A DNA stretch of 64,000 nucleotides, from contig NZ_LYPF02000007.1 in NCBI RefSeq assembly GCF_001661595.2, positions 124,001 through 188,000 of the forward strand, read 5' to 3'. Below, piece by piece: positions 1 through 64,000 of the stretch. Position numbers and translations under genes: made by a program. This stretch comes from Crocinitomix algicola. GTDB lineage: Bacteria > Bacteroidota > Bacteroidia > Flavobacteriales_D > Crocinitomicaceae. The notes beneath the pieces are model-generated. The model had not been told where the DNA came from and did not search any database. It saw nothing but the letters and a program-made list of their open reading frames with translations. The first letter of the stretch is position 1, and each line of letters starts with the position of its first letter.

Positions 1-1
1 T

Positions 2-160
<159 letters not shown>

Positions 161-184
161 TTGATTTTTAATAAATTGGAATTA

Positions 185-216
185 AAAAAGGACCTTCAAA
201 TCGAAGGTCCTTTTTA
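185..216 (+). terminator. Rho-independent terminator after the reductase gene
   Basis: A 13-bp perfect stem (185-197 with 203-215, core GGACCTTC/GAAGGTCC) with a 5-base loop is flanked by A and T runs. It can end transcription on both strands: the reductase on + and, from the other side, the dead lipoprotein gene on -. Confidence 0.85.
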
Positions 217-235
217 GTTTTCTTTCGTTAATTTA

Positions 236-502
236 TTACTTTAACGTACAAGAATAATCTGTGGTAACGGTAAAGTCACCTGAAGTCATTGTAGTAGATG
301 TCTCATCTAATCCATCACACCATTCTTCTGCATCTTTTTTCTTAAGGTTTTGGGTTGTAGATGTTTCACTCGTAACGGTTGAGCTTTCATCCTATCCAGT
401 GGATTTTTGTGTGATTTCACAGTCACAAGTGTAATCTTTTTTACAAGATGTGAAAGATACCATAGCTCCCAAAACCAATGCTGGCAAAATTAATTTTTTA
501 AT
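236..502 (-). pseudogene. Small Cys-containing lipoprotein, inactivated
   Basis: Read on the minus strand, one frame gives 88 codons that look like a small Bacteroidetes lipoprotein: IKKLILPALVLGAMVSFTSC, then a CKKDYTCDC segment, a KKKDAEEWCDG segment and a YSCTLK end. Two lesions are visible. The expected ATG before the lysines is ATT (500-502), directly preceded by a stop. Codon 37 is TAG (392-394). Codon choice and protein character stay intact on both sides of the TAG, so decay looks recent. The intact gene at 52538 has a comparable layout (lipobox, CKK, clustered Cys), but I cannot show they are homologues. Alternatives are stop readthrough with an ATT start, or sequencing errors. Confidence 0.7.
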
Positions 503-583
503 TTAGTTAATTATTGAATATGTCCTATTAAGAACTTTAGTGTAAAAATACGGGTAGATTCTTATAAGGTTATAAAAATCATG

Positions 584-591
584 TAAATTTG
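584..591 (+). promoter_or_regulatory. Bacteroidetes -7 element before the ferredoxin gene
   Basis: TAAATTTG matches the Bacteroidetes -7 consensus TAnnTTTG and lies 15 bases before the ATG at 607. No clear -33 TTG is seen at the usual distance, so the call is tentative. Confidence 0.45.
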
Positions 592-606
592 TGAAAATTA
601 ATTTCC

Positions 607-936
607 ATGGCAGAAAACATGATCACAGTTCATATTATTGATAGAGAGGGAGTAAAGCATGATTTGGAGGCTCCTACAGATATGAATATGAATATAATGG
701 AGGTGTGTCGTTCTTATGAATTGCCCGTAGAAGGTAGATGTGGAGGAATGGCAATGTGCGCAACTTGTCAATGTTATTTAGAGTCTGAAACAGAATTGCC
801 TGAACAGTCAGATAGTGAAATGGATATGCTCGATGAAGCTTTCTTTGTTGAAGATAATAGCAGGTTAGGTTGTCAAATTCAAATTACAGAAGAGATTGAT
901 GGCATCGTACTTCGATTAGCTCCAGAAGGAAATTAG
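607..936 (+). CDS. [2Fe-2S] ferredoxin, adrenodoxin type
   Basis: A 109-residue electron carrier of the vertebrate/ISC-type ferredoxin family. The cluster ligands are visible: Cys45, Cys51 and Cys54 in CGGMAMCATC, and Cys89 in LGCQI. The EVCRSYELPVEGRCGG lead-in and the acidic 60-84 region fit the family. Cys34 and Cys56 are extra and not expected ligands. The start could be Met1 or Met5; I keep Met1. The protein is soluble and cytoplasmic. The preceding ferredoxin-NADP reductase is a likely electron donor, although a terminator separates the two transcripts. Other possible roles are Fe-S assembly or oxygenase support. Confidence 0.9.
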   Translation: MAENMITVHIIDREGVKHDLEAPTDMNMNIMEVCRSYELPVEGRCGGMAMCATCQCYLESETELPEQSDSEMDMLDEAFFVEDNSRLGCQIQITEEIDGIVLRLAPEGN

Positions 937-1167
937 ACATGTGAATGGCGCTATTGCTGTGTAGATTTGATTTTTTGTCATGTTTCATTGAGTATTCCGT
1001 TAGATAATAGGCTGTTATTTTATAAGTTGATTAAGCTATTTATTAAATTTAGTTCCGAATTTCGAAAAATTTGAATTAAATATTTTTTATTTCCATCGTT
1101 GTGAAATAACGGGCAACGCAAGGGTTATTCTTATCGTCTTTCAAGAGCTTATATTAAATAGTCTTTC

Positions 1168-3279
1168 ATGAAAAAATGGATTAAAACCCTGCTTTTGATT
1201 TTTGCTGTATCCTCAATACATGCTCAAATTGAAAGCAATCTTTTCCACTCAATTAGTGGGGTTAGTTACGAAGAGTATGATTTGGACTCTATTGCCAATC
1301 ACACAATTTTAAAACTTGATATCCCTGAATGGTATCATTTATTAGATCATCACCCCGCTCACATCAGTCTTGAAATTCCTTATAAAGATTATGACTTGAA
1401 AGCTGTTCTGCGAGTTTCAAATGTTTATGGTCATGATTTTAAAGTAAAAACGGCCTCAGGAGAATCTATTAATTTAAATGCTGTTTCTAAAAGTGTTTAT
1501 TATCAGGGGTATTTTGAAGGGTTTACAAATTCCCATTTTGCGTTTAGTGTTTTAAATAACGAAATTATTGGTGTAGGTTCGATTCCTGGAATTGGAGATG
1601 TAAATCTTGGAAAATTAGAGGGACTCAATTATATATTTTATAGCGAAAAAGATTTAAATGGACATAATCAATTTTTATGCGAGACACGAGGTGATCCTGG
1701 TACGCAGCAAGGTTACAGAGAAATCGAGAGCGATGAACGTGAACTTGTGGACGATTGTTCGGGAATTTATGTTGAAGCTGACTACGATCTTTTTCTCAAT
1801 AAAGGTGGTGTATTAGAAACAGTAGACTACATCACAGCTCTTTTTAATGAAATTCAATTGCTTTACGAGATTGATGAAATGACCATTTTCATGTCCGAAC
1901 TGATGGTTTGGGATGTTGAAAGTCCTTATTTTGGAATAACTGATACCGGTATTTTATTGGATTTATTTGGTACAACAACCGTTGATTGGGAGGGAGATTT
2001 AGGTCATCTTGTTACCCTAGCGGCGAGTGGAGGTTTGGCTTGGGTTGATGTATTCTGCAGTCCTGATCAGGCTATTCGAAAAGCGGTAAGTGGAATTAGT
2101 CCAACTTTTGCAGAAATTCCTATTTATTCATGGTCTGTTGAGGTTATCGCTCATGAGATGGGTCATAATATGGGGTCGCCTCATACACATGCTTGTTTTT
2201 GGAATGGTGATGATACAGCCATCGATGGTTGTGGTCCAGAAGCAGGTTTTGATGAAGGCTGCGATGAAGATCTTCCTGCAGAAGGGGGTACCGTTATGAG
2301 TTATTGTCATTTAACGGATGTCGGAATTGATTTAGGTTTAGGTTTTGGAGAACAGCCAGGTGATCATATGAGGGCTAGGATTTTAGCTTCAGGTTGTTTA
2401 GAGAGTTGTGATTTAACTGTGATGGATATGACCATCACCGGTGGGCTAATCTCGACTACTTGTGATAACGCACCCATATATAGGCAGTTGTCGGTAGAAA
2501 ATAATAGTAATGATGATTTTACTAGTGCGCAAATTAATGTCTACATTGAAGGAGAGTTAGTTGAGTCGCATAGTTGGTCTGGCTTCATTCCTGAAGATGG
2601 TGACGGTACAATCAATATTCCGACGACTAGTTTGCCTGTCGGTTCATATATGATGCAGGTTGTCCTAGATCTTCCGTCTGGATATGAGGATGATAATCCA
2701 ATTGACAACAGTTTTACTTTTAATTTTGATGTGCATCCGTATCCTACAGCCGGTTTTTATCCAGATCCTGTTCAGATGGTTTCTTATGACGCTACTTCAA
2801 CAATGACAAATACAAGTGAAGGAGCTACAACTTTTACATGGAATATGGGGGATGAATCACCTTTAATTTATGACACCAATCCAACGCATAAATTTCCTTT
2901 TGAACGAGGAGATAATTATAATATTACGCTCGTAGCTACTTCAGAATTTGGCTGTAACGATACCGCTACTTCCTCAGTAATTGTTGAAGGGGTTAATATT
3001 TTCTTCATTGAAAATTCTTTCACTCCATCGGGTGATTTGTTCAATGAGGAATTTACACCTGTTTTTGCAGCAGGTTTAGACATATACGATTATCACTTTG
3101 TTGTGTACAATAGATGGGGGGAAGTGATGTTTGAAACATTTAATGTGGCGAACGGATGGAACGGTAAATACGGTGATAAATTAGCGCCTGCGGGATCTTA
3201 CGTTTGGGTGCTCGAGTTTGGCGATTTATCCAGCGATGAAAAACATGCCCATCAAGGACATGTTACTCTATTGCGTTAA
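1168..3279 (+). CDS. Secreted reprolysin-like metalloprotease with T9SS C-terminal domain
   Basis: 703 residues. A signal peptide (about 1-19, ending HAQ) is followed by a propeptide-like region. The zinc protease domain has the metzincin motif HEMGHNMGSPH at 329-339, with His329, His333 and His339 as zinc ligands and Glu330 as catalytic base. The later VMSYCH supplies the Met-turn. The MEROPS M12B-like assignment comes from these motifs. Next comes a region like a CARDB or other Ig-like fold, then a PKD-like domain (about 530-610). The end, with FTPSGDLFNEEF and YNRWGEVMFET, is a gliding-motility-associated (CHU_C, type B) sorting domain for type IX secretion. The product is therefore expected outside the cell. 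It stands alone, with about 230 bases of apparently empty DNA before it. Confidence 0.9.
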   Translation: MKKWIKTLLLIFAVSSIHAQIESNLFHSISGVSYEEYDLDSIANHTILKLDIPEWYHLLDHHPAHISLEIPYKDYDLKAVLRVSNVYGHDFKVKTASGESINLNAVSKSVYYQGYFEGFTNSHFAFSVLNNEIIGVGSIPGIGDVNLGKLEGLNYIFYSEKDLNGHNQFLCETRGDPGTQQGYREIESDERELVDDCSGIYVEADYDLFLNKGGVLETVDYITALFNEIQLLYEIDEMTIFMSELMVWDVESPYFGITDTGILLDLFGTTTVDWEGDLGHLVTLAASGGLAWVDVFCSPDQAIRKAVSGISPTFAEIPIYSWSVEVIAHEMGHNMGSPHTHACFWNGDDTAIDGCGPEAGFDEGCDEDLPAEGGTVMSYCHLTDVGIDLGLGFGEQPGDHMRARILASGCLESCDLTVMDMTITGGLISTTCDNAPIYRQLSVENNSNDDFTSAQINVYIEGELVESHSWSGFIPEDGDGTINIPTTSLPVGSYMMQVVLDLPSGYEDDNPIDNSFTFNFDVHPYPTAGFYPDPVQMVSYDATSTMTNTSEGATTFTWNMGDESPLIYDTNPTHKFPFERGDNYNITLVATSEFGCNDTATSSVIVEGVNIFFIENSFTPSGDLFNEEFTPVFAAGLDIYDYHFVVYNRWGEVMFETFNVANGWNGKYGDKLAPAGSYVWVLEFGDLSSDEKHAHQGHVTLLR

Positions 3280-3289
3280 TGGCTTAGAA

Positions 3290-4075
3290 TTATTTAATTT
3301 CCAAAGGGATTGTGCAAACAGGTATAGGAACCATCTTATGCTTGTTTGCATTGTGAAACGACCGGTAAATTTTTAAAATTTCTCGTTCGCGGGTATCCAA
3401 ATATTCTTCGTTACTATTAGGATTGGCTTCAAATGCCATCGCCCATTCTAGTTCGGGATATGTTGCACCAAGTTGACCTTCATCTGTTCTTTCGTCTTTC
3501 CATAAACCGTCGGTAGGTGCCGCCTTTTGGATGGCAGGTATAACGTCCATCGCTTTAGCTAAAGCGTAAACTTCAGTTTTTGTTAGATCCGCGATTGGAC
3601 TTAAATCGACACCGCCATCTCCGTATTTGGTATAAAATCCAACACCAAAATCTTCAACTTTATTTCCTGTTCCAGCGACTAATAAACCAAATGATTGGCC
3701 AACGGCATACAAAGTTGTCATTCTTAGTCTGGATCGAGTATTAGCCATTGATAACCCATGGTCTTTAGTTGTTGAGGGAAGTACTCCCTTCAAAGACTCA
3801 AATGTATCAGTTAAATTTATAGCGTATTCTTTGACATTCGAATACCGTTCTTTTAAGTTTTCAATATGTGCTAAAGCCCGATTAACTTCATCTTTATTTT
3901 GATGGATGTTCATTTCTAGACAGACTACATCTAAACCAGTTTTAGCACATAATAAAGAAGTAACGGCGGAATCAATTCCGCCGCTAATACCGATTATAAA
4001 TCCTTTTGAGCGAGCAGATTCTGCATAGTTTTTCAACCAAGCTACAATATGCTCTATTACTTTGCTTTCTTGCAT
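3290..4075 (-). CDS. nadE: NAD(+) synthase, ammonia-dependent
   Basis: 261 residues with the N-type ATP pyrophosphatase loop SGGIDS at 31-36. It adenylates nicotinate adenine dinucleotide and amidates it to NAD+. There is no glutaminase (nitrilase) domain, so ammonia is the likely nitrogen donor. The length fits the short form. It lies tail to tail with the metalloprotease (10 bases between stops) and 8 bases downstream of the barrel protein gene, probably in one transcript. In known flavobacteria nadE neighbours gldB and gldC, which lie close by here on the other strand. Confidence 0.93.
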   Translation of the reverse strand: MQESKVIEHIVAWLKNYAESARSKGFIIGISGGIDSAVTSLLCAKTGLDVVCLEMNIHQNKDEVNRALAHIENLKERYSNVKEYAINLTDTFESLKGVLPSTTKDHGLSMANTRSRLRMTTLYAVGQSFGLLVAGTGNKVEDFGVGFYTKYGDGGVDLSPIADLTKTEVYALAKAMDVIPAIQKAAPTDGLWKDERTDEGQLGATYPELEWAMAFEANPNSNEEYLDTREREILKIYRSFHNANKHKMVPIPVCTIPLEIK

Positions 4076-4083
4076 AGCTTTAT

Positions 4084-4956
4084 TTAGAACAACAAGCCAA
4101 TCTTTAACTCAATTATATGTTGTGGATTGTTTTTAATATCTAATTGCGAGTATGAATAGTCACCAGGCTCTCCGGTTCTTTCAACTAAATGACTTGACTT
4201 TTGATATAATGCTGGTGTAATTCCATAGTTGAACCCAATCTCACCATATAAAAAAGTGTTTCCTGTAAAGTTCCATTCCGCACCTCCATAGATGCCAATC
4301 GCCGTTCTTACTTGAGCTAATCCTTTTTTTATGGCGTCCGGCTTCATGTTTTCCACTTTCAAAGATGTAAGTGGAGTAGTGGTATAAAAATCGCTTTGAG
4401 CAGGATCGTCATTGTTTCTCATGTATTTTGCATCATACCCCTCATCGTCCATTCTAACACCTGCTAAGAAACTAGTACGCAAACCAAATTTTCCATAATA
4501 CTTAAATTGACCAATCATATTAGTTTGAAACTTTAAAAATATCGGTAAGGTCACATACTTTGCTCTAAACTTTCGAGTGTGTAGTAAAAATGCTGCAGAG
4601 CTGTCCGGGATATCCTTAATACCATCTTTATCATCGTATTTATGAATATCAGTATCGGAATAAGCATAAAAAACATCATTAAAGGCAGTGTTATTGTCGC
4701 TTCCGTAATTCAATTGAAAGCTTTCCAAATCAAACTGGAGACCACTAGCCAATCCTATGTTTTCATTAAAAAGGTAGTTTCCGCCAACACCAATTGTGAA
4801 TCCGTTGCCTATTCCGTTTCGTTCAATCTTTGTTGTTTGTATCTTTGTCCAATTAAAAGTAGGGCCTAGTACTAAACCAACTTGGAATTTTTTGTCTTGA
4901 GCATTGGCATTTAGTCCTAATCCCGCAATTAGAATTAATGAAAGTAACTTTTTCAT
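4084..4956 (-). CDS. Outer-membrane beta-barrel protein (PorT/OMP_b-brl_2-like)
   Basis: 290 residues. The signal peptide MKKLLSLILIAGLGLNANAQ is followed by alternating amphipathic strands with glycine and aromatic residues (GLVLGPTFNW, FTIGVGGNYLF, YGGAEWNF), and the protein ends IELKIGLLF. The terminal aromatic residue is the usual signal for barrel assembly. The fold resembles the PorT/SprT family of small barrels, some of which serve type IX secretion, but I cannot assign it to PorT itself. It is read divergently from gldB across 54 bases and lies immediately upstream of nadE. Confidence 0.75.
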   Translation of the reverse strand: MKKLLSLILIAGLGLNANAQDKKFQVGLVLGPTFNWTKIQTTKIERNGIGNGFTIGVGGNYLFNENIGLASGLQFDLESFQLNYGSDNNTAFNDVFYAYSDTDIHKYDDKDGIKDIPDSSAAFLLHTRKFRAKYVTLPIFLKFQTNMIGQFKYYGKFGLRTSFLAGVRMDDEGYDAKYMRNNDDPAQSDFYTTTPLTSLKVENMKPDAIKKGLAQVRTAIGIYGGAEWNFTGNTFLYGEIGFNYGITPALYQKSSHLVERTGEPGDYSYSQLDIKNNPQHIIELKIGLLF

Positions 4957-5010
4957 AATTTTGCAATTATTAATTTACATTTTTGTAGCAATAATAAGAA
5001 ATTATAGCCA

Positions 5011-6024
5011 ATGAGGGAAAAATTATTTGCATTTATATGCCTGTGTTTCGTTATTGTGTCATGTTCATCCGATAAGTTGGATGTTGACGTATCAACTATT
5101 GATTTAGATGTGGATTATCAGCGTTTTGAAATTGCACTTTCTCAAGGTAATAGTCCAATGGAATTAGCCGAAATAAATAAGGAATGTCTACAACTTGGAG
5201 GAGAGTTGTATGAATTTTATATCTACGATATGCTAAGGTTAGGGTCGGCTTACAACGATTCGATTGGGTATTATTTATACCCTTTTGTAAATGACACTAT
5301 GATGCAAGTAGTTGTCGCTGATGTTAAAAGTACTTTTTCCGATTTTGAATCCATCAGCAATGAGCTCAACGATGGTTTTAAACATTTAAAATACCATTTA
5401 CCTGACGCAGCAATTCCTGATCGTATAATTACATATAACGGAACTTTTGTATATGGTGTGGTGGCAACAGACTCTTTAATTGGTATTGGCTTAGAAATGT
5501 ATTTAGGTGCCGATAATCCAATCGTTAAAGAAATTCGATTCCCTCAGTACATTAAAGAAAAAATGAATAGAAATTACTTACCAATAGATGTTGCCAATAG
5601 ATGGATTGTTTCAAACGTAATCTCAGAAAACCCAGGAGAAACATTTTTAAGTAACTTGATCTATCATGGTAAACTACGTTATCTCATCGAAGCTATGTTT
5701 CCTGATATTGAAAAAGAATTTATAATTAATTATTCAAAAAAAGAGTATGACTATGCCGTCGCAAGTGAATATAATGTATGGCAATATTTAGTCGATATGG
5801 ATTGGATTTATACGACTGATATGAAAGTGAAAATGCGATTTTTTGAAGAGGCTCCCACGACAGTTGGTATTGATAATTCTCCAGGGCGTATGGGGCAATT
5901 TATGGGATGGCAAATGGTGAGGTCTTACATGGATGAAAATCCTGGAGTTTCTTTGCAAGAATTGCTAAATGAAACCAATGAAACTAAAATATTAAAAGCA
6001 TATAAACCAAAGAATAATGAGTGA
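5011..6024 (+). CDS. gldB: Gliding motility lipoprotein GldB
   Basis: 337 residues with a lipoprotein signal (lipidated Cys18 in VIVSCSSD). The body resembles GldB, including the YQRFE segment early on and YHGKLRYLIEAMFPD in the middle. Together with the overlapping gldC this is the classic gldB-gldC pair needed for gliding in Flavobacterium. The protein is anchored in the cell envelope and its biochemical role is not settled. The stop overlaps the gldC start by 8 bases (ATGAGTGA), so translation is probably coupled. The nadE gene nearby supports the assignment. Confidence 0.9.
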   Translation: MREKLFAFICLCFVIVSCSSDKLDVDVSTIDLDVDYQRFEIALSQGNSPMELAEINKECLQLGGELYEFYIYDMLRLGSAYNDSIGYYLYPFVNDTMMQVVVADVKSTFSDFESISNELNDGFKHLKYHLPDAAIPDRIITYNGTFVYGVVATDSLIGIGLEMYLGADNPIVKEIRFPQYIKEKMNRNYLPIDVANRWIVSNVISENPGETFLSNLIYHGKLRYLIEAMFPDIEKEFIINYSKKEYDYAVASEYNVWQYLVDMDWIYTTDMKVKMRFFEEAPTTVGIDNSPGRMGQFMGWQMVRSYMDENPGVSLQELLNETNETKILKAYKPKNNE

Positions 6025-6361
6025 TTTAAAAAAATCAAATATTGATATAGAAATTTTAACAAACGAGAATAACTTACCCGAGCAGATTAATTGGACGGCA
6101 AAAGACGGTGGTGTGGAAAAGGCTAAAGCGGAAGCAATGATTTTAGCGTTTTGGGATAAGACAGCAGAAACAGCTATGCGAATCGATTTGTGGAATAAAG
6201 AAATGACTGTTGATGATATGAAAAAATTCATGCACCAGACTTTATTGACACTTGCCGATTCGTTTGAACGCTCAACTGGAGAAAAGAATATGGCAGAAGA
6301 TCTTAGGGATTATTGCCATCATTTCGCAGACAAAATGGGGATTTTACCTCCTTTAAGTTAA
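6017..6361 (+). CDS. gldC: Gliding motility protein GldC
   Basis: 114 residues, cytoplasmic, no signal peptide. The sequence from KSNIDIEILTNENNLPEQINW through FWDKTAETAMRIDLWNKEM to MGILPPLS is typical of GldC, a small protein that supports gliding together with GldB. The start lies inside the end of gldB. The stop codon shares the bases TTAA (6358-6361) with the stop of the opposing yihA gene, so no space remains for a terminator between them. Confidence 0.92.
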   Translation: MSDLKKSNIDIEILTNENNLPEQINWTAKDGGVEKAKAEAMILAFWDKTAETAMRIDLWNKEMTVDDMKKFMHQTLLTLADSFERSTGEKNMAEDLRDYCHHFADKMGILPPLS

Positions 6362-6975
6362 TAATCACTATAATCAACAGTATCGTTGATTTCACGAATG
6401 TATTGAATGATTTCCTCCTTGCCTGTACCATCTACTGATGATGTTATAAAGTAAGGAGGCATTTCTTCCCACATTTTTAACATTTCTCTTTTGTAATTAG
6501 TTATAAAACGTTCAGATTGCGTTTTTCTTAATTTATCCAATTTAGTGAAAACAATAGAGAAGGGAATGCCATGCTCACCTAACCAAACCATAAAATCTAA
6601 ATCAATTCCTTGTGGCTCATGTCTGCTGTCTACGAGCACAAAAACATTGGTCAAGTTTTCTCGGGTAGTCATATATCTTGAAATGAACTTTTGAAATTGA
6701 TCCCGAGCATTGTGATTAACTTTAGCATACCCGTATCCAGGTAGGTCAACTAAATACCAAGATTTGTCGATTAAGAAGTGATTGATCAAACGAGTTTTTC
6801 CTGGCTTACTCGAAATTTTTGCAAGCTTTTTGTTATTCGTCAACATGTTTATTAAGGATGATTTTCCAACATTTGACCTTCCGATAAAAGCGTATTCAGG
6901 CATGTTTGGCTGTGGGCATAGCCTAACATCTGTATTGCTTATAACGAATTCTGCTTGATTTATTTTTATCGACAT
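6358..6975 (-). CDS. yihA: Ribosome-biogenesis GTPase YihA/YsxC (EngB)
   Basis: 205 residues. The GTPase motifs are all present: G1 GRSNVGKS at 32-39, the TPGKT switch I segment, G3 DLPGYGYA and G4 TKLD. The family binds the large ribosomal subunit late in its assembly and is usually essential. Length and motif spacing are normal. The gene lies convergent with gldC, sharing four bases of stop codon. The minus-strand deoxynucleoside kinase gene lies upstream at its 7062 end. Confidence 0.95.
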   Translation of the reverse strand: MSIKINQAEFVISNTDVRLCPQPNMPEYAFIGRSNVGKSSLINMLTNNKKLAKISSKPGKTRLINHFLIDKSWYLVDLPGYGYAKVNHNARDQFQKFISRYMTTRENLTNVFVLVDSRHEPQGIDLDFMVWLGEHGIPFSIVFTKLDKLRKTQSERFITNYKREMLKMWEEMPPYFITSSVDGTGKEEIIQYIREINDTVDYSDY

Positions 6976-7061
6976 GTCCTCAAGTATTTTTTTGCAAAGT
7001 TAGGCAAATCAAAACATGAAACAATCAATAATGTGCAAGTTCCCAGTTCTGTTATCGGAAA

Positions 7062-7676
7062 TTAGAATAAACCGTTGATTTCAGCGTCAATCGAATGAAT
7101 GATTTTACCTAAGTCGTCAGCGTCTTCATGAAAGTTGTTGCCGTCAACATCAATCACTATTAATTTTCCCTTGTCGTAAGTTGAAATCCAAGCGTCATAT
7201 CGTTCATTAAGCCTTTTTAAATAATCCAATCGAATGCTTTCCTCGTAATCTCTACCTCTTTTTTGAATTTGATTGACTAAGGTTGGAACGCTCGCTTTTA
7301 AGTAGATTAAAACATCAGGTGCCGCAATAAATGATTCAAGAAGGTTGAATAATGAAAAATAGTTTTCAAAATCACGAGTTGTCATTAGTCCCATTGAATG
7401 AAGATTAGGAGCAAAAATATAGGCGTCCTCATAAATGGTTCGATCCTGAATCACATTTTCAGAATTGTTTTTAATTTCTTGAATTTGGGTGAATCGACTG
7501 TTTAGATAATAAATCTGCAAGTTGAACGACCAGCGTTGCATATCTTCGTAAAAATCATTGAGGTAAGGATTTTGTTCAACATCTTCAAAATGAGTGTCCC
7601 ATCCGTAATGTTTGGCCAATAGTTTTGTTAAAGTTGTTTTACCAGATCCTATATTTCCCGCTACCGCAATATGCAT
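7062..7676 (-). CDS. Deoxynucleoside kinase
   Basis: 204 residues with the P-loop GNIGSGKTT at 7-15, the ERS-like QDRTIYEDAYIFA segment and the RGRDYEESI lid region typical of the dCK/dGK family. It phosphorylates deoxynucleosides with ATP in nucleotide salvage. The exact base preference cannot be read from the sequence. The start ATG is followed at once by the expected beta strand (HIAVAGN). It stands in a short minus-strand run with yihA, 86 bases upstream of it. Confidence 0.9.
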   Translation of the reverse strand: MHIAVAGNIGSGKTTLTKLLAKHYGWDTHFEDVEQNPYLNDFYEDMQRWSFNLQIYYLNSRFTQIQEIKNNSENVIQDRTIYEDAYIFAPNLHSMGLMTTRDFENYFSLFNLLESFIAAPDVLIYLKASVPTLVNQIQKRGRDYEESIRLDYLKRLNERYDAWISTYDKGKLIVIDVDGNNFHEDADDLGKIIHSIDAEINGLF

Positions 7677-7780
7677 ATTTTCGATTTTTATTAAGAGGTA
7701 TAAAAGTAGAAATAATATTCTTTTTTAGTATGCATTTTGAATTCTTTTAAAAAAAATATTCAAGCTCTAATAATTGGACT

Positions 7781-7788
7781 TATTTTTG
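7781..7788 (+). promoter_or_regulatory. -7 promoter element before the EamA transporter gene
   Basis: TATTTTTG matches TAnnTTTG and ends 7 bases before the ATG at 7796. If used, the transcript would have almost no leader. No good -33 element was found at the normal distance. Confidence 0.4.
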
Positions 7789-7795
7789 CAAAATT

Positions 7796-8719
7796 ATGAA
7801 GTTTGAAGTACGTTCATGGGTGTTGTTAATCGTTCTTTCTTTGGTTTGGGGAAGTTCATTTATTTTGATGGAACGATCAATGAGTCCTTACGGTGAAAAT
7901 CAGGTCTTAGGTCCCTTTCAAGTGGGCAGTTTAAGGATTTGCTTAGCAAGTATGGCTCTTCTGCCTTTTGCCTTAAAAAATTTAAAGTTTCTTACGAAAC
8001 GAAATTTAGGTTGGTTAATATTGTGCGGATTGACGGGAAATTTTTTTCCTGCAATGTTATTTACGCTCGCGGAAACAGGTATCGAAAGTTCCTTGGCTGG
8101 ATTGCTAAATATGGCAACATCGATTTTTGTAGTAATAATCGGAATTGTTTTTTATCGTGTTATTCCAAGTAAACTTCAACTATTTGGTATGGCTTTGGGT
8201 GCGCTTGGGTTATTTCGAATTTTTTGGAATCAAATACATTTTGAGGCAAATAATATGAATTATGCATTATTGATTTTTATTGCAACCCTTTGTTATGCAA
8301 TTAGTGTGACAACCATAAAGTATAAATTAGGACATCTAAAACCTCTCGTGATCACTTCGCTGAGTTTCTTTTTAATTCTTCTTCCTGCTATAGGTATAGC
8401 GTTGTTTACAAATGCATTTCAATCTGTAGTGTACGAGGCGGATGGAAAAGTTGCATTGATTTATCTTTCATTTCTTGGGTTGATCGGTACGGCTTTGGCT
8501 GTATTTTTGTTCAATAAATTGGTTGCCGTTGCTACACCATTGTTCTCTTCGGGGGTTACTTATCTCATTCCTATTGTGGCTGTATTTATCGGTGTTATGG
8601 ACGGAGAAAAATTTAATCCCGAGAATATTTTGTGGATTCTTTGTATTCTAATGGGGGTTTATTTCTTAAATCGACGGCCTAAAGTGAAAATTCCTTCTGA
8701 AAGCATGCGTGATATTTAA
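7796..8719 (+). CDS. EamA/DMT-family membrane transporter
   Basis: 307 residues forming about ten hydrophobic helices in two repeats of five, the layout of the drug/metabolite transporter superfamily. The opening WVLLIVLSLVWGSSFILMER is characteristic of EamA proteins. The C-terminal half ends YLIPIVAVFIGVMDGE, followed by a last helix. The substrate is unknown; relatives export amino acids or other metabolites. The gene is divergent from the kinase gene, and rplU-rpmA follows with its own promoter. Confidence 0.88.
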   Translation: MKFEVRSWVLLIVLSLVWGSSFILMERSMSPYGENQVLGPFQVGSLRICLASMALLPFALKNLKFLTKRNLGWLILCGLTGNFFPAMLFTLAETGIESSLAGLLNMATSIFVVIIGIVFYRVIPSKLQLFGMALGALGLFRIFWNQIHFEANNMNYALLIFIATLCYAISVTTIKYKLGHLKPLVITSLSFFLILLPAIGIALFTNAFQSVVYEADGKVALIYLSFLGLIGTALAVFLFNKLVAVATPLFSSGVTYLIPIVAVFIGVMDGEKFNPENILWILCILMGVYFLNRRPKVKIPSESMRDI

Positions 8720-8793
8720 TGAAGATTTCAATTGATTAAGTTGATTTTTACACATCATATTGTTTATTTTGAGGGAAAAATAGATTAAGATGT

Positions 8794-8823
8794 TTTGTAT
8801 CTAAAATAAAATGTCTACTTTTG
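8794..8823 (+). promoter_or_regulatory. Promoter of rplU-rpmA
   Basis: A -33 TTTG at 8794-8797 and a -7 TACTTTTG (TAnnTTTG) at 8816-8823 are separated by 18 bases, a good Bacteroidetes promoter. The ATG of rplU at 8860 leaves a leader of roughly 30 bases. Confidence 0.65.
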
Positions 8824-8859
8824 TCGTCCGAAATAAGTTAAATAAATAGAAAATTTGTT

Positions 8860-9171
8860 ATGTACGCAATTGTAGAAATAGCAGGCCAACAATTTAAAGT
8901 TGAGAAAGACCAGCAGATTTTCGTTCATAGATTAAAAGGTGAAGAGGGATCTAAAGTAGATTTTGATAACGTACTTTTAATTGATAATGACGGAAAAGTA
9001 AATGTTGGCGCCCCAGCTATCGAAGGAGCTAAAGTATCAGCTTCGGTGGTAAGACACCTTAAAGGAGATAAAGTAATCGTTTTCAAGAAGAAACGTAGAA
9101 AAGGTTACAAAAAGAAAAATGGTCACAGACAAAGCTTTACTGAGATCAAGATCGAAAACATTAAAGGATAA
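8860..9171 (+). CDS. rplU: 50S ribosomal protein L21
   Basis: 103 residues with the standard L21 opening [18 protein letters not shown] and the basic [16 protein letters not shown] segment that binds 23S rRNA. Length is normal. It is followed after 45 bases by rpmA, the usual L21-L27 pair, and a terminator comes after rpmA, so the two form one operon. Confidence 0.98.
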
Positions 9172-9216
9172 AAACTTAACGCCCATTTGTTAAATTGGGT
9201 TATAATATTTAAAACT

Positions 9217-9666
9217 ATGGCACATAAGAAAGGAGTCGGATCTTCGAAGAATGGTAGAGAATCAGAATCGAAACGTCTTGGTGTTAAGATTTTTGGTGGA
9301 CAAGCGGCAATCGCTGGTAACATCATTATCAGACAAAGAGGAACAAAACATCACCCAGGTGATAACGTAGGTATGGGTAAAGATCATACATTATTTGCTC
9401 TAACTGATGGTGTGGTTCAATTTACAAAGAAAAGAAATAATAGATCTTTCGTATCTGTTGTTCCTTTCGAAGTTGAAGCACCTGCTCAGCCAAAAGCAAA
9501 ACCAGCAGCGAAAGTAGCTGAAGAAAAAGCACCTGCTGCTGAAGCTAGTTCTGATGACTTGAATTCTAAAACTGTAGCTGAGTTAAAAGAATTGGCGAAG
9601 GAAAAAGGAATTTCTGGTATTTCAGGAATGAAAAAAGCGGAATTAATTGAAGCTTTACAAGCTTAA
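9217..9666 (+). CDS. rpmA: 50S ribosomal protein L27 with C-terminal Rho_N-like domain
   Basis: I place the start at 9217 ([13 protein letters not shown]), the normal L27 N-terminus; an upstream in-frame ATG at 9187 would add ten unlikely residues. Residues 1-86 are ordinary L27, near the peptidyl transferase centre. Residues 87-112 are a linker rich in Ala, Lys, Glu and Pro. Residues 113-149 ([18 protein letters not shown] and on) match the Rho N-terminal/SAP-like helical motif, a nucleic-acid-binding element. L27 is usually 85-90 residues, so this is an added domain of unknown use. No frameshift is involved. Confidence 0.95.
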
Positions 9667-9685
9667 AGAAGAATAAGAATAATGT

Positions 9686-9723
9686 AAAAACTCCTTTCAG
9701 CTTTGCTGTTAGGAGTTTTTTTG
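9686..9723 (+). terminator. Terminator of the rplU-rpmA operon
   Basis: AAAAACTCCT (9686-9695) pairs with AGGAGTTTTT (9711-9720), with an inner CAGC-TTT-GCTG hairpin, and is followed by a T run. Confidence 0.85.
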
Positions 9724-9788
9724 TTTTAAGAGGTTTTAATCGCCATTATAACAAGGACATTTTATATTTTTACAAAAAAAGATAATCA

Positions 9789-11057
9789 ATGCTCGAAATT
9801 GCACGCATAAGAGAAAATAAAGAAGCTATCATCGAACTTTTAAAGGTTCGAAATTTTGATGGTGCTCCACTCATTGAAAAAATTCTAAAAGCCGACGAAA
9901 ATTGGCGTTCTTCCAAAACCAAATTAGAGAATGTCTTGGCTGAATCGAACGGTATTGCTAAACAGATTGGTCAATTATTCCGAGAAGGAAAACAAGTTGA
10001 AGCGAATGAGGCTAAGGCGAAAGGAGCAGCCTTAAAAGAAGAAGAAAAAGTGCTAAACGATGAGGTAGGTGGATTTGCGAAGGAATTACAGGAATTGTTA
10101 TTTGAGGTGCCCAACGTTCCACACCCATCTGTACCTCAGGGAAATTCTGATGAAGAAAATGAAGTCATTGATACTCCTGATACTTTACCTGAAAAAAAAG
10201 ATTTCTGGTTGCCGCATTGGGAACTGGCAAAAAAATATGATTTGATTGATTTTGAATTAGGAGTTAAAGTAACCGGTGCTGGATTCCCTTTTTATAAAGG
10301 AAAAGGTGCGCGTTTACAACGAGCGCTAATTAATTTTTTCCTTGATGAAGCACGAGATGCTGGTTATCAAGAAATTATTCCTCCTTTCGTGGTAAATGAA
10401 AACTCTGGTTATGGTACCGGTCAATTGCCTGATAAAGAAGGACAAATGTACCACGATGCAAAGGATGATTTATACCTCATTCCAACAGCAGAGGTGCCTC
10501 TTACAAATATGTACCGTGATGTTTTATTGAAGGAAAAAGATTTCCCAATCAAATTAACGGGATACACACCTTGTTTTAGAAGAGAAGCTGGCTCTTATGG
10601 TAGCCATGTTAGAGGGTTGAATCGATTGCATCAATTCGATAAGGTTGAGTTGGTTAGAATTGAACACCCTAATAATTCATACGCGGTCCTTGATGAAATG
10701 ACTGCCTATGTTCAAGGTTTGCTAAAGAAATTAGGTTTGCCTTATCGTACATTACGTTTATGTGGAGGTGATTTAGGTTTCACTTCTGCATTAACCTACG
10801 ACTTAGAGGTGTATTCGGTTGGTCAAGATAAGTGGTTGGAAGTGAGTTCGATTTCTAACTTTGAGACGTTTCAAGCAAATAGACTGAAGTTGAGATTTAA
10901 AGATGAACAAAATAAAAAGCAATTGGCGCATACTTTAAATGGAAGTGCTTTGGCTTTGCCAAGAATTTTGGCAACCCTCTTAGAGAATAATCAGTCAGAA
11001 GATGGTATTGAAATCCCTGAAGTTCTCGTTCCTTATACAGGATTTGATAAAATATAG
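9789..11057 (+). CDS. serS: Serine--tRNA ligase
   Basis: 422 residues. The N-terminal 110 residues form the long antiparallel coiled coil that grips the tRNA variable arm. The class II catalytic core follows, with TAEVPLTNMY, FRREAGSYG (motif 2) and the C-terminal NGSALALPRILATLLENNQ (motif 3). It charges tRNA-Ser with serine. Length and motifs are normal. A lipoprotein gene begins 2 bases after the stop and is probably co-transcribed. Confidence 0.97.
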   Translation: MLEIARIRENKEAIIELLKVRNFDGAPLIEKILKADENWRSSKTKLENVLAESNGIAKQIGQLFREGKQVEANEAKAKGAALKEEEKVLNDEVGGFAKELQELLFEVPNVPHPSVPQGNSDEENEVIDTPDTLPEKKDFWLPHWELAKKYDLIDFELGVKVTGAGFPFYKGKGARLQRALINFFLDEARDAGYQEIIPPFVVNENSGYGTGQLPDKEGQMYHDAKDDLYLIPTAEVPLTNMYRDVLLKEKDFPIKLTGYTPCFRREAGSYGSHVRGLNRLHQFDKVELVRIEHPNNSYAVLDEMTAYVQGLLKKLGLPYRTLRLCGGDLGFTSALTYDLEVYSVGQDKWLEVSSISNFETFQANRLKLRFKDEQNKKQLAHTLNGSALALPRILATLLENNQSEDGIEIPEVLVPYTGFDKI

Positions 11058-11059
11058 TT

Positions 11060-11638
11060 ATGGAAATAAAGAAGAAAAAAGGTATTAATATTTTTTACGC
11101 ATTTATCCTTTTTTTAGGATTTGTATCGTGTAACCCTGCAGAGCAATATAAAACTGAATTGTCGGAAATTGACTCTAGTCTACAAGTAATTGATAGTTTA
11201 GAGATGCTATTCGATGGAATAGAATTTGATAGCTTAAAATTAATGGCAGAGCATGTTATCAACAATGAGAAGCAGATTAAATTGCTGTATAAACCGGATA
11301 CGCTGGACGAAAACCTGGGTAAATTGATGAATGAAGCGAAAACTGTCCGTAAAAAATTAGGAAATGTTCAAAAAGATCAAGTCGCTTTTGGAGACGAACT
11401 AAATGCAGTTAAAAATCAATTTAAGGATTTGAAAGCTGATATACTTGAAGGTTTGTATGACGATCAACAGATAGAGGAGTATTTAAATGTTGAAAAGGCG
11501 GCTCTAAATAAGGTTTTTGTTGGATTTACGGGTTTTCATAAGATGCAAATTGGTGAAAAAGGTCGCTACTATCATGCCACTCCTTTGATAGATGAATACA
11601 TTAAAAACTTGAAGTCTAAGAATGACATTGGGGGTTAA
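11060..11638 (+). CDS. Uncharacterised lipoprotein with coiled coil
   Basis: 192 residues. An N-terminal hydrophobic segment ending LGFVSCNPAEQ gives a lipoprotein signal with lipidated Cys near residue 24. The rest is charged and largely helical (SEIDSSLQVIDSLEMLF, FGDELNAVKNQFKDLKADI), suggesting a coiled coil in the periplasm or on a membrane face. I do not recognise a family. It follows serS directly and its end overlaps the region before the TPR gene start, so the two envelope proteins may work together. Confidence 0.75.
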   Translation: MEIKKKKGINIFYAFILFLGFVSCNPAEQYKTELSEIDSSLQVIDSLEMLFDGIEFDSLKLMAEHVINNEKQIKLLYKPDTLDENLGKLMNEAKTVRKKLGNVQKDQVAFGDELNAVKNQFKDLKADILEGLYDDQQIEEYLNVEKAALNKVFVGFTGFHKMQIGEKGRYYHATPLIDEYIKNLKSKNDIGG

Positions 11639-11648
11639 TTTTAAAATA

Positions 11649-13454
11649 ATGTTCTTAATGAGCTGGTTCATAGGAATCAGTTTATATTCTCATGCCCAAC
11701 CAGTAGATAATGAAACAAAATTGGCCGATCATTATTTTGATCGGGGAGACTTTGAAAAGGCCGAAGTATACTATGAAAAGGCTTATAAACGTTATGATGC
11801 ACAAAAGTATTTCGATCGATACTTTCAATGTCTTTATTATCAAGAAAAATTTGCAGAATGTGAAAAACTAGCGGAAAAACGAATTCGAAAGGATCCGTAT
11901 ACCATTGAAAATAAATTTAAGCTAGCCACTGTATATAAAGCAACTGATCGTGATAGTGATGCCCAAGATATCTATGAAAGCCTGATTAAAGACCTTCCTC
12001 CAATTCAATCAAGAATTGATGATTTAGGTGAGTTGTTCGTAAGTGAAAATCTGCATCAATATGCACTTGAGACTTATTTACGGGGGCGAAAGTTGATAAA
12101 AAAGGGATATTCTTTTCAATTAGAATTAGCCCAAGTTTATTCAGCGCTGAATCGACCAAGCGATATGATTTCGGAGTATTTAAATTTGTTAAATTATAGT
12201 CCTGTCTATGTGAGAACGGTACAAACGTACTTATCTAGGGCTGTTGATTTCGAGTCTGATCCCATAATGGTTGATTTGTTGAGGGAGGAAATCCTTTTAA
12301 AGGTTCAAAAAAATCCGGATGAAATTGTCTTTAATGAGATGTTTATATGGTATTATCTCCAGAAAAAGGAATTTTCGGGCGCTGTAATTCAAGCAAAAGC
12401 ATTGGATAAAAAATTAAATGAGAAAGGTAAGCGATTGTTGGATATTGGTTGGGTCTGTCAAACCAATAAAGCCTATAAAGATGCTGCAAAGGCGTATCAG
12501 TATGTAATAGATTTAGGGCCAGGAACGCCTTATTACCATCGTGCCGTTCAAAATAAATTGAATGTAAACTTCATGGCTATAACATCAAAAAAATCGTACA
12601 CAAATTCCGAGCTATTAGATGTTGCAGCAGACTTTGAAAATGCCTTGAAGGAAATGGGGAAAAATCAACAAAGTTTGGAGGTAATGATTCAGTTGGCAGA
12701 AATTTATGCCTTTTATCTTGATCAAGCCGCGAATGGTTTGGCTTTAGTGAATGAAGCATTGAATATTCCTTCAAATCGTAAAAATACTGCTCAACTAAAA
12801 ATTTTGAAAGGGGATATATATGTAATTATGGGGGATATTTGGGAGGCGTCCATCTTATATATGCAAGTTGAAAATGATTTTACTGAAGATGTAATTGGAC
12901 ACGAAGCAAAATATAAAAACGCAAGGGTTTTTTATTATGATGGTGAATTTGATTACGCAAAGTTACAATTAGATGTTTTAAAGGCTTCAACAAGTAAGTT
13001 AATCGCTAATGATGCCATGCAACTTTCACTTTTATTGCAAGATAATTTAGGGATTGATACAAGCTTAGCACCAGTTCAAATGTTTGCTGAAGCTGATTTA
13101 CTTTTAGCGCAACATAAATATGATCAAGCCATTTCAAAATTGGATAGTTTAATTATAAAGTTTCCTTTTCATAGTATCGTTGATGAAGTACTCTTTAAAA
13201 AAGCTGAAGTCTTTGAAAAAAAACAGGATTGGGAGAAGTCTATTATGTTTTATAAAGAAGTTTTAGAGTCGTATGGGCACGATATTTTGGGGGATGATGC
13301 AGCGTTCAAATTAGCTCAGATTTATGAGAATAGGCTGAATGATAATGCAGAGGCCGTCAAATACTATGAAAAAATTTTATTTGACTTTAAATCTAGTTTA
13401 TACACAGCAGAGGCCCGTGAACGATACCGGGCGATTAACCGAAAGGTGAATTAA
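11649..13454 (+). CDS. Exported tetratricopeptide-repeat protein
   Basis: I prefer the ATG at 11649 because it gives a clean signal peptide (MFLMSWFIGISLYSHAQ). An earlier in-frame ATG at 11622 overlaps the lipoprotein gene by 17 bases. The mature part, about 585 residues, is built of TPR-type helical hairpins (LADHYFDRGDFEKAEVYYEK at the start; AAFKLAQIYENRLNDNAEAV near the end). The protein is probably a periplasmic scaffold. Its order, lipoprotein then TPR protein then DUF4286, suggests a small envelope operon; partner and function are not evident. Confidence 0.85.
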   Translation: MFLMSWFIGISLYSHAQPVDNETKLADHYFDRGDFEKAEVYYEKAYKRYDAQKYFDRYFQCLYYQEKFAECEKLAEKRIRKDPYTIENKFKLATVYKATDRDSDAQDIYESLIKDLPPIQSRIDDLGELFVSENLHQYALETYLRGRKLIKKGYSFQLELAQVYSALNRPSDMISEYLNLLNYSPVYVRTVQTYLSRAVDFESDPIMVDLLREEILLKVQKNPDEIVFNEMFIWYYLQKKEFSGAVIQAKALDKKLNEKGKRLLDIGWVCQTNKAYKDAAKAYQYVIDLGPGTPYYHRAVQNKLNVNFMAITSKKSYTNSELLDVAADFENALKEMGKNQQSLEVMIQLAEIYAFYLDQAANGLALVNEALNIPSNRKNTAQLKILKGDIYVIMGDIWEASILYMQVENDFTEDVIGHEAKYKNARVFYYDGEFDYAKLQLDVLKASTSKLIANDAMQLSLLLQDNLGIDTSLAPVQMFAEADLLLAQHKYDQAISKLDSLIIKFPFHSIVDEVLFKKAEVFEKKQDWEKSIMFYKEVLESYGHDILGDDAAFKLAQIYENRLNDNAEAVKYYEKILFDFKSSLYTAEARERYRAINRKVN

Positions 13455-13464
13455 TTTTTTTAAC

Positions 13465-13782
13465 ATGCAAGTGATTTACAATGTTACGGTTTCGGTGGAT
13501 GTAGACCGAGCGGATGAATGGTTAACGTATATGAAGGATAGACATATTCCGGACATGATGAAAACAGGCCAATTTATTGAAGCTAAAATTTCGAAAGTTC
13601 TTGGCCATGAAGAAGGGGGAACTACCTACGCAATTCAATATTTATGTGAAAGCATGGAAGTATATGAAAATTACCAATCAGAATTCGCTCCTGCCTTACA
13701 AGCTGATCATATGAATAAATTTGGATCTTGTACAGCTGCTTTTAGAACGCTTTTGCAGGTACACCAAGGGTTTAAGGTATGA
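13465..13782 (+). CDS. DUF4286 family protein
   Basis: 105 residues beginning MQVIYNVTVSVD. The ferredoxin-like alpha/beta pattern with MKDRHIPDMMKTGQF and QYLCESMEVYENYQ is typical of the small Bacteroidetes DUF4286 family. No catalytic residues stand out. It starts 10 bases after the TPR gene and its stop overlaps the rsmA start by 4 bases (ATGA), so it is translationally coupled to rsmA. Function unknown. Confidence 0.85.
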   Translation: MQVIYNVTVSVDVDRADEWLTYMKDRHIPDMMKTGQFIEAKISKVLGHEEGGTTYAIQYLCESMEVYENYQSEFAPALQADHMNKFGSCTAAFRTLLQVHQGFKV

Positions 13783-14561
13783 CAGTTAAAGCAAAAAAAC
13801 ATCTCGGTCAACATTTCTTGAATGACACTTCTGTTTGTGAACGAATTGCGTCTTCAATTCATCATGAGAAAATAGATTTTAAAAAAGTGCTCGAAGTAGG
13901 ACCAGGAATGGGCGCATTGACCAACTATCTTCTTAAAAGAGAGGATTTAGATACGCATGTAATTGAAATTGATCGTGAGTCGGTGGCTTATTTAAAGGAG
14001 CATATGCCTTCCTTAAAAGGTAAGATTTATGATCAAGATTTTCTAAAAGTTGATTTACAGGAGTTAATGGGACCAGAAAATTTTGTGGTTGCTGGTAATT
14101 TTCCTTACAACATTTCGACTGAAATTCTGTTTAAAATTCTGGAATATCGGGAGCAAATCCCGGTAGTTGTTGGTATGTTTCAAAAGGAAGTTGCTGTTCG
14201 TGTTGCTGAAGGACCGGGTTCTAAAAAGTACGGTATTACTAGTGTTTTATTACAAGCATATTACGACATTGATTATCTTTTTACGGTACCTCCAGAAGTA
14301 TTTACTCCACCACCTAAAGTTGATTCCGGCGTTATTATCCTTAAACGTAATAATACGAAGAGTTTAGGTTGTGATGAAAAATTGTTTAAACGTGTAGTGA
14401 AACTTGCATTCAATCAACGTCGTAAAACCATTAGAAACTCATTAAAGTCGTTAATTAATGAACGTGAATTGGATATAGTTGGTCATGAAGAAGTGTTTTC
14501 TAAAAGACCTGAAGCGTTATCAGTCAGTGACTTTATTGAATTAACAAAGTTATTTGAATAA
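13779..14561 (+). CDS. rsmA: 16S rRNA dimethyladenosine transferase RsmA/KsgA
   Basis: 260 residues. It opens with KKHLGQHFLND. The S-adenosylmethionine site EVGPGMGALT lies near residue 40, followed by the catalytic NFPYNIST motif, which places the target adenines. It dimethylates two adjacent adenines in the 3' hairpin of 16S rRNA during small-subunit maturation. The C-terminal helical domain (FNQRRKTIRNSLK) is intact. It is the last gene of the DUF4286-rsmA pair. Confidence 0.97.
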   Translation: MTVKAKKHLGQHFLNDTSVCERIASSIHHEKIDFKKVLEVGPGMGALTNYLLKREDLDTHVIEIDRESVAYLKEHMPSLKGKIYDQDFLKVDLQELMGPENFVVAGNFPYNISTEILFKILEYREQIPVVVGMFQKEVAVRVAEGPGSKKYGITSVLLQAYYDIDYLFTVPPEVFTPPPKVDSGVIILKRNNTKSLGCDEKLFKRVVKLAFNQRRKTIRNSLKSLINERELDIVGHEEVFSKRPEALSVSDFIELTKLFE

Positions 14562-14600
14562 GTGTTATTATGGCGATATGTGAGTTAAGAGATAATTTTT

Positions 14601-14608
14601 TATATTTG
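14601..14608 (+). promoter_or_regulatory. -7 promoter element before the tandem barrel genes
   Basis: TATATTTG matches TAnnTTTG and lies 45 bases before the ATG at 14654. The -33 element is unclear. Confidence 0.45.
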
Positions 14609-14653
14609 TATAGTAAGCAAATTTACAACGACCCTACGTATTACTAGTTATTA

Positions 14654-15565
14654 ATGAAGAACTATTGTTTAGCATTTTTAGTGTTTTTTATGTGCTCTAA
14701 CTCCCAAGCACAGGTATGGAAAACATTACGTCATGAGGTGTCGTTTGGAGTAGGTGCGTCTAATTTTTTAGGAGATTTAGGCGGAGCTAAGGGCATAGGT
14801 ACGCACGGAATAAAAGATCTTAAGTTTAGGAGTACTAGGTCTACTATATCAGCAGGTTATAAGTATATGTTAAACCCTTATTTATCAGTTAGAAGTACCT
14901 TGATATGGAGCTTGCTAAGTGGGGACGATGCTTTAACGAAAAATACGGTTAGAAACAGCAGGAATTTAAGTTTCAGATCAAATATTGCTGAAATTTCAGG
15001 CTATATTGTTTATTACCCAACCGAGGACCGTGTCTTACCTCGATATAAAATTCAAGGTATTCGTGGGAATAAAACAACTTCAATATCACCATATTTATAC
15101 CTCGGAGTAGGAGTTACTTTTTTTAATCCTAAAGCGAATTATGAGGGGGAATGGGTAGCCCTTCAACCACTTGGAACAGAAGGTCAAGGATTAGCTGGAC
15201 GACCGGACAAGTACAATCGTTATACATTGTGTTTTCCGATAGGTGTAGGATTAAAATATCGCGTAAATAAGCAAATGTCAGTAAGCTTTGATGTTAGTTT
15301 GCGTTACACATTATCTGATTATATGGATGATGTAAGTACTTCATATTATATTGCGGACGAAATTTCGGCTAATTATGGTGAAGTAGCTGGAGCACTTTCT
15401 GATCGCTCTATTAACCCTGGACCATACGGGGTTTTAGAATACCCTGATGGAAGGAATAATTATTTGCAACGTGGTGATCCGCGCTATAATGACGCTTATA
15501 TGTTTGGAATTTTGTCGTTCCACTATCGTTTCGTTAAAGGACAAGTTTTCATTCCTAAATTCTAA
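14654..15565 (+). CDS. DUF6089-like outer-membrane beta-barrel protein, copy 1
   Basis: 303 residues with a signal peptide (ending NSQAQ) and the pattern of an eight- to ten-stranded barrel: GVGASNFLGDLGG, SAGYKYMLNPYLSVR, YLYLGVGVTFFNP, LGTEGQG, FDVSLRYTLSDYMDDVS, ending FHYRFVKGQVFIPKF. The PLGTEGQG and DYxDDVS motifs recur in the next two genes, so all three are paralogues; this copy is the most diverged. Such proteins sit in the outer membrane. No specific ligand or function can be read. Confidence 0.82.
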   Translation: MKNYCLAFLVFFMCSNSQAQVWKTLRHEVSFGVGASNFLGDLGGAKGIGTHGIKDLKFRSTRSTISAGYKYMLNPYLSVRSTLIWSLLSGDDALTKNTVRNSRNLSFRSNIAEISGYIVYYPTEDRVLPRYKIQGIRGNKTTSISPYLYLGVGVTFFNPKANYEGEWVALQPLGTEGQGLAGRPDKYNRYTLCFPIGVGLKYRVNKQMSVSFDVSLRYTLSDYMDDVSTSYYIADEISANYGEVAGALSDRSINPGPYGVLEYPDGRNNYLQRGDPRYNDAYMFGILSFHYRFVKGQVFIPKF

Positions 15566-15569
15566 CTGA

Positions 15570-16394
15570 ATGCGCATTTTGCTTACAATTTTGCTGCTTG
15601 GTTTTTTACTCCAAGTTAAAGCTCAGGGCTTCAAGTCAGCTGCTGAAGTTGGTGTATATGCCGGTGGTTCATACTATATTGGAGACCTAAATAGCAAGCA
15701 TCTAGTGGATAGTCGGTTTGCTTATGGAGGTATTTTTCGATACAATCTTTCAACGAGACATTCAATTCGTATAACTGGTTTTTACGGTAATGTCTGGGCG
15801 GATGACGCGAACAATTCAGATCCCTATAAATTTAATCGAAATTTGAATTTTCAAAGTCGTATATTAGAGTTAGCGGTTGGATATGAAATAGATTGGTTTA
15901 AGTATCGAATAAGTGATATGAAATATCCAATAACACCTTATTTTTTCTATCAATTTGCTTATGCTAGGATAAATCCAAAAACAGAAATTGATGGAAATGA
16001 GGTAGAATTAAGACCGCTTGGTACGGAGGGGCAAGGTACGGGAATTACAGGGACAAAAGATCGACTTTATAGCTTAAATCAGTTTACAGTGCCTTTAGGT
16101 ATTGGTGTAAAATTTAATTTACGCCCTCGTGTTGCAATGTCAATTGAGTATGGTGTTAGATTGACATTTACAGATTATCTTGATGATGTGTCTGGTAATT
16201 ATGTGCAAGAAGATCTTTTAATTGCTGCAAATGGACCTTTAGCGGCGGACTTGGCGAATCGTAGTCTCTCTAATGATTATTCAGGAATTAATCGTGGAAA
16301 TGCTGGAAATAAAGATTGGTATTCATTTTTTGGTGTAATGCTGACAGTAAAGCCATTTAAGCGTGACATCTGTGATATGCGGGGGTGGCGTTAA
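15570..16394 (+). CDS. DUF6089-like outer-membrane beta-barrel protein, copy 2
   Basis: 274 residues, signal peptide ending VKAQ. It shares long stretches with copy 3, for example YYIGDLN, NLSTRHSIR, DMKYPITPYFFYQ and FTDYLDDVSG. It starts 4 bases after copy 1 ends, so the genes are co-transcribed. Cysteine appears only near the C-terminus (KRDICDM), a position conserved in copy 3 (KSVCERM). Confidence 0.82.
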   Translation: MRILLTILLLGFLLQVKAQGFKSAAEVGVYAGGSYYIGDLNSKHLVDSRFAYGGIFRYNLSTRHSIRITGFYGNVWADDANNSDPYKFNRNLNFQSRILELAVGYEIDWFKYRISDMKYPITPYFFYQFAYARINPKTEIDGNEVELRPLGTEGQGTGITGTKDRLYSLNQFTVPLGIGVKFNLRPRVAMSIEYGVRLTFTDYLDDVSGNYVQEDLLIAANGPLAADLANRSLSNDYSGINRGNAGNKDWYSFFGVMLTVKPFKRDICDMRGWR

Positions 16395-16426
16395 GAATAA
16401 TCTAATCTAATTTCCGTTATAGTAAT

Positions 16427-17263
16427 ATGCGGAAATTTCTTTTGTCACTTCTAATATATGGATTATGCGTGTGTAGGACAACGGATTTACGTTGTCAAGA
16501 TTTCAATACGTGCTCTGAAATCGGTTTATTTTCAGGAGCGTCTTATTACATTGGTGATCTAAATCCTAATAGGCATTTTGTAGACTCTAAACTTAGTTTA
16601 GGAATTATTTATCGTTATAACGTATCTACGAGACATTCAGTTCGGGCTACGGCCTTTTATGGATACATTATGGCAAATGATGCGGATAATTCGAATGTTT
16701 CTTTGGTTAATAGAAATTTAAGTTTTAATTCGAAATTATTTGAGTTAGCAATAGGGTATGAGTTGGATCTATTTAAATATCGAATCAACGATATGAAATA
16801 TCCCTTTTCACCCTATTTTTTCTATCAAATAGCTTATACACGTATCAATCCTACAACTGAATTTAATGGTGAAATGATAGATTTACAACCACTTGGCACG
16901 GAGGGACAAGGTACTACATTGTCAGATAGAAAAAAGTATAATTTAAATCAAATTGTTGTTCCTCTTGGTATTGGGTTAAAGGTAAATTTAAAGAAGAATG
17001 TTGCAGTATCGTTTGAATATGGAATAAGGAAGACGTTTACCGACTACTTAGATGATGTTTCAGGTGTTTACGTGGACAAGGCTATTTTACGTGCTGAAAA
17101 TGGCCCCCTTGCTGCTGAACTATCTAACCGCTCTTCATCAGAAAGTGCTCAACTATTGAATCGTGGTAATGGAGCGAATAAGGATTGGTATAGTTTCTAT
17201 GGTTTTATGTTGACGATTAAGCCATTTAATAAATCCGTTTGTGAACGGATGAAAGGACGTTAG
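16427..17263 (+). CDS. DUF6089-like outer-membrane beta-barrel protein, copy 3
   Basis: 278 residues and the closest relative of copy 2 along its whole length. The N-terminus is hydrophobic but less regular as a signal peptide (LLIYGLCVCRTTDLRCQDF), with three Cys, one possibly a lipidation site. It ends convergently with the DUF420 gene; the two stop codons share the four bases TTAG at 17260-17263. Confidence 0.82.
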   Translation: MRKFLLSLLIYGLCVCRTTDLRCQDFNTCSEIGLFSGASYYIGDLNPNRHFVDSKLSLGIIYRYNVSTRHSVRATAFYGYIMANDADNSNVSLVNRNLSFNSKLFELAIGYELDLFKYRINDMKYPFSPYFFYQIAYTRINPTTEFNGEMIDLQPLGTEGQGTTLSDRKKYNLNQIVVPLGIGLKVNLKKNVAVSFEYGIRKTFTDYLDDVSGVYVDKAILRAENGPLAAELSNRSSSESAQLLNRGNGANKDWYSFYGFMLTIKPFNKSVCERMKGR

Positions 17264-17802
17264 GTTCCGTAAAAAGGACTAATCATTAAATAGACTACAA
17301 CACCAGATACTGCTACATATAGCCAGATGGGAAACGTAATTTTAGCCAAACGTCGGTGTGCTTTAAAGTTGTTTGAAATAGCTTTTAAATAGGTAATCAT
17401 TACCAAAGGTATGATAGCAATACTTAAAATAATATGGGTTACCAGTAGAAAAAGATAAATATATTTAATAAAACCTTCGTTACCATAGCTAGTATGACTT
17501 GATGTCATATGGTAAATTACATATCCAACTAAAAACAGTAAAGAACATAGAATGGCCAATTTCATGAGGTTCTCATGGCGTTTTTTATTTCCATTTTTGA
17601 TACTTATTACAGCGAATACAAGAAGAATAGCAGTTAATGCATTAATAGAAGCATAAATTGGAGGCAAGAAAGAGGTGTCTATTCCTTCAATATGTACACG
17701 AAATAGAAGTGCCACTACTAAAGGTATAACAATAGATAATATGACAACTAAAGGCCTATATTTTTTCTCAATCTCCGGTCGGTAATCTTGATTATTCTCC
17801 AT
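17260..17802 (-). CDS. DUF420 membrane protein (CtaM-like, oxidase-associated)
   Basis: About 180 residues with four to five membrane helices (PLVVILSIVIPLVVALLF, AILLVFAVISI, LLFLVGYVIYHM, IILSIAIIPLVMITY, IWLYVAVSGVVVYLM). Two conserved histidines in the YHMTSSHTSYG region fit DUF420 proteins, which accompany haem-copper oxidases and in Bacillus (CtaM) are needed for oxidase maturation. I take ATG 17802 (MENNQ); an ATG 12 bases earlier is possible. It overlaps the SCO gene by 11 bases and is the last gene of the respiratory block. Confidence 0.85.
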   Translation of the reverse strand: MENNQDYRPEIEKKYRPLVVILSIVIPLVVALLFRVHIEGIDTSFLPPIYASINALTAILLVFAVISIKNGNKKRHENLMKLAILCSLLFLVGYVIYHMTSSHTSYGNEGFIKYIYLFLLVTHIILSIAIIPLVMITYLKAISNNFKAHRRLAKITFPIWLYVAVSGVVVYLMISPFYGT

Positions 17803-18442
17803 ACTCTGTCGCAATTAATGTTCTAATATCCTTTTCTAATTGATCTACTTCTTCTGTTACAGTTCCAGTGTACAAGCCACGAATATGTCCTTCACGGTCG
17901 ACCAATACAAAATGTTCAGAATGTAAAAAACCTCCTTCAGCTTCTTCATCCTCCATTGCGTTTAGCATATAGCCGTTTCTTCCGAGATCATGAACATATT
18001 CTCGTTCGCCATATAGAAAATACCAGTTATGGGTGTCTAAGTTTTTATCTTTAATATATTGATTGAGTTTTGGAATGCTATCTCTTTTTGGATCTATGGT
18101 ATGTGATAAAAACTGTAATTCTTCTATATCATTCGTGTTTTCCTGTAGTCGTTTCATCTGAGCTATCATGGCAGGACAAATTGCTGGACAACTAGTAAAA
18201 AAGAAATTTGCCACGTGTATTTTTCCCTTAACACGTTCATTGTTAAATTCAGAACTGTCTTGTGCTAATAATTGATAGGTTGGAATTGTATGGTAGGAAG
18301 TGTCTCCAGGCGCTATTTCATGAAATCCAAAATACGGAAGTCCTGAACTCTTGGGTTGACGACTATTATTGTTGCTTGATGCTGTATCCTGACAGGCTGT
18401 GATTAAAAGGCCTATCGTTAAAACGTATAATAATTTCTTCAT
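17792..18442 (-). CDS. SCO1/SenC-family copper chaperone for cytochrome oxidase
   Basis: 216 residues with a lipoprotein-type start (LLITACQDTASS). The thioredoxin-like domain has the copper-binding CPAICP (Cys-x3-Cys) in FFTSCPAICPAM and the third ligand His in LHSEHFVLVD. SCO proteins deliver copper to the CuA site of cytochrome c oxidase subunit II or keep it reduced. It lies in the oxidase cluster, between the second SCO-like gene and DUF420, in keeping with that job. Confidence 0.92.
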   Translation of the reverse strand: MKKLLYVLTIGLLITACQDTASSNNNSRQPKSSGLPYFGFHEIAPGDTSYHTIPTYQLLAQDSSEFNNERVKGKIHVANFFFTSCPAICPAMIAQMKRLQENTNDIEELQFLSHTIDPKRDSIPKLNQYIKDKNLDTHNWYFLYGEREYVHDLGRNGYMLNAMEDEEAEGGFLHSEHFVLVDREGHIRGLYTGTVTEEVDQLEKDIRTLIATEYGE

Positions 18443-18520
18443 GCTTTAAACTTTTAGCAAAAGTAACGAAAGTAGGGGAGGTTTGGTAGAGCTTAAGAGG
18501 GAGTTGGTTGAATTTTGAAT

Positions 18521-19246
18521 TTATTTTTCTTCTTCAGCTCTTTCTAAATCAAATTCTTCCTTTTTCAAGAGTTTAAGGATGTCAAAAAAGTTTCTGATGT
18601 CTGAGTCTGATTTAGCACCGGTAACTGCACGAATATGTCCTTCTTTATCGATTAACACAAGGCTGCTGGTATAAGCTTTAGCTCCAATTTCTCCATCTTC
18701 TTTAGATGCAGGGTAATTGATAAACCGATCACCATAAAAGTTAAAATCATAGAATGGTGTAACATCACCAGTTGTCATCCACCACATACCACTGGTGTCA
18801 TAATCCTTCATTTCTTCAAGCAGTTTTTCGCTTGGATGCTCAATTGGTCTTCCATCAATATCAGTTAAGATTGATATAACACGAACGTTACCGTAATTTT
18901 TTCTGTTTTTAACAAGACGATGATAAAAGATTTCATCAAAGTGGAAAAGACTGAAACCACACTCCTCGGTTTTTGGACAACCATTTTGAATAGTTGACAA
19001 GACGATAAATTTATTAGTTATGGAGTCTCGGTTAATGGGTGTTCCATCAAACTTTTGAAGATTAAAATCTGGTATAGTGTAAGCTGTGGAATCAATACGC
19101 TTACCATTTTCATCAACCGTATATTCGTAACCTAGATAAGGCGGTTTGACAAAATGATTACTAACGTTTTTAGAAATAAAATAGATAATTGAGCCTGGTC
19201 CTAGAACTACAACTAAAACTAAAATAATTCGTTTCAGGTTAGCCAT
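18521..19246 (-). CDS. SCO/redoxin-like membrane-anchored protein with altered metal site
   Basis: 241 residues: an N-terminal membrane anchor, then a thioredoxin-like domain (IPDFNLQKFDGTPI, VRVISILTDIDGR, SSLVLIDKEGHIRAV). Where SCO proteins have Cys-x3-Cys, this one has CPKTEEC (Cys-x5-Cys). The SCO histidine before the LVLID strand is replaced (AYTSSLVLID). It may be a thiol oxidoreductase or a diverged SCO that no longer holds copper in the usual way. Its place between the subunit IV and SCO genes argues for a role in oxidase assembly. Confidence 0.75.
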   Translation of the reverse strand: MANLKRIILVLVVVLGPGSIIYFISKNVSNHFVKPPYLGYEYTVDENGKRIDSTAYTIPDFNLQKFDGTPINRDSITNKFIVLSTIQNGCPKTEECGFSLFHFDEIFYHRLVKNRKNYGNVRVISILTDIDGRPIEHPSEKLLEEMKDYDTSGMWWMTTGDVTPFYDFNFYGDRFINYPASKEDGEIGAKAYTSSLVLIDKEGHIRAVTGAKSDSDIRNFFDILKLLKKEEFDLERAEEEK

Positions 19247-19300
19247 TTTAGCAATTTATAACGGTGAGAATTTGATACATGAGATAAAATACGTGCACGA

Positions 19301-19675
19301 TTAGTGCAACGTATTCCACATGTCTCCAATATAACTTGCTTCAGTTAAAATGATGAAAATCAAGTATAAAATAAAAATGATATAAGGTACAAGAATCATA
19401 TACTTTAAGCTCTTTGTTTCATCACCAAGGTGCATGAAAATAAGTACAATATATGCTGCTTTTACCACTGTTAAAATGATGTATCCGTATTTGATGAATG
19501 CCCAAGTTAAACCACCTACGTCATCTTTTGGGAACAATGCACCAACAACTACTTCAACGATTGTGATTACTGATAGAATAGCAGTAACCATCCAAATTTT
19601 CTTTCTAATTTTTACACCTTCTTCTTCTGTGTGATGAGCGTGTAATGAATATTCAATAATATCGTCTCTTTCCAT
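19301..19675 (-). CDS. Cytochrome c oxidase subunit IV (caa3/CyoD type)
   Basis: 124 residues with three membrane helices (IWMVTAILSVITIVEVVVG, WAFIKYGYIILTVVKAAYIVLIFMHLGDE, LVPYIIFILYLIFIILTEAS). The YIVLIFMHLGDE segment is typical of the small subunit IV/CyoD proteins that stabilise haem-copper oxidases. It follows the subunit III gene by 42 bases in the same direction. Confidence 0.88.
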   Translation of the reverse strand: MERDDIIEYSLHAHHTEEEGVKIRKKIWMVTAILSVITIVEVVVGALFPKDDVGGLTWAFIKYGYIILTVVKAAYIVLIFMHLGDETKSLKYMILVPYIIFILYLIFIILTEASYIGDMWNTLH

Positions 19676-19717
19676 GTTTTCCGATTTAAATCAATTTCTT
19701 TTAATACTCTATTAAAC

Positions 19718-20416
19718 TTACACGAGGTAGTAAAAAGTAAATACAAATACCCATACAAGGTCAACAAAGTGCCAGTATAATCCTACTTTTTCAACCATTT
19801 CATAATGTCCTCTTTTGTGGTATACTCCTCGAATTACATTACGTAGTACTAGTGCATTAAAAACAACTCCTGTAAATACGTGAAATCCGTGGAATCCAGT
19901 AATAAAGAAAAAGAAATTAGCGTATAGGGTTGGACCATAAGGATTGTGTGCCAAGGTAGCGTTATCTACCCATGTAGAGATATCTCCATCTGGTCCAGCG
20001 ATGAATGTTGCCCACTCCCAAACCTGAGATCCGAGAAAAATAAATCCACCAACAACTGTCCAAAGTAACCATTTGATAACCCCTTTTTTATCCATTCTGT
20101 GTCCTGCTTCAACAGCCAATACCATTGTTACAGAAGAAACAATAAGGATAAATGTCATCAATGCAACATATAATAAAGGGAGTGTTGCGTGGGTAAAGGG
20201 AAAGTGAAAGAATACACTTTCTCCAGAAGGCCATGTCATGGAAGTTTCAGGGTTTGAAAATTTAGCATAACCTAATGCAGTTAACAAACCTCCAAATGTT
20301 AAACCATCTGAAACTAAGAAAAACCACATCATTAGTTTTCCATAACTTACTCTAAATGGAGATTCTTTTCCTCCCCAAGCTGTAGATCTATCAATTTCTT
20401 GCGTAGCTGCTGACAT
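19718..20416 (-). CDS. Cytochrome c oxidase subunit III
   Basis: 232 residues and about five to six membrane helices, with the subunit III signatures KLMMWFFLVSDGLTFGGLL, FFFITGFHGFHVFTGVVFN and the end YWHFVDLVWVFVFTFYYLV. It is a normal, compact subunit III of the proton-pumping oxidase in the cytoplasmic membrane. It follows a second, much longer subunit III-like gene by 27 bases. Confidence 0.93.
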   Translation of the reverse strand: MSAATQEIDRSTAWGGKESPFRVSYGKLMMWFFLVSDGLTFGGLLTALGYAKFSNPETSMTWPSGESVFFHFPFTHATLPLLYVALMTFILIVSSVTMVLAVEAGHRMDKKGVIKWLLWTVVGGFIFLGSQVWEWATFIAGPDGDISTWVDNATLAHNPYGPTLYANFFFFITGFHGFHVFTGVVFNALVLRNVIRGVYHKRGHYEMVEKVGLYWHFVDLVWVFVFTFYYLV

Positions 20417-20443
20417 AAATCAAAAAATTTTTGTTCTGCAAGT

Positions 20444-21496
20444 TTAATGAATTAAAATTAAAAATGCGTATAAAAAAAGCCATAATATGCCCAAAAAATG
20501 CCAATAAATTGAGCCTAATGTAATGCCGAGATAATTTTCTTTGGAGTATTTCATTCTTAATCCGCTGATAAACATTACTAATAATGAAATGATTCCACCT
20601 AACCAATGGAGTAGGTGAACTCCGGTGAAAGCGTAAATGTAAGAACTTGCCGTATTACGTTGTGAGTTTAATTTATCTTGATTTAAAGCAGATAAAGGAG
20701 CTCCTTTATAGTAAAACGTCCTATTGGTGTATTCCAGCTCTTCTTTGTTATAATAAATTGAAAAGTCTTCGCCGTATTTACCTTTCATCATAAAGTCACC
20801 ACGATCATTCACTATATTGTCTGCAAAGTACCAAAGCCTTCCTTGTTGAATTTCTGAAAGTGGCTCATTATTTAATTTTAACTGATCGTTAACATAAGTG
20901 AGTATTTGATTGTCATATCTCAAGGTGAATGCAGTACCATAATTCGTAAACTTATAGGTTTTAGCCCCAGTTTTATCTTCGTTATAAATGACACGTGCAA
21001 AATTTTTCATCTCTTCCAAATAAGTCGAACTTACTTGTTGACCTTTGTGATAAAAGTTACCATTATCATAGGTTATCTCTTTCCCTTCACCTAGTAAAGT
21101 AAAGTATTTACCGTATTTACCTCTTGTATTGATAATATCGGCTACAACTTTATTGCCGTTTTCGGTCAATTGTTTCCAACCTAAAAATTGAAAAACTGCA
21201 AAACCAATTCCTAATACAAATGCTAAACCTAAACCAATATTGGATAACTTTTGATTATCTTTTTTGATTGCTCTGGAGCTGATATATAAGGAAATACTGC
21301 TGGCTATGATAAGGAGGGTACTGATTGTGAATGAACTCGGCATTTTTATGGCTACCCAGAAGTTTCCACCTTGCGAAACAATATATCCACTGGTTAATCC
21401 TGCAAAAATCATTATTACCGCAAAAATGAAAATCCAAAGCAGATTTTTCTTCATTTTCGCATTAATCTCAGCCGGGGTGAGCTTTCCTTTTTCCAT
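20444..21496 (-). CDS. Subunit III-like oxidase protein with large triplicated insertion
   Basis: 350 residues. Helices 1-3 (about 20-110) and the last two (about 285-350, with GVHLLHWLGG and YWHFLGILWLFLYAFL) are subunit III-like. Between them lies a soluble insertion of about 175 residues carrying three copies of one motif, at about 126-166 (KYGKYFTL...FYHKGQQVS), 185-224 (NYGTAFTL...LNNEPLS) and 240-279 (KYGEDFSI...FYYKGAPLS). Subunit III usually has about 200 residues. The insertion follows the third helix, so it faces one side of the membrane as an extra domain. It is the second gene of the block, 15 bases after cyoE. Confidence 0.88.
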   Translation of the reverse strand: MEKGKLTPAEINAKMKKNLLWIFIFAVIMIFAGLTSGYIVSQGGNFWVAIKMPSSFTISTLLIIASSISLYISSRAIKKDNQKLSNIGLGLAFVLGIGFAVFQFLGWKQLTENGNKVVADIINTRGKYGKYFTLLGEGKEITYDNGNFYHKGQQVSSTYLEEMKNFARVIYNEDKTGAKTYKFTNYGTAFTLRYDNQILTYVNDQLKLNNEPLSEIQQGRLWYFADNIVNDRGDFMMKGKYGEDFSIYYNKEELEYTNRTFYYKGAPLSALNQDKLNSQRNTASSYIYAFTGVHLLHWLGGIISLLVMFISGLRMKYSKENYLGITLGSIYWHFLGILWLFLYAFLILIH

Positions 21497-21511
21497 GATT
21501 TAAAATCGAAA

Positions 21512-22408
21512 TTAAATTTTCACAAATACGTAGAGAAACTGTATGATTGGAAGGTAAATAAACGAAGCAAACATCAGTCCTTTTGCAGATTTGTCATCTA
21601 AGCGTATGTAGAGTCTATAAGCTTTTAAGAAAAACCAGGCTCCTGCTATTCCTCCTAATATTACCGTCCATTCATCGGTCATGTCTAAAACCCAAGGCAA
21701 TAAACTGACAGGCACCATACATAGGGTGTAAAAGAGGATTTGAAATGCGGATTTCTTAGATTTTCTAGATTTACTCGGAAGTAAAGAAAACCCAGCCTTG
21801 TTATAATCTTCGTCAAGTACCCATGCAATAGCCCAAAAATGTGGGAATTGCCAAATGAATTGTATGAAAAACATCAGTCCGGCCATTAATCCAGCATCTC
21901 CTTCAAAAGTGCCAGTAACTGCTATGACTCCTAACATGGGTGGAATTGCTCCAGGAAAAGCTCCAGCAAAAACAGCCCAAGGTGTAATTCTTTTTAAAGG
22001 GGTATAGATAAAGACATACATCACCAACGCTAAAACACCTAGAACGCCTGAGTAAAAGTTTATTTGAAATAAAATTACAGTTCCTACGATGGTGGCAATA
22101 GAAGAGCCAATAAAGGCTTCGTTGATTGACATTCTTCCTGATGGTACTGGACGTTCTGAAGTACGATCCATTTTTTTGTCAAGATCACGCTCAATAATTT
22201 GATTAAATCCATTGGATGCTCCAGTGATTAAAAAACCTCCTAAAAGTAGAAAAACAAGATTTAAATCAAATCCACCACCGGCGAATAAATAACTTGCAAA
22301 AGCAGATAAAACAACGGAAAATGCTAATCTCACTTTAAATAGAAGCGCGTAGTCTTTAATTTTTGATGGGGTTTTTGCCTTTTCTGCCACTGTTTCGTCT
22401 GCAACCAT
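21512..22408 (-). CDS. cyoE: Haem o synthase (protohaem IX farnesyltransferase)
   Basis: 298 residues, about nine membrane helices. The prenyltransferase motifs are present: NGFNQIIERDLDKKMDRTSERPVPSGR for Mg-diphosphate binding and the later DEDYNKAGFSLLP. It attaches a farnesyl group to haem b, giving haem o for the oxidase encoded just downstream. It is the first gene of the minus-strand respiratory block. Confidence 0.95.
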   Translation of the reverse strand: MVADETVAEKAKTPSKIKDYALLFKVRLAFSVVLSAFASYLFAGGGFDLNLVFLLLGGFLITGASNGFNQIIERDLDKKMDRTSERPVPSGRMSINEAFIGSSIATIVGTVILFQINFYSGVLGVLALVMYVFIYTPLKRITPWAVFAGAFPGAIPPMLGVIAVTGTFEGDAGLMAGLMFFIQFIWQFPHFWAIAWVLDEDYNKAGFSLLPSKSRKSKKSAFQILFYTLCMVPVSLLPWVLDMTDEWTVILGGIAGAWFFLKAYRLYIRLDDKSAKGLMFASFIYLPIIQFLYVFVKI

Positions 22409-22579
22409 GAATGTTCATTTAAATGCTGCGCAAATTTAATAAAAATGTACTATTTCACTTCGACAACTTTCTAAAATGTTTGCTAAAGTGTTTAGAATTC
22501 AGAAGATAATGCCTAATTCTGCTTGAAGTCAGATGTTTAGACTTCCTTTAGATTGATTCTAAAATACAATAATAGGGGA

Positions 22580-24094
22580 TTAGATATCTGTATACCTATT
22601 CCATATTCTAGTTTGAATGCCAAATTGTAAGCTGTGTAACTGGCTGTTGTTCGTTGCGTTAAAACTTGCTCTCCAGTTATAAATAAAATTGAAATACAGG
22701 TCTATCTCACTGATTATTGGAAAACTTATTGTTAAACGTTCGTTAATCACATTGTATTTATCACCTTGTAACATATAGTGGTCATACTCCTTGTCTCGCA
22801 ATCCGTAGGATTTAAAAATGTTTTGTCCATAACTAACGGCAGAACTATCGGCACCATAAGCTAAATAACTCAACTGATTTGTTATTCTAACTTTTTTAAT
22901 GGGATAAGATAAAATGGATAAGACTTCCATGAAATTAGATCCAATAGGATGAGCGACTGACGCATTCAGGTTTCCATAAGCAAGACTCGAATGATTATGA
23001 GAGTAGGTAAATGGGCGAACAAGGTTGAACTCCCCTTGAAAGTAGAAAGATTCTTTGCCGAAAAAAGTATTGGTTTTATAGCCTATTTGGGTACCATATT
23101 TATTGGCCCACCATCGCGAACGAGCGCGGATTTCTGAAAGCAAAAAGTCGTCTAGGATGAATTGAAAATAGAGTGCATGATTTTGGTTGAATTTATAAGT
23201 CATATTCGCTCCTAATAAAACATTGTCAGCAGAGCCGCTGCCATATTCAACTGGTCGATAGAATACCACTGGATTTAAATAATTAGGGTCAAAACCCCTG
23301 TTGTGTAAAGAATCATTTGCCTGCCAGATAACCGTTTCAAAAACACTTAAGTTAAACTCTCTTGTAATATTCCAACTTAGATAATGTGAAGCGGTGAACT
23401 TATAAGTGTCTTTGTGCCAAACGCTATTCGCTGTATTATCTCGCCACATTTGATAAAGGTTAACGAATTTTAGTCCAGAAAAACTTGTTTCGACTTTAAG
23501 GAAAGGTTGGGCTGCAGCATTATCGGATAATAATAATGAACGATATCCTTCTCCGAAAAAGTTTTTACCATGTCCGCCCAAAAAGGTGAAAAATTGATTG
23601 GGTCGATAAGCTAGAATTATCTCGTTTTGTTGAAAAAGATTGTGAATTAAAGGACGACCGGTTGCGGGATCGATAAACCCAACTGTTTGAATAGAGTCTC
23701 TAATGTAGCCGCCATTGTTAAAATAGGGTAAAATTTTCCCCGTAAAAAATAATTTGTTCGAACTAATATCCAACCCTAAGCCTATGCCTGTATCATAAAT
23801 TAAGGAACTTGAGGACTTGCTTTCATATCCTACACTTAAATTTGCGATAGGATAAATTTTACTTTGCCATCTTTTAACTCCTTTTTCTTTTACAATTCGA
23901 CCATATCCTTTTTTGTAATTGGCTAAAGTATTAACTGAAGGTAAAATTGAACTATGGTTAGTTTTTAAATCTTTACCATAAACTAAACTATTTTCAATCT
24001 GATCAAGATAGTGTAAAGATTCAACCTGCAATTGGGAAAAGCTCTTAAATCCAAATAAAAGAAATAATAATATGAAAAATTTAAGCTTTTGCAC
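22580..24094 (-). CDS. RemB/Wzi-like outer-membrane protein, copy A
   Basis: 504 residues starting at GTG 24094, overlapping the end of the WecA-like gene by 14 bases. A signal peptide (FGFKSFSQ) is followed by a large barrel-like domain with the family hallmark GHGKNFFGEGYRSLLLSD near 190 and NPVVFYRPVEYGSG. This resembles the capsule-assembly Wzi family and the flavobacterial gliding protein RemB. It probably binds surface polysaccharide at the outer membrane. Copy B (25189) flanks the same transferase gene. It is the last gene of the polysaccharide block. Confidence 0.75.
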   Translation of the reverse strand: MQKLKFFILLFLLFGFKSFSQLQVESLHYLDQIENSLVYGKDLKTNHSSILPSVNTLANYKKGYGRIVKEKGVKRWQSKIYPIANLSVGYESKSSSSLIYDTGIGLGLDISSNKLFFTGKILPYFNNGGYIRDSIQTVGFIDPATGRPLIHNLFQQNEIILAYRPNQFFTFLGGHGKNFFGEGYRSLLLSDNAAAQPFLKVETSFSGLKFVNLYQMWRDNTANSVWHKDTYKFTASHYLSWNITREFNLSVFETVIWQANDSLHNRGFDPNYLNPVVFYRPVEYGSGSADNVLLGANMTYKFNQNHALYFQFILDDFLLSEIRARSRWWANKYGTQIGYKTNTFFGKESFYFQGEFNLVRPFTYSHNHSSLAYGNLNASVAHPIGSNFMEVLSILSYPIKKVRITNQLSYLAYGADSSAVSYGQNIFKSYGLRDKEYDHYMLQGDKYNVINERLTISFPIISEIDLYFNFIYNWRASFNATNNSQLHSLQFGIQTRIWNRYTDI

Positions 24095-25166
24095 TTCCCA
24101 CTTTTCTTTTGTGAAACAGAATAATAATTAGAATAAATAAGATGCTTATACCTAAACTTATAGCAAGACTGATTGTTGGATTTTTGAATTGCAAAAAATA
24201 CGCCTGAACAATCATTACCAGACTAAATAAGTAAATGATGATTACGGTTTTCTTGTGACCTAACCCCAGGTCTTGTAAACGATGGTGGATATGATTTCGA
24301 TCAGCGCTTAAAGGCGATTTGCCTTTTGCCGTTCGTATTATAAATACGCGTAAAGTATCTAATAAAGGGTAGGCAAGAATTGACATGGCGAGTACCGGGG
24401 TAGAGACATTTTGTTGGCCAATTGGTAAAGAAGCTGTTGAAGATTCAATAAGCTGAATAGCCAAAACGCTGATTACGGCCCCAATGATCAATGAACCAGA
24501 ATCTCCCATAAAAATTCGTGCGGGATTAAAATTAAAAACAAGAAAACCCAAAAGTGAACCAGAAAGTGCAAAAGAAATTAAAGCCCAGTGCTTATCGCCG
24601 AGATAAGAAAACCACATGCCAAAGGCAATTGTTGCAATCAATCCTACTCCAGATGCTAAACCATCGACACCGTCAATTAAATTAATGGAGTTCACAATAA
24701 CGATGTAAACAAATATTGAGATTAGAATACTTGCATAATCCGGTAACATAATATCCATTCCAAGCAAACCATAGAAGCTGGTGATCTTAATTCCACCCAT
24801 GACCACAAGAATATAACCTACCATGACATGGGCAATTAGTTTTTTCATAGGAGACATGCCGATAATATCATCTTTTATACCCACAAAAAAGAGTAGAATT
24901 AAAGAAGCCATTAAAAACATGAATTGATTTAGACCGTCAATAACGCTAGGGTTACGAACGGGGAGCCATAAAAAACTGGAAAAAATAAATGCGCTGAAAA
25001 TAATTACCCCTCCAATAGTTGGGATACTTGTAGCGTGTTTTTTACGAGCTTCTTTAGGTTCGTCTACAAGGTGCTTGAGTTTGGCAACTTTAATTAGAGA
25101 AGGAGTTGCTAATAATACAACACTAAAAGCAGTAATAAAGGCGAGTATAAAATGGTAATCTTTCAT
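24081..25166 (-). CDS. WecA/MraY-like undecaprenyl-phosphate sugar-phosphate transferase
   Basis: 361 residues with about ten or eleven membrane helices. Motifs: DEPKEARKKHATSIPTIGG, the catalytic aspartates in FVGIKDDIIGM, NSINLIDGVDGLASG and the loop ADRNHIHHRL. These fit the polyprenyl-phosphate GlcNAc-1-phosphate transferase (WecA/TagO) branch more than MraY. It starts lipid-linked glycan assembly at the inner membrane. Its position between two Wzi/RemB-like barrels and next to gmd-fcl supports exopolysaccharide or O-antigen synthesis. Confidence 0.9.
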   Translation of the reverse strand: MKDYHFILAFITAFSVVLLATPSLIKVAKLKHLVDEPKEARKKHATSIPTIGGVIIFSAFIFSSFLWLPVRNPSVIDGLNQFMFLMASLILLFFVGIKDDIIGMSPMKKLIAHVMVGYILVVMGGIKITSFYGLLGMDIMLPDYASILISIFVYIVIVNSINLIDGVDGLASGVGLIATIAFGMWFSYLGDKHWALISFALSGSLLGFLVFNFNPARIFMGDSGSLIIGAVISVLAIQLIESSTASLPIGQQNVSTPVLAMSILAYPLLDTLRVFIIRTAKGKSPLSADRNHIHHRLQDLGLGHKKTVIIIYLFSLVMIVQAYFLQFKNPTISLAISLGISILFILIIILFHKRKVGSAKA

Positions 25167-25188
25167 TTTTCTTGAGATACATTTTTAT

Positions 25189-26769
25189 TTAGTAATCAAT
25201 GTATTTGTTTTTTAATCTGGTTCGCAGTCCAAGGTAAGCATAATTGGTAAGTGGATTGTTGCTTGGCATTGTTTCATTTCGATATAAATGTCCTGCAAAC
25301 ATCTGTAAGTTGTATGCTCTGTTGAATCGATAACCAATCTCAAATTGATTATAAATGATATGTGTGAAGTTTGATTGGCTAGCGCTCATTGTAGGATTTA
25401 AGATTATTGGCAGGTTGGCAGTATTAGAAATTCGTTTCGAATAATTGATCCTATTCTGGATAAAAAAACGGTTATGTTGATAGGATATCTGTCCAATTAT
25501 TTCATCAAATCCATTGGTGTATGGATGTGCTATTGGTAAGTTGAAATGGCTGAAATTGTATCTTTTTTGGTCTGAAGTATAGGTGTTTTCTGCTGCGTGG
25601 TTGTATTCTATTAAGAAGTCTAATTTATCGACCAAAACATCTAAAAATTGTAATCCGATTTGATAAGCTCCTACAGAATTTTGATCAAAGACTAATTGGC
25701 TGTAGAACTGTGTTGCTTCATGTTTAAACACGAAATTAAGACCGAGTAAAGCATTGTAGCCTTCACTTTTATCACCTTTTACAAAATAGTTGACAAAAGG
25801 GACAGGGTTGATAAATAGATAATCAGGTTGATGAGAGCCCAGCGAATCAACTCTTTTCCAGTGTGCAGCTTCAAATAGCCCAAGTGTAATCTTTTCTGTC
25901 AATGCGATATCGAGATAATGATAGGTGCCAATTTTTCGCTCATATGTCGCTTCTGGTGTTGAAAAGGTGTGAAGTCGATAAAGGTTCTGATGTAAGGCAT
26001 AAATGACATTGTATTGAATTCGATCTTGCCAAAAATTGGTCTCAATTTGAGCAAAGGGGTAGTTTACCGTATAGTCTGACAATAATAAAGATCGGTATCC
26101 GTTTCCGATTTTATGATTTCCATTTCCTATTGTGAAGTTGAAAAATGAATTTGGTTCGTAGGTTATATTTCCCGTTGCAAATGCGAAGTCGTATCCCGTT
26201 AATTTGAAACTTTTTGTTCGCGCGTAACCTGGGATTACGGCATTTTGTTGCTGATAAGTGGTGTTAGCAGCATTTGGAAAAAACTCACCATAACGATTAA
26301 CATAGTGTTGCTGATAGTTGGGTAGAATTGCTTGGTTTTCGTAAAATTCGGAACTAAACGAAACTTTTTCTAAAATTTCTCCCTGGACTCTGAATCCGCG
26401 GGTGTTCCAATAAAGCATCTTACTGGAATCGGATGATAGATCTGTACCTAATTCTAAATCGATAATCGGATCAATTGACATCCAATAGTTTTCACCAATA
26501 AACTGAATAAAATGTTCTTTGAAAAGTTTTTGAGTTATCCAATAATAATACTTTCCTTCAGACTTAAATAACTGGTTGGGATCTGTTCTTTTTCGTTGAA
26601 GGGGTTGTATGCTTGTGTGTTGGTTTCTTGTTGTTTGTAAACTGGAATCTCGCGCAATTATTCTATTTGATTCGGTCCGGTAGTACTCTTCAAGGGGAAT
26701 GTGACCTTGCCCATAACTAGTTAAGCAAGTTAAACAGAGAACATATGTTAATAGGACCAATTTAGACAT
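25189..26769 (-). CDS. RemB/Wzi-like outer-membrane protein, copy B
   Basis: 526 residues with a signal peptide (LTSYGQGHIPLEE). The same hallmark as copy A appears as GNHKIGNGYRSLLLSDY, with NPVPFVNYFVKGDKSEGYN and a barrel-like C-terminal half ending YLGLRTRLKNKYIDY. It is a paralogue of the protein at 22580 but has a longer N-terminal region with the segment FLFKEHFIQFIGENYW-like (KLFKEHFIQFIGENYW). It lies between fcl and the transferase gene. Confidence 0.75.
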   Translation of the reverse strand: MSKLVLLTYVLCLTCLTSYGQGHIPLEEYYRTESNRIIARDSSLQTTRNQHTSIQPLQRKRTDPNQLFKSEGKYYYWITQKLFKEHFIQFIGENYWMSIDPIIDLELGTDLSSDSSKMLYWNTRGFRVQGEILEKVSFSSEFYENQAILPNYQQHYVNRYGEFFPNAANTTYQQQNAVIPGYARTKSFKLTGYDFAFATGNITYEPNSFFNFTIGNGNHKIGNGYRSLLLSDYTVNYPFAQIETNFWQDRIQYNVIYALHQNLYRLHTFSTPEATYERKIGTYHYLDIALTEKITLGLFEAAHWKRVDSLGSHQPDYLFINPVPFVNYFVKGDKSEGYNALLGLNFVFKHEATQFYSQLVFDQNSVGAYQIGLQFLDVLVDKLDFLIEYNHAAENTYTSDQKRYNFSHFNLPIAHPYTNGFDEIIGQISYQHNRFFIQNRINYSKRISNTANLPIILNPTMSASQSNFTHIIYNQFEIGYRFNRAYNLQMFAGHLYRNETMPSNNPLTNYAYLGLRTRLKNKYIDY

Positions 26770-26794
26770 TAGGGACCCTGAATTATTTATAGAA

Positions 26795-27733
26795 TTAGTC
26801 GACGAGTTTTCCGTGTGCTAAAGCGTGTTTATATACAGACCGAATGCCTTCATCTAATTCGATTTTGTATTTCCAGCCTTTAGCAGCAAGGTATGAAACG
26901 TCCATTAATTTTCTTGGTGTACCATCCGGCTTTGAAGTGTCAAAGTTTAGTTCACCTTTGTAACCAACAATGTCTTTGATTTTTAAGGCTAAATCTTTGA
27001 TAGAAATATCACTTCCTGTTCCGACATTTACAAATTGTTTTTCATTGTAGTTTTCCATCAAAAAGTAGCAAGCCTCAGCTAAATCATCAACATGAAGAAA
27101 TTCTCTCAATGGACTTCCCGTTCCCCATATCTCCACGCTTGAATCATTATTTTCCTTTGCGGTATGGAATTTTCGAATTAAAGCAGGTAAAACGTGAGAG
27201 TTTTTTAGGTCATAATTGTCATTTGGACCATATAAATTTGTAGGCATGGCAGAGATGAAATTATCCCCATACTGGTCAAAATACGCCTCGCACAATTTAA
27301 TTCCAGCAATTTTTGCAATGGCGTATGGCTCATTTGTTGGCTCAAGTTCTCCAGTTAAAAGATATTCCTCTTTTAATGGTTGTGGAGCCATTTTGGGATA
27401 GATGCAAGAGGAACCTAAAAATAGTAGTTTTTCCACTTTATGGTTATGAGCTGCATGAATAATATTTGAGGTGATCATCAGGTTGTCATACAGAAACTCG
27501 CCGCGATAAATATTATTGGCCATAATGCCTCCAACTTTAGCAGCCGCCAAGAATACATATTGCGGTTGTTCTTGTTGGAAAAACGCTTCAACATCCGATT
27601 GAACCCTTAAATCGAGCTCTTTGGAAGATCTTGTGACAATTTTGTTAAAGCCTTCTTTTTCTAATTTTCTTACAATTGCAGACCCTACCATTCCGTTGTG
27701 TCCAGCAACATAAATTTTTGAATTTTTCTCCAC
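26795..27733 (-). CDS. fcl: GDP-L-fucose synthase
   Basis: 312 residues, short-chain dehydrogenase fold. The NADP-binding [11 protein letters not shown] is at the N-terminus, with catalytic YAIAK (Tyr-x3-Lys) and SSCIYP. It epimerises and reduces GDP-4-keto-6-deoxymannose to GDP-L-fucose. The partner gmd lies 3 bases upstream on the same strand, so the pathway from GDP-mannose to GDP-fucose is complete here. Confidence 0.95.
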
Positions 27734-27736
27734 TTG

Positions 27737-28825
27737 TTATTCGTTTTGATCAAGAACTTTATGTCCTCCTTCTAAAAGGTATTTGTCTCTTTTGAATAAT
27801 TCTAAATCTGCTTCTACCATTTCTTTTACGAGATCATCGAAGGAATAGGTTGGTTTCCAGCCAAGTTCTTCTCTTGCCTTAGTCGAATCTCCAAGTAATA
27901 GATCCACCTCGGTTGGACGGAAATATTTTTCATCAACTTCAACTAATGTCTTATTTGTTGCAGTATCAATTCCTTTTTCATTGACTCCTTCACCTTCCCA
28001 TCGTAATTCGATACCAGCATAACCAAAGGCCTTCTCAACAAACTCTCTTACCGGATGCGTTTCACCGGTCGCCAAAACATAGTCTTCTGCTTTTTCTTGT
28101 TGCATCATCAGCCACATGCCGTAAACATAATCTTTCGCGTGACCCCAATCACGTTGTGCGTTTAAGTTTCCTAAATATATTTTTTCTTGCAATCCAAGCT
28201 TGATTTTTGCAGCCGCGCGTGTAATTTTTCTCGTAACAAAAGTTTCACCTCTGTAAGGACTTTCGTGATTAAAAAGAATTCCGTTGCAGGCATACATGTT
28301 GTAGGCTTCTCTGTAGTTTTTTATAATCCAAAACCCGTATAACTTTGCAACGGCATAAGGGCTTCTTGGATAAAATGGTGTTGTTTCAGATTGTGGTGTC
28401 TCCATAACTTTACCATATAATTCAGACGTTGAGGCTTGATAAAGTTTGACATCTTTTTCTAATTTTAAAATTCGAATAGCTTCCAGTAAACGAAGTGTGC
28501 CTAGTGCATCTGTATTTGCCGTATATTCAGGTGTGTCAAATGAAACCTTGACATGAGACATGGCGGCCAAATTATAGATTTCGTCAGGAGAAATTTCTTG
28601 AACCAAGCGAATTAGGTTTGTTGCGTCAGTTAAATCTCCATAATGAAGAAAGAAACGAACGTCATTTTCATGTTTATCTTTGTACAAATGATCTATTCGA
28701 TCAGTATTAAACAATGAGGATCTTCTTTTTATACCATGTACAATGTATCCTTTTTCCAATAGTAATTCAGCAAGATATGCTCCGTCTTGTCCTGTAATAC
28801 CGGTGATTAAAGCGACCTTTTTCAT
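27737..28825 (-). CDS. gmd: GDP-mannose 4,6-dehydratase
   Basis: 362 residues. [15 protein letters not shown] binds NADP. The STSELYGKV and [13 protein letters not shown] segments contain the catalytic Thr/Ser, Glu, Tyr and Lys. [19 protein letters not shown] is diagnostic for Gmd. It makes GDP-4-keto-6-deoxy-D-mannose, the substrate of fcl, which follows. It starts 2 bases after the cysQ stop. Confidence 0.96.
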
Positions 28826-28827
28826 TT

Positions 28828-29625
28828 TTATATATCTAATTCTTTATTCTTGGCAATAAAATGTGGGTTGTATAAACTCTCTTTATTGTACGTTAAGGGC
28901 TCAAAGTTAGCAAAATCAAGTACTTCACCGCCAACTCCTTCAAAAATTGCTTGCCCGGCAGCTGTATCCCATTCCATAGTAGGTGCTAAACGGGGGTAAA
29001 AATCGGCTTTTCCAAGAGTTAAATCCACGAATTTTAATGCGCTACCTTTTCTTATTATTTGTGGGTTTCCGTATTTGTTTCGGATGTTCGCAACAAATTT
29101 TTCGGCTTTATCTGATAAATGAGAGCGCGAGTAAGCAATGGTTTTTTTAAAATTTTTCGTTAGCGTTTCAACCTTATTGGCATCGGCAGTTGGATTGTTA
29201 TCTGAGAAGCTAAAATGATAAACACCATAATTGTTACCGCCCATTGTGATATTTTGCTCCGTAGGAGAAGCGATAAGACCAAAAATAGATTTTCCATTTT
29301 GAATAAGCGCAATGCAAATGCAGAATTCATCGTTCTTTTTTATGAATTCCTTTGTGCCATCAATGGGATCTACTAACCAAACTAATTCATGTTGTTTTCT
29401 TTCTAAGTAATTGGGAATTGTTTCTTCCTCAGAGATGATTGGAATACCAGTTTTTGATAATAGTTGGTAGAGTATTTTGCTTGACGCCTTGTCAGCGATA
29501 GTGACTGGAGATTGGTCCGGTTTTAGTTCAACCTCAAAATCCGTTTGATAAATTTCCATGATTTTAATTGAAGCTAATTTTGCTCCTTCAATGGCGGTGT
29601 TCACCCAGTCTTTATTAATTTGCAT
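28828..29625 (-). CDS. cysQ: 3'(2'),5'-bisphosphate nucleotidase CysQ
   Basis: I choose ATG 29625 ([15 protein letters not shown]), which overlaps deoC by 11 bases; an in-frame start at 29673 would add 16 residues inside deoC. The inositol-monophosphatase fold shows [18 protein letters not shown] and [12 protein letters not shown], the metal-binding motifs. It removes the 3'-phosphate from PAP, a product of sulfate-transfer reactions. Beside a polysaccharide cluster this may reflect sulfated glycans, but CysQ is also general housekeeping. Confidence 0.9.
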
Positions 29626-30409
29626 CCAATTGGTTGTATTCGTTAATGAGTTCGTCGTATAAACTACTGGCACCTATTCGGAATAAATTAGGAGTGAGCC
29701 AATCTTTTCCTAAAACCTCTTCAACAATCCGATAATAGAGCAGTGCGTCAAGTGGTGTTCTAATTCCTCCAGAAGGTTTTATTCCGATTTTTTTATTGGT
29801 GGCGGTGTAGTGTTTTTTAATGGCTAAACACATCGTGTAGACGGCTTCTGGAGTAGCCCCTGTTTTGGATTTACCTGTGGATGTTTTGATGAAGTCCGCT
29901 CCACATGAAATGGCAATTTCGCTCAATTGATTTATGGCCTTCAAATCAGTGAAGTCTCCTGTTTCAAGTATTATTTTTAAAGTTTTATTCTTGGCAGATT
30001 TACGAATTGCTATAAGTTCTTTTTCTAGCGCTTCAATCTTGTCTTCTATATAAAAACCTCGGTTGATTACGATGTCTATTTCGTTGGTGGAGGTTTTTTC
30101 AATTAAATCAACTTCATTAATTTTTGCTTTCATTAAGCTAACACCAGTCGGAAAGGCTCCTCCAACTACGGCAGTTTTAATATTATCTTTTAGGGTTGAG
30201 TGAATTTGGTCAGCGAAAATAGGAAATGCACAAACAGCAGCTGGGAAACATTGTTGAAATCCTTGGTTAGCTTTTCTGCAAAGGGTGTTGATTGTATCAG
30301 AAGTGTCTGTTGGATTTAAGCTAGTCAAATCAATGAACCCAATAAGTTCTAAAATTAATTTCTTACTTAACGCAAGTTCAAAATTCTGTATTTCTTCTAA
30401 ATTTTTCAT
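29615..30409 (-). CDS. deoC: Deoxyribose-phosphate aldolase
   Basis: 264 residues, TIM barrel. The Schiff-base lysine is Lys175 in ADFIKTSTGKS and the second lysine Lys211 in IGIKPSGGIR. It cleaves deoxyribose 5-phosphate to glyceraldehyde 3-phosphate and acetaldehyde in nucleoside catabolism. It is the first gene after the tonB terminator and leads the deoC-cysQ-gmd-fcl run. Confidence 0.94.
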   Translation of the reverse strand: MKNLEEIQNFELALSKKLILELIGFIDLTSLNPTDTSDTINTLCRKANQGFQQCFPAAVCAFPIFADQIHSTLKDNIKTAVVGGAFPTGVSLMKAKINEVDLIEKTSTNEIDIVINRGFYIEDKIEALEKELIAIRKSAKNKTLKIILETGDFTDLKAINQLSEIAISCGADFIKTSTGKSKTGATPEAVYTMCLAIKKHYTATNKKIGIKPSGGIRTPLDALLYYRIVEEVLGKDWLTPNLFRIGASSLYDELINEYNQLDAN

Positions 30410-30410
30410 A

Positions 30411-30444
30411 AAAAAAATCCGTCACGAGTTATTCGAGACGGATT
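30411..30444 (-). terminator. Terminator after tonB
   Basis: AATCCGTC (30416-30423) pairs with GACGGATT (30437-30444) around a 13-base loop. Read on the minus strand it ends in a T run, directly after the tonB stop codon, so it separates tonB from deoC. Confidence 0.8.
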
Positions 30445-30463
30445 AATATAATTATAATTAAGC

Positions 30464-31135
30464 TTAACCTAGTCTAAAGTGAATAGGTAAAGTAAAACTT
30501 ACCCTTACTTTTTTACCAGCTTGCTCACCTGGTTTCCATTTAGGCATGTTTCTTACTAGTCTTTTTGCTTCAGAATCTAGAGCGTCAGAAATTCCTTTAA
30601 CAACTTTAACTTGTTCTATTGAGCCGTTAGAGTTTACTACGAATTTCACATAAACTACTCCTTGTTCACCCATTTCTTTTGATAGTTCTGGATACTCTAC
30701 TTTGTCTCTAATCCATTCTGCCATCGCCGCTGGTCCTCCAGGGAATTCAGGCTCAACTTCAGCAAATTCTAGAATTTCCTCTGCCACGGGAGCAGCTTCT
30801 GGTTCATCTGGAATCTCTTCTATAGGATCTGCAATATCAGACATGTCAAACTCTTCAACTTCTTCATCATCTTCAACTACTTCAATTTCTTCAACTACTG
30901 GAGGAGGTGGAGCAACTTCAGGTTGTTCTTCTATAATTTCTTCTTCCGGTGGAATCTCAAAGATCAAGTCGTCATCCATTGAAGTGTCTACAATTTTTTC
31001 TTTAATTGGGTCCGCAACAAAACTTTGAAAGTTAAACGCCATACCCACAATTGCAGAAATCATCAATAATCCTACAAAGAAAAAACCAAACCGCTTGTTT
31101 TCTAAGTTTGCCTCTTTCGATTTTTTAAGTTCCAT
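30464..31135 (-). CDS. TonB-family energy transducer
   Basis: 223 residues. A cytoplasmic Lys-rich tail and one membrane helix (about 17-37) are followed by a long acidic, proline-rich spacer (EVAPPPPVVEE, DEPEAAPVAEE) that spans the periplasm. The TonB C-terminal domain follows (VEPEFPGGPAAMAEWIRDKV, GVVYVKFVVNSNGSIEQVKVVKG, RLVRNMPKWKPGEQAGKKVRVSFTLPIHF). It transfers proton-motive energy to outer-membrane receptors such as the one at 50314. No exbB/exbD is nearby. It has its own terminator. Confidence 0.92.
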   Translation of the reverse strand: MELKKSKEANLENKRFGFFFVGLLMISAIVGMAFNFQSFVADPIKEKIVDTSMDDDLIFEIPPEEEIIEEQPEVAPPPPVVEEIEVVEDDEEVEEFDMSDIADPIEEIPDEPEAAPVAEEILEFAEVEPEFPGGPAAMAEWIRDKVEYPELSKEMGEQGVVYVKFVVNSNGSIEQVKVVKGISDALDSEAKRLVRNMPKWKPGEQAGKKVRVSFTLPIHFRLG

Positions 31136-31195
31136 AATAATTACTTTTTGAACGTCGCTAAATTACGTAATTCTGATTTAACGACCTTGTTAAAT

Positions 31196-31594
31196 TTAGA
31201 TTAATTTTCTACCCATCCAACTAAAACAAAATAGACCAAAAATTGTACCAATTAAATTTGCAACAACATCGGTTATATCGTAATATCTTTTGGTTACCAA
31301 CCAGTCTTGGGCGAATTCTATTGATAATCCGAACAAGAAACTGGAAACAGTTAATAGAAGATACAAACGAATATCACGAAGGTTCAATTTATTTTTTGAT
31401 CTAAAATTATGCCTATCAAACCCTATTAATAAAAATCCAGATAATGCGCTATACATTATGATATGAACAATTTTATCAATAGATACCCAGGTCAACTTTA
31501 TTTCTGGAAGTTGGTCGCCTGGTAATAAGCTGAGAACGGCAATAATTGTTCCCCAAATTATCCAAGGTAGGTGGAAAATTATCTTTTTATCCAA
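31196..31594 (-). CDS. VanZ-family membrane protein
   Basis: 132 residues with four hydrophobic helices. [38 protein letters not shown] and [33 protein letters not shown] are typical VanZ-like motifs, including the conserved K-x-x-H and E-x-x-Q. Function is unclear; some relatives change antibiotic tolerance. It overlaps the end of gcvH by 8 bases, an arrangement I take to be co-translation. Confidence 0.85.
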
Positions 31595-31964
31595 CTAAAT
31601 CTGTATATTCCTCTGCTGATAACAAATTGTCTAATTCACTTGCATCAGAAATAGTTACTTTAATCATCCAACCTTCACCGTATGGATCAGAATTCACCAC
31701 TTCAGGGTTTCCTTCTAAATCTTCATTAAATGCTGTGATTTCACCGCTGATAGGCATAAAAAGATCTGAAACCGTTTTTACTGCTTCAATTGAACCAAAA
31801 ACTTCTTCTTTGTCAAGCGTTTCACCTTCAGTTTCAACTTCAACGTAAACGATATCACCTAATTCACTTTGTGCAAAGTCAGTAACTCCAATTGTTGCGG
31901 TGTCGCCCTCAACTTTTACCCATTCATGATCCTTTGTATACTTTAATTCTGCAGGTATATTCAT
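31587..31964 (-). CDS. gcvH: Glycine cleavage system H protein
   Basis: 125 residues, lipoyl-carrier fold. The lipoylated lysine lies in the [16 protein letters not shown] motif, and the [35 protein letters not shown] opening is diagnostic. It shuttles the aminomethyl group between the P, T and L proteins. No other glycine-cleavage gene is in the window. Confidence 0.96.
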
Positions 31965-32146
31965 TTTATGTATTATTTAATTATTCTTCAGCAAAATTAG
32001 AATTTTATTTGATTAATTAATGGGCTGTTGAAATAATAGATGCTTTTGTTCAGAACTCTTTTAAATTGATGGTTGGATTGCTGACTATTCTTGATTTTAT
32101 TTCAAGGATTTAAATTTAAAAACAAAAAAAAGCCCAATTTTGTATT

Positions 32147-33226
32147 ATGGTTACACAAGATCAATTGAAATCATTTGAAAAGCGCGTCAATGAGCTTTAT
32201 GGTTATTTGAATATAGAAGAAAAGAAAATTCAGGTAAAGGAGGATGAATTGCGGTCGCAAGATCCCACTTTTTGGGATGACCCAAAGACGGCTGAAGTCG
32301 TGTTGAAGAAAATGAGAAACAAGAAGTTTTGGATTGATTCTCATGCGGCGTTAAAAACTAATCTTGAGGATTTAGTGGTTTTAATTGAGTTTTACGAGGC
32401 TGGAGAAGTTGAGGAATCTGAGGTGGTTGAGTTTTATGAAAAAGCAATTCTAAATTTAGAAGAGCTTGAGTTGAAGAATATGCTGTCCGCGGAAGAAGAT
32501 AATTTTAAAGCAGTGCTTCAAATTACGGCAGGTGCTGGCGGAACGGAAAGTTGTGACTGGGCTTCCATGCTAATGCGTATGTATATTATGTGGGGAGAGA
32601 GGAATGGAATGAAAATAAAAGAATTGAATTATCAAGCAGGTGATGTTGCAGGGGTTAAAACAGTAACCCTTGAGTTTGATGGAGATTTTGCATTTGGATA
32701 CTTAAAAGGGGAGAATGGAGTGCATCGTTTGGTTAGGATTTCTCCGTTTGATTCAAATGCAAAAAGGCATACTTCTTTTGCTTCTGTATACGTATATCCT
32801 TTGGTGGACGATTCAATTGAAATTCATGTTAACCCTGCCGATATTAGCTTTGAAACGTTTAGGGCAGGTGGTGCAGGCGGTCAGAATGTAAATAAGGTTG
32901 AAACTGCCGTACGACTGAGGCATGAACCTTCGGGAATAATTATCGAAAATTCGGAGTCTCGCTCTCAACTTACGAACAAAGAAAAGGCTATACAGCTACT
33001 CAAGTCTCAGTTGTATGAATTAGAACTACGTAAAAGAATGGAGAAACAGAATGAGATCGAGGCTGGAAAGAAAAAAATTGAATGGGGATCTCAGATACGG
33101 AATTATGTTATGCAGCCATACAAGTTGGTGAAAGATGTTCGTACCGGTCACGAAACTTCTAATGTGGATGGCGTCATGAATGGCGAGATTGATGAGTTTT
33201 TGAAAGCTTATTTAATGAGTTCCTAG
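32147..33226 (+). CDS. prfB: Peptide chain release factor 2
   Basis: 359 residues. [10 protein letters not shown] holds the GGQ that triggers peptide release, and SPFD holds the SPF tripeptide that reads UGA and UAA. Many bacteria need a +1 frameshift at an in-frame UGA near codon 25 of prfB. Here the matching position ([13 protein letters not shown]) reads straight through as TAT TTG AAT ATA, so the self-regulating frameshift is absent. The gene stands alone on + after a divergent gcvH. Confidence 0.96.
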
Positions 33227-33312
33227 TTTAACGCCTTAAATCGGTTTAAATTTTGTCTTTAGTTATTGGTCTGATTTTTGTGAAATTTTAGTCAAATCGC
33301 AAAAATTGGCTT

Positions 33313-33747
33313 ATGTTAAAAAACAAACTTTTATTTTTTGTTCTTGGTGTATTTTTGTTCGCTTCTTGCACAAAGGAAGGTGAATTAAACTATAGAGAAC
33401 GAAAGTTAGTAGGGACTTGGTACTATGAAACGGTTCGTGTTTCAGAAGGTTGGAGCTCCCAAAAAATCACAAATGATTATCATGCAGTTTATTTGACATT
33501 TAATGCAGACTTTTCGTTTGATTTTCGGGATGAGATTAACGAAATATATGGTTCAGGTTTGTGGGAAATGACGGAGACCTATGATGGCGAATATGCTTCT
33601 GATGAAATTTTTATTTCCTTTAATGATGATCTAACGGGAGATTTGTACCAAATTATATTTGAGAATATATCGGTCACAAAACGGCGAGTTAACGCTGTTT
33701 ACCAAGATGGTAGTACCCGTTATAACTATACACTGTATAAAGTGTAG
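33313..33747 (+). CDS. Small lipoprotein, lipocalin-like
   Basis: 144 residues with lipoprotein signal (VFLFASCTKEG). The mature part alternates beta strands (LVGTWYYETVRVS, VYLTFNADFSFDFRD, GSGLWEMTETYDGEY, RRVNAVYQDGSTRYNYTLYKV), the style of lipocalin-like domains common in Bacteroidetes lipoproteins. No ligand is evident. It is a single gene between prfB and panD. Confidence 0.75.
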   Translation: MLKNKLLFFVLGVFLFASCTKEGELNYRERKLVGTWYYETVRVSEGWSSQKITNDYHAVYLTFNADFSFDFRDEINEIYGSGLWEMTETYDGEYASDEIFISFNDDLTGDLYQIIFENISVTKRRVNAVYQDGSTRYNYTLYKV

Positions 33748-33749
33748 AC

Positions 33750-33783
33750 TTGTAATGTGAGGTTAAAAAAATGATTAACTTTG
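33750..33783 (+). promoter_or_regulatory. Promoter of the panD operon
   Basis: TTG at 33750-33752 and TAACTTTG (TAnnTTTG) at 33776-33783 are spaced by 23 bases, 20 bases before the panD ATG. The spacing is at the long end of the accepted range. Confidence 0.55.
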
Positions 33784-33803
33784 CAGGATATTTTTAGAAT
33801 TAA

Positions 33804-34154
33804 ATGTTGGTAGAAGTATTAAAATCAAAAATTCACCGAGTATCAGTAACTGAAGCGGACTTGAATTATATTGGAAGTATAACTGTTGATCCGGATTTGC
33901 TGGATGCAGCAAATATGATTGAAGGTGAGAAGGTTCAAATTGTCAATATAAATAATGGTGAACGAATCGAAACTTATATTATTGAGGGAGAGCGTGGTCA
34001 GGGAGGGATCTGTTTGAATGGTCCTGCAGCTCGACGCGTAGCGGTGGGAGATATTATCATTATTATCTCTTATGCACATATGGATTTTGAGGAAGCGAAA
34101 TCATTTAAGCCATCTCTGGTGTTTCCAAATACTGCTACGAATAAGTTAGATTAA
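33804..34154 (+). CDS. panD: Aspartate 1-decarboxylase
   Basis: 116 residues. The self-cleavage site Gly24-Ser25 lies in YIGSITVD; Ser25 becomes the catalytic pyruvoyl group. [22 protein letters not shown] is the conserved core. It makes beta-alanine from aspartate for pantothenate and coenzyme A. It heads a run with the flippase-like gene, rfaE2 and mazG. Confidence 0.96.
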
Positions 34155-34207
34155 TACAATTTAGTTTTACTTTATTCGTTTACGGGAACAATGTCTATAT
34201 TGCGCCT

Positions 34208-35257
34208 ATGAAATCAAAAATTGTAGCGACTTTAAAACTTATTTTACCATTAGGTTTTGGTTTTTTTCTTGTTTGGTTGTTCTATGATGCCTTATGTGAT
34301 GATCAAAAAAAGGATTTGTTCGCGGCATTTAGTGAAGCCAACTATTTTTGGGTGTTTCTTGCATTAGGTTTTGCCTTTCTAAGTCATGTAAGTCGTGCAT
34401 ATCGTTGGAAGTTTTTACTTCATCCTTTAGGGTATAAAGTTAAGTTTTGGAATGCGTATCACGCGCTGATGATTGGCTATGTGGTGAATATAGTTTTTCC
34501 ACGTGCTGGTGAGGCCAGTAGGGCTGGAGTAGTCGCGAAAACTGAGGGTGTTCCGTTTCAAAAAGGGTTTGGAACTATTATTGCCGAACGGGCTGTAGAC
34601 GTTGTAATGTTAGGAGTTGTTTCAGTTGTCGCTTTAGGTTTGCAGTTTGATAAAATTGATTTGTTTCAGGATAAGATAGCAGCCTTTAATGAAGGGATGT
34701 CAGTTTGTGGTAATGGAACTGTTTTTGCTGTTTTAGGTTCGGTGGTTAAATACGCTATTATTATTGGGGTAGTTGGTGTTTTGGTGTTGTTTGTTTTTAA
34801 CAAAGGCTTTAGAGTTAAAATCAAGAATTTTATAAGTGGTTTGCTTGAAGGATTGCTGGCTATTTTTAAGACGGATTATAAATTGCAATTTGTTGGACAC
34901 AGTGTTTTTGTATGGGTAATGTATATTGCAAACTTTACGGCTTGTTTGTATGCTTTGGATGCGACTTCTTATTTGGGTTGGGACGCGATATTAGCTGGTT
35001 TTGTTGCTGGGACTGTAGGGATGGTTTTAGTTCAAGGTGGAATAGGGGTCTATCCTGCATTTGTAGGGTTGATATTAAGTATCTACATGGGTGGTGAATC
35101 TTCTTCAGTTATCTTACCTGATGCTTTGGCTATTGGTTGGATTAATTGGACATCGCAAACGGCTATGATGATTGTTCTAGGTCTTATTTCTCTTGGGGTT
35201 AATGGAAAAAATGTAAGTTTTAAAGAAAATGAATCAGCTGCAGAGGATACAAAATAA
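34208..35257 (+). CDS. Lysylphosphatidylglycerol-synthase-TM/flippase-like membrane protein
   Basis: 349 residues with about seven to eight membrane helices. The segments SHVSRAYRWKFLLHPLGY, YVVNIVFPRAGEASRAGVVAKTEGVPFQKGFGTIIAERAVDV and VQGGIGVYPAFVGLIL are typical of the UPF0104/LPG_synthase_TM family, relatives of the flippase half of MprF. The substrate cannot be inferred. The following rfaE2 gene begins within its last 29 bases, so the two are co-translated. Confidence 0.88.
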   Translation: MKSKIVATLKLILPLGFGFFLVWLFYDALCDDQKKDLFAAFSEANYFWVFLALGFAFLSHVSRAYRWKFLLHPLGYKVKFWNAYHALMIGYVVNIVFPRAGEASRAGVVAKTEGVPFQKGFGTIIAERAVDVVMLGVVSVVALGLQFDKIDLFQDKIAAFNEGMSVCGNGTVFAVLGSVVKYAIIIGVVGVLVLFVFNKGFRVKIKNFISGLLEGLLAIFKTDYKLQFVGHSVFVWVMYIANFTACLYALDATSYLGWDAILAGFVAGTVGMVLVQGGIGVYPAFVGLILSIYMGGESSSVILPDALAIGWINWTSQTAMMIVLGLISLGVNGKNVSFKENESAAEDTK

Positions 35258-35750
35258 GATTAAGTCGTCAGATAGTATTGCGCTTGAATTAAGCCGTCTT
35301 AAGAACGATGGAAAAAAAGTGGTTTTTACCAATGGATGTTTTGATATTTTACACAAGGGCCATGTTACTTATTTGGCGCTAGCTTCAGAACAAGGTGATG
35401 TATTGGTCTTAGGTTTAAATAGTGATGATTCTGTTCGAAGATTAGGGAAAGGGGATGATCGCCCGGTCAATAGCGTTGATGCGCGGGCAATGGTGATTGC
35501 AAGTTTAGAATTCGTAGATTATGTTGTAGAATTTAATGAAGATACGCCGTATGAATTGATTTCAATTATTCAACCGGATGTATTAGTTAAAGGTGGAGAT
35601 TATGATCCAGAGGAAGTTGACGAGCGAAGTAAACGTTACATAGTTGGACGAGATGTTGTTTTAGAAAATAATGGAAAGGTCAAAACAATCGATTTAGTAG
35701 ATGGTTTTTCGACCACGGGCATAATTAAAAAGTTAAAAGATGACAATTAA
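35229..35750 (+). CDS. rfaE2: D-glycero-beta-D-manno-heptose 1-phosphate adenylyltransferase domain protein
   Basis: 173 residues, nucleotidyltransferase fold: VVFTNGCFDILHKGHVTYL holds the HxGH-type motif (HKGH) and the later TTGIIKKLK end is usual. It corresponds to the RfaE C-terminal half alone, making ADP-heptose for LPS core. No kinase half (rfaE1) lies nearby. No alternative start codon is apparent near the N-terminus, so the 29-base overlap with the previous gene seems real. The stop overlaps the mazG start by 11 bases. Confidence 0.92.
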   Translation: MNQLQRIQNKIKSSDSIALELSRLKNDGKKVVFTNGCFDILHKGHVTYLALASEQGDVLVLGLNSDDSVRRLGKGDDRPVNSVDARAMVIASLEFVDYVVEFNEDTPYELISIIQPDVLVKGGDYDPEEVDERSKRYIVGRDVVLENNGKVKTIDLVDGFSTTGIIKKLKDDN

Positions 35751-36066
35751 AGAAGCACAGGGTTTAGTAGATAATTGGATTAAAACTTATGGTGTTCGTT
35801 ATTTTAATGAATTAACGAATATGGCCCAGTTGACAGAGGAGGTAGGGGAAGTAGCGCGAATCATAGCGCGTAGGTATGGTGAGCAATCAGAGAAGGAATC
35901 TGATAAGTCAAAGGATTTAGGAGATGAAATGGCTGATGTTTTATGGGTTCTAATTTGTTTGGCCAACCAAACAGGAATTGACTTAGAAGAAGCTTTGAAG
36001 AAGAACCTGGATAAAAAAACAAAGCGGGATTCTACGCGTCATCATGAGAATAAAAAAATACATTAG
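35740..36066 (+). CDS. MazG-like nucleotide pyrophosphohydrolase
   Basis: 108 residues, a single all-helical MazG domain. QLTEEVGEVARIIARRYGEQ and DLGDEMADVLWVLICLAN provide the EExxE and ExxD magnesium sites. These enzymes hydrolyse nucleoside triphosphates to monophosphates, often as house-cleaning. It is the last gene of the panD run and ends before a strong bidirectional terminator. Confidence 0.9.
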   Translation: MTIKEAQGLVDNWIKTYGVRYFNELTNMAQLTEEVGEVARIIARRYGEQSEKESDKSKDLGDEMADVLWVLICLANQTGIDLEEALKKNLDKKTKRDSTRHHENKKIH

Positions 36067-36071
36067 AAATT

Positions 36072-36110
36072 AAAAAGGGCCGTTCACCTGCAGATGAACA
36101 ACCCTTTTCG
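36072..36110. terminator. Bidirectional terminator between mazG and recA
   Basis: AAAAAGGG (36072-36079) faces CCCTTTT (36102-36108), with an inner GTTCA/TGAAC pair and an 8-base loop. It lies between convergent mazG (+) and recA (-) and has T runs on both strands. Confidence 0.85.
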
Positions 36111-36130
36111 TCTTTGGTAGAAGTAAAACC

Positions 36131-37162
36131 TTACTTTTCTGCTGCTTCCGCTTCTTCGGCAGGAACAGTACCTTGTATTTGAGCAATAATTTTTCCTTCA
36201 AGTTCTTCCATAAGTTCTGGATTGTCTTGAATTAATGTTTTAACAGCGTCACGACCTTGTCCAAGTTTTGTGTCTCCATAGCTAAACCAAGAGCCACTTT
36301 TTTTGATAATACCAAGATCTACTCCTAGGTCGAGTATCTCTCCAACTTTCGAAACTCCTTTTCCGTACATAATGTCGAATTCGGCTTTCTTAAATGGGGG
36401 AGCGACTTTATTTTTAACGATTTTAACTTTTGTTCTATTTCCGATAATTTCTTCTCCGTCTTTTATTTGACTTGATCGACGAATGTCTACACGAATAGAT
36501 GCGTAAAACTTAAGGGCGTTTCCTCCTGTTGTTGTTTCAGGGTTTCCAAACATCACTCCGATTTTATCACGCAATTGGTTGATGAATATACAACAAGTGT
36601 TTGCTTTGTTTATTGAGCTGGTTAATTTACGAAGCGCTTTTGACATTAAACGAGCTTGAAGTCCCATTTGGGAATCTCCCATTTCACCTTCAATTTCTGC
36701 TCGAGGTGTTAAAGCCGCAACTGAATCGACAATAATAATATCGACCGCACCAGAGCGAATTAAGTTATCTGCAATTTCTAAAGCTTGTTCACCATTGTCT
36801 GGCTGAGAAACCAATAAGTTCTCCGTATCAATACCTAGTGCTTCAGCGTAATAACGGTCGAAAGCATGTTCTGCATCCACAAAGGCTGCAATTCCACCTT
36901 TCTTTTGACATTCTGCAATTGCGTGTAATGCTAAAGTCGTTTTACCTGAAGATTCAGGACCATAAATTTCAATTACTCTACCTTTAGGAAAACCTTTTAC
37001 TCCTAAAGCAAGGTCTAGAGTGAGTGATCCTGAAGGGATGACTTCAATGTCTTCTACCGCATTGTCGCCTAATTTCATTACGGTTCCTTTTCCGTAAGTT
37101 TTTTCTAACTTGTCAAGGGTTAATTGTAACGCCTTTAACTTTTCTGCTTTTACTTCTGCCAT
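36131..37162 (-). CDS. recA: Recombinase RecA
   Basis: 343 residues from ATG 37162 ([12 protein letters not shown]); an in-frame ATG 33 bases earlier would add unlikely residues. The Walker [36 protein letters not shown] (Walker B and loop 1 region) and [30 protein letters not shown] (loop 2) are all intact. It forms filaments on single-stranded DNA for homologous recombination and SOS signalling. It is downstream of bcp on the same strand. Confidence 0.98.
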
Positions 37163-37227
37163 AATTTTAATTTTAAAGCAAAGGAATTCTACCAAAACGT
37201 AAACTATTTACGTCTTCCTTTTGCTGA

Positions 37228-37695
37228 TTAATTTTCTTCTAATTCTTCCAAAATTTGTTCTGCGTGCGCTTTGGTTTTAACCTTTTTGAATATAGCTTCA
37301 ATGTTTCCTTGTGCATCAATCACAAATGTGGTGCGGTGAATACCATCGAATTCTTTACCCATGAATTTTTTAGGTCCCCATACACCATAGTCGTTGATTA
37401 TTTTTTTGTCAACATCAGCTATTAAATGAAAAGGAAGTTCATGCTTGTCGATGAATTTGATGTGACGTTTTTCATCATCCGCACTAATTCCAATAATTTC
37501 GAACCCTTTTTCTTGTAGTAAGCTATAGTTGTCTCTCAAGTTACAGGACTGTGTAGTGCAACCAGGAGTCATGTCTTTTGGGTAAAAGTAAATGATGAGT
37601 CGTTTTCCGTTGAAATCTTTGAGTGAAATTTCATCACCATTTTCGATTTTACCACTGAAATTAGGTGCTTTATCTCCAATGTTTAAATGTGTCAT
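37228..37695 (-). CDS. bcp: Thiol peroxidase BCP (peroxiredoxin Q type)
   Basis: 155 residues from ATG 37695 (MTHLNIGDKAPNF); an earlier in-frame start at 37713 adds six residues. The peroxidatic Cys lies in PKDMTPGCTTQSCNL, with the resolving Cys five residues later in the same helix (Cys-x4-Cys), typical of BCP. It reduces hydroperoxides with thioredoxin. The recA start is 65 bases downstream. Confidence 0.93.
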   Translation of the reverse strand: MTHLNIGDKAPNFSGKIENGDEISLKDFNGKRLIIYFYPKDMTPGCTTQSCNLRDNYSLLQEKGFEIIGISADDEKRHIKFIDKHELPFHLIADVDKKIINDYGVWGPKKFMGKEFDGIHRTTFVIDAQGNIEAIFKKVKTKAHAEQILEELEEN

Positions 37696-37860
37696 AGACG
37701 ATTTTTTAATCAATGTTTGTCACAAATCTAATCAAAAAACTGATATGTTTGATTATTTTTTCGGATTTTATTTCAAATGGAGTTTTATTTTTATCAGGAT
37801 TTTTAGTTTAATTTAGCGTAGAATCAGTTTAGTTGCGATTTTATTTTCCCTAAAAATTCA

Positions 37861-40680
37861 TTGAAAAAATACATGCAGACATTCTTAGAAGAAAAAATTA
37901 AAGAAATCTATAGTGCACATGACGGCGTTTTGAAGGATATTGTAATTGTAATTCCTAATAAAAGGGCGTCTGTATATATTTATAAATACATTGCTGCAAT
38001 TCATCAAAGAGCAATGGTGGCCCCAGAAATTTTAACAATTAATGAATGGATTGATCGCTTTACACCAGATCGTATAGTTTCACAAACTGAATTATTATTT
38101 ATTTTGTTTGATGTGCATCGAAGGATAGAAGATGAAGACGCCGAGGATTTTAATAGTTTTATAAAATGGGGTAAAATGCTACTTTCAGATTTTGATGAGA
38201 TTGATCGGTACCTAATTCCTACTCAAAATATTTTTCGCGATTTACGAAACATTAAGGAGATAGAGAATTGGAGTTTTTTGGAAGATGAGCTTTCTTCGGG
38301 GCAAGAAAAGTTTCTGACTTTATGGGATAAATTGCCTACGTATTATCAATTGTTTAATGAGGTTCTGAATGAAAATGCACTGATCTATCAAGGAGCCGCT
38401 TATAAAAAGTTTCATGATAAGATTACAAGTGGTCTGCTCAAACTAGACTTGGCTCATCACTATTATTTTATTGGTTTTAATGCTTTGTCAAGTAGTGAGG
38501 AAGGGATAATGAAGTATCTCATAAACGAAAAAAAAGGAACTGTTTATTTTGATGTTGATCATTTTTATTTCGATAATGTGGATCATGAAGCAGGACATTT
38601 TTATCGTCAAATCATAAAAAAATGGAGGGTAAAACCAAATCTTGGAAATAACTTTAATGATTTTCAGAAAGAGATAAAGGTGATCGAAACTGCTCAACAA
38701 ACTGCTCAAGCTAAAATAGCGGGAAGTATTGTAGAGGAGTTGTTTTTAAACGGTGACCAACTCAATCAAACAGCCATTGTTCTGGCTGATGAATCGTTAT
38801 TAATCCCCTTAACTCGTTCTTTACCTGCCGTAATTGACAAAGCAAATATCACGATGGGGTATCCTTTAAAGTTTACCCATTTGAAAGGGTTGATTGATTT
38901 GGTTTTTGATTTGCAATTCAATTTTCAGAAATTCAAGTCGGTAAGGTTATATCATAAAACTATTCTCAACAGCTTAGATCACCCTTATTTAAAATTGATG
39001 GTGAAAGACCGCGCAAAGATTACAGCTTTTGAGCAGAGTTTAATTCAGAAGAACAAAATTTTTATCGGTCAAAATGAATTGTTGGAGGTGTTTCCACAGC
39101 TGGATAAAATAAATCAATTTTTTATCCCTTGGAAGAATATAATTGTTGATGGTTTTGGAGCATTTAATCAGCTTACATCTGCGCTTTATGAAACACTAAA
39201 ACTATGCGAGGATGACATGCAGATTGATCTAGAGGTGGTTTATCATTTTACGCGTGGATTCAAAAAATTTGAGGAAATTGCATTGAAACATCCTCATCCC
39301 CTTACTTTAAGGTCGTTCAAAGTGTTGTTCTATCAATTTTGGCAGTCAGAATCACTTTCTTTTTTGGGTAATCCGACAAAAGGATTGCAAGTCATGGGGG
39401 TGCTTGAAACGAGAACGATAGATTTTGAGAATTTGATTATTTTGGGGATGAATGAAGGGAATCTACCCAAGACTAATGTGGTAAACTCTTTTATACCGAG
39501 AGATTTAAAATTGAATCATGGGTTGCCGGTGGAGGAAGATCGACAAGCAATATTTGCCCATCACTTTTACCGACTATTACACCGTGCTAAAAAAGTATAC
39601 TTCACATATAATTCTACGACGGAAGGGGTTGGTGTGAATGAAAAAAGTCGATTTATTACCCAGTTAGAGAATGAGTTGGATTTTTCAAAAGGGCATCAGT
39701 TGGCACAATACACTTTTACAACAGATGACAAAGCTGCGGAAATCAAAGAGACGTCCTATAATAGCTCGGAGCTTGTAAAGTCAAAAATTGATGAACAATT
39801 AAAGAAGGGCTTGTCTCCTTCGGCGTTGAATAAATTCATATCCTGTCCATTGGATTTTTATTACCGTTATGTGTTGGGCATGAAGGAAAGTGTGGAAGTT
39901 GAAGAACATATTGAAGCATCTACTTTTGGTACCAAAATTCATGAAGTTTTAGAGCGAATAATACGAAAGAATTTCCTTGACCCAAAAGTAAAGATGGATG
40001 AGGGAACATTGGTTCGAGAAAAAAAGAAAATAAAGGAATACTTGAAAGAGGTCTATTTGGAAGATTTCAGTGAAAACGATTTAAAATATGGTCAAAATAA
40101 GCTTTCATTTGAGGTGTCATTGGGCTTTTTAGAACGTTTTATAGATAAGCAGATTGAAGAGATAAGACGGACAGATTCACCTATTTTTATCATAGATCTT
40201 GAAAAGTCTATCTCGGCTAAGTATAACTGGTTGATTGATGGTAAAAACAAGGAGGTGAAAATTGAAGGGAACGCCGATCGAATAGATCAAATTGGTTCAG
40301 TTTATCGCATTATAGATTACAAATCGGGGAAATGTAGTTCGGATAAAATTCGACTGCCTAAAAATATTGAAGCAGAGGGAGCTTTTGAAAAGTTTATGTA
40401 TGATGAAACTAAAGGCTATGGTCGCCAATTATTGATGTATGCTTTGATGTTTCGTCAGACCTATCCAGCGTTTAAAAATTTTTCGGCAGGCATTATTTCT
40501 ATGATCAATTTAGACGATTGGCTTCAGAATATTCAAGAGGATGGTTCTGAAATTTTATCTGATGAATTATTGGACGCCTTCGAAGAGGAGTTGAAAGCTG
40601 TATTTATTGCAGTGTACGAGAGTGACTACGAGTTTAAACATAATCCAAAAGCATTATACTGCGACCATTGTAGTGTTTAA
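37861..40680 (+). CDS. AddB-like PD-(D/E)XK nuclease family protein
   Basis: About 939 residues if TTG 37861 is used; ATG 37873 is an alternative. The N-terminal two-thirds resemble the inactivated helicase of AddB (IVIPNKRASVYIYKYI, then VMGVLETRTIDFENLIILGMNEGNLP). The C-terminal nuclease domain has ISCPLDFYYRYVLG, TFGTKIHEVLERI, EGNADRIDQIGSVYRIIDYKSGK (the D...DYK catalytic core) and ends YCDHCSV. AddB usually has four iron-sulfur Cys; here only three suitable ones are visible, because the protein stops after CDHC. It would process double-strand ends for RecA. No AddA helicase is adjacent. Confidence 0.85.
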   Translation: MKKYMQTFLEEKIKEIYSAHDGVLKDIVIVIPNKRASVYIYKYIAAIHQRAMVAPEILTINEWIDRFTPDRIVSQTELLFILFDVHRRIEDEDAEDFNSFIKWGKMLLSDFDEIDRYLIPTQNIFRDLRNIKEIENWSFLEDELSSGQEKFLTLWDKLPTYYQLFNEVLNENALIYQGAAYKKFHDKITSGLLKLDLAHHYYFIGFNALSSSEEGIMKYLINEKKGTVYFDVDHFYFDNVDHEAGHFYRQIIKKWRVKPNLGNNFNDFQKEIKVIETAQQTAQAKIAGSIVEELFLNGDQLNQTAIVLADESLLIPLTRSLPAVIDKANITMGYPLKFTHLKGLIDLVFDLQFNFQKFKSVRLYHKTILNSLDHPYLKLMVKDRAKITAFEQSLIQKNKIFIGQNELLEVFPQLDKINQFFIPWKNIIVDGFGAFNQLTSALYETLKLCEDDMQIDLEVVYHFTRGFKKFEEIALKHPHPLTLRSFKVLFYQFWQSESLSFLGNPTKGLQVMGVLETRTIDFENLIILGMNEGNLPKTNVVNSFIPRDLKLNHGLPVEEDRQAIFAHHFYRLLHRAKKVYFTYNSTTEGVGVNEKSRFITQLENELDFSKGHQLAQYTFTTDDKAAEIKETSYNSSELVKSKIDEQLKKGLSPSALNKFISCPLDFYYRYVLGMKESVEVEEHIEASTFGTKIHEVLERIIRKNFLDPKVKMDEGTLVREKKKIKEYLKEVYLEDFSENDLKYGQNKLSFEVSLGFLERFIDKQIEEIRRTDSPIFIIDLEKSISAKYNWLIDGKNKEVKIEGNADRIDQIGSVYRIIDYKSGKCSSDKIRLPKNIEAEGAFEKFMYDETKGYGRQLLMYALMFRQTYPAFKNFSAGIISMINLDDWLQNIQEDGSEILSDELLDAFEEELKAVFIAVYESDYEFKHNPKALYCDHCSV

Positions 40681-41495
40681 CTCATTCGGTAGTGGTCTAC
40701 TGCATTGCGGACGCTGCCGTGTTTTTTGAGTAGTGCGTTAGCTTTTTCATAGGTGATGTTGAGTTCGCTCATAACCATTTTTGTGCCCCGGTCAACGAGT
40801 TTATTGTTACTCAATTGCATGTCAACCATTTTGTTTCCTTTAACACGTCCCAAGCCAATCATTAGTGCAGTTGAAATCATGTTTAAAACAAGTTTTTGAG
40901 CGGTGCCTGCTTTCATTCTTGTACTTCCTGTAACAAACTCTGGTCCTACGATAGGAGTTATGGCATGATTAGCGGTTGCAGCAAGTTCGCTATTAGGGTT
41001 GCAAGTAATTCCTCCAGTTAAAATTTTAGCTTCGTTGGCTTTTTTTAAAGTGCCAATTACATAAGGTGTGCTGCCTGAGGCTGCTATGCCTACTACTGTG
41101 TCTAGTCTGTTTATTTTATGTTTTTCAAGGTCAATCCACCCTTGTTCAGTGTCATCTTCTGCGAACTCTACCGCTTTCCTGATAGCGCCATCCCCGCCGG
41201 CCATAATACCAACAACTAAGCCGTGGTCAACACCAAATGTCGGGGGGCATTCTGAGGCGTCAACGATTCCTAGTCTTCCGCTCGTTCCAGCTCCAATGTA
41301 AAACAACCTTCCACCTTTTTTCATTCTTTCTAAGGTTTGATTAACGAAGTTTTCAATTTGAGGAATGGTTTTCTCAACTGCTGCAGCAACAAGTGCGTCT
41401 TCGCGGTTAATATTCGTCAAAATCTCCTGAGTGGACATTTGTTCTAAATGGTTGTATCGCGAATTTTTTTCCGTAATTCTGTGGTCTGCGCTCAT
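40677..41495 (-). CDS. murQ: N-acetylmuramic acid 6-phosphate etherase
   Basis: 272 residues, SIS fold. FYIGAGTSGRLGIVDASECPPTFG and GIAASGSTPYVIG are the family signatures, followed by FVTGSTRMKAGTAQK. It cleaves the lactyl ether of MurNAc-6-phosphate to GlcNAc-6-phosphate in peptidoglycan recycling. It is convergent with the AddB-like gene, sharing TTAA (40677-40680) in the two stop codons. Confidence 0.96.
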   Translation of the reverse strand: MSADHRITEKNSRYNHLEQMSTQEILTNINREDALVAAAVEKTIPQIENFVNQTLERMKKGGRLFYIGAGTSGRLGIVDASECPPTFGVDHGLVVGIMAGGDGAIRKAVEFAEDDTEQGWIDLEKHKINRLDTVVGIAASGSTPYVIGTLKKANEAKILTGGITCNPNSELAATANHAITPIVGPEFVTGSTRMKAGTAQKLVLNMISTALMIGLGRVKGNKMVDMQLSNNKLVDRGTKMVMSELNITYEKANALLKKHGSVRNAVDHYRMS

Positions 41496-41544
41496 GCTTT
41501 TTACTTTTGTTTAAAGGGTAAAAATAGAAAAACTAACGGTATAT

Positions 41545-42678
41545 TTATTCAGTAGACATCTGGTTGCAAAGTTCTTTTCCGGCAAGTGTTCCTATTGCGA
41601 TGCCCATACCGCCCAATCTCACCGCACAAGAGATGTGATTGTTAATTCTTTTTATAATCGGCGTTTTTTTAGTGCCAACACCCATAATTCCAGCCCAGCT
41701 ATAGTCTACCCTGAAAGGTGTTTTCGGAAGGATTTTTTTCTGTAATATCTCTTCTAATTTAGCAGTGATATTAGAGGTGTTAGTTATTGTATCGGTGTTT
41801 TCTCCTTTTAGGTCAAGGTTTCTTCCTCCACCAAATAGAACTCTGTTTCCAACGTTCCTGAAGTAATAATAACCTTCGTCAAAATGATAGATGCCTTGGA
41901 GTTTTAAGTCGTGAATTGGTTGTGTAATTAAGACTTGTGCTCGTGCCGGTTCAATTTTTTCATTCGGAAGAAAAGCTTTAGAAAAACCATTGGTACAAAT
42001 TCCTAATTGCTTGTAGCTGATTTGTCCATAATTGGTTGTAACGACTTGATGATCGATTGAGTTGACTTCAATGCCGTTCAGCATATTAACGCCTTTTTCA
42101 TAACATAACTTTATAAGGTTTTCCATTAATTTTCCAGTATTAATTTGTCCTTCCGCTTTGTGAGAAATTGCCGCATCGAACCCTCTAAAACCAGCTGTTG
42201 CACAAATTGTTTTATCGGGCATATATACGTTTTTAATTCCTGTAATCTCTTCAAGGTGTTTGTTGAGTGTGGATAATTGTTCTAAGCAAGTTTGAAATTG
42301 GAGAGATTGATGCGAGTCAAACAATTCATAAGCACCCAGTTGTTTGAATTCAATTTTGTCATCACCAACTAAGTTTCTTAATTCTTTTAAACCCTTCCAT
42401 CTTTTTTGGACAGTATTAAAAACTTCGTCTTCGGAGGAATGTTTTAAGTCGGCTATTATTTCAGAAGGACTACCAATACAAGCAAAACCAGCGTTTTTAG
42501 TACTTGCGCCTGACGGCAAATAACCACGCTCCAAAACTGTTACTTTTCGACGGGGAAAACGTTCTTTTAAATGAATGGCGGTAGAGAGACCAACAATACC
42601 AGATCCAATGATAAGAAAATCGGTTGAATTAATATAGGTTTCTTTCTCCCAAAAACTGAGTTGATTGAAGTTGAGCAT
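41545..42678 (-). CDS. FAD-dependent oxidoreductase (DadA/glycine-oxidase type)
   Basis: 377 residues. The dinucleotide-binding motif IIGSGIVGLSTAIHLKE is near residue 23, and the C-terminal GIMGVGTKKTPIIKRI and GGMGIAIGTLAGKEL segments bind FAD. It belongs to the DAO family, which oxidises amines or amino acids; the substrate is unknown. It stands alone, divergent from the giant repeat protein. Confidence 0.88.
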   Translation of the reverse strand: MLNFNQLSFWEKETYINSTDFLIIGSGIVGLSTAIHLKERFPRRKVTVLERGYLPSGASTKNAGFACIGSPSEIIADLKHSSEDEVFNTVQKRWKGLKELRNLVGDDKIEFKQLGAYELFDSHQSLQFQTCLEQLSTLNKHLEEITGIKNVYMPDKTICATAGFRGFDAAISHKAEGQINTGKLMENLIKLCYEKGVNMLNGIEVNSIDHQVVTTNYGQISYKQLGICTNGFSKAFLPNEKIEPARAQVLITQPIHDLKLQGIYHFDEGYYYFRNVGNRVLFGGGRNLDLKGENTDTITNTSNITAKLEEILQKKILPKTPFRVDYSWAGIMGVGTKKTPIIKRINNHISCAVRLGGMGIAIGTLAGKELCNQMSTE

Positions 42679-42857
42679 GACGTTAAAAATATGGCTTTAA
42701 ACCTAGTAAAGGTCGCTTTTTTTTTAGATATTTGTTCACTTGGACAAACAGCCAAAATTAACAAATGCAATGGCTTAAAAGAATTCATTTAGCTGAATTT
42801 TCGAACAAGAAAATGTTAGTTGTTGTGAACTTTTTAAGGCGATAGTGGTATAAAGTA

Positions 42858-45800
42858 ATGATGCAAAGAATACTATTTCTGATTATAATTTTTGTGGGGA
42901 GCTTTGCTTTTGGGCAAACCGCTTCAGTCGAACTACGAGCTTCGGTAGGAGATGATGATACAGGTAAATCGTTAGGTGGAGCAACAATTGAAGTGTACAA
43001 AGGAGGGCAGTTATTTGCTTCGGAATCATCAAAGTCCAATGGGAAAGTGGATCCAATTGATTTGCCAGTTTGCATTGGGTGTACTTACACGATTAAGATT
43101 AAAAAAGAAGGTTACGTTACTAAAACAGCGATTTTGGATGCGCACAGTGATTATCCAGAGGAAGTTCCTCCAGGAGCTCAAATTCAAAAATTTGATGTTT
43201 CCATATTTCAAGGTGTTGAAGGAGTTGATTTTTCGTTTTTGGATAGAGAGCCCATGGTGGAATTTAAGGTGGACGCTTATGGAGTTGTGACATATGATCA
43301 GAAAAAGATAAACGTCATGACAGACAAAATCAAAAAACTCCGAAAAGAAATGGAGGAGAAAAAGGAGCAATTGGCAAAGGAGGAAGAAGCAAAGGCTAAA
43401 TTAGAAGCTGATTTTAGTGCCTATGTTGCAGCTGGTGATGACGCTGTTTCTAAATCTGATTTTGAGCGGGCAATTGAGCAATATAAATTAGCCTTAGGTC
43501 TCAAGCCAGACGACCAACCTACAAAAAATAAATTGTCTGATGCTGAAATAAAATTAGAAGAATTGCGCGCTGCGGAAGAACTTGAGAAACAATTTGGGGA
43601 ATTGATGACAAAAGCGAAAGAGGCTTATACTAATGAAGAGTTAGAAAAAGCACTTGATTTGTATAAGCAAGCTTCGAGTTTAAAAAAGAATGAAGCATTG
43701 CCTAAAGAGCGAATAAAGGAAATTGAAGAAAAAATTGCAACTCAAAAAGCAAACGCAGAGAAATTTGAGGCTTTAGTGAAAGAAGGAGATCAAGCTGCAT
43801 CTTCAAAAGATTTCGATAATGCTATTGATAAATATGAAGCGGCCTTAGTATTGAAAAAAGAGAAAAGCGTTGAGGATAAAATTGAAGCCGTAAAAAAAGA
43901 AAAAGAAGCGGCATTAGCTGCGGAAGAAGAGGAGAAGGCAAAACAAAAGGAGTTTGATGAATTAATAGCAAAGGCGGATGGAGAGTTTGACGCCAAAAAA
44001 CTGGATGACGCTGTTAAAAATTATTCGGCTGCACTTGAAATTTTTTCAGATAATGCCCATGCCAAATCTCGTCTTGAAGAAATTGAAAAATTGAAAGCCG
44101 CAGAAAAGGCCGCTGCCGAAAAAGCGGCAGAAGAAGAGGCGACTTTTAATCGTTTGTTGGAGGAAGGGAAAGAAAAAATTAATCAACGAGAATGGTCAGA
44201 TGCATTGGCGAAATACAAAGAAGCATTGAAGTACAAGCCGAATGATAAAACAGCGCTTGATCAAATTGACTTCATAAAAAAGGAACAAGAAAAAGAAGCA
44301 GCAGAGGAAAAACTCGATGAAGCGTATAATGCTTTTATGGCTGAAGCAAAAGATTTGTTTGAAGCAGAGAAGTATGAAGAGGCAAAATCAAAATATAACG
44401 AGGCTTTAGGCGTGAAAAAAGATGAACAAGAACCTAAAGATCAAATAGCAAAAATAGAACAACTTATAGCTGATGCAGAAAAGGCCAAAGAATTAGAAGC
44501 GAATTATAAACAATTCATTTCTGAAGGTAATGCGGCAAAAGACCGAAAAGATTATGCAGCTGCAATCGACTCCTATAATAAAGCACTTGAGAATAAGCCG
44601 GAAGATGAGCTGGCAAAAACGAAAATAGCCGAAGTAAATGCAATAATTGAGAAGGATAAGGCAGCGGCAGAAGCAGCGGCTAAATTTGCAGAATTCGTGA
44701 GTACAGCTGAACAGGCGTTTAATGCCAAAAACTATGATGAAGCCAAGTTGAATTATAATAAAGCGCTAGAGATTAAAGATGATCCAAGTGTTAGGGATGA
44801 AATAAAGAAAATAGATGATTTAATTGCTAAAAGTCAAAGTGAGGCTGAGACAAAGGCAAAATACGAAGCCGCAATAAAAGAGGCAGACGGATTTTATGAT
44901 TCCAACAACCTAGAGGAAGCACTGGAAGCGTACAAACGAGCATTTTCTATTTTAGAAGAAGATCATCCCAAAAAAAGAATATCGGAACTAAATGAAAAGA
45001 TTGCAGATCAAAAAGCTGCGGAAGAAAAAGAAGCACTGTTTGCTGAGTATAAAAATAATGGTGAAGTCGCCTTTAATGATAAAAAATATAAAGAAGCGTT
45101 AGAGCACTATCAAAATGCGATAAATACCAAACCCGATGCGGAAATAACTCAAAGAATTGGAGAAATAAGAACCTTGATAGAAGAACAAGAAGCTAACCAA
45201 GAGTTGAGAGCAAAATATGACGAACTGATTGCATTAGGTAATGCAGAATTTCAGAATAAAAATTATAAGGTGGCACGGGCAACCTATAAAGAGGCGCGTG
45301 ATGTACTAGGAAGTGAGACATACCCTGATGAGAAAATAGCAGAAATTGATGAAATATTGGCGAAAGCTGCCAATGCAGAAGTCGAAGCAAAATATCAAGA
45401 AATAATATCCCAAGCAGATGATTTATTTGACGCTAAAAAGTTGGATCAAGCAAAGCCACTCTACGCAAAAGCGCTGAACGTTAAAGATGGAGATGCATAT
45501 GCTCAAGAACGAATTGATGAAATTGTGCGTTTAAAAAATGAAATGGCGAATGCAGCAGCAGAGGAAGAACGACTTGAAGAGGAATATCAAGCATTGATCG
45601 TTGATGCAGATCGTGCACGTGACGCAGAAAATTGGAAATTAGCACTGGAAAAATACAATGAAGCTTTATCGAAAAAGCCGAGCGAAACATACCCGGTTTT
45701 AGAGATCGAAAAGGTGAAGTCCAAAATGGGCGCGGCTGAATTAGAAGCAGAAAAAGAAGCAGAGTATGAACGGTTAATTGATCAGGCAGATAAGTCATTT

Positions 45801-48086
45801 GACGCTCAGGATTATATCGAAGCGATTAAAAATTATGAATTGGCATTAGCGATAAAAGAAAATGAATCTTATCCAAAAGAAAAGATTGAAAGTGCTAAAA
45901 ACTTTATTCAGTTAGAGTCGGAAAATGAGGCAGAGGCCGCCTATCAAAAAATCCTTGATGTTGCTCAGGAAAAATTTGATGCCAAAAATTATGATAAGGC
46001 ATTGGAGCTGTATTTAAGGGCGCAAAAAACAAAACCGTCCGACCCACTTCCGCAACAGCGAATTGATGAGATAAATCAAGCGAAGAATCGCCAGAATGAA
46101 GATGATGCATTGGAGGAAAAGTATGAAGACCTCATTAAGGAAGCCGATTATCAGTTTGAAAAAGGAGATTGGGATAAAGCTATTGGTCCATACACCGAAG
46201 CTTACAATCTTTTTAACCGTGATTATCCCAAAAATCAAATTGAAAAATGCAAGGCGTCAATGCAAGCAGCATCAGATAAAACAGCAGAAAAAAATTACCG
46301 TAAAATTATTAAAGCTGGTGACGATAACTTTGCAAAAGCGAAATATGAAAAAGCAAAAGAATATTATGAACGGGCTATCGGAATAAAGCCAACGGATCAA
46401 TATCCAAAAGAACAGTTAGTAGAAATTGACAAAATTTTAAATCCTCAAAATTATACAGCCGGTCAACCTTTGTTAAAGGATTATGGTAAGCCAAACACAT
46501 CTGTTTCATCTGTCGATGTTGACGCGATGTTGAGGGAAGCTGAGGAGAAGCGTAAGTCTATTTCTGCTAATAAAGTGGAGGGCATACAAGTTGATGCGTT
46601 GGAAGCTGAGCGCTTGAAAGACGAAGAACAAGAAAACTACAGCCAAAATACTCGAACGGATGTTGTTGAACTGGAAGAGACAATTGACGATTTTGCAGGT
46701 GAAGCTGATGAGGAGCGTAAAGATGCGGCAGGCAAAGTTGAGGAGATGGGAACGGTATTGAATGAGGAGGATGTTGTTCGCACGAAAATGAATGATAATG
46801 ATGTTCAGCTTCAAACCCAGGTTGTAAATAACCTGAATAGGGAGATGGATGAACGTGATGAGGAAAGTGATTTAGGAAGGGAAGAATATTTACTTGATGT
46901 GGATGCCATTCGCGCTGAAATTGTCTTAGAGTCGGAGTTGGAAGATGCGAGTCAAACCAACGCTACAATGGATCAAAAAGAGTATGTGGAGCGAGAAACG
47001 AAAGCACGGATTGATTCAGACGAGCTGAGTGACTTGGATCGAAAAAATACTGAAGTACGCGTTGAGGATTTTGATGTAGAGTTGATTAATGAAGCGAATG
47101 AAAACACCTGGGATCAGGAGGACGTTGTGATGCAAGTAAAAGATGGAGCGGAATATTTAGTAGACATTCAAACTGCATCAGATGTCGAAGAAAATTTAAA
47201 ACGAGTGGAAAGTGCCCAAAAGGTACAAGATGAGACCCAAACTAGAATTTCAGTTGAAGGAAATCGAGTAGATAATCAATACGATGTAAATATTTCATCA
47301 AAAAAATATACAGAAAGTGTCATTGATGATATCGATATTGAAACGGCTGCTAGCGATATTCCACGACAGGAAATGGAGGTTTTTTCAGAAGGTCAACAGG
47401 TTGAAGGAATAGAGGTAGTGGACCAATTACAGGTTGAGCAGGAGAATGAATTGCATCACACAGATAAATTTGTTGAGGAATTAGAATATGATATTGTGGA
47501 TGAAAGTAAAGCTGCCGAATCTAACCGTGAAGGGTATGAACTTACTGTAGATAAAATTAAAGAAGATCAGAATTTATACCTGGAAGGGGAGGAGAGTGAT
47601 ATAGAGAATGAAAGTCATAGCACAGTTAATTATTTAGAGGATGAATTAAAGGAGCGTACTGATAATATCAAGTCTGCAGATGAAAATGCTGATGAAACGA
47701 TTGATGCTACTGGTGATCAGGTTGATGATATGCGCGCAGAGAACAATAAAATTGAAGGGGAAAATAAAGTAGAACAAGAAGCTGTTGAAGATTATGTCGG
47801 TGATTTAAAAGAAATTGACGTAAATAAAATTACCGAACAGATGAAGAATCAACTCGGCGAAAAGTACCCGGAAGGAGTTACAGAAGAGATTTATACCATT
47901 AATGATGAGGACGGTTTATTGGTTTCTTATATTGTACGGCGCGTAGTGGTGCGAAATGGGGCTGGTAATGTGTATGAAAAATCGCAATCAAGATTTGGAA
48001 CTGCAACTTATACCTGTAATGGGCAAGGAATAACTGAATTTCAATGGCAAGATGAAACAGAATCTGCCGATTTGGTAAGGAATTAA
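42858..48086 (+). CDS. Giant exported TPR-like repeat protein with acidic coiled-coil tail
   Basis: 1742 residues. Signal peptide ending FGQ (1-20); a carboxypeptidase-regulatory-like Ig domain (about 22-120, with GYVTKTAILDAHSDYPEEVP); a short coiled coil; then 17 repeats of about 60 residues (about 187-1205). Each repeat is a TPR-like helical pair (for example YDEAKLNYNKALEIK) followed by a charged helix that links to the next. Residues about 1205-1640 are strongly acidic, with little hydrophobic content, and look like a further coiled coil or disordered region. A compact C-terminal domain (YPEGVTEEIYTINDEDGLLVS, then FGTATYTCNGQGITEF) closes it. No enzymatic motif is seen. I suggest a periplasmic or surface scaffold; no known gene name can be given. 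Confidence 0.9.
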   Translation: MMQRILFLIIIFVGSFAFGQTASVELRASVGDDDTGKSLGGATIEVYKGGQLFASESSKSNGKVDPIDLPVCIGCTYTIKIKKEGYVTKTAILDAHSDYPEEVPPGAQIQKFDVSIFQGVEGVDFSFLDREPMVEFKVDAYGVVTYDQKKINVMTDKIKKLRKEMEEKKEQLAKEEEAKAKLEADFSAYVAAGDDAVSKSDFERAIEQYKLALGLKPDDQPTKNKLSDAEIKLEELRAAEELEKQFGELMTKAKEAYTNEELEKALDLYKQASSLKKNEALPKERIKEIEEKIATQKANAEKFEALVKEGDQAASSKDFDNAIDKYEAALVLKKEKSVEDKIEAVKKEKEAALAAEEEEKAKQKEFDELIAKADGEFDAKKLDDAVKNYSAALEIFSDNAHAKSRLEEIEKLKAAEKAAAEKAAEEEATFNRLLEEGKEKINQREWSDALAKYKEALKYKPNDKTALDQIDFIKKEQEKEAAEEKLDEAYNAFMAEAKDLFEAEKYEEAKSKYNEALGVKKDEQEPKDQIAKIEQLIADAEKAKELEANYKQFISEGNAAKDRKDYAAAIDSYNKALENKPEDELAKTKIAEVNAIIEKDKAAAEAAAKFAEFVSTAEQAFNAKNYDEAKLNYNKALEIKDDPSVRDEIKKIDDLIAKSQSEAETKAKYEAAIKEADGFYDSNNLEEALEAYKRAFSILEEDHPKKRISELNEKIADQKAAEEKEALFAEYKNNGEVAFNDKKYKEALEHYQNAINTKPDAEITQRIGEIRTLIEEQEANQELRAKYDELIALGNAEFQNKNYKVARATYKEARDVLGSETYPDEKIAEIDEILAKAANAEVEAKYQEIISQADDLFDAKKLDQAKPLYAKALNVKDGDAYAQERIDEIVRLKNEMANAAAEEERLEEEYQALIVDADRARDAENWKLALEKYNEALSKKPSETYPVLEIEKVKSKMGAAELEAEKEAEYERLIDQADKSFDAQDYIEAIKNYELALAIKENESYPKEKIESAKNFIQLESENEAEAAYQKILDVAQEKFDAKNYDKALELYLRAQKTKPSDPLPQQRIDEINQAKNRQNEDDALEEKYEDLIKEADYQFEKGDWDKAIGPYTEAYNLFNRDYPKNQIEKCKASMQAASDKTAEKNYRKIIKAGDDNFAKAKYEKAKEYYERAIGIKPTDQYPKEQLVEIDKILNPQNYTAGQPLLKDYGKPNTSVSSVDVDAMLREAEEKRKSISANKVEGIQVDALEAERLKDEEQENYSQNTRTDVVELEETIDDFAGEADEERKDAAGKVEEMGTVLNEEDVVRTKMNDNDVQLQTQVVNNLNREMDERDEESDLGREEYLLDVDAIRAEIVLESELEDASQTNATMDQKEYVERETKARIDSDELSDLDRKNTEVRVEDFDVELINEANENTWDQEDVVMQVKDGAEYLVDIQTASDVEENLKRVESAQKVQDETQTRISVEGNRVDNQYDVNISSKKYTESVIDDIDIETAASDIPRQEMEVFSEGQQVEGIEVVDQLQVEQENELHHTDKFVEELEYDIVDESKAAESNREGYELTVDKIKEDQNLYLEGEESDIENESHSTVNYLEDELKERTDNIKSADENADETIDATGDQVDDMRAENNKIEGENKVEQEAVEDYVGDLKEIDVNKITEQMKNQLGEKYPEGVTEEIYTINDEDGLLVSYIVRRVVVRNGAGNVYEKSQSRFGTATYTCNGQGITEFQWQDETESADLVRN

Positions 48087-48130
48087 AGGTAAAATAAGCG
48101 TTAAGTGTTTCGTACTTCTTCCAAAAAAAA

Positions 48131-48138
48131 TAACTTTG
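48131..48138 (+). promoter_or_regulatory. -7 promoter element before apbE
   Basis: TAACTTTG matches TAnnTTTG and lies 17 bases before the ATG at 48156, so apbE is probably transcribed on its own. Confidence 0.45.
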
Positions 48139-48155
48139 CTTTTTATTTTTAGATT

Positions 48156-49238
48156 ATGAAGTACATCTTTCCAATTTTAATTGTTCTTTTTTCAGCGTGT
48201 GCTAATCAGTCCGCTGATGAAACAAAAAAAAATCATCAAAAAATAAAAGAATCAATTGAGATTTTAGGGAGTACACAAGGAACAACTTATGCAATTGTTG
48301 TGAACGATCCAATTGAAATTACAAAGGCGGAAGTCGATGCAATTTTTGCGAATTTTGACCGTGCGCTCAGCGGTTATATTGATAGTTCAGTTGTTACGCA
48401 ACTAAACCAATCTGCAGCTGGAGATTTTTATTATCAAGACCCGTATAATTATTTTAACCGATGTTATCAATTAGCGCAAGAAGTTTATGCGAATACTAAC
48501 GGAGACTTTGATCCGACTGTTTTTCCCTTGGTAGACGGATGGGGTTTTATGAAGAATGTTGACGTGGTTCCGGATAGCGCTCGTGTTCAAGAGTTGAGAG
48601 CATTATTGGGATTTCATCAAAATAAGCATTTTACTTTTTATACAGTTACGGATTCAAATGGGGTATCCTCTTCTTTAAATCATATCAATAAAAAAACACC
48701 TGGTGCCAAGCTCGATTTTAATGCAATTGCACAGGGTTTATCGGTTGATGTTATAGCGGAAGAGATTGAACGAAGAGGGGGAGAGAATTATTATGTTGAA
48801 ATAGGAGGTGAAATTCGGGTAAAAGGAAGGAATTCGGACGATGTGCATTGGCGGATTGGAATTGATAAGCCAATCGATCATTCAAATGAGGAAACACGTG
48901 TCTTACAAGAGGTGGTGCAGTTGCAAGATGTCAGCATAGCAACTTCGGGGAATTATAGAAAATTCTACGAGAAAAACGGTGTTCGATATTCGCATACATT
49001 AGACCCAAAAACAGGTTATCCTGTAACACATAGTTTGTTAAGTGCAACTGTGGTAGCTGAAAATTGTGCCCTTGCTGATGCTATGGCAACCGCATTTATG
49101 GTTAAAGGAACGGAAAAAACCAAAGCGTTCTTAAAAAACCGACCAGAATTGAATTTAGAAGTATATTTAATCTATACTGATCAAGATGGTGCATATAAAA
49201 CATACGCAACTCCTGGGTTCAATGAATTGTTAGATTAA
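48156..49238 (+). CDS. apbE: FAD:protein FMN transferase (ApbE)
   Basis: 360 residues with a lipoprotein signal (LIVLFSACANQ). Core motifs: GSTQGTTYAIV, DFDPTVFPLVDGWGF, KLDFNAIAQGLSVDVIAEEI, YYVEIGGEIRVKGRN and VSIATSGNYRKFYEKNGVRYSHTLDPKTGYPV. It transfers FMN from FAD to a Thr or Ser of target proteins such as NqrB/NqrC or RnfG, on the outside of the inner membrane. No such target gene is in the window. Confidence 0.94.
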   Translation: MKYIFPILIVLFSACANQSADETKKNHQKIKESIEILGSTQGTTYAIVVNDPIEITKAEVDAIFANFDRALSGYIDSSVVTQLNQSAAGDFYYQDPYNYFNRCYQLAQEVYANTNGDFDPTVFPLVDGWGFMKNVDVVPDSARVQELRALLGFHQNKHFTFYTVTDSNGVSSSLNHINKKTPGAKLDFNAIAQGLSVDVIAEEIERRGGENYYVEIGGEIRVKGRNSDDVHWRIGIDKPIDHSNEETRVLQEVVQLQDVSIATSGNYRKFYEKNGVRYSHTLDPKTGYPVTHSLLSATVVAENCALADAMATAFMVKGTEKTKAFLKNRPELNLEVYLIYTDQDGAYKTYATPGFNELLD

Positions 49239-49247
49239 CATTAAGGC

Positions 49248-49859
49248 ATGTCATTCAAAAAAATTAATAAAAATCTGCTTAAAAAAATGCGTAGCGTAGG
49301 AATAGAAGATCCTACGACGTTGCAAGCTGAGTTAATTCCAAAAATAAAAAGTGGGGCTCATGTATTTGGAATTGGAGGTGAAGGAGCAGGGAAAACAGAA
49401 ACGATTATTATCAGTACCCTACAACGGATTCAAATGCGAGCTCAAGGCGATAATCCAACGGCGTTAATTTTTGTAAAAGATAAAGCCGCTGTTTTAGCTT
49501 TGGAGGAACGTTTCAAGCCTTATGTGGAATTTAGTGATGTGCGGGTAAGAACAGCGTATGAGGAAAGGATTATCAATCATCAAAAGGATGAAATTTATTT
49601 GGGAGCAGATATTGTTATTGCAACACCGAAGCGATTGAGTAAGTTATATTTTTTAAACGGAATAAATTTAATGGAGCTAAAAATGATTGTTGTTGAAGAT
49701 GCAGAGTTTTTAGTGGGTACAGATCAGCATACAGATATTCATCGCATTACAGAATCAATAAAGGCACAGCATGTCGTTTTTGCGAGCGCTTGGACAGATC
49801 ATTTGGAAAAGCTAAAAGATTTGTTTATGGCTAATGCTCAAATTGTTAAGGTAGATTAA
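49248..49859 (+). CDS. Half-length DEAD-box-like ATPase (first RecA domain only)
   Basis: 203 residues. A Q-motif-like start (GIEDPTTLQAELIPKI) is followed by motif I GGEGAGKTE, motif Ib-like ATPKRLSKL, a changed motif II VVEDAEF (normally DEAD) and a changed motif III ASAW (normally SAT). The second RecA domain is missing, and the gene ends normally with its stop shared with the fur-like gene (TTAA, 49856-49859). It starts 10 bases after apbE. It may bind RNA or ATP, but full helicase activity is unlikely. No frameshift relic of a second domain is present downstream. Confidence 0.8.
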   Translation: MSFKKINKNLLKKMRSVGIEDPTTLQAELIPKIKSGAHVFGIGGEGAGKTETIIISTLQRIQMRAQGDNPTALIFVKDKAAVLALEERFKPYVEFSDVRVRTAYEERIINHQKDEIYLGADIVIATPKRLSKLYFLNGINLMELKMIVVEDAEFLVGTDQHTDIHRITESIKAQHVVFASAWTDHLEKLKDLFMANAQIVKVD

Positions 49860-50254
49860 GCACAGTTTTTACAAATTCCTTTTGCTTGTATTTCTACAGC
49901 ATCAATTTGGTACCCTTTAAGGTTGATTTCCGGATAATCATCTATATCCAAACAGAATATTTCAGCACAACTATTACATCGAAAGTGAATATGTTGATGT
50001 TGATGTTCTTTGGCATTGCAGTTGTCGTGGCATAATGCAAGCTTTTTGATATTGCCAGGCATTGTGATTTCATGAATAATTCCCTTTTCTATGAATGTTT
50101 TAATCGTTCGATAAAGAGTTATCCGATCAAATTCGCCAAGTTCATTTTCTATTTGTTCTGTTGAAATCGCATTTTTATGTTGTTCAAAAATGGTTAAAAC
50201 AGCTAGTCTAAAGTCTGTTACGCGGAGTTTTTTGGATCGGAGTAAGTTTTTCAT
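49856..50254 (-). CDS. Fur-family metal-responsive repressor (Zur-like candidate)
   Basis: 132 residues from ATG 50254 (MKNLLRSKKLRVTDFRL); longer in-frame versions run through the operator region and are unlikely. The winged helix (ISTEQIENELGEFDRITLYRTIKTFIEKGIIHEI) is followed by a metal-binding half: CHDNCNAKEHQHQHIHFRC, with CNSC and CKNC pairs for a structural zinc. It represses metal-uptake genes when its metal is bound. The divergent TonB receptor and two palindromes between them suggest it controls both. Zinc is the likeliest metal given the Cys/His-rich partner, but iron or another metal cannot be excluded. Confidence 0.87.
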   Translation of the reverse strand: MKNLLRSKKLRVTDFRLAVLTIFEQHKNAISTEQIENELGEFDRITLYRTIKTFIEKGIIHEITMPGNIKKLALCHDNCNAKEHQHQHIHFRCNSCAEIFCLDIDDYPEINLKGYQIDAVEIQAKGICKNCA

Positions 50255-50262
50255 AAAAATAA

Positions 50263-50279
50263 TTGCAACAGTATTGCAA
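50263..50279. promoter_or_regulatory. Palindromic operator 1 (Fur/Zur-box candidate)
   Basis: TTGCAACAGTATTGCAA: TTGCAA on both sides of a 5-base centre, inside the divergent regulator/receptor promoter. It covers the TTG at 50263-50265 that could serve as the receptor's -33 element (22-base spacer to the -7). Confidence 0.65.
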
Positions 50280-50287
50280 AAAGATAG

Positions 50288-50295
50288 TACATTTG
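50288..50295 (+). promoter_or_regulatory. -7 element of the TonB receptor promoter
   Basis: TACATTTG matches TAnnTTTG and lies 18 bases before the receptor ATG at 50314, implying a very short leader. It overlaps operator 2, so a bound repressor would block it. Confidence 0.5.
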
Positions 50296-50311
50296 CAACG
50301 GTATTGCAAAT
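50291..50311. promoter_or_regulatory. Palindromic operator 2 (Fur/Zur-box candidate)
   Basis: ATTTGCAA and TTGCAAAT form perfect 8-base arms around CGGTA. The centre lies 30 bases from that of operator 1, about three helical turns, so two dimers could bind the same face. It ends two bases before the receptor start codon. Confidence 0.7.
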
Positions 50312-50313
50312 AT

Positions 50314-52536
50314 ATGAAATTATTCTTTCTAAATATAGCGTTTTTTTGCTCGTGGATTGGTTTTGGGCAAACAATAAATATTACCGTATTGAATGAGGAG
50401 AATCAAACAATACCGTTTGCTTCTTGTTACGTTCAAGAGTTTGATGCGATGTATATCGCTGATTCAACAGGGAGAGTGAAACTAAAAGATGTCCCACCTG
50501 CTAATTATCATTTCGATTTTAACGCATATGGTTTCGATAAAGGACATTTGGATATTCGGATAAAGAATGATACTAGCTTTCAGTTTGTCTTGTTTGAGAA
50601 TCATCGTGAGCTGGATGAGTTGATCATAACACATACTGGCGAATTACAACGAGAAAATATCACCAACGTCGCTCATTTAAAAATTAATGAGGTTAATCAA
50701 ATCGCAACCACAACAATTGGACAAGCTTTAACTCAAATTCCGGGAGTATACGAAACTGGAATTGGAACGGGTATTAGTAAACCTGTTATTCGCGGTTTGT
50801 CTGGTAGTAGAGTGGTAACTTACATTAATTCATTACGAATTGAAAATCAACAATGGGGAGGTGATCACGGTTTGCCAATTACATCTTTAGGCGTAGGAGG
50901 TGTAGAGGTTATTAAAGGGCCGGCTTCTCTTTTATTTGGTGCAGATGCCTTAGGTGGTGTGCTTTATTTTGTAGATGAACCTTATGCTAAATCGAATAGT
51001 ACAGAGCTTAGTTTTAAATCACAGTTTGAATCAAATACTTTGGGTACTGTAAATGAACTAGGTTATAAGATTAATAAGAATAAAATAAGATTGAATGCCT
51101 TTTTTGGATATGACAACCATGCCGATTATCAGCTGAGTAATGGTAAATATGTGCAAAACTCAAGGTTTCATCAGTACTCCGGTAAGCTTGCGCTTGGCTA
51201 TAACACGGAGAAGTGGTTGGTAAATGTCCGGTATAATTTTTACAGAGGTCTGTTGGGGTTACCCGGACATACGCATGATAGTATCATTAATCCGGAAAGT
51301 TTTCAACGTGACGAGCAAAGTAGGGCGCATACCATCCCACAACAAGTAGCAACAAATCATTTTTTATCGGTAGAAAATAAGTTCTTTTTTGAAAAAGGTG
51401 AGTTAGTGGTTGGATTAGGAAATACAAACAATCATTTGGAAGAATTTGAAGAAAAAATTTTTACCCCAGCAATAAATATTAACTTAAATAATACCTTGCT
51501 TAATGCCAAGTTGAAGTATCAATTGTCTAAAAGAACAAAACTTGTAGTTGGTACTCAAGAAATGCTCCAGTTCAATAAAAATGCTCCCGGGGCTGAAGAG
51601 TTGATTATTCCAGATGCTCAAACATTAGATTATGGTGCTTTTGCTTTGTTGATGTCATCCATAAAAAAGTGGAAAATTCAGGGTGGAGCGAGGATTGATA
51701 ATCGGACAATTGAAACAAGAGGCTCGGAGTTTTACAATTCGTATACCGGTTATAATTTTGCTTTTGGATTGGCCCGTATTCGACCAAAATCAACCACACG
51801 CTTTAATGTTTCATCAGGATTCAGAGCGCCAACTAGTGCTGAATTACTTTCGGATGGAGTTCATCATGGTGCTTTTCGATATGAACGTGGAAATCAAGGG
51901 CTAAAAACAGAGAAAGGATTACAAGTTGACTTGAGTTATGCAGTGCATTTTTCAGATTTAGAATTGATTATCAACCCTTTTTATCATCGTGTATACGATT
52001 ATATTTATCTCCAAAAATCATCAGATTTGGTTGGAAGTTATCAAGTTTTCGACTATGTGCAAACGGATTTTGCTCAACTCTATGGAGTTGATTTTGGATT
52101 CCATTATCATCCTCATCGTGCACATTGGATGCATATTGAAACGAATTTTTCAACCATCTTCGCCGAAGATGAGTTTAAAAACGCACTTCCATTAATTCCA
52201 CAAAGTAGAATTAACAATCAAATTCGTGCAGATTTAAAAGCGCCGCGTTTCTTCAAAAAATTGAACTTGATTGTTCAGTACAATTATTCATTCCTCCAAG
52301 ATCGTGTTGGCATACTAGAAACACCTACGAACGATTATCATTTGGTGAATTTTGGGGCGAATGCGAAGTTGAAAGGAGAAAATCCAATAATAATTGGGAT
52401 TGGTGTCAATAATTTACTCAATCAAGAATATACTAATCATTTGTCAGGCCTAAAGAATATTGGACTGGCAAATCCAGGGAGAAATGTTTATCTCTCCTTT
52501 AAATATCAGTTTGCTAAACCTTTAAAATCAAAATAA
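50314..52536 (+). CDS. TonB-dependent outer-membrane receptor, probable metal transporter
   Basis: 740 residues from ATG 50314, which gives a signal peptide (MKLFFLNIAFFCSWIGFGQ); an upstream in-frame ATG lies inside the operators. A carboxypeptidase-like N-terminal domain (about 20-100) precedes the plug (IGQALTQIPGVYETGIGTGISKPVIRGLSGSRVVTYINSLRIENQQWGGDHGLP) and the 22-stranded barrel ending VYLSFKYQFAKPLKSK. His-rich loops such as FHYHPHRAHWMH suit a zinc or similar ligand. It sits under Fur-type operators and is followed by a Cys/His-rich lipoprotein 1 base later. ZnuD-like function is an inference. Confidence 0.9.
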   Translation: MKLFFLNIAFFCSWIGFGQTINITVLNEENQTIPFASCYVQEFDAMYIADSTGRVKLKDVPPANYHFDFNAYGFDKGHLDIRIKNDTSFQFVLFENHRELDELIITHTGELQRENITNVAHLKINEVNQIATTTIGQALTQIPGVYETGIGTGISKPVIRGLSGSRVVTYINSLRIENQQWGGDHGLPITSLGVGGVEVIKGPASLLFGADALGGVLYFVDEPYAKSNSTELSFKSQFESNTLGTVNELGYKINKNKIRLNAFFGYDNHADYQLSNGKYVQNSRFHQYSGKLALGYNTEKWLVNVRYNFYRGLLGLPGHTHDSIINPESFQRDEQSRAHTIPQQVATNHFLSVENKFFFEKGELVVGLGNTNNHLEEFEEKIFTPAININLNNTLLNAKLKYQLSKRTKLVVGTQEMLQFNKNAPGAEELIIPDAQTLDYGAFALLMSSIKKWKIQGGARIDNRTIETRGSEFYNSYTGYNFAFGLARIRPKSTTRFNVSSGFRAPTSAELLSDGVHHGAFRYERGNQGLKTEKGLQVDLSYAVHFSDLELIINPFYHRVYDYIYLQKSSDLVGSYQVFDYVQTDFAQLYGVDFGFHYHPHRAHWMHIETNFSTIFAEDEFKNALPLIPQSRINNQIRADLKAPRFFKKLNLIVQYNYSFLQDRVGILETPTNDYHLVNFGANAKLKGENPIIIGIGVNNLLNQEYTNHLSGLKNIGLANPGRNVYLSFKYQFAKPLKSK

Positions 52537-52537
52537 A

Positions 52538-52747
52538 ATGAGAAAAGTTAGATTAACAATTGGAATTGCTGCAGTAGCCTTAGCTGGATTAACAACATCA
52601 TGTAAAAAATGTCACGAATGTCATTATGATGGTCCTGATGGAGAAGTAGAATTAGGAGAAAAATGTGGAGACGATTTAGAAGCATTGGAAGATAATGGTT
52701 ATACAGTAGACGGAACAAACTATACTGTTCACTGTCACGAACATTAA
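52538..52747 (+). CDS. Small Cys/His-rich lipoprotein
   Basis: 69 residues. Signal and lipidated Cys22 are in GLTTSCKK. The mature part has four further Cys (25, 28, 43, 66) and five His (26, 29, 65, 67, 69), mostly in CHECH near the start and HCHEH at the end. Such clusters can bind zinc or copper. It starts 1 base after the TonB receptor gene, hence the same operon under the Fur-type operators. A periplasmic or surface metal carrier handing metal to or from the receptor is a reasonable guess, not shown. Confidence 0.8.
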   Translation: MRKVRLTIGIAAVALAGLTTSCKKCHECHYDGPDGEVELGEKCGDDLEALEDNGYTVDGTNYTVHCHEH

Positions 52748-52833
52748 TGGTGCAGGGTGTGCGCTTAAATTGATCAGTCAAAGAAAAATGAAATAAAACC
52801 TTTAAATTAATAGAGGTAGAATTAAATTTTTCT

Positions 52834-52841
52834 TAAATTTG
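52834..52841 (+). promoter_or_regulatory. -7 element of the tRNA-Leu promoter
   Basis: TAAATTTG matches TAnnTTTG and lies 57 bases before the mature tRNA 5' end. No clear -33 element. Confidence 0.45.
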
Positions 52842-52897
52842 CCCTCCGCAATTGGAAACTTCCAATTGAAGAAAACTTTGTCTCGCCAGAGATAAAA

Positions 52898-52978
52898 GCC
52901 CGAGTGGCGGAACTGGTAGACGCGCACGACTCAAACTCGTGTTCCATTGGAGTGCCGGTTCGATTCCGGCCTCGGGTA
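52898..52978 (+). tRNA. tRNA-Leu (anticodon CAA)
   Basis: Acceptor stem GCCCGAG/CTCGGGT, D-arm with TGGTAGACGC, anticodon stem CACGA/TCGTG with loop CTCAAAC (anticodon CAA, codon UUG), a class II variable arm, and T-arm GCCGG-TTCGATT-CCGGC. CCA is not encoded. A terminator follows at once. The gene marks the left edge of the accessory region. Confidence 0.97.
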
Positions 52979-52980
52979 CA

Positions 52981-53006
52981 AAGCCAGCTTTTAGCTGGCT
53001 TTTTTA
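52981..53006 (+). terminator. Terminator after tRNA-Leu
   Basis: AAGCCAGCT (52981-52989) pairs with AGCTGGCTT (52993-53001), a 3-base loop, then a T run. Confidence 0.88.
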
Positions 53007-53080
53007 GTATTTGGGATTTTGAGAGGGTTTTGTTGTTTTTGAGGGTTTGTTTTTTAGTCTTGGAAAGTGATGGTTAATTG

Positions 53081-53216
53081 GTTGGTTAACTGTCTCGTAT
53101 AAATGTTGTAGCGGTTTTTTCTCCATTTTCTTTCGGCTAATTTACTACTTTCAATTTATACAAGAATTTTGAATTTAAGACTTTAACCGCTATTACATTT
53201 ATACCATGTTAGCAAA
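53081..53216 (-). repeat. attC-like site a, after the sigma-factor cassette
   Basis: A 136-bp imperfect palindrome. Inner arms at 53097-53116 and 53185-53204 match in 18 of 20 bases (one begins GTATAAATG). Outer ends are GTTAGCAAA (53208-53216 on +) and GTTAACC (read on -, from 53090). Read on the minus strand, the 3' core GTTTGCTAAC follows the gene that stops at 53227. It is complementary to that cassette's 5' boundary near 54601 (13 of 15 bases). Confidence 0.65.
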
Positions 53217-53226
53217 CGTTTCTTCT

Positions 53227-53799
53227 TTAACCTAAAGCCTCAATCTCGTCCAACATTTTTTGAACTTTATTCTCCGAATTTCTTTTTACAAATGGTCTGA
53301 AAATAAAAAACATAACCAATGTGAAAAGCGTAATCCCCGAATAGGTTAGAATCAAATGGAATTGATTATCTCTGACTTCCTGATAAATGAAAAATCCATA
53401 GCCTACTGCTAAAAAAAGCACAGAAACAATTAAATGCCAATTCATTTTTGACCCTTTTTGTTTTGACTTAATTATTAAGTTTTCCAGAAAGTCTCGATTG
53501 GATTTTAGTTCATCTTGAGTAAGATTTCTAAGTGTTCTGAATTTCAAAGCTATTCCAGACAAAAAACCTATGGCGATTAATATTTCTCCAAAAGTGGTAG
53601 TCCAAAGTAATGGCTTATAAAAAATGACAATTAAAGGAAGGATAACACCACAAGCAATAAAAAAAATGGTATTTAGAAAAGCATTTCTTTTTTTCTTAGC
53701 CTGGAAGTTTTTTATAACTGTTTGTATTTGTCCAGTATCGAGAGTATTCAATTTTCTATTGGAATTCCACAGTTCTTTTATGTTTTCAAAATCATCCAT
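53227..53799 (-). CDS. Membrane protein paired with an ECF sigma factor (possible anti-sigma)
   Basis: 190 residues. A cytoplasmic N-terminus (MDDFENIKELWNSNRKLNTLD) is followed by two pairs of membrane helices (FLNTIFFIACGVILPLIVIFY, IGFLSGIALKF; NWHLIVSVLFLAVGYGFFIY, LTYSGITLFTLVMFFIF). It starts 1 base after the sigma gene stop, so it is co-expressed. Such proteins next to ECF sigma factors in Bacteroidetes are candidates for membrane regulators, but it lacks a recognisable zinc anti-sigma motif. Confidence 0.75.
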   Translation of the reverse strand: MDDFENIKELWNSNRKLNTLDTGQIQTVIKNFQAKKKRNAFLNTIFFIACGVILPLIVIFYKPLLWTTTFGEILIAIGFLSGIALKFRTLRNLTQDELKSNRDFLENLIIKSKQKGSKMNWHLIVSVLFLAVGYGFFIYQEVRDNQFHLILTYSGITLFTLVMFFIFRPFVKRNSENKVQKMLDEIEALG

Positions 53800-53800
53800 T

Positions 53801-54262
53801 TTAGTTGAATTTTTTAGTAAGTTTTGCTTTAATTCTATGAAATTTTACTCGAACATTGATATGTGAAATTCCTATTATTTCTGCAATATTTTCTTGAGGA
53901 ACACCTTCGAGTGATAATGTGATTATTAACTTCTCCAATTCCGGAAGTTCAGAAATGTATTGATGTAACTTAGATAATTTTTCTTCTTGTTCAAAATTCG
54001 ATTCTACATATTTTAAATTTATTGGAAGTTCAGTTTTGGTGTGCGACTTTTCTTTTTGAATTTGGCGCAGACATTTATTAGTTGCAATTTTGTATATCCA
54101 AGTTCCAACAGATGAACGTTTTTCAAATTTTGGAAGATACTCCCAAACTGATATGAAGGTTTCTTGGGTAATATCCTTAGCCAAGTCTTCGTCATTGAAA
54201 TAGCCTAAACAAATTCGAAAAATTTTTGAAGAATAGGTACTATATATTTCGTCAAAGTTCAC
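53801..54262 (-). CDS. ECF-type RNA polymerase sigma factor
   Basis: 153 residues. Region 2 (FNDEDLAKDITQETFISVWEYLPKFEKRSSVGTWIYKIATNKCLRQI) and region 4 (LSKLHQYISELPELEKLIITLSLEGVPQENIAEIIGISHINVRVKFHRIKAKL) are complete. It directs RNA polymerase to its own set of promoters, which cannot be told from here. The small membrane protein at 54303 precedes it and the membrane partner follows. A sigma factor in a mobile cassette is unusual cargo. Confidence 0.92.
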   Translation of the reverse strand: MNFDEIYSTYSSKIFRICLGYFNDEDLAKDITQETFISVWEYLPKFEKRSSVGTWIYKIATNKCLRQIQKEKSHTKTELPINLKYVESNFEQEEKLSKLHQYISELPELEKLIITLSLEGVPQENIAEIIGISHINVRVKFHRIKAKLTKKFN

Positions 54263-54302
54263 TTGTATAATTGTAATATTCCTTGAACATAAATACTGAA
54301 AA

Positions 54303-54506
54303 TTAGGATTTTTTTAGATGAAGTCTGTCTTTTCTTATCAAAAGTAATCCAAGTATTTCAAATCCTACACCTATTCCTATCAATAATCCTTTTGCTAAAT
54401 CTGAGATATGCCAAGAACTCAAATGTTCAATAATATTGGGAAGTATTACCATTAAAAGTCCAATTGAAATTAGTGGAAACCATTTTGATTTTTTTTTTGT
54501 ATACAT
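54303..54506 (-). CDS. Small two-helix membrane protein
   Basis: 67 residues: a Lys-rich start, then two hydrophobic helices (WFPLISIGLLMVILPNII and GLLIGIGVGFEILGLLLI) and a basic end. It lies 40 bases upstream of the sigma gene on the same strand and within the same boundaries (53208-54601). Family unknown. Confidence 0.6.
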   Translation of the reverse strand: MYTKKKSKWFPLISIGLLMVILPNIIEHLSSWHISDLAKGLLIGIGVGFEILGLLLIRKDRLHLKKS

Positions 54507-55189
54507 TTTTTAGAATTTTTATACCCTTTAGATACACAACGAAGTCAAATGTTACAGATAGATGTGATTTTTTTGCTTTCGGTTTCCAAATGTTTGCTCA
54601 CAAGTGTATAAATAAACCTTTTTTAATATTAATTATTTAAAACCGTCTATACTCTTGAGAATAGTGGTGGTTGTAAGTCTTAGTGGTTTAAAGCTAGTTA
54701 TTTTTATGAATTTCTTTAGGTGCAAAGTTGTTTTCTCTTTGTTATCGGAGTGAGGTTATGACTTAAAAAGTACGCTTTATCTCGGTATATGGTAGTATAT
54801 ATGTAACGTGATTATACCACCAGTATTAGTAAATAAACGCCACTAAACAAGATCCAAGTTTGTTTATTTTTTCCTCATGAATAGATAAGTGGATACAAAA
54901 AAATGAATAGAAATTTTTGTCTAAATAAAATTCATTAAAACACTAAAATGGGTGATTTTCTTAACCTAACTTAAGCAACAAAAAGCCGAAAATTTTGTCC
55001 AAATTCCTCAATTAATTTGAGGTCATCAGTGATGGAAAAGTTCGATAAATGTTGCGTTTCGGGTACATTAAAAGACTAGCCATTTTGGTTGGGCTTTTTT
55101 TGTAGGGATAAGGGAGGTGAAGTTGAGGTTGTTTGCGTATAGCGGTTAGGCTATCTGACGTGTCTTGAAGGGCATACACTACGCCCAAG
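54507..55189. other. Long gene-free stretch with cassette-boundary relics
   Basis: About 680 bases with no convincing gene. It holds the 5' boundary of the sigma cassette (TTTGCTCAC, 54593-54601, followed by a GTATAAAT arm) and an imperfect hairpin near 54788-54824. A tRNA-3'-end-like stretch at 55040-55067 is followed by a + strand terminator (about 55068-55100). A GTTAGGC core near 55153, after the rhomboid stop, is also present. The rest looks like decayed spacer. Confidence 0.5.
55068..55100 (+). terminator. Orphan + strand terminator-like hairpin
   Basis: AAAAGACTAGCC folds back on GGTTGGGCTTTTTTT across ATTTT, with two G-T pairs and one mismatch, then a T run. No + strand gene precedes it; a degenerate tRNA-3'-like end does. 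Confidence 0.5.
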
Positions 55190-56728
55190 TTAACTTCCGT
55201 TTTTTATTAACTTTTCTTTTTCAATTAGTATCAATATTCCTCCTAGAAAAAAACCGCTTATTAGTCCACCAAAATGAGCAGCATTGTCTACGCCACCTAA
55301 TAGTCCGAACAACAGACTAACTCCTGCATAAAGTCCTAAGAGCATCCAAGTCATTCCACGCATATGTGCCGGATAAATTTTGAAAACAGTAAAAGCTAAA
55401 ATCAATCCATAAAGGCCAAATATTGCACCTGAAGCACCTACACTTATTGTATTCTCGTGCCAATAAATACTTGCCATACTGGCTAGAATACCACAAACTA
55501 TGAAACTTATTACTAGTTGAATTCTTCCGATAATTCCCTCAAGCATGCTAGCTCCTAATCCCAAACCGAACAAATTCATAAAAAGGTGTAATAATCCACT
55601 GTGAATAAATATTGAAGTGAAAAGTCTCCAATATTCTCCATTCATTACTTCAAATCGCCTGTTTCCTCCAATTTCCAACAGCTCTTTAGGTGTTGGTGAG
55701 ACAATATTCAGTCCTGCGAAAATCATTATTACGAAAACAGAAATATTTAAAAGTAATAGGATTGCAGTAGCTTTATTAGGTCCTCTTGGATCTAAAAATT
55801 TCAGCATATCTTTAAGGTCGTCTTCTTTTAATGGCTTATCCTTTTTAAAATCTCTTAGTTCTTTTTCGTCAATTTTTGGAATAAGTATCATCAATAACAA
55901 AATAAAAGCTCCTATCCCAAATGAACCAAATATCCAAGGAAAGGTATTCCCAAGCCTTTCCTCAAAAACGTCAAATTTAGGAACAAGAATGATTTGTTCA
56001 GATTCGTTGATAGCAGGATTCTTTTCTTTGATTGCTTCTATAAAACCGTCTCTATCGTCCGAATAACCAAGTTTTTCAAAGTATTTCGCATTTTGGAAAT
56101 CATAAGTGTGAAATTCTCTTTCAGATTTTTGAAGAAAATTTCTGTATTCTTTATCTTTTTTATTGTCACTAATTCGATTGCTCAAATTCTTAGTGTATTC
56201 AACTCCGTACCAAACATTATCGGAATTTTCAAAAGGACAGGCGAGATATAGATAGAAGTTTAAATTGTCATTGTTTTTACCTGAGGTCCTGGCTGTAATA
56301 TATGAAAGGCTGGTATTTTTGGAAACTTGAAATGAACTGATGTCAAAGTACTTTTCATTTTTTTCATTTTTAGCTTCATATGGACTGGAGATTGATACGA
56401 GATCAAATGAGGCTTTTTCGAGATAATTCTGGCTTACAATTATTGGAGCTGCCATTGCTACTACCATCGCAAATTGATAGCCGAAATATCCGTTATCTCT
56501 TTTCCCCCTTATATTTAGTACTCTGATTCTTCTTCTAAGCCAAATTAATATTGGAACCCATGGAAGAACAAAAGGAATCCAAAAATTAAGCAAGTCTTCT
56601 TTTAATGGAAGAACTCCGAGTTTAATGTCAAAAGTCCACCTGAATAGGTTGTAAAAAAGAATAGTCCCAATTGAGACTACTAAAAATGGTAGGTATACTT
56701 CCTTTAGTTTTATTCCAATATTGTTCAA
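55190..56728 (-). CDS. Rhomboid-family intramembrane serine protease with long N-terminal region
   Basis: 512 residues from TTG 56728 (MNNIGIKLKEVYL). The C-terminal rhomboid domain (about 315-505) has FIHSGLLHLFMNLFGLGLGASMLEG, the catalytic serine in VGASGAIFGLYG and the catalytic histidine in NAAHFGGLISGFFLG. The first 300 residues hold several membrane helices around a soluble segment of unknown fold (FDISSFQVSKNTSL and on). The protease cleaves proteins within the membrane. A GTTAGGC core follows its stop, but no matching 5' boundary was found, so its cassette status is unresolved. Confidence 0.9.
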   Translation of the reverse strand: MNNIGIKLKEVYLPFLVVSIGTILFYNLFRWTFDIKLGVLPLKEDLLNFWIPFVLPWVPILIWLRRRIRVLNIRGKRDNGYFGYQFAMVVAMAAPIIVSQNYLEKASFDLVSISSPYEAKNEKNEKYFDISSFQVSKNTSLSYITARTSGKNNDNLNFYLYLACPFENSDNVWYGVEYTKNLSNRISDNKKDKEYRNFLQKSEREFHTYDFQNAKYFEKLGYSDDRDGFIEAIKEKNPAINESEQIILVPKFDVFEERLGNTFPWIFGSFGIGAFILLLMILIPKIDEKELRDFKKDKPLKEDDLKDMLKFLDPRGPNKATAILLLLNISVFVIMIFAGLNIVSPTPKELLEIGGNRRFEVMNGEYWRLFTSIFIHSGLLHLFMNLFGLGLGASMLEGIIGRIQLVISFIVCGILASMASIYWHENTISVGASGAIFGLYGLILAFTVFKIYPAHMRGMTWMLLGLYAGVSLLFGLLGGVDNAAHFGGLISGFFLGGILILIEKEKLIKNGS

Positions 56729-56798
56729 AGTTCGATTTGTTTTTTTAATGAGAGTTGATGTTTTGGCTAAGCTGCGTTTTAATGCTCTTTATTTTTTT

Positions 56799-56809
56799 GT
56801 TGGGGTTAG
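56799..56809 (-). repeat. 3' core (R''-like) of the Fic cassette
   Basis: On the minus strand CTAACCCCAAC. The TAA of this core is the stop codon of the RhuM/Fic gene. Its last ten bases are the reverse complement of the ten at the 5' boundary of the same cassette (57844-57853). The partner core on the rhomboid side could not be found, so the site is one-sided. Confidence 0.6.
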
Positions 56810-57828
56810 TTCTTTATTAAATTAATAATCAGCTTAGTTATTAGCTCTCTTTGTTCTGGTAAGCTTTGAGCAACGGCAAGTGCTAATGCGACAAGAGTGT
56901 TATCATTAATCTTCCTTTTTCCTTTTCGATTTTTGTGATAATTATTCTGCTCAAGAAACCACACAAACACGAATGATCCAATTCTTTTATTTCCGTCACT
57001 AAAGGCGTGTCCTTTTATTATTGAGTAAAGTAACTGAGCTGCCTGTTCTTCAATTGTTGGATAAGCGAGTTGTCCAAAAACTGTTTGGGAAATGCTTCCT
57101 AATATTCCCTCAAATGAATTGTCTTTTTCATTTCCGAAGATTTCGGATGCTTCTCCTTTTTGAATCAATGACTTTTTAAGTTCTTGGATAGCTTTCTTTA
57201 CATCATCGTAGTTTATAGTGTAAATGACATCTTCATTTAGTCCTTCCATTGACAATTCTTCAGTGTCATATTTATTTAGAAGTTCAAACGATTTTGAATA
57301 GTGTCCTATTATAGAAAGGAAGCCAGCGGTTATTTGTTTTTGATTTTGAAAAGCAGTTTCATTTAAATAATCTATCTGTAATTCAAGTTCTTTAATTTTG
57401 TCAGCACTTGATTGAAGCAGGTTTTTATTTATGGTGTACCCTTTAATTAAGTATTCTTTCAATTTAGCTGTCGCCCATATTCTAAATTCCGTTGCTAGAG
57501 GAGATTTTACTCTATATCCAACAGATATTATTACATCTAGATTATAATGAACTACTTCTCTTTGTACTTCTCTACCTCCTTCTAATCGAACTTGTGCAAT
57601 TTTTGCACTAGTTGCTGCTTCATCAAGTTCTCCTTCTTTATAAGCATTTTTTATATGTCGATTAATAACGGTTCTATCTCTTCCAAAAATATCTGCAATT
57701 TGAAGTTCAGTCGCCCAAAGAGTGTCAGAATCTTTGTCTAGAATAACTTGGTATTCAGTAACACCTTGAGCAGGCTTAAACGCAACAAATGCTCCATTCT
57801 CATCTATATTATTAGTTTCTTTACTCAT
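56806..57828 (-). CDS. RhuM-type DNA-binding/Fic domain fusion protein
   Basis: 340 residues. The N-terminal 130 residues (TEYQVILDKDSDTLWATELQIADIFGRDRTVINRHI; EVVHYNLDVIISVGYRVKSPLATEFRIWATAKLKEYLIKGY) are the RhuM family. The C-terminal third is a Fic/Doc domain with HAFSDGNKR at 274-282, complete for AMP-transfer or phosphotransfer. Fic/Doc proteins act as toxins or modify other proteins; no small antitoxin gene is adjacent. The fusion occurs widely in Bacteroidetes. The stop codon lies inside the cassette's 3' core and the cassette's 5' boundary is 14 bases before the ATG. Confidence 0.9.
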   Translation of the reverse strand: MSKETNNIDENGAFVAFKPAQGVTEYQVILDKDSDTLWATELQIADIFGRDRTVINRHIKNAYKEGELDEAATSAKIAQVRLEGGREVQREVVHYNLDVIISVGYRVKSPLATEFRIWATAKLKEYLIKGYTINKNLLQSSADKIKELELQIDYLNETAFQNQKQITAGFLSIIGHYSKSFELLNKYDTEELSMEGLNEDVIYTINYDDVKKAIQELKKSLIQKGEASEIFGNEKDNSFEGILGSISQTVFGQLAYPTIEEQAAQLLYSIIKGHAFSDGNKRIGSFVFVWFLEQNNYHKNRKGKRKINDNTLVALALAVAQSLPEQRELITKLIINLIKN

Positions 57829-57846
57829 TTTGTGTTTTCAAATTAA

Positions 57847-58136
57847 CCCCAACGCTCCACTAAAACTACTAAACTTTATTTCCTTTTAAAGAGATAAAGT
57901 TCAGAAATAACCACAAACTCTCATTTATTTATAGTCAGGCATTCAGGACATAGGATGTCGAGTTATTTATGAATTAATAGTAGCAAAAGGAAGGCGTAAA
58001 AAGAAAGCGTTAATGGCCGTTTGCAACAAACTTTTAAAGCAAGTTTTTGCTATTGTTATATTTGGTAAATATGACGAAACTTATAGAAGTGTGCAGGTAA
58101 AATTTACTTGCTTTTTAGCACAGTTCTTTGTTAGGC
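57847..58136 (-). repeat. Long attC-like site b (290 bp; long-repeat copy 1)
   Basis: Cores: CCCCAAC (57847-57853 on +) and GTTAGGC (58130-58136), with inner ACTAAAA and TTTTTAGC arms. The sequence between is shared almost base for base with the sites at 59777 and 63422: the TTATTTCCTTTTAAAGAGAT segment, TTTATAGTCAGGCA, GTTAATGGCCGTTTGCAA and TTTTTAGCACAGTTCTTTG. It separates the RhuM/Fic gene from the HigB-HigA unit. No ORF lies in these roughly 320 gene-free bases. Confidence 0.75.
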
Positions 58137-58148
58137 AGTAGTTTTTAT

Positions 58149-58340
58149 TTATTCAAATTTCTTTAATTCGTATGTGTTTAACTCCTTTTCTGGGTAGTCA
58201 CCCAATTTATTCCATATTTCTACACAATCAATTAATCCATCAGTTAAGTGTACCGTTGTATCAGCAAGTACATTTAAATCCGAATTAATGAGTTCAAAAT
58301 TCTCAATTTGATGATTATACTTTCCAAATAATTCGTCCAA
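58149..58340 (-). CDS. Small uncharacterised ORF after the HigA gene
   Basis: 63 residues (LFGKYNHQIENFELINSDLN, then EIWNKLGDYPEKELNTYELKKFE), acidic, no signal or membrane segment. The only start in range is TTG 58340; the frame stays open upstream into the end of the HigA gene without an ATG. It ends 12 bases before the cassette's 3' core. It may be a third gene of the unit or a fragment of a longer gene. Confidence 0.4.
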   Translation of the reverse strand: MDELFGKYNHQIENFELINSDLNVLADTTVHLTDGLIDCVEIWNKLGDYPEKELNTYELKKFE

Positions 58341-58383
58341 TTGAGAGTCAGATAGTCTATACTTTTTGTTGCCCTTTCGTTTT

Positions 58384-58752
58384 TTATTTTGTGAGTTTAT
58401 AACTGTTTACTAGTACAGAAGCAGATATGTGTAAAATTCGTTCTAATTCCCTTATCATTTCTACCGTTAGTCTTTTCTTTTTATTCAAAACTTCGGATAC
58501 TCTACTTTTTCCACCAATGATTCCAATTAAATCTTTCTGTTTCAAGTTCATTTCTTCCATTCTAATTTTAATTGCTTCAATGGGATCCGGCGATTCAATG
58601 GTGTAGTATTTATTTTCGTAATTTTCAATAAGTAATGACAAAATTTCAGCTTCATCTCCTTCTTTTGAATCAGGAGAAGCATCAAATATCAGTTCGAGTC
58701 TTTCCAGAGCTTTATCGTAGTCTTTTTCCGTTTTTATTGGTCTAATTTCCAT
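58384..58752 (-). CDS. HigA-type antitoxin, helix-turn-helix
   Basis: 122 residues. The N-terminal part (MEIRPIKTEKDYDKALERLELIF) covers the toxin in this family, and the C-terminal HTH (IRMEEMNLKQKDLIGIIGGKSRVSEVLNKKKRLTVEMIRELERIL) binds DNA. It starts 11 bases after the toxin stop, the toxin-first order of HigBA systems. It neutralises the toxin and represses the operon. TA pairs are common cargo in chromosomal integrons, where they stabilise the array. Confidence 0.88.
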   Translation of the reverse strand: MEIRPIKTEKDYDKALERLELIFDASPDSKEGDEAEILSLLIENYENKYYTIESPDPIEAIKIRMEEMNLKQKDLIGIIGGKSRVSEVLNKKKRLTVEMIRELERILHISASVLVNSYKLTK

Positions 58753-58763
58753 AATTCACTAAT

Positions 58764-59060
58764 TTATATTGCATTTGCATCAATTTTGTCGTATTCAGCG
58801 TGGGTCCCTATAAAGCTAATAAATGCCCATTGTCTTTCGTAGTTAAATTTAACAATAAGTCGATATGAATTCCCTTTTATATTGAACACAACTCTACTTT
58901 CTTTTAAAATACTAGCATTAATATATGTTTCTTTAACTTCGTTAGGTGAATTCCAATTAGAATTTTTTGCGGTCTCGTACCAAGTCTTAAGATATTGTTC
59001 AGAGTCTGCGTGTTTTTCCCAAAATTCCCGCAAGGTTTTCTTCGCTATTATTCGTTTCAT
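58764..59060 (-). CDS. HigB-type toxin (mRNA interferase)
   Basis: 98 residues. NIKGNSYRLIVKFNYERQWAFISFIGTHAEYDKI is the signature of the HigB_toxin family, ribosome-dependent mRNA interferases. The basic N-terminal part (MKRIIAKKTLREFWEKH) and the length are normal. It is the first gene of the unit, about 70 bases inside the cassette's 5' boundary (GTTGGGC at 59139). Confidence 0.9.
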   Translation of the reverse strand: MKRIIAKKTLREFWEKHADSEQYLKTWYETAKNSNWNSPNEVKETYINASILKESRVVFNIKGNSYRLIVKFNYERQWAFISFIGTHAEYDKIDANAI

Positions 59061-59132
59061 AATTATTGCCTAATACAAAGATATAGATTAGTTCTCTAAT
59101 TACGAACTTTTACGCCTTGTTTTTTCAATGAA

Positions 59133-59204
59133 GCCCAACGCCTTGACTAAAATAAGGAAACGGTTTGGTTAGGCAAGGTCTTTATTTTAGTCTTTGTTGT
59201 GTGC
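59133..59204 (-). repeat. Short attC-like site c (72 bp)
   Basis: The clearest of the sites. Cores GCCCAAC (59133-59139 on +) and GTTGTGTGC (59196-59204). Inner arms GACTAAAATAA(A)G and CTTATTTTAGTC pair over 12 bases. The GTTGTGTGC core, just after the HEPN-like gene stop, is the reverse complement of GCACACAAC at that cassette's own 5' boundary (59777-59785). Size, core triplets and arm layout fit integron attC. Confidence 0.75.
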
Positions 59205-59209
59205 AGTTA

Positions 59210-59764
59210 TTATTTATATTCTTTATGAGCACCAGTAATAATAGCAACTTTGTTGGTTAGGTTCCAGGCTTCATTTAATTCTAGTTCAACTTGCTCAAAA
59301 TATGCATCGTCAAGAGTCTTTTCTTTTGGATTTCCTTCAAAGTAGGACAAGCGCACCTCTCTTCCATCTGTAGCTAACTCTCCATGAGCAAAGGCATTTC
59401 TGTAAGACATTGTTTTTCTCAGAAGTTGATCATAGTCGGACTTTGTTTGTCCTGTCAAAATACCATCCTTATTTATTATGTGGGTTATCAGTTTACGTTT
59501 AGCTGCAAAAGTACACCAATCAGACCTGAGAATCACGTCCTCAAATTCTTGGGTTGAATCTTTGTTAACGTCATGATCTTTGAAAAAATGATGAGAAATG
59601 ATTCTCTCTAAAACTCGCTCAATATCAAAAGCCGCGTCAATAATTTTTGCTTTGTTTTGTTCAATTGGTGTCATTAATTCGTCCAATAGTGAAGGAGTGA
59701 TTTTTTCAGTTGGACCGTTAAATGCTGATATCTTGACGCCCTTAGGGATTTTAATTATTTTCAT
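59210..59764 (-). CDS. HEPN-like protein of unknown function
   Basis: 184 residues from ATG 59764 (MKIIKIPKGVKI); an upstream GTG at 59782 lies in the boundary core. All-helical after residue 30. YRNAFAHGE at 121-129 has Arg122-x4-His127, the R-x4-6-H motif of HEPN RNases, and the preceding helix pairs (IIDAAFDIERVLERIISHHFF) fit such a fold. HEPN proteins are often toxins or defence effectors; no nucleotidyltransferase partner is next to it. Family is a motif-based guess. Confidence 0.6.
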   Translation of the reverse strand: MKIIKIPKGVKISAFNGPTEKITPSLLDELMTPIEQNKAKIIDAAFDIERVLERIISHHFFKDHDVNKDSTQEFEDVILRSDWCTFAAKRKLITHIINKDGILTGQTKSDYDQLLRKTMSYRNAFAHGELATDGREVRLSYFEGNPKEKTLDDAYFEQVELELNEAWNLTNKVAIITGAHKEYK

Positions 59765-59776
59765 TTTGCTTGAATT

Positions 59777-60023
59777 GCACACAACTTTTGACTAAAAATA
59801 ATAAACTTTATTTCCTTTTAAAGAGATAAAATTCAGAAATAACTACAAACTCCCATTTATTTATAGTCAGGCACTCAGGTTAAAGCAGGTCGATTTATTT
59901 CTGAATTAATAGTAGCAAAAGGAAGGCGTAAAAAGAAATTGTTAATGGCCGTTTGCAACCTGTTTCAAAAGTAATTTAATTGAAAAATGAATTGTTTTTT
60001 AGCACAGTTCTTTGTTAGGCAAC
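59777..60023 (-). repeat. Long attC-like site d (247 bp; long-repeat copy 2)
   Basis: Cores GCACACAAC (59777-59785 on +) and GTTAGGCAAC (60014-60023); inner GACTAAAAA and TTTTTAGC arms. The interior matches sites b and e but is about 40 bases shorter: the stretch present there before the final arm is missing or diverged. The stop TAA of the DoxX-like gene is part of the core. Confidence 0.72.
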
Positions 60024-60382
60024 AGTTATATATTTCTTTTTCCAAAAAATGTAAGAAGTTATTATCAACAACAAAGCCAATGGTGGAGAGATATAGTCAG
60101 GAACTGGAGCATTTAATTCTGCTAAAAACGCCAATAAGAGGAGAAAGGAAAAACCACTATATGCCCATTCTTTCAAAACTTGTGATTTATTTGACCAAAT
60201 GGCTATTAGCCCTAAAGTGTTCGCAGTCTTTAAGGGAAATATCAAATAAATTGGAAACCCTATCTCTGAAAACCTTTTTGCAAATTCAGGATTGAATATA
60301 CTATTTCCGATAGTTGCCAACATCATCAGTGTAAGCAAACTGGTGAAATGAAGTAAATGATTTTTTTAGTCCTTGACTTCAT
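60015..60382 (-). pseudogene. DoxX-like membrane protein gene with a single-base frameshift
   Basis: From ATG 60382 the frame reads MKSRTKKIIYFIS and then stops at 60326-60328. From about 60345 the next frame continues as SLLTLMMLATIGNSIFN through FPLKTANTLGLIAIW to the end YITVA. Adding one base near 60344-60348 (TCACC to TCAACC) gives a full DoxX-like protein of about 122 residues with four helices. The ATG lies 5 bases after the SRPBCC gene, so it was the third gene of that operon. It is either a fresh pseudogene or a sequencing error. Confidence 0.75.
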
Positions 60383-60387
60383 TTCTG

Positions 60388-60840
60388 TTAATTCAAGGTT
60401 TCTAAAAGCTTTTCTAATCTATCCAAAGCTGAACCCCAACCGTTATAGAATCCCATTTCTTCTTGTTGTTTACAATATTCAGGCGTTGCGTGAATAACAC
60501 TAAAAGTAAACTTGGTTTTATCTCCATCTGCTTCAAAGTAGGTTTGTAGTTCTACGTTTTCGGTCATAGGTTTAAAGTCCGCAGAGGTAATTATTTTCTT
60601 AAATTCTTCAATTTCTTTATATGTACCTTCCGATATAAATTCATTTCCGTCAGGCATTGGCATTGAATATTTCCATAATCCACCAACTCTAAAATCGTGT
60701 TGAATTATTTTAATATTCATTCCATTTGGAGCCCACCATTTTAAAATGTGATCGGATTGTGTCCAAGCATCCCAAACCAATTGTACAGGTGCATTAAGTG
60801 TTTTCTCTATTGTTAGAGTTCTGTTTGCTAAATCACTCAT
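60388..60840 (-). CDS. SRPBCC/AHSA1-family protein
   Basis: 150 residues. APVQLVWDAWTQSDHILKWWAPNGM, a central beta sheet and EEMGFYNGWGSALDRLEKLLETLN are typical of the AHSA1-like START fold, a hydrophobic ligand-binding cavity. It overlaps the end of the ArsR gene by 4 bases (ATGA). ArsR-SRPBCC pairs occur widely, the regulator controlling the pair. The ligand is unknown. Confidence 0.92.
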   Translation of the reverse strand: MSDLANRTLTIEKTLNAPVQLVWDAWTQSDHILKWWAPNGMNIKIIQHDFRVGGLWKYSMPMPDGNEFISEGTYKEIEEFKKIITSADFKPMTENVELQTYFEADGDKTKFTFSVIHATPEYCKQQEEMGFYNGWGSALDRLEKLLETLN

Positions 60841-61163
60841 TTTTTATCGTTTTTAGTTTGTATTTGATAAATGTAATTTTCAAAGGAATCTATTCTGTCT
60901 TCCCATAATTTGTGGTATTGTTTTATCCACAAAAAAGCAGGTATTAGTTTTTGTGGTTGTATTAAACATAAACGCTCTCTACCGATTTGGTTAAAATCGA
61001 TTATTCCGCATTCGTTTAAAATTTTTAAATGTTTAGAAATTGCAGGTCTACTGATTTCAAACTTTTCTGCAACTTCATTTACACTTAAAGTTTCAGTAGC
61101 AAGTAATTCAATAATTTCTCGTCTAATTGGGTCTGCTATTGCTTGAAAAACATCTCTTCTCAT
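60837..61163 (-). CDS. ArsR-family winged-helix repressor
   Basis: 108 residues. ADPIRREIIELLATETLSVNEVAEKFEISRPAISKHLKILNECGIIDFNQIGRERLCLI is the complete winged helix. No metal-binding cysteine cluster, so it is the SRPBCC-linked type. Two palindromes directly before the ATG (61171-61212) look like its operators, suggesting autoregulation. First gene of the ArsR-SRPBCC-DoxX cassette. Confidence 0.93.
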   Translation of the reverse strand: MRRDVFQAIADPIRREIIELLATETLSVNEVAEKFEISRPAISKHLKILNECGIIDFNQIGRERLCLIQPQKLIPAFLWIKQYHKLWEDRIDSFENYIYQIQTKNDKK

Positions 61164-61170
61164 TATATGT

Positions 61171-61212
61171 GTAACTATTCGGTTACAAATATAAGAGTAA
61201 CCGTTCGGTTAC
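61171..61212. promoter_or_regulatory. Double palindromic operator of the ArsR cassette
   Basis: GTAACTATTCGGTTAC (61171-61186) and the perfect GTAACCGTTCGGTTAC (61197-61212), centres 26 bases apart, start 8 bases before the ArsR ATG. The promoter of this cassette must overlap them, so it carries its own regulated promoter. Confidence 0.7.
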
Positions 61213-61270
61213 GCAAATTATTTTATCACAAAATGATTTCTGTACCGAATTTTAGCGGTGTTTTTTTGTT

Positions 61271-61432
61271 GTTGCTAACGTTTGACTAAAGTTAGCAATT
61301 TATTGCGGTGCTAAGTGGGCGGGAAATCCGGATAATGGGAGCAAGGGTCGGCTGCTCGGATATGGACACAATATGGGCGGTCTTTGTGCGCGGATGCGGG
61401 CGGCAGTTAACTTTAGTTACTGTGTTAGCTAC
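61271..61432 (-). repeat. attC-like site f with GC-rich middle (162 bp)
   Basis: Cores GTTGCTAAC (61271-61279 on +) and GTTAGCTAC (61424-61432); inner arms GACTAAAGTTAGC and GTTAACTTTAGT pair over 10 bases. The middle, about 61305-61405, is much richer in G and C than the rest of the window. GTTAGCTAC after the YwqK-like gene is the reverse complement of that cassette's 5' boundary at 62420-62428. Confidence 0.72.
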
Positions 61433-61439
61433 AGTTTTT

Positions 61440-62396
61440 CTAATCTTTACTGACTTGAATCCCGTCTTTAAAGACTCTTGTCAAATAGATGACTCCTTCT
61501 TCGGTATAATAAAATAATGTACCGTTTCCGTTTGAGAGTGTACCGTGATCTAATTCTTTCCCATTCTTATCATACAAGTGGTTCACTTCTTTTAAGAGCC
61601 CATTTTCATATTCACGCTCAACCCAAAGTTGACCGGATGGGTAATAGTATTGAAATATATTGTCAAGTTTCCCGAGAATGTAAAAACATTTTTCTTTAAT
61701 GTTTCCATTCTCATACCAATGAACAGATTTTCCATTGAGTTCTCCGTCTAAGTAGCTATTCTCAAATTTTTTATTACCGCTCTTATAGTATCCAATTGAC
61801 GACCCACAAATAATACCGTTACAGAAATTATAAACATGTTTTATCTCTCCAGTTTCATAATAGATTTTAGTCTCGCCTTCACCTTTACCATGTCTATAAT
61901 GAATTACTTGGTAAATGTTTCCGCTTGAGTAAAATGAAGTTAATTTTCCATTTACTTCTCCTTTTATTTCTTTGCTCTCAGCGGCTTTTTTTCCATTTGG
62001 AAAATAATAAATCATTTTTCCATCTCTAATATTTTCTGAATAGTTTGCAGTTAACGAAAGAAATTTTTTTCTTGTTTCATTCTCAATTAAATAAAGATTC
62101 CATTTACCGGTTCTTTTTCCAGCTTTATAGTTCCCTTCTCCGTAAGTTAAAAGGTTTTCAACATAATAATTAACTATACCTTCTTCCTCTTTATAATAAT
62201 AGAATCGATCAAACAAAAATTCTTTCCAATGCCCTTCTTTCAGACCATTTTTGGTTTCCCCTTTTCCTCTTGGGTCAAAATATTTTGATGCTTCTTCATT
62301 TTTAACATAAATACCCATTATACTGTCGTTTATATAAGTTTGACAAAAAATGGTATTTAGATAAAGAACGGAAATTACCAAGAGTAATACTTTCAT
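61440..62396 (-). CDS. YwqK/MORN-like repeat protein
   Basis: 318 residues with a signal peptide (VLYLNTIFCQ). Repeats of about 22 residues carry the G-x-W/x-x-Y-x-x-x-G pattern (MIYYFPNGKKAAESKEIKGEVNGKLTSFYSSGNIYQV; IGYYKSGNKKFENSYLDGELNGKSVHWYENGN), as in the YwqK-like antitoxin/MORN families. Function of exported members is unknown. It is the only gene of its cassette. Confidence 0.85.
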   Translation of the reverse strand: MKVLLLVISVLYLNTIFCQTYINDSIMGIYVKNEEASKYFDPRGKGETKNGLKEGHWKEFLFDRFYYYKEEEGIVNYYVENLLTYGEGNYKAGKRTGKWNLYLIENETRKKFLSLTANYSENIRDGKMIYYFPNGKKAAESKEIKGEVNGKLTSFYSSGNIYQVIHYRHGKGEGETKIYYETGEIKHVYNFCNGIICGSSIGYYKSGNKKFENSYLDGELNGKSVHWYENGNIKEKCFYILGKLDNIFQYYYPSGQLWVEREYENGLLKEVNHLYDKNGKELDHGTLSNGNGTLFYYTEEGVIYLTRVFKDGIQVSKD

Positions 62397-62419
62397 ATTA
62401 TTTGATTCTAATCGATATT

Positions 62420-62495
62420 GTAGCTAACGGTTGAATAAAATTAGGCATTTATGCCGAACCGCGCTAGCGGTGAATTTTATTTTTGTGTTGTAGCC
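62420..62495 (-). repeat. Short attC-like site g (76 bp)
   Basis: Cores GTAGCTAAC (62420-62428 on +) and GTTGTAGCC (62487-62495). Inner arms AATAAAATTAGGC and GGTGAATTTTAT pair over ATAAAATT/AATTTTAT. GTTGTAGCC is the reverse complement of that cassette's 5' boundary (GGCTACAAC, 63422-63430). The end of the hydrolase gene runs into the site. Confidence 0.75.
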
Positions 62496-63127
62496 TGTTT
62501 TATTTTTTCATTTATAATTTCGCTAATTTCATCTGCTCTATCTACAATCATAAAATGTTCGCCACCTTCAACTATGATTGTGTTTTTGCCTTTAGGAGCG
62601 AGCAACTTATCCTTTGAACCGCCTATTTTAATCAAATTTGGTAATCTTATTTGATTTTGCCAATTGATTAGCTCTCTTGTTGCCCATTTCGCAAAATTCA
62701 AATCCGTATCATCTAAAATGGAATTCAACAACTCCTTTTTATCTGTTCCAAATAGAAAATGAGCTATTGCTTTAGGAGGATTAAACAATCTTTCAGGTAT
62801 CAACTCAATTAGTTTCGATTTCCCAGCAATTTTGATTACTCCACTTAAATCATCTCTTGTTTCTGCCGAAGAGATAAGAACTGACACCTCTGGGCTTAAT
62901 AATTTACTAATTTCAACTGTTATTAGTCCTCCAAAACTGACTCCCAAAATTCCGAAGTTTTCATCTTGGTCTATTTCATATTCGTTAATTAAACGATTTG
63001 CATATTCAACTATGGATTCTTTACTTTTAGGTGCAATCCAAATTATGGGAACTAATTCATGTTCAAGAGACAAATACTTAAACACCCTTTCGTCTGCTCC
63101 TAGTCCGCTAATTGCATATATTTTCAT
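62477..63127 (-). CDS. Alpha/beta hydrolase
   Basis: 216 residues. The start MKIYAISGLGADERVFKYL gives the oxyanion-hole strand; the nucleophile elbow is ILGVSFGGLI (G-x-S-x-G) near residue 63, and the late histidine lies in EGGEHFMIVD. Substrate unknown. The final codons (QATTQK, stop) lie inside attC-like site g. It overlaps the upstream 96-residue gene by 4 bases. Confidence 0.88.
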   Translation of the reverse strand: MKIYAISGLGADERVFKYLSLEHELVPIIWIAPKSKESIVEYANRLINEYEIDQDENFGILGVSFGGLITVEISKLLSPEVSVLISSAETRDDLSGVIKIAGKSKLIELIPERLFNPPKAIAHFLFGTDKKELLNSILDDTDLNFAKWATRELINWQNQIRLPNLIKIGGSKDKLLAPKGKNTIIVEGGEHFMIVDRADEISEIINEKIKQATTQK

Positions 63128-63414
63128 TTTGTATACATATTGACACGTTCTATAAGTGTTTTTAATACTAAATTATTAGATGCACTTTTGTCAACAAATA
63201 ACTCTACATCACCAATCATTTCATTTAAATGTAAATTAATTTCAGCCCCTTCAAAATCAAAAACCCAATAATATGATTCTAAATCATTCAGTTTTTGCCT
63301 GAATTTAATTTTAAGTTGTGTTTCAATAATTTGAGCTACTTTCTTAAACTCCTTTGAATATCCACTCGGTGAAATTACAAAATTATAGATTCTTTCTTTC
63401 TCTTCAATCTTCAT
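63124..63414 (-). CDS. Uncharacterised 96-residue protein
   Basis: Charged alpha/beta protein (MKIEEKERIYNFVISPSGYS, IETQLKIKFRQKLNDLESYYWVFDFEGAEINLHLNEMIGDVELFVDKSASNN), no signal. It overlaps the hydrolase start by 4 bases, so both belong to one operon within a cassette. The ATG lies 8 bases inside the 5' boundary. Not recognised. Confidence 0.65.
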   Translation of the reverse strand: MKIEEKERIYNFVISPSGYSKEFKKVAQIIETQLKIKFRQKLNDLESYYWVFDFEGAEINLHLNEMIGDVELFVDKSASNNLVLKTLIERVNMYTK

Positions 63415-63421
63415 TTCTATG

Positions 63422-63715
63422 GGCTACAACTTTTGTCTAAAAATAATAAACTTTATTTCCTTTTAAAGAGATAAAGTTCAGAAATAACCACAAACTCCCA
63501 TTTATTTATAGTCAGGCATTCAGGACAAAGGATGTCGAGTTATTTATGAATGAGTAATATCAAAAAGAAAGCGTTAATGGTCGTTTGCAATAAACTTTTA
63601 AAGCAAGTTATTGTTATACTTGGTAAATATGATCACACCTCTAACAGGATGCAACCTGTTTCAAAAGAAATTTAAAAAAAATTAATTGTTTTTTAGCACA
63701 GTTCTTTGTGAGGTG
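63422..63715 (-). repeat. Long attC-like site e (294 bp; long-repeat copy 3)
   Basis: Cores GGCTACAAC (63422-63430 on +) and GTGAGGTG (63708-63715), inner GTCTAAAAA and TTTTTTAGC arms. The interior closely matches site b, with an extra TGATCACACCTCTAACAGGA stretch. The GTT of the right-hand core is GTG here. The end of the GNAT gene (ITSQRTVLKNN) is encoded by the repeat itself. Confidence 0.72.
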
Positions 63716-64000
63716 ATATTTTCTTTAAGTAGAGCATATACTTTTGCCAATTGATTATCTTCAATAATCTCTTTTTCGTATTTGAAATTGAGCTTTTCAA
63801 GAACGTTAATTGAACCTTTATTGTCTGGGAGAACCATTGCAATTATTTTTTCTAATCCAAGTTTGTTAAATCCAAGATTCACGCATGCCTTTCCAGATTC
63901 GGTAGCAATTCCTTTTCCCCAATATTCTTTCATAAACCTATATCCGAGATCCACTTCGTCCATATCATCAAGATATTTTAGTCCCGTAAATCCAATAAAT
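63682..64000 (-). CDS. GNAT acetyltransferase, RimJ/RimL type (5' end cut by window)
   Basis: 106 complete codons are visible; the frame is open to the right edge with FIGFTGLKYLDDMDEVDLGYRFM, so the start lies outside. The coenzyme A site motif YWGKGIATESGKACVNLGFNKLG and the NKGSINVLEKLNFKYE motif are clear. It acetylates an amine on a protein, peptide or small molecule. The last 11 residues come from the cassette repeat, an example of the gene borrowing its stop from the attC-like site. Confidence 0.87.
   Translation of the reverse strand, partial: FIGFTGLKYLDDMDEVDLGYRFMKEYWGKGIATESGKACVNLGFNKLGLEKIIAMVLPDNKGSINVLEKLNFKYEKEIIEDNQLAKVYALLKENITSQRTVLKNN

Follow-up and report, generated by a model that had tools for sequence, protein, structure and literature searches.

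What does a lipoprotein of about 48 mature residues do behind a TonB-dependent receptor, and which metal do the two proteins serve? The locus that raises this question lies in a 64,000-nucleotide stretch of the Crocinitomix algicola genome (the window), where a receptor gene and a Fur-family regulator gene diverge from a short intergenic region. We consider it somewhat probable (roughly 0.57) that the locus serves zinc uptake under the control of a Zur-type repressor and that the lipoprotein acts as a surface zinc co-receptor at the receptor's outer mouth. The features of the locus, in window coordinates, are as follows.

49856..50254, minus strand: gene of the Zur-like Fur-family regulator, 132 aa (ATG at 50254, codons to 49859, stop at 49856-49858)
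50263..50279, no strand: distal Zur-type box TTGCAACAGTATTGCAA, a palindrome with TTGCAA arms
50288..50295, plus strand: TACATTTG, the predicted -7 element (TAnnTTTG) for receptor transcription, which extends into the proximal box
50291..50311, no strand: receptor-proximal Zur-type box ATTTGCAACGGTATTGCAAAT, a palindrome with its core at 50293-50309
50314..52536, plus strand: gene of the ZnuD-like TonB-dependent receptor, 740 aa (ATG at 50314, stop ending at 52536)
51268..51276, plus strand: H319-T-H321 codons (GHTHD, extracellular loop 3); 43/43 receptors with the lipoprotein carry the two His
51454..51456, plus strand: codon of K381 (extracellular loop 4), whose presence follows that of the lipoprotein more closely than any other receptor residue does
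52102..52134, plus strand: codons of H597-H607 (HYHPHRAHWMH), a His cluster that strand counting places at the periplasmic turn between strands 16 and 17
52538..52747, plus strand: lipoprotein gene, 69 aa (ATG at 52538; mature part of about 48 aa from C22)

Direct reading of the letters confirmed the arrangement described in the original prediction, with the regulator divergent from the receptor and the lipoprotein ATG 1 base after the receptor stop. Co-occurrence of the three genes in relatives had been proposed as a check, and it held for the receptor-lipoprotein pair. Among 55 named loci, the receptor gene immediately preceded the lipoprotein gene in 51 of the 52 testable cases, with gaps of -11 to 107 nt; L161, L165, and L177, which begin at a contig edge, were left out of this count. 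Linkage of the regulator was looser, as tblastn found it at 29 of the 55 loci: upstream and divergent at 18, on the downstream side of the lipoprotein gene at 10, and in another arrangement at 1. Judged by this gene order in 51 of 52 loci, the lipoprotein is a true partner of the receptor. At one locus (L147), a lipoprotein copy carried an in-frame stop and had no receptor match, and at another (L049) a weak homologue that retained CH and CHxH had no receptor closer than 4 kb.

The two palindromes with TTGCAA arms were found where they had been predicted, inside the regulator/receptor intergenic region and with centres 30 bp apart. The pattern TTGCAA-N4to8-TTGCAA occurred at 9 places in the 3.7-Mb genome of the strain, compared with 2 for a reversed control, and the two window boxes were the only ones among the 9 with a 5-base spacer; the pair is more than chance. 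Matches to the core TGCAAYANTRTTGCA numbered 44 across 59 genomes, that of the strain among them, compared with 2 when the core was reversed. When the regions upstream of orthologous receptors were scanned, allowing up to 2 mismatches over the 12 arm bases, at least one box was present in all 17 divergent regulator/receptor regions (window included) and two boxes in 14, compared with a mean of 0.1 and a maximum of 1/17 regions with a site in 200 letter shuffles.

The predicted overlap of the proximal palindrome with the receptor promoter also held. The consensus quoted for the -7 element in PMC2483708 is TAnnTTTG, and TACATTTG runs into the proximal box; the same register was exact in 11/17 divergent regions and within one mismatch in 16/17. 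Outside regulator/receptor loci, an exact in-register TAnnTTTG was found at 10/25 sites. The first TTG of the distal box may be the -33 element. Comparison across relatives supports a double operator that covers the receptor promoter, and autoregulation through the shared intergenic sites is possible. The promoter of the regulator gene fits less well: an element in this register was exact in 0/17 regions at the nearer box and in 7/17 at the farther one.

The receptor itself is closest to ZnuD (TdfJ) of Neisseria. It matched the NCBIfam ZnuD model NF038289 with an E-value of 2.4e-41 and 142.2 bits, below the cut-off of 950, and we therefore call it ZnuD-like rather than ZnuD. Its profile matched ZnuD in the PDB at 1.6e-41, with the next match at 1.2e-20, and its predicted model was closest in fold to ZnuD, tied with ChuA. 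The two proteins share a barrel with a plug, and receptor D184, H185, and H517, invariant in 43 receptors, aligned with the buried zinc ligands Asp99, His100, and His499 of ZnuD (numbering offset of 14, counted by hand). Receptor E377 is also invariant and is a candidate for the fourth ligand, Glu340 in ZnuD, in a stretch outside the ZnuD profile alignment. The stretch aligned with the ZnuD cluster HSHEYDDCHAD holds the loop-3 His pair of the receptor. The proteins differ in that identity is about 20%, the aligned stretch of ZnuD has no HYHPHxxHxxH turn, and the receptor has a weak CarboxypepD_reg-like N-terminal region (below cut-off) and a lipoprotein partner of its own.

For the lipoprotein, the original prediction emphasized CHECH and HCHEH clusters. 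C25, C28, H29, H65, C66, and H69 of these clusters are among the invariant residues, together with C22 and C43, but H26 and H67 vary among relatives and the clusters are not conserved as wholes. Four weak homologues share the Cys pattern but have neither these His residues nor such a receptor nearby, which points to the His triad rather than the Cys residues as the better candidate for a zinc site. The claim that the lipoprotein has no named counterpart agreed with all searches. No Pfam or NCBIfam family was matched above cut-off (sub-threshold PSCyt2, E 0.36, and RlpA, E 0.044), and six variant or other lipoproteins had no match in the same libraries. The lipoprotein profile gave nothing significant against the PDB (best E 1.1), its model (mean pLDDT 75.6) had no fold match there at E ≤ 0.001, and among the matches listed from open-licence titles and abstracts none concerned a Bacteroidota Zur box or this lipoprotein. 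Across 395 genomes of the phylum, with at most the best 15 candidates taken from each, clear matches came only from the strain itself and one family member, with one weak partial match.

We then compared receptors with and without the lipoprotein, the former taken from named records and the latter from genomes of the family. The column scan covered 42 receptors longer than 700 aa (of 51 at named loci) plus that of the window. Of the family genomes, 106 carried the receptor, and in 20 of them the lipoprotein search gave nothing at E ≤ 1e-20; two of these 20 (G005 and G589) were dropped for a contig edge and one (G010) for a variant Cys lipoprotein. In the remaining 17, absence was scored from 1.3 kb or more of sequence following the receptor gene; the search used at most the best 30 candidates per genome, and absences elsewhere may be missed. 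Weak lipoprotein matches were seen elsewhere in two of the 17 genomes (G457 and G463). Sidedness was assigned by counting strands by hand on the predicted model.

By this count, the six best columns of the scan all fell in extracellular loops. K381 was present in 42/43 receptors with the lipoprotein (the exception being L148) and in 0/17 without it (p 4.6e-14, relatedness ignored). H319 was found in 43/43 versus 3/17 and H321 in 43/43 versus 6/17, both being kept in 3 of the 17 lipoprotein-less receptors. On a tree built without receptor loops 2, 3, and 4, nine independent pairs were available; K381 changed in the same direction in all 9 (sign test p 0.004), H319 in 6.8 (p 0.016), and H321 in 5.5 (p 0.06), with none opposite for any of the three. 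A perfect-arm box was present at every one of the five loci that have a visible neighbouring regulator but no lipoprotein (L205, L206, L212, L213, and L215), and these loci thus look zinc-controlled too.

From these patterns we infer zinc binding, surface placement, direct contact, and hand-over as follows. When zinc is sufficient, the repressor would bind both boxes, which are separated by about three helical turns, and cover the receptor -7 element and perhaps its own promoter, so that both genes are off. Zinc starvation would release the repressor, and the ZnuD-like receptor and the lipoprotein would be made together. Positioned at the receptor's outer mouth, the lipoprotein would catch zinc, its Cys residues holding the tiny fold and H29/H65/H69 holding the metal. 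It would work with loops 3 and 4 (H319, H321, and K381), which would pass zinc to the buried site of D184, H185, and H517, and TonB would drive it inward past the His cluster H597-H607 of the periplasmic turn.

Several observations weigh against this surface role. The window lipoprotein begins C-K-K-C-H-E and lacks the C-X-K-(D/E)2 surface-export signal of C. canimorsus, which is present in 13 of the 55 lipoprotein sequences (window counted) and, by eye, also absent from that of L157. A different outer ligand, instead of contact, could also explain the loop changes, both loop-3 His residues persist in three receptors that lack the lipoprotein, and L148 pairs a lipoprotein with a receptor missing K381. 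The receptor-less weak homologue with CH and CHxH, the regulator's presence at just 29 loci, and the lipoprotein model's mean pLDDT of 75.6 and want of a PDB match count in the same direction. The missing export signal would suit a periplasmic acceptor that docks at the His-rich turn H597-H607, takes the exiting zinc, and passes it to an inner-membrane importer. That His cluster is invariant and lies at a periplasmic turn by strand count, which also fits inner-side hand-over; ZnuD lacks His in the stretch aligned with it, and a potential periplasmic zinc site has been reported for ZnuD in PMC4557270. The cluster persists, however, in receptors without the lipoprotein (H597, H599, H601, and H607 in 17/17, H604 in 16/17), whereas the residues that change with it are in extracellular loops. 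This disfavours a simple periplasmic acceptor, and the plain acceptor role first suggested for the lipoprotein is unsupported in that form; we regard this alternative as unlikely, though it deserves serious weight. Much less probable is a zinc buffer or storage lipoprotein that is merely co-expressed and binds envelope zinc without touching the receptor: the protein is small and Cys/His-rich, and certain genomes (G540, G545, and G555) carry two or three copies in tandem, but its tight linkage to the receptor and its co-variation with specific receptor residues argue against such a role.

BtuB-BtuG and SusC-SusD are receptor-lipoprotein pairs of Bacteroidota, and BtuG-like lid lipoproteins form a large folded surface domain. 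The BtuB1-BtuG1 entry 8blw was among the PDB fold matches listed for our receptor. The surface co-receptor reading shares with these pairs a TonB receptor and a co-encoded lipoprotein, action on the outer face being only proposed here. The differences are that the known pairs use a large lid and take up cobalamin or glycans, whereas the present partner has about 48 mature residues, with zinc as its proposed cargo and no clear export signal in the window copy; with no large surface domain, the likeness is a claim about how it works. Zur-controlled ZnuD-type uptake and Bacteroidota receptor-lipoprotein pairs are both already known, and the locus combines them as a variant. A broader proposal is more tentative: that the ~48-residue lipoproteins of Crocinitomicaceae and related Flavobacteriales are surface zinc co-receptors, the H319/H321/K381 adaptation having been gained or lost with the lipoprotein at least nine times. 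If the proposal is true, the lipoprotein would be exceptional among receptor partners for its small size, and bare metal would reach a TonB receptor by a new route. Delivery of bare zinc to Bacteroidota TonB receptors seems little described, given that the main text of the Zur review PMC6103462 contains no words beginning with Bacteroid or Flavobacter. The repeated co-variation is a natural experiment on receptor-lipoprotein pairs, and with a defined box, co-boxed genes, a receptor, and a partner with named residues, the locus makes the question directly testable.

The regulator, predicted to be a Fur-family protein of the zinc type, proved Zur-like by sequence. Its Pfam FUR match (38.5 bits, cut-off 23.1) places it in the Fur-family fold, and E. 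coli Zur (4mtd) was the best PDB match of its profile. H61, C75, C93, C96, C128, and C131 are invariant; the last four form the structural Cys4 site of two CxxC motifs (28 sequences), and H61 and C75 align, by hand count of residues, with His77 and Cys88 of E. coli Zur, which have sensory roles according to PMC6103462. The same review states that E. coli and actinobacterial Zur proteins share no strictly conserved ligand. In common with E. coli-type Zur, the regulator has the Fur fold, the Cys4 site, the His77/Cys88 equivalents, and zinc-related genes behind its box; it differs in having its own box, WTGCAACANTGTTGCAW, and in scoring 33.5 bits against the equivalog model NF008646 (cut-off 167).

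That box also stood upstream of ZigA-like COG0523, MerC, ZIP, and FolE genes in the strain or its relatives, as well as of other receptors. Together with the ZnuD-like receptor, these genes support by comparison the preference for zinc over copper as substrate. It is very improbable that the unit serves copper or iron under a Fur or copper-sensing regulator: the fold allows it, heme and copper (OprC) receptors sharing it at similar Z-scores, the NCBIfam PerR, Zur, and Fur models all match the regulator weakly with PerR first, and exact boxes at L110, L116 (a P-type ATPase gene), L120, and L128 precede no evident zinc-uptake gene, but the profiles prefer ZnuD and Zur, zinc-related genes share the box, and the strain has a separate regulator that scores best against Fur models in NCBIfam.

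Elsewhere in the genome of the strain, outside this operon, a gene resembling the COG0523 zinc GTPase ZigA (553 bits, cut-off 600) carried an exact core box. A looser one-mismatch pattern gave 11 matches against 4 for the reversed control; of six one-mismatch sites, one preceded MerC and five lay in or at genes without an evident zinc role. The ZIP operon had no box within 2 arm mismatches in its upstream stretch. A ZnuABC importer under this repressor was rejected for the strain, since no stretch scanned for its only ZnuA-family gene contained a box at up to 2 arm mismatches. Read by eye, that gene adjoins a DtxR-like gene, and the system may therefore be a manganese system.

The layout described for 49856-52747 was borne out: a minus-strand Fur-family gene, plus-strand genes for a TonB receptor and a lipoprotein, and two TTGCAA palindromes. 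Besides the regulator gene, it comprises:

50263-50279, distal palindrome (box) with TTGCAA arms
50288-50295, predicted -7 element TACATTTG of the receptor promoter, overlapping the proximal box
50291-50311, receptor-proximal palindrome (box) with TTGCAA arms
50314-52536, plus strand, TonB receptor gene
52538-52747, plus strand, lipoprotein gene of 69 codons, starting 1 base past the receptor stop

The boxes lie between the regulator and receptor starts, 30 bp apart centre to centre, and are the only two with a 5-base spacer among nine TTGCAA-N4to8-TTGCAA places in the whole 3.7-Mb genome. A tRNA-Leu gene (anticodon caa, 52898-52979) lies shortly after the lipoprotein gene, and 42858-48086 holds a 1742-aa open reading frame with repeated segments, tetratricopeptide-like by eye.

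Lipoprotein homologues were detected in 24 of 59 genomes, including that of the window, and at 55 named loci with titles mostly of Crocinitomicaceae or Flavobacteriales. The receptor gene was directly upstream at 51 of the 52 loci where this was visible, and the sole exception had a lipoprotein with an in-frame stop. The expected co-occurrence of three genes held for the receptor-lipoprotein pair and in part for the regulator, a relative of which was found at 29/55 loci: in 18 it lay upstream in divergent orientation, in 10 downstream, and in one in another arrangement. Among the loci with this Flavobacteriales-type pair, L153, L157, L164, L165 and L168 have titles that name Saccharospirillaceae, Chryseobacterium gleum or Chitinophaga pinensis; these MAG titles may be wrong. 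Two or three tandem lipoprotein genes lay near one receptor at G540:C3:313098-313615, G545:C2:30827-31703 and G555:C24:31367-31846.

Across 53 lipoprotein sequences, the invariant residues included C22, C25, C28, H29, C43, D45, E51, H65, C66 and H69. Weak homologues at L050-L053 kept the Cys pattern, lacked these His residues and had no such receptor nearby; another at L049 kept H29 and H69, likewise with no receptor nearby. We infer that the Cys residues are structural and that the His triad forms a putative zinc site. The predicted lipoprotein structure (pLDDT 75.6), a helix flanked by two beta hairpins, had no match in the PDB. A 78-aa variant downstream of the receptor at L204 had a similar Cys pattern and CxCH, without the C-terminal HCxxH, and the receptor there had D in place of K381. 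Another small lipoprotein of the same genome (L078:2703-3014) had a CxxCxxC start, later Cys and no Pfam match.

We then compared receptors with and without the lipoprotein. Among 200 genomes of the family, 106 had the receptor, and by manual count a lipoprotein match at E <= 1e-20 was present in 90, among the 96 listed. Twenty receptor genomes were without the lipoprotein, of which 17 were judged against 43 receptors with it. K381 was missing in 17/17 versus 1/43, H319 in 14/17 versus 0/43 and H321 in 11/17 versus 0/43. By a count of the 22 strands of the predicted model, H319/H321 fall in extracellular loop 3 and K381 in extracellular loop 4, all six best receptor columns are in extracellular loops, and H597-H607 lie at a periplasmic turn; H597, H599, H601 and H607 were retained in 17/17 receptors without the lipoprotein. 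On a quick receptor tree built with loops 2, 3 and 4 left out, supported branches carried no fewer than nine changes in lipoprotein presence, with gains indistinguishable from losses. In nine independent pairs, K381 agreed with lipoprotein presence in 9 (p 0.004), H319 in an average of 6.8 (p 0.016) and H321 in an average of 5.5 (p 0.06), with none opposed. Where the adjacent regulator was visible at lipoprotein-less loci (5/17), a perfect-arm box was present in all five.

In our reading the lipoprotein is a partner of the receptor, and the part of the receptor that changes along with it is the outer face. The simplest account is that the lipoprotein acts as a putative surface zinc co-receptor. 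A periplasmic acceptor is a less probable reading; in its favour, the window lipoprotein lacks the export signal (C-X-K-(D/E)2 after the lipid Cys), which is present in 13/55 sequences.

The best NCBIfam match of the receptor was the ZnuD model, but far under its cut-off. A profile of 43 relatives found ZnuD best in the PDB (E 1.6e-41; runner-up 1.2e-20), and the ZnuD zinc ligands Asp99, His100 and His499 (PMC4557270) aligned with invariant D184, H185 and H517, the 14-residue numbering offset being counted manually. ZnuD was also closest to the predicted structure (pLDDT 87.8) by Foldseek; since VIA-align Z scores were tied between ZnuD (39.6) and the heme receptor ChuA (39.0), fold alone cannot pick between them. 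More distant ZnuD-like receptors (~23-30% identity), followed by quite different lipoproteins, were seen at L121, L123, L194, L198, L200 and L202, the first two with the same box, which suggests that receptor subfamilies of this order have lipoprotein partners of their own.

The regulator matched Pfam FUR, and the best solved-structure match of its profile (28 relatives) was E. coli Zur (4mtd, E 5e-12). By manual count on that alignment, its invariant H61 and C75 correspond to His77 and Cys88, two sensory ligands of E. coli Zur; according to PMC6103462, zinc-responsive regulation was lost with the C88S change. The four Cys of the structural site (Cys4) are invariant as well. We call it Zur-like because it scored far under the NCBIfam cut-off of the E. 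coli Zur equivalog and slightly higher with the PerR model. The genome has two other Fur-family genes. One had Fur models as its best NCBIfam matches, all under cut-offs; the other (L132, on C15), with a similarly placed Cys, adjoins ArsR-type, MerT and, by eye, TonB receptor genes.

From 34 sites at 17 divergent loci including the window, the box was WTGCAACANTGTTGCAW. In 14/17 loci there was a pair of sites, each with no more than 2 mismatches in the arms; the spacing was 29-31 bp in 10 pairs, 38-40 bp in three and 17 bp in one, which fits predicted binding mostly on the same face. With the -7/-33 consensus quoted in PMC2483708, the proximal box overlapped a TAnnTTTG -7 element in a common register (11/17 exact, 16/17 within one mismatch); for the distal box the same register gave 1/17 and 2/17. 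Minus-strand TATATTTG, entering the proximal box, could be a candidate element for the regulator gene, its register being exact in 7/17.

The core TGCAAYANTRTTGCA gave 44 matches in the 59 genomes, against 2 for the reversed pattern. For some sites, in this genome and in relatives, a zinc-uptake gene was not evident behind the box. Elsewhere in the window's genome, exact sites preceded a GTPase (ZigA match 553 bits, cut-off 600), a further TonB receptor accompanied by a thioredoxin-like gene, and a pyridine-nucleotide oxidoreductase. Of six sites with a single mismatch, one stood before a MerC gene. In relatives, exact sites preceded MerC genes (L111, L115, L124, L125), a COG0523 gene (L126), a methyltransferase gene paired with a ZIP gene (L108) and an oxidoreductase gene (L112); at L121, L123 and L129 they stood before additional TonB receptors, together with other proteins. 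FolE followed the box at L118 and came after MerC at L125; an ABC ATPase followed it at L122 and came after MerC at L111.
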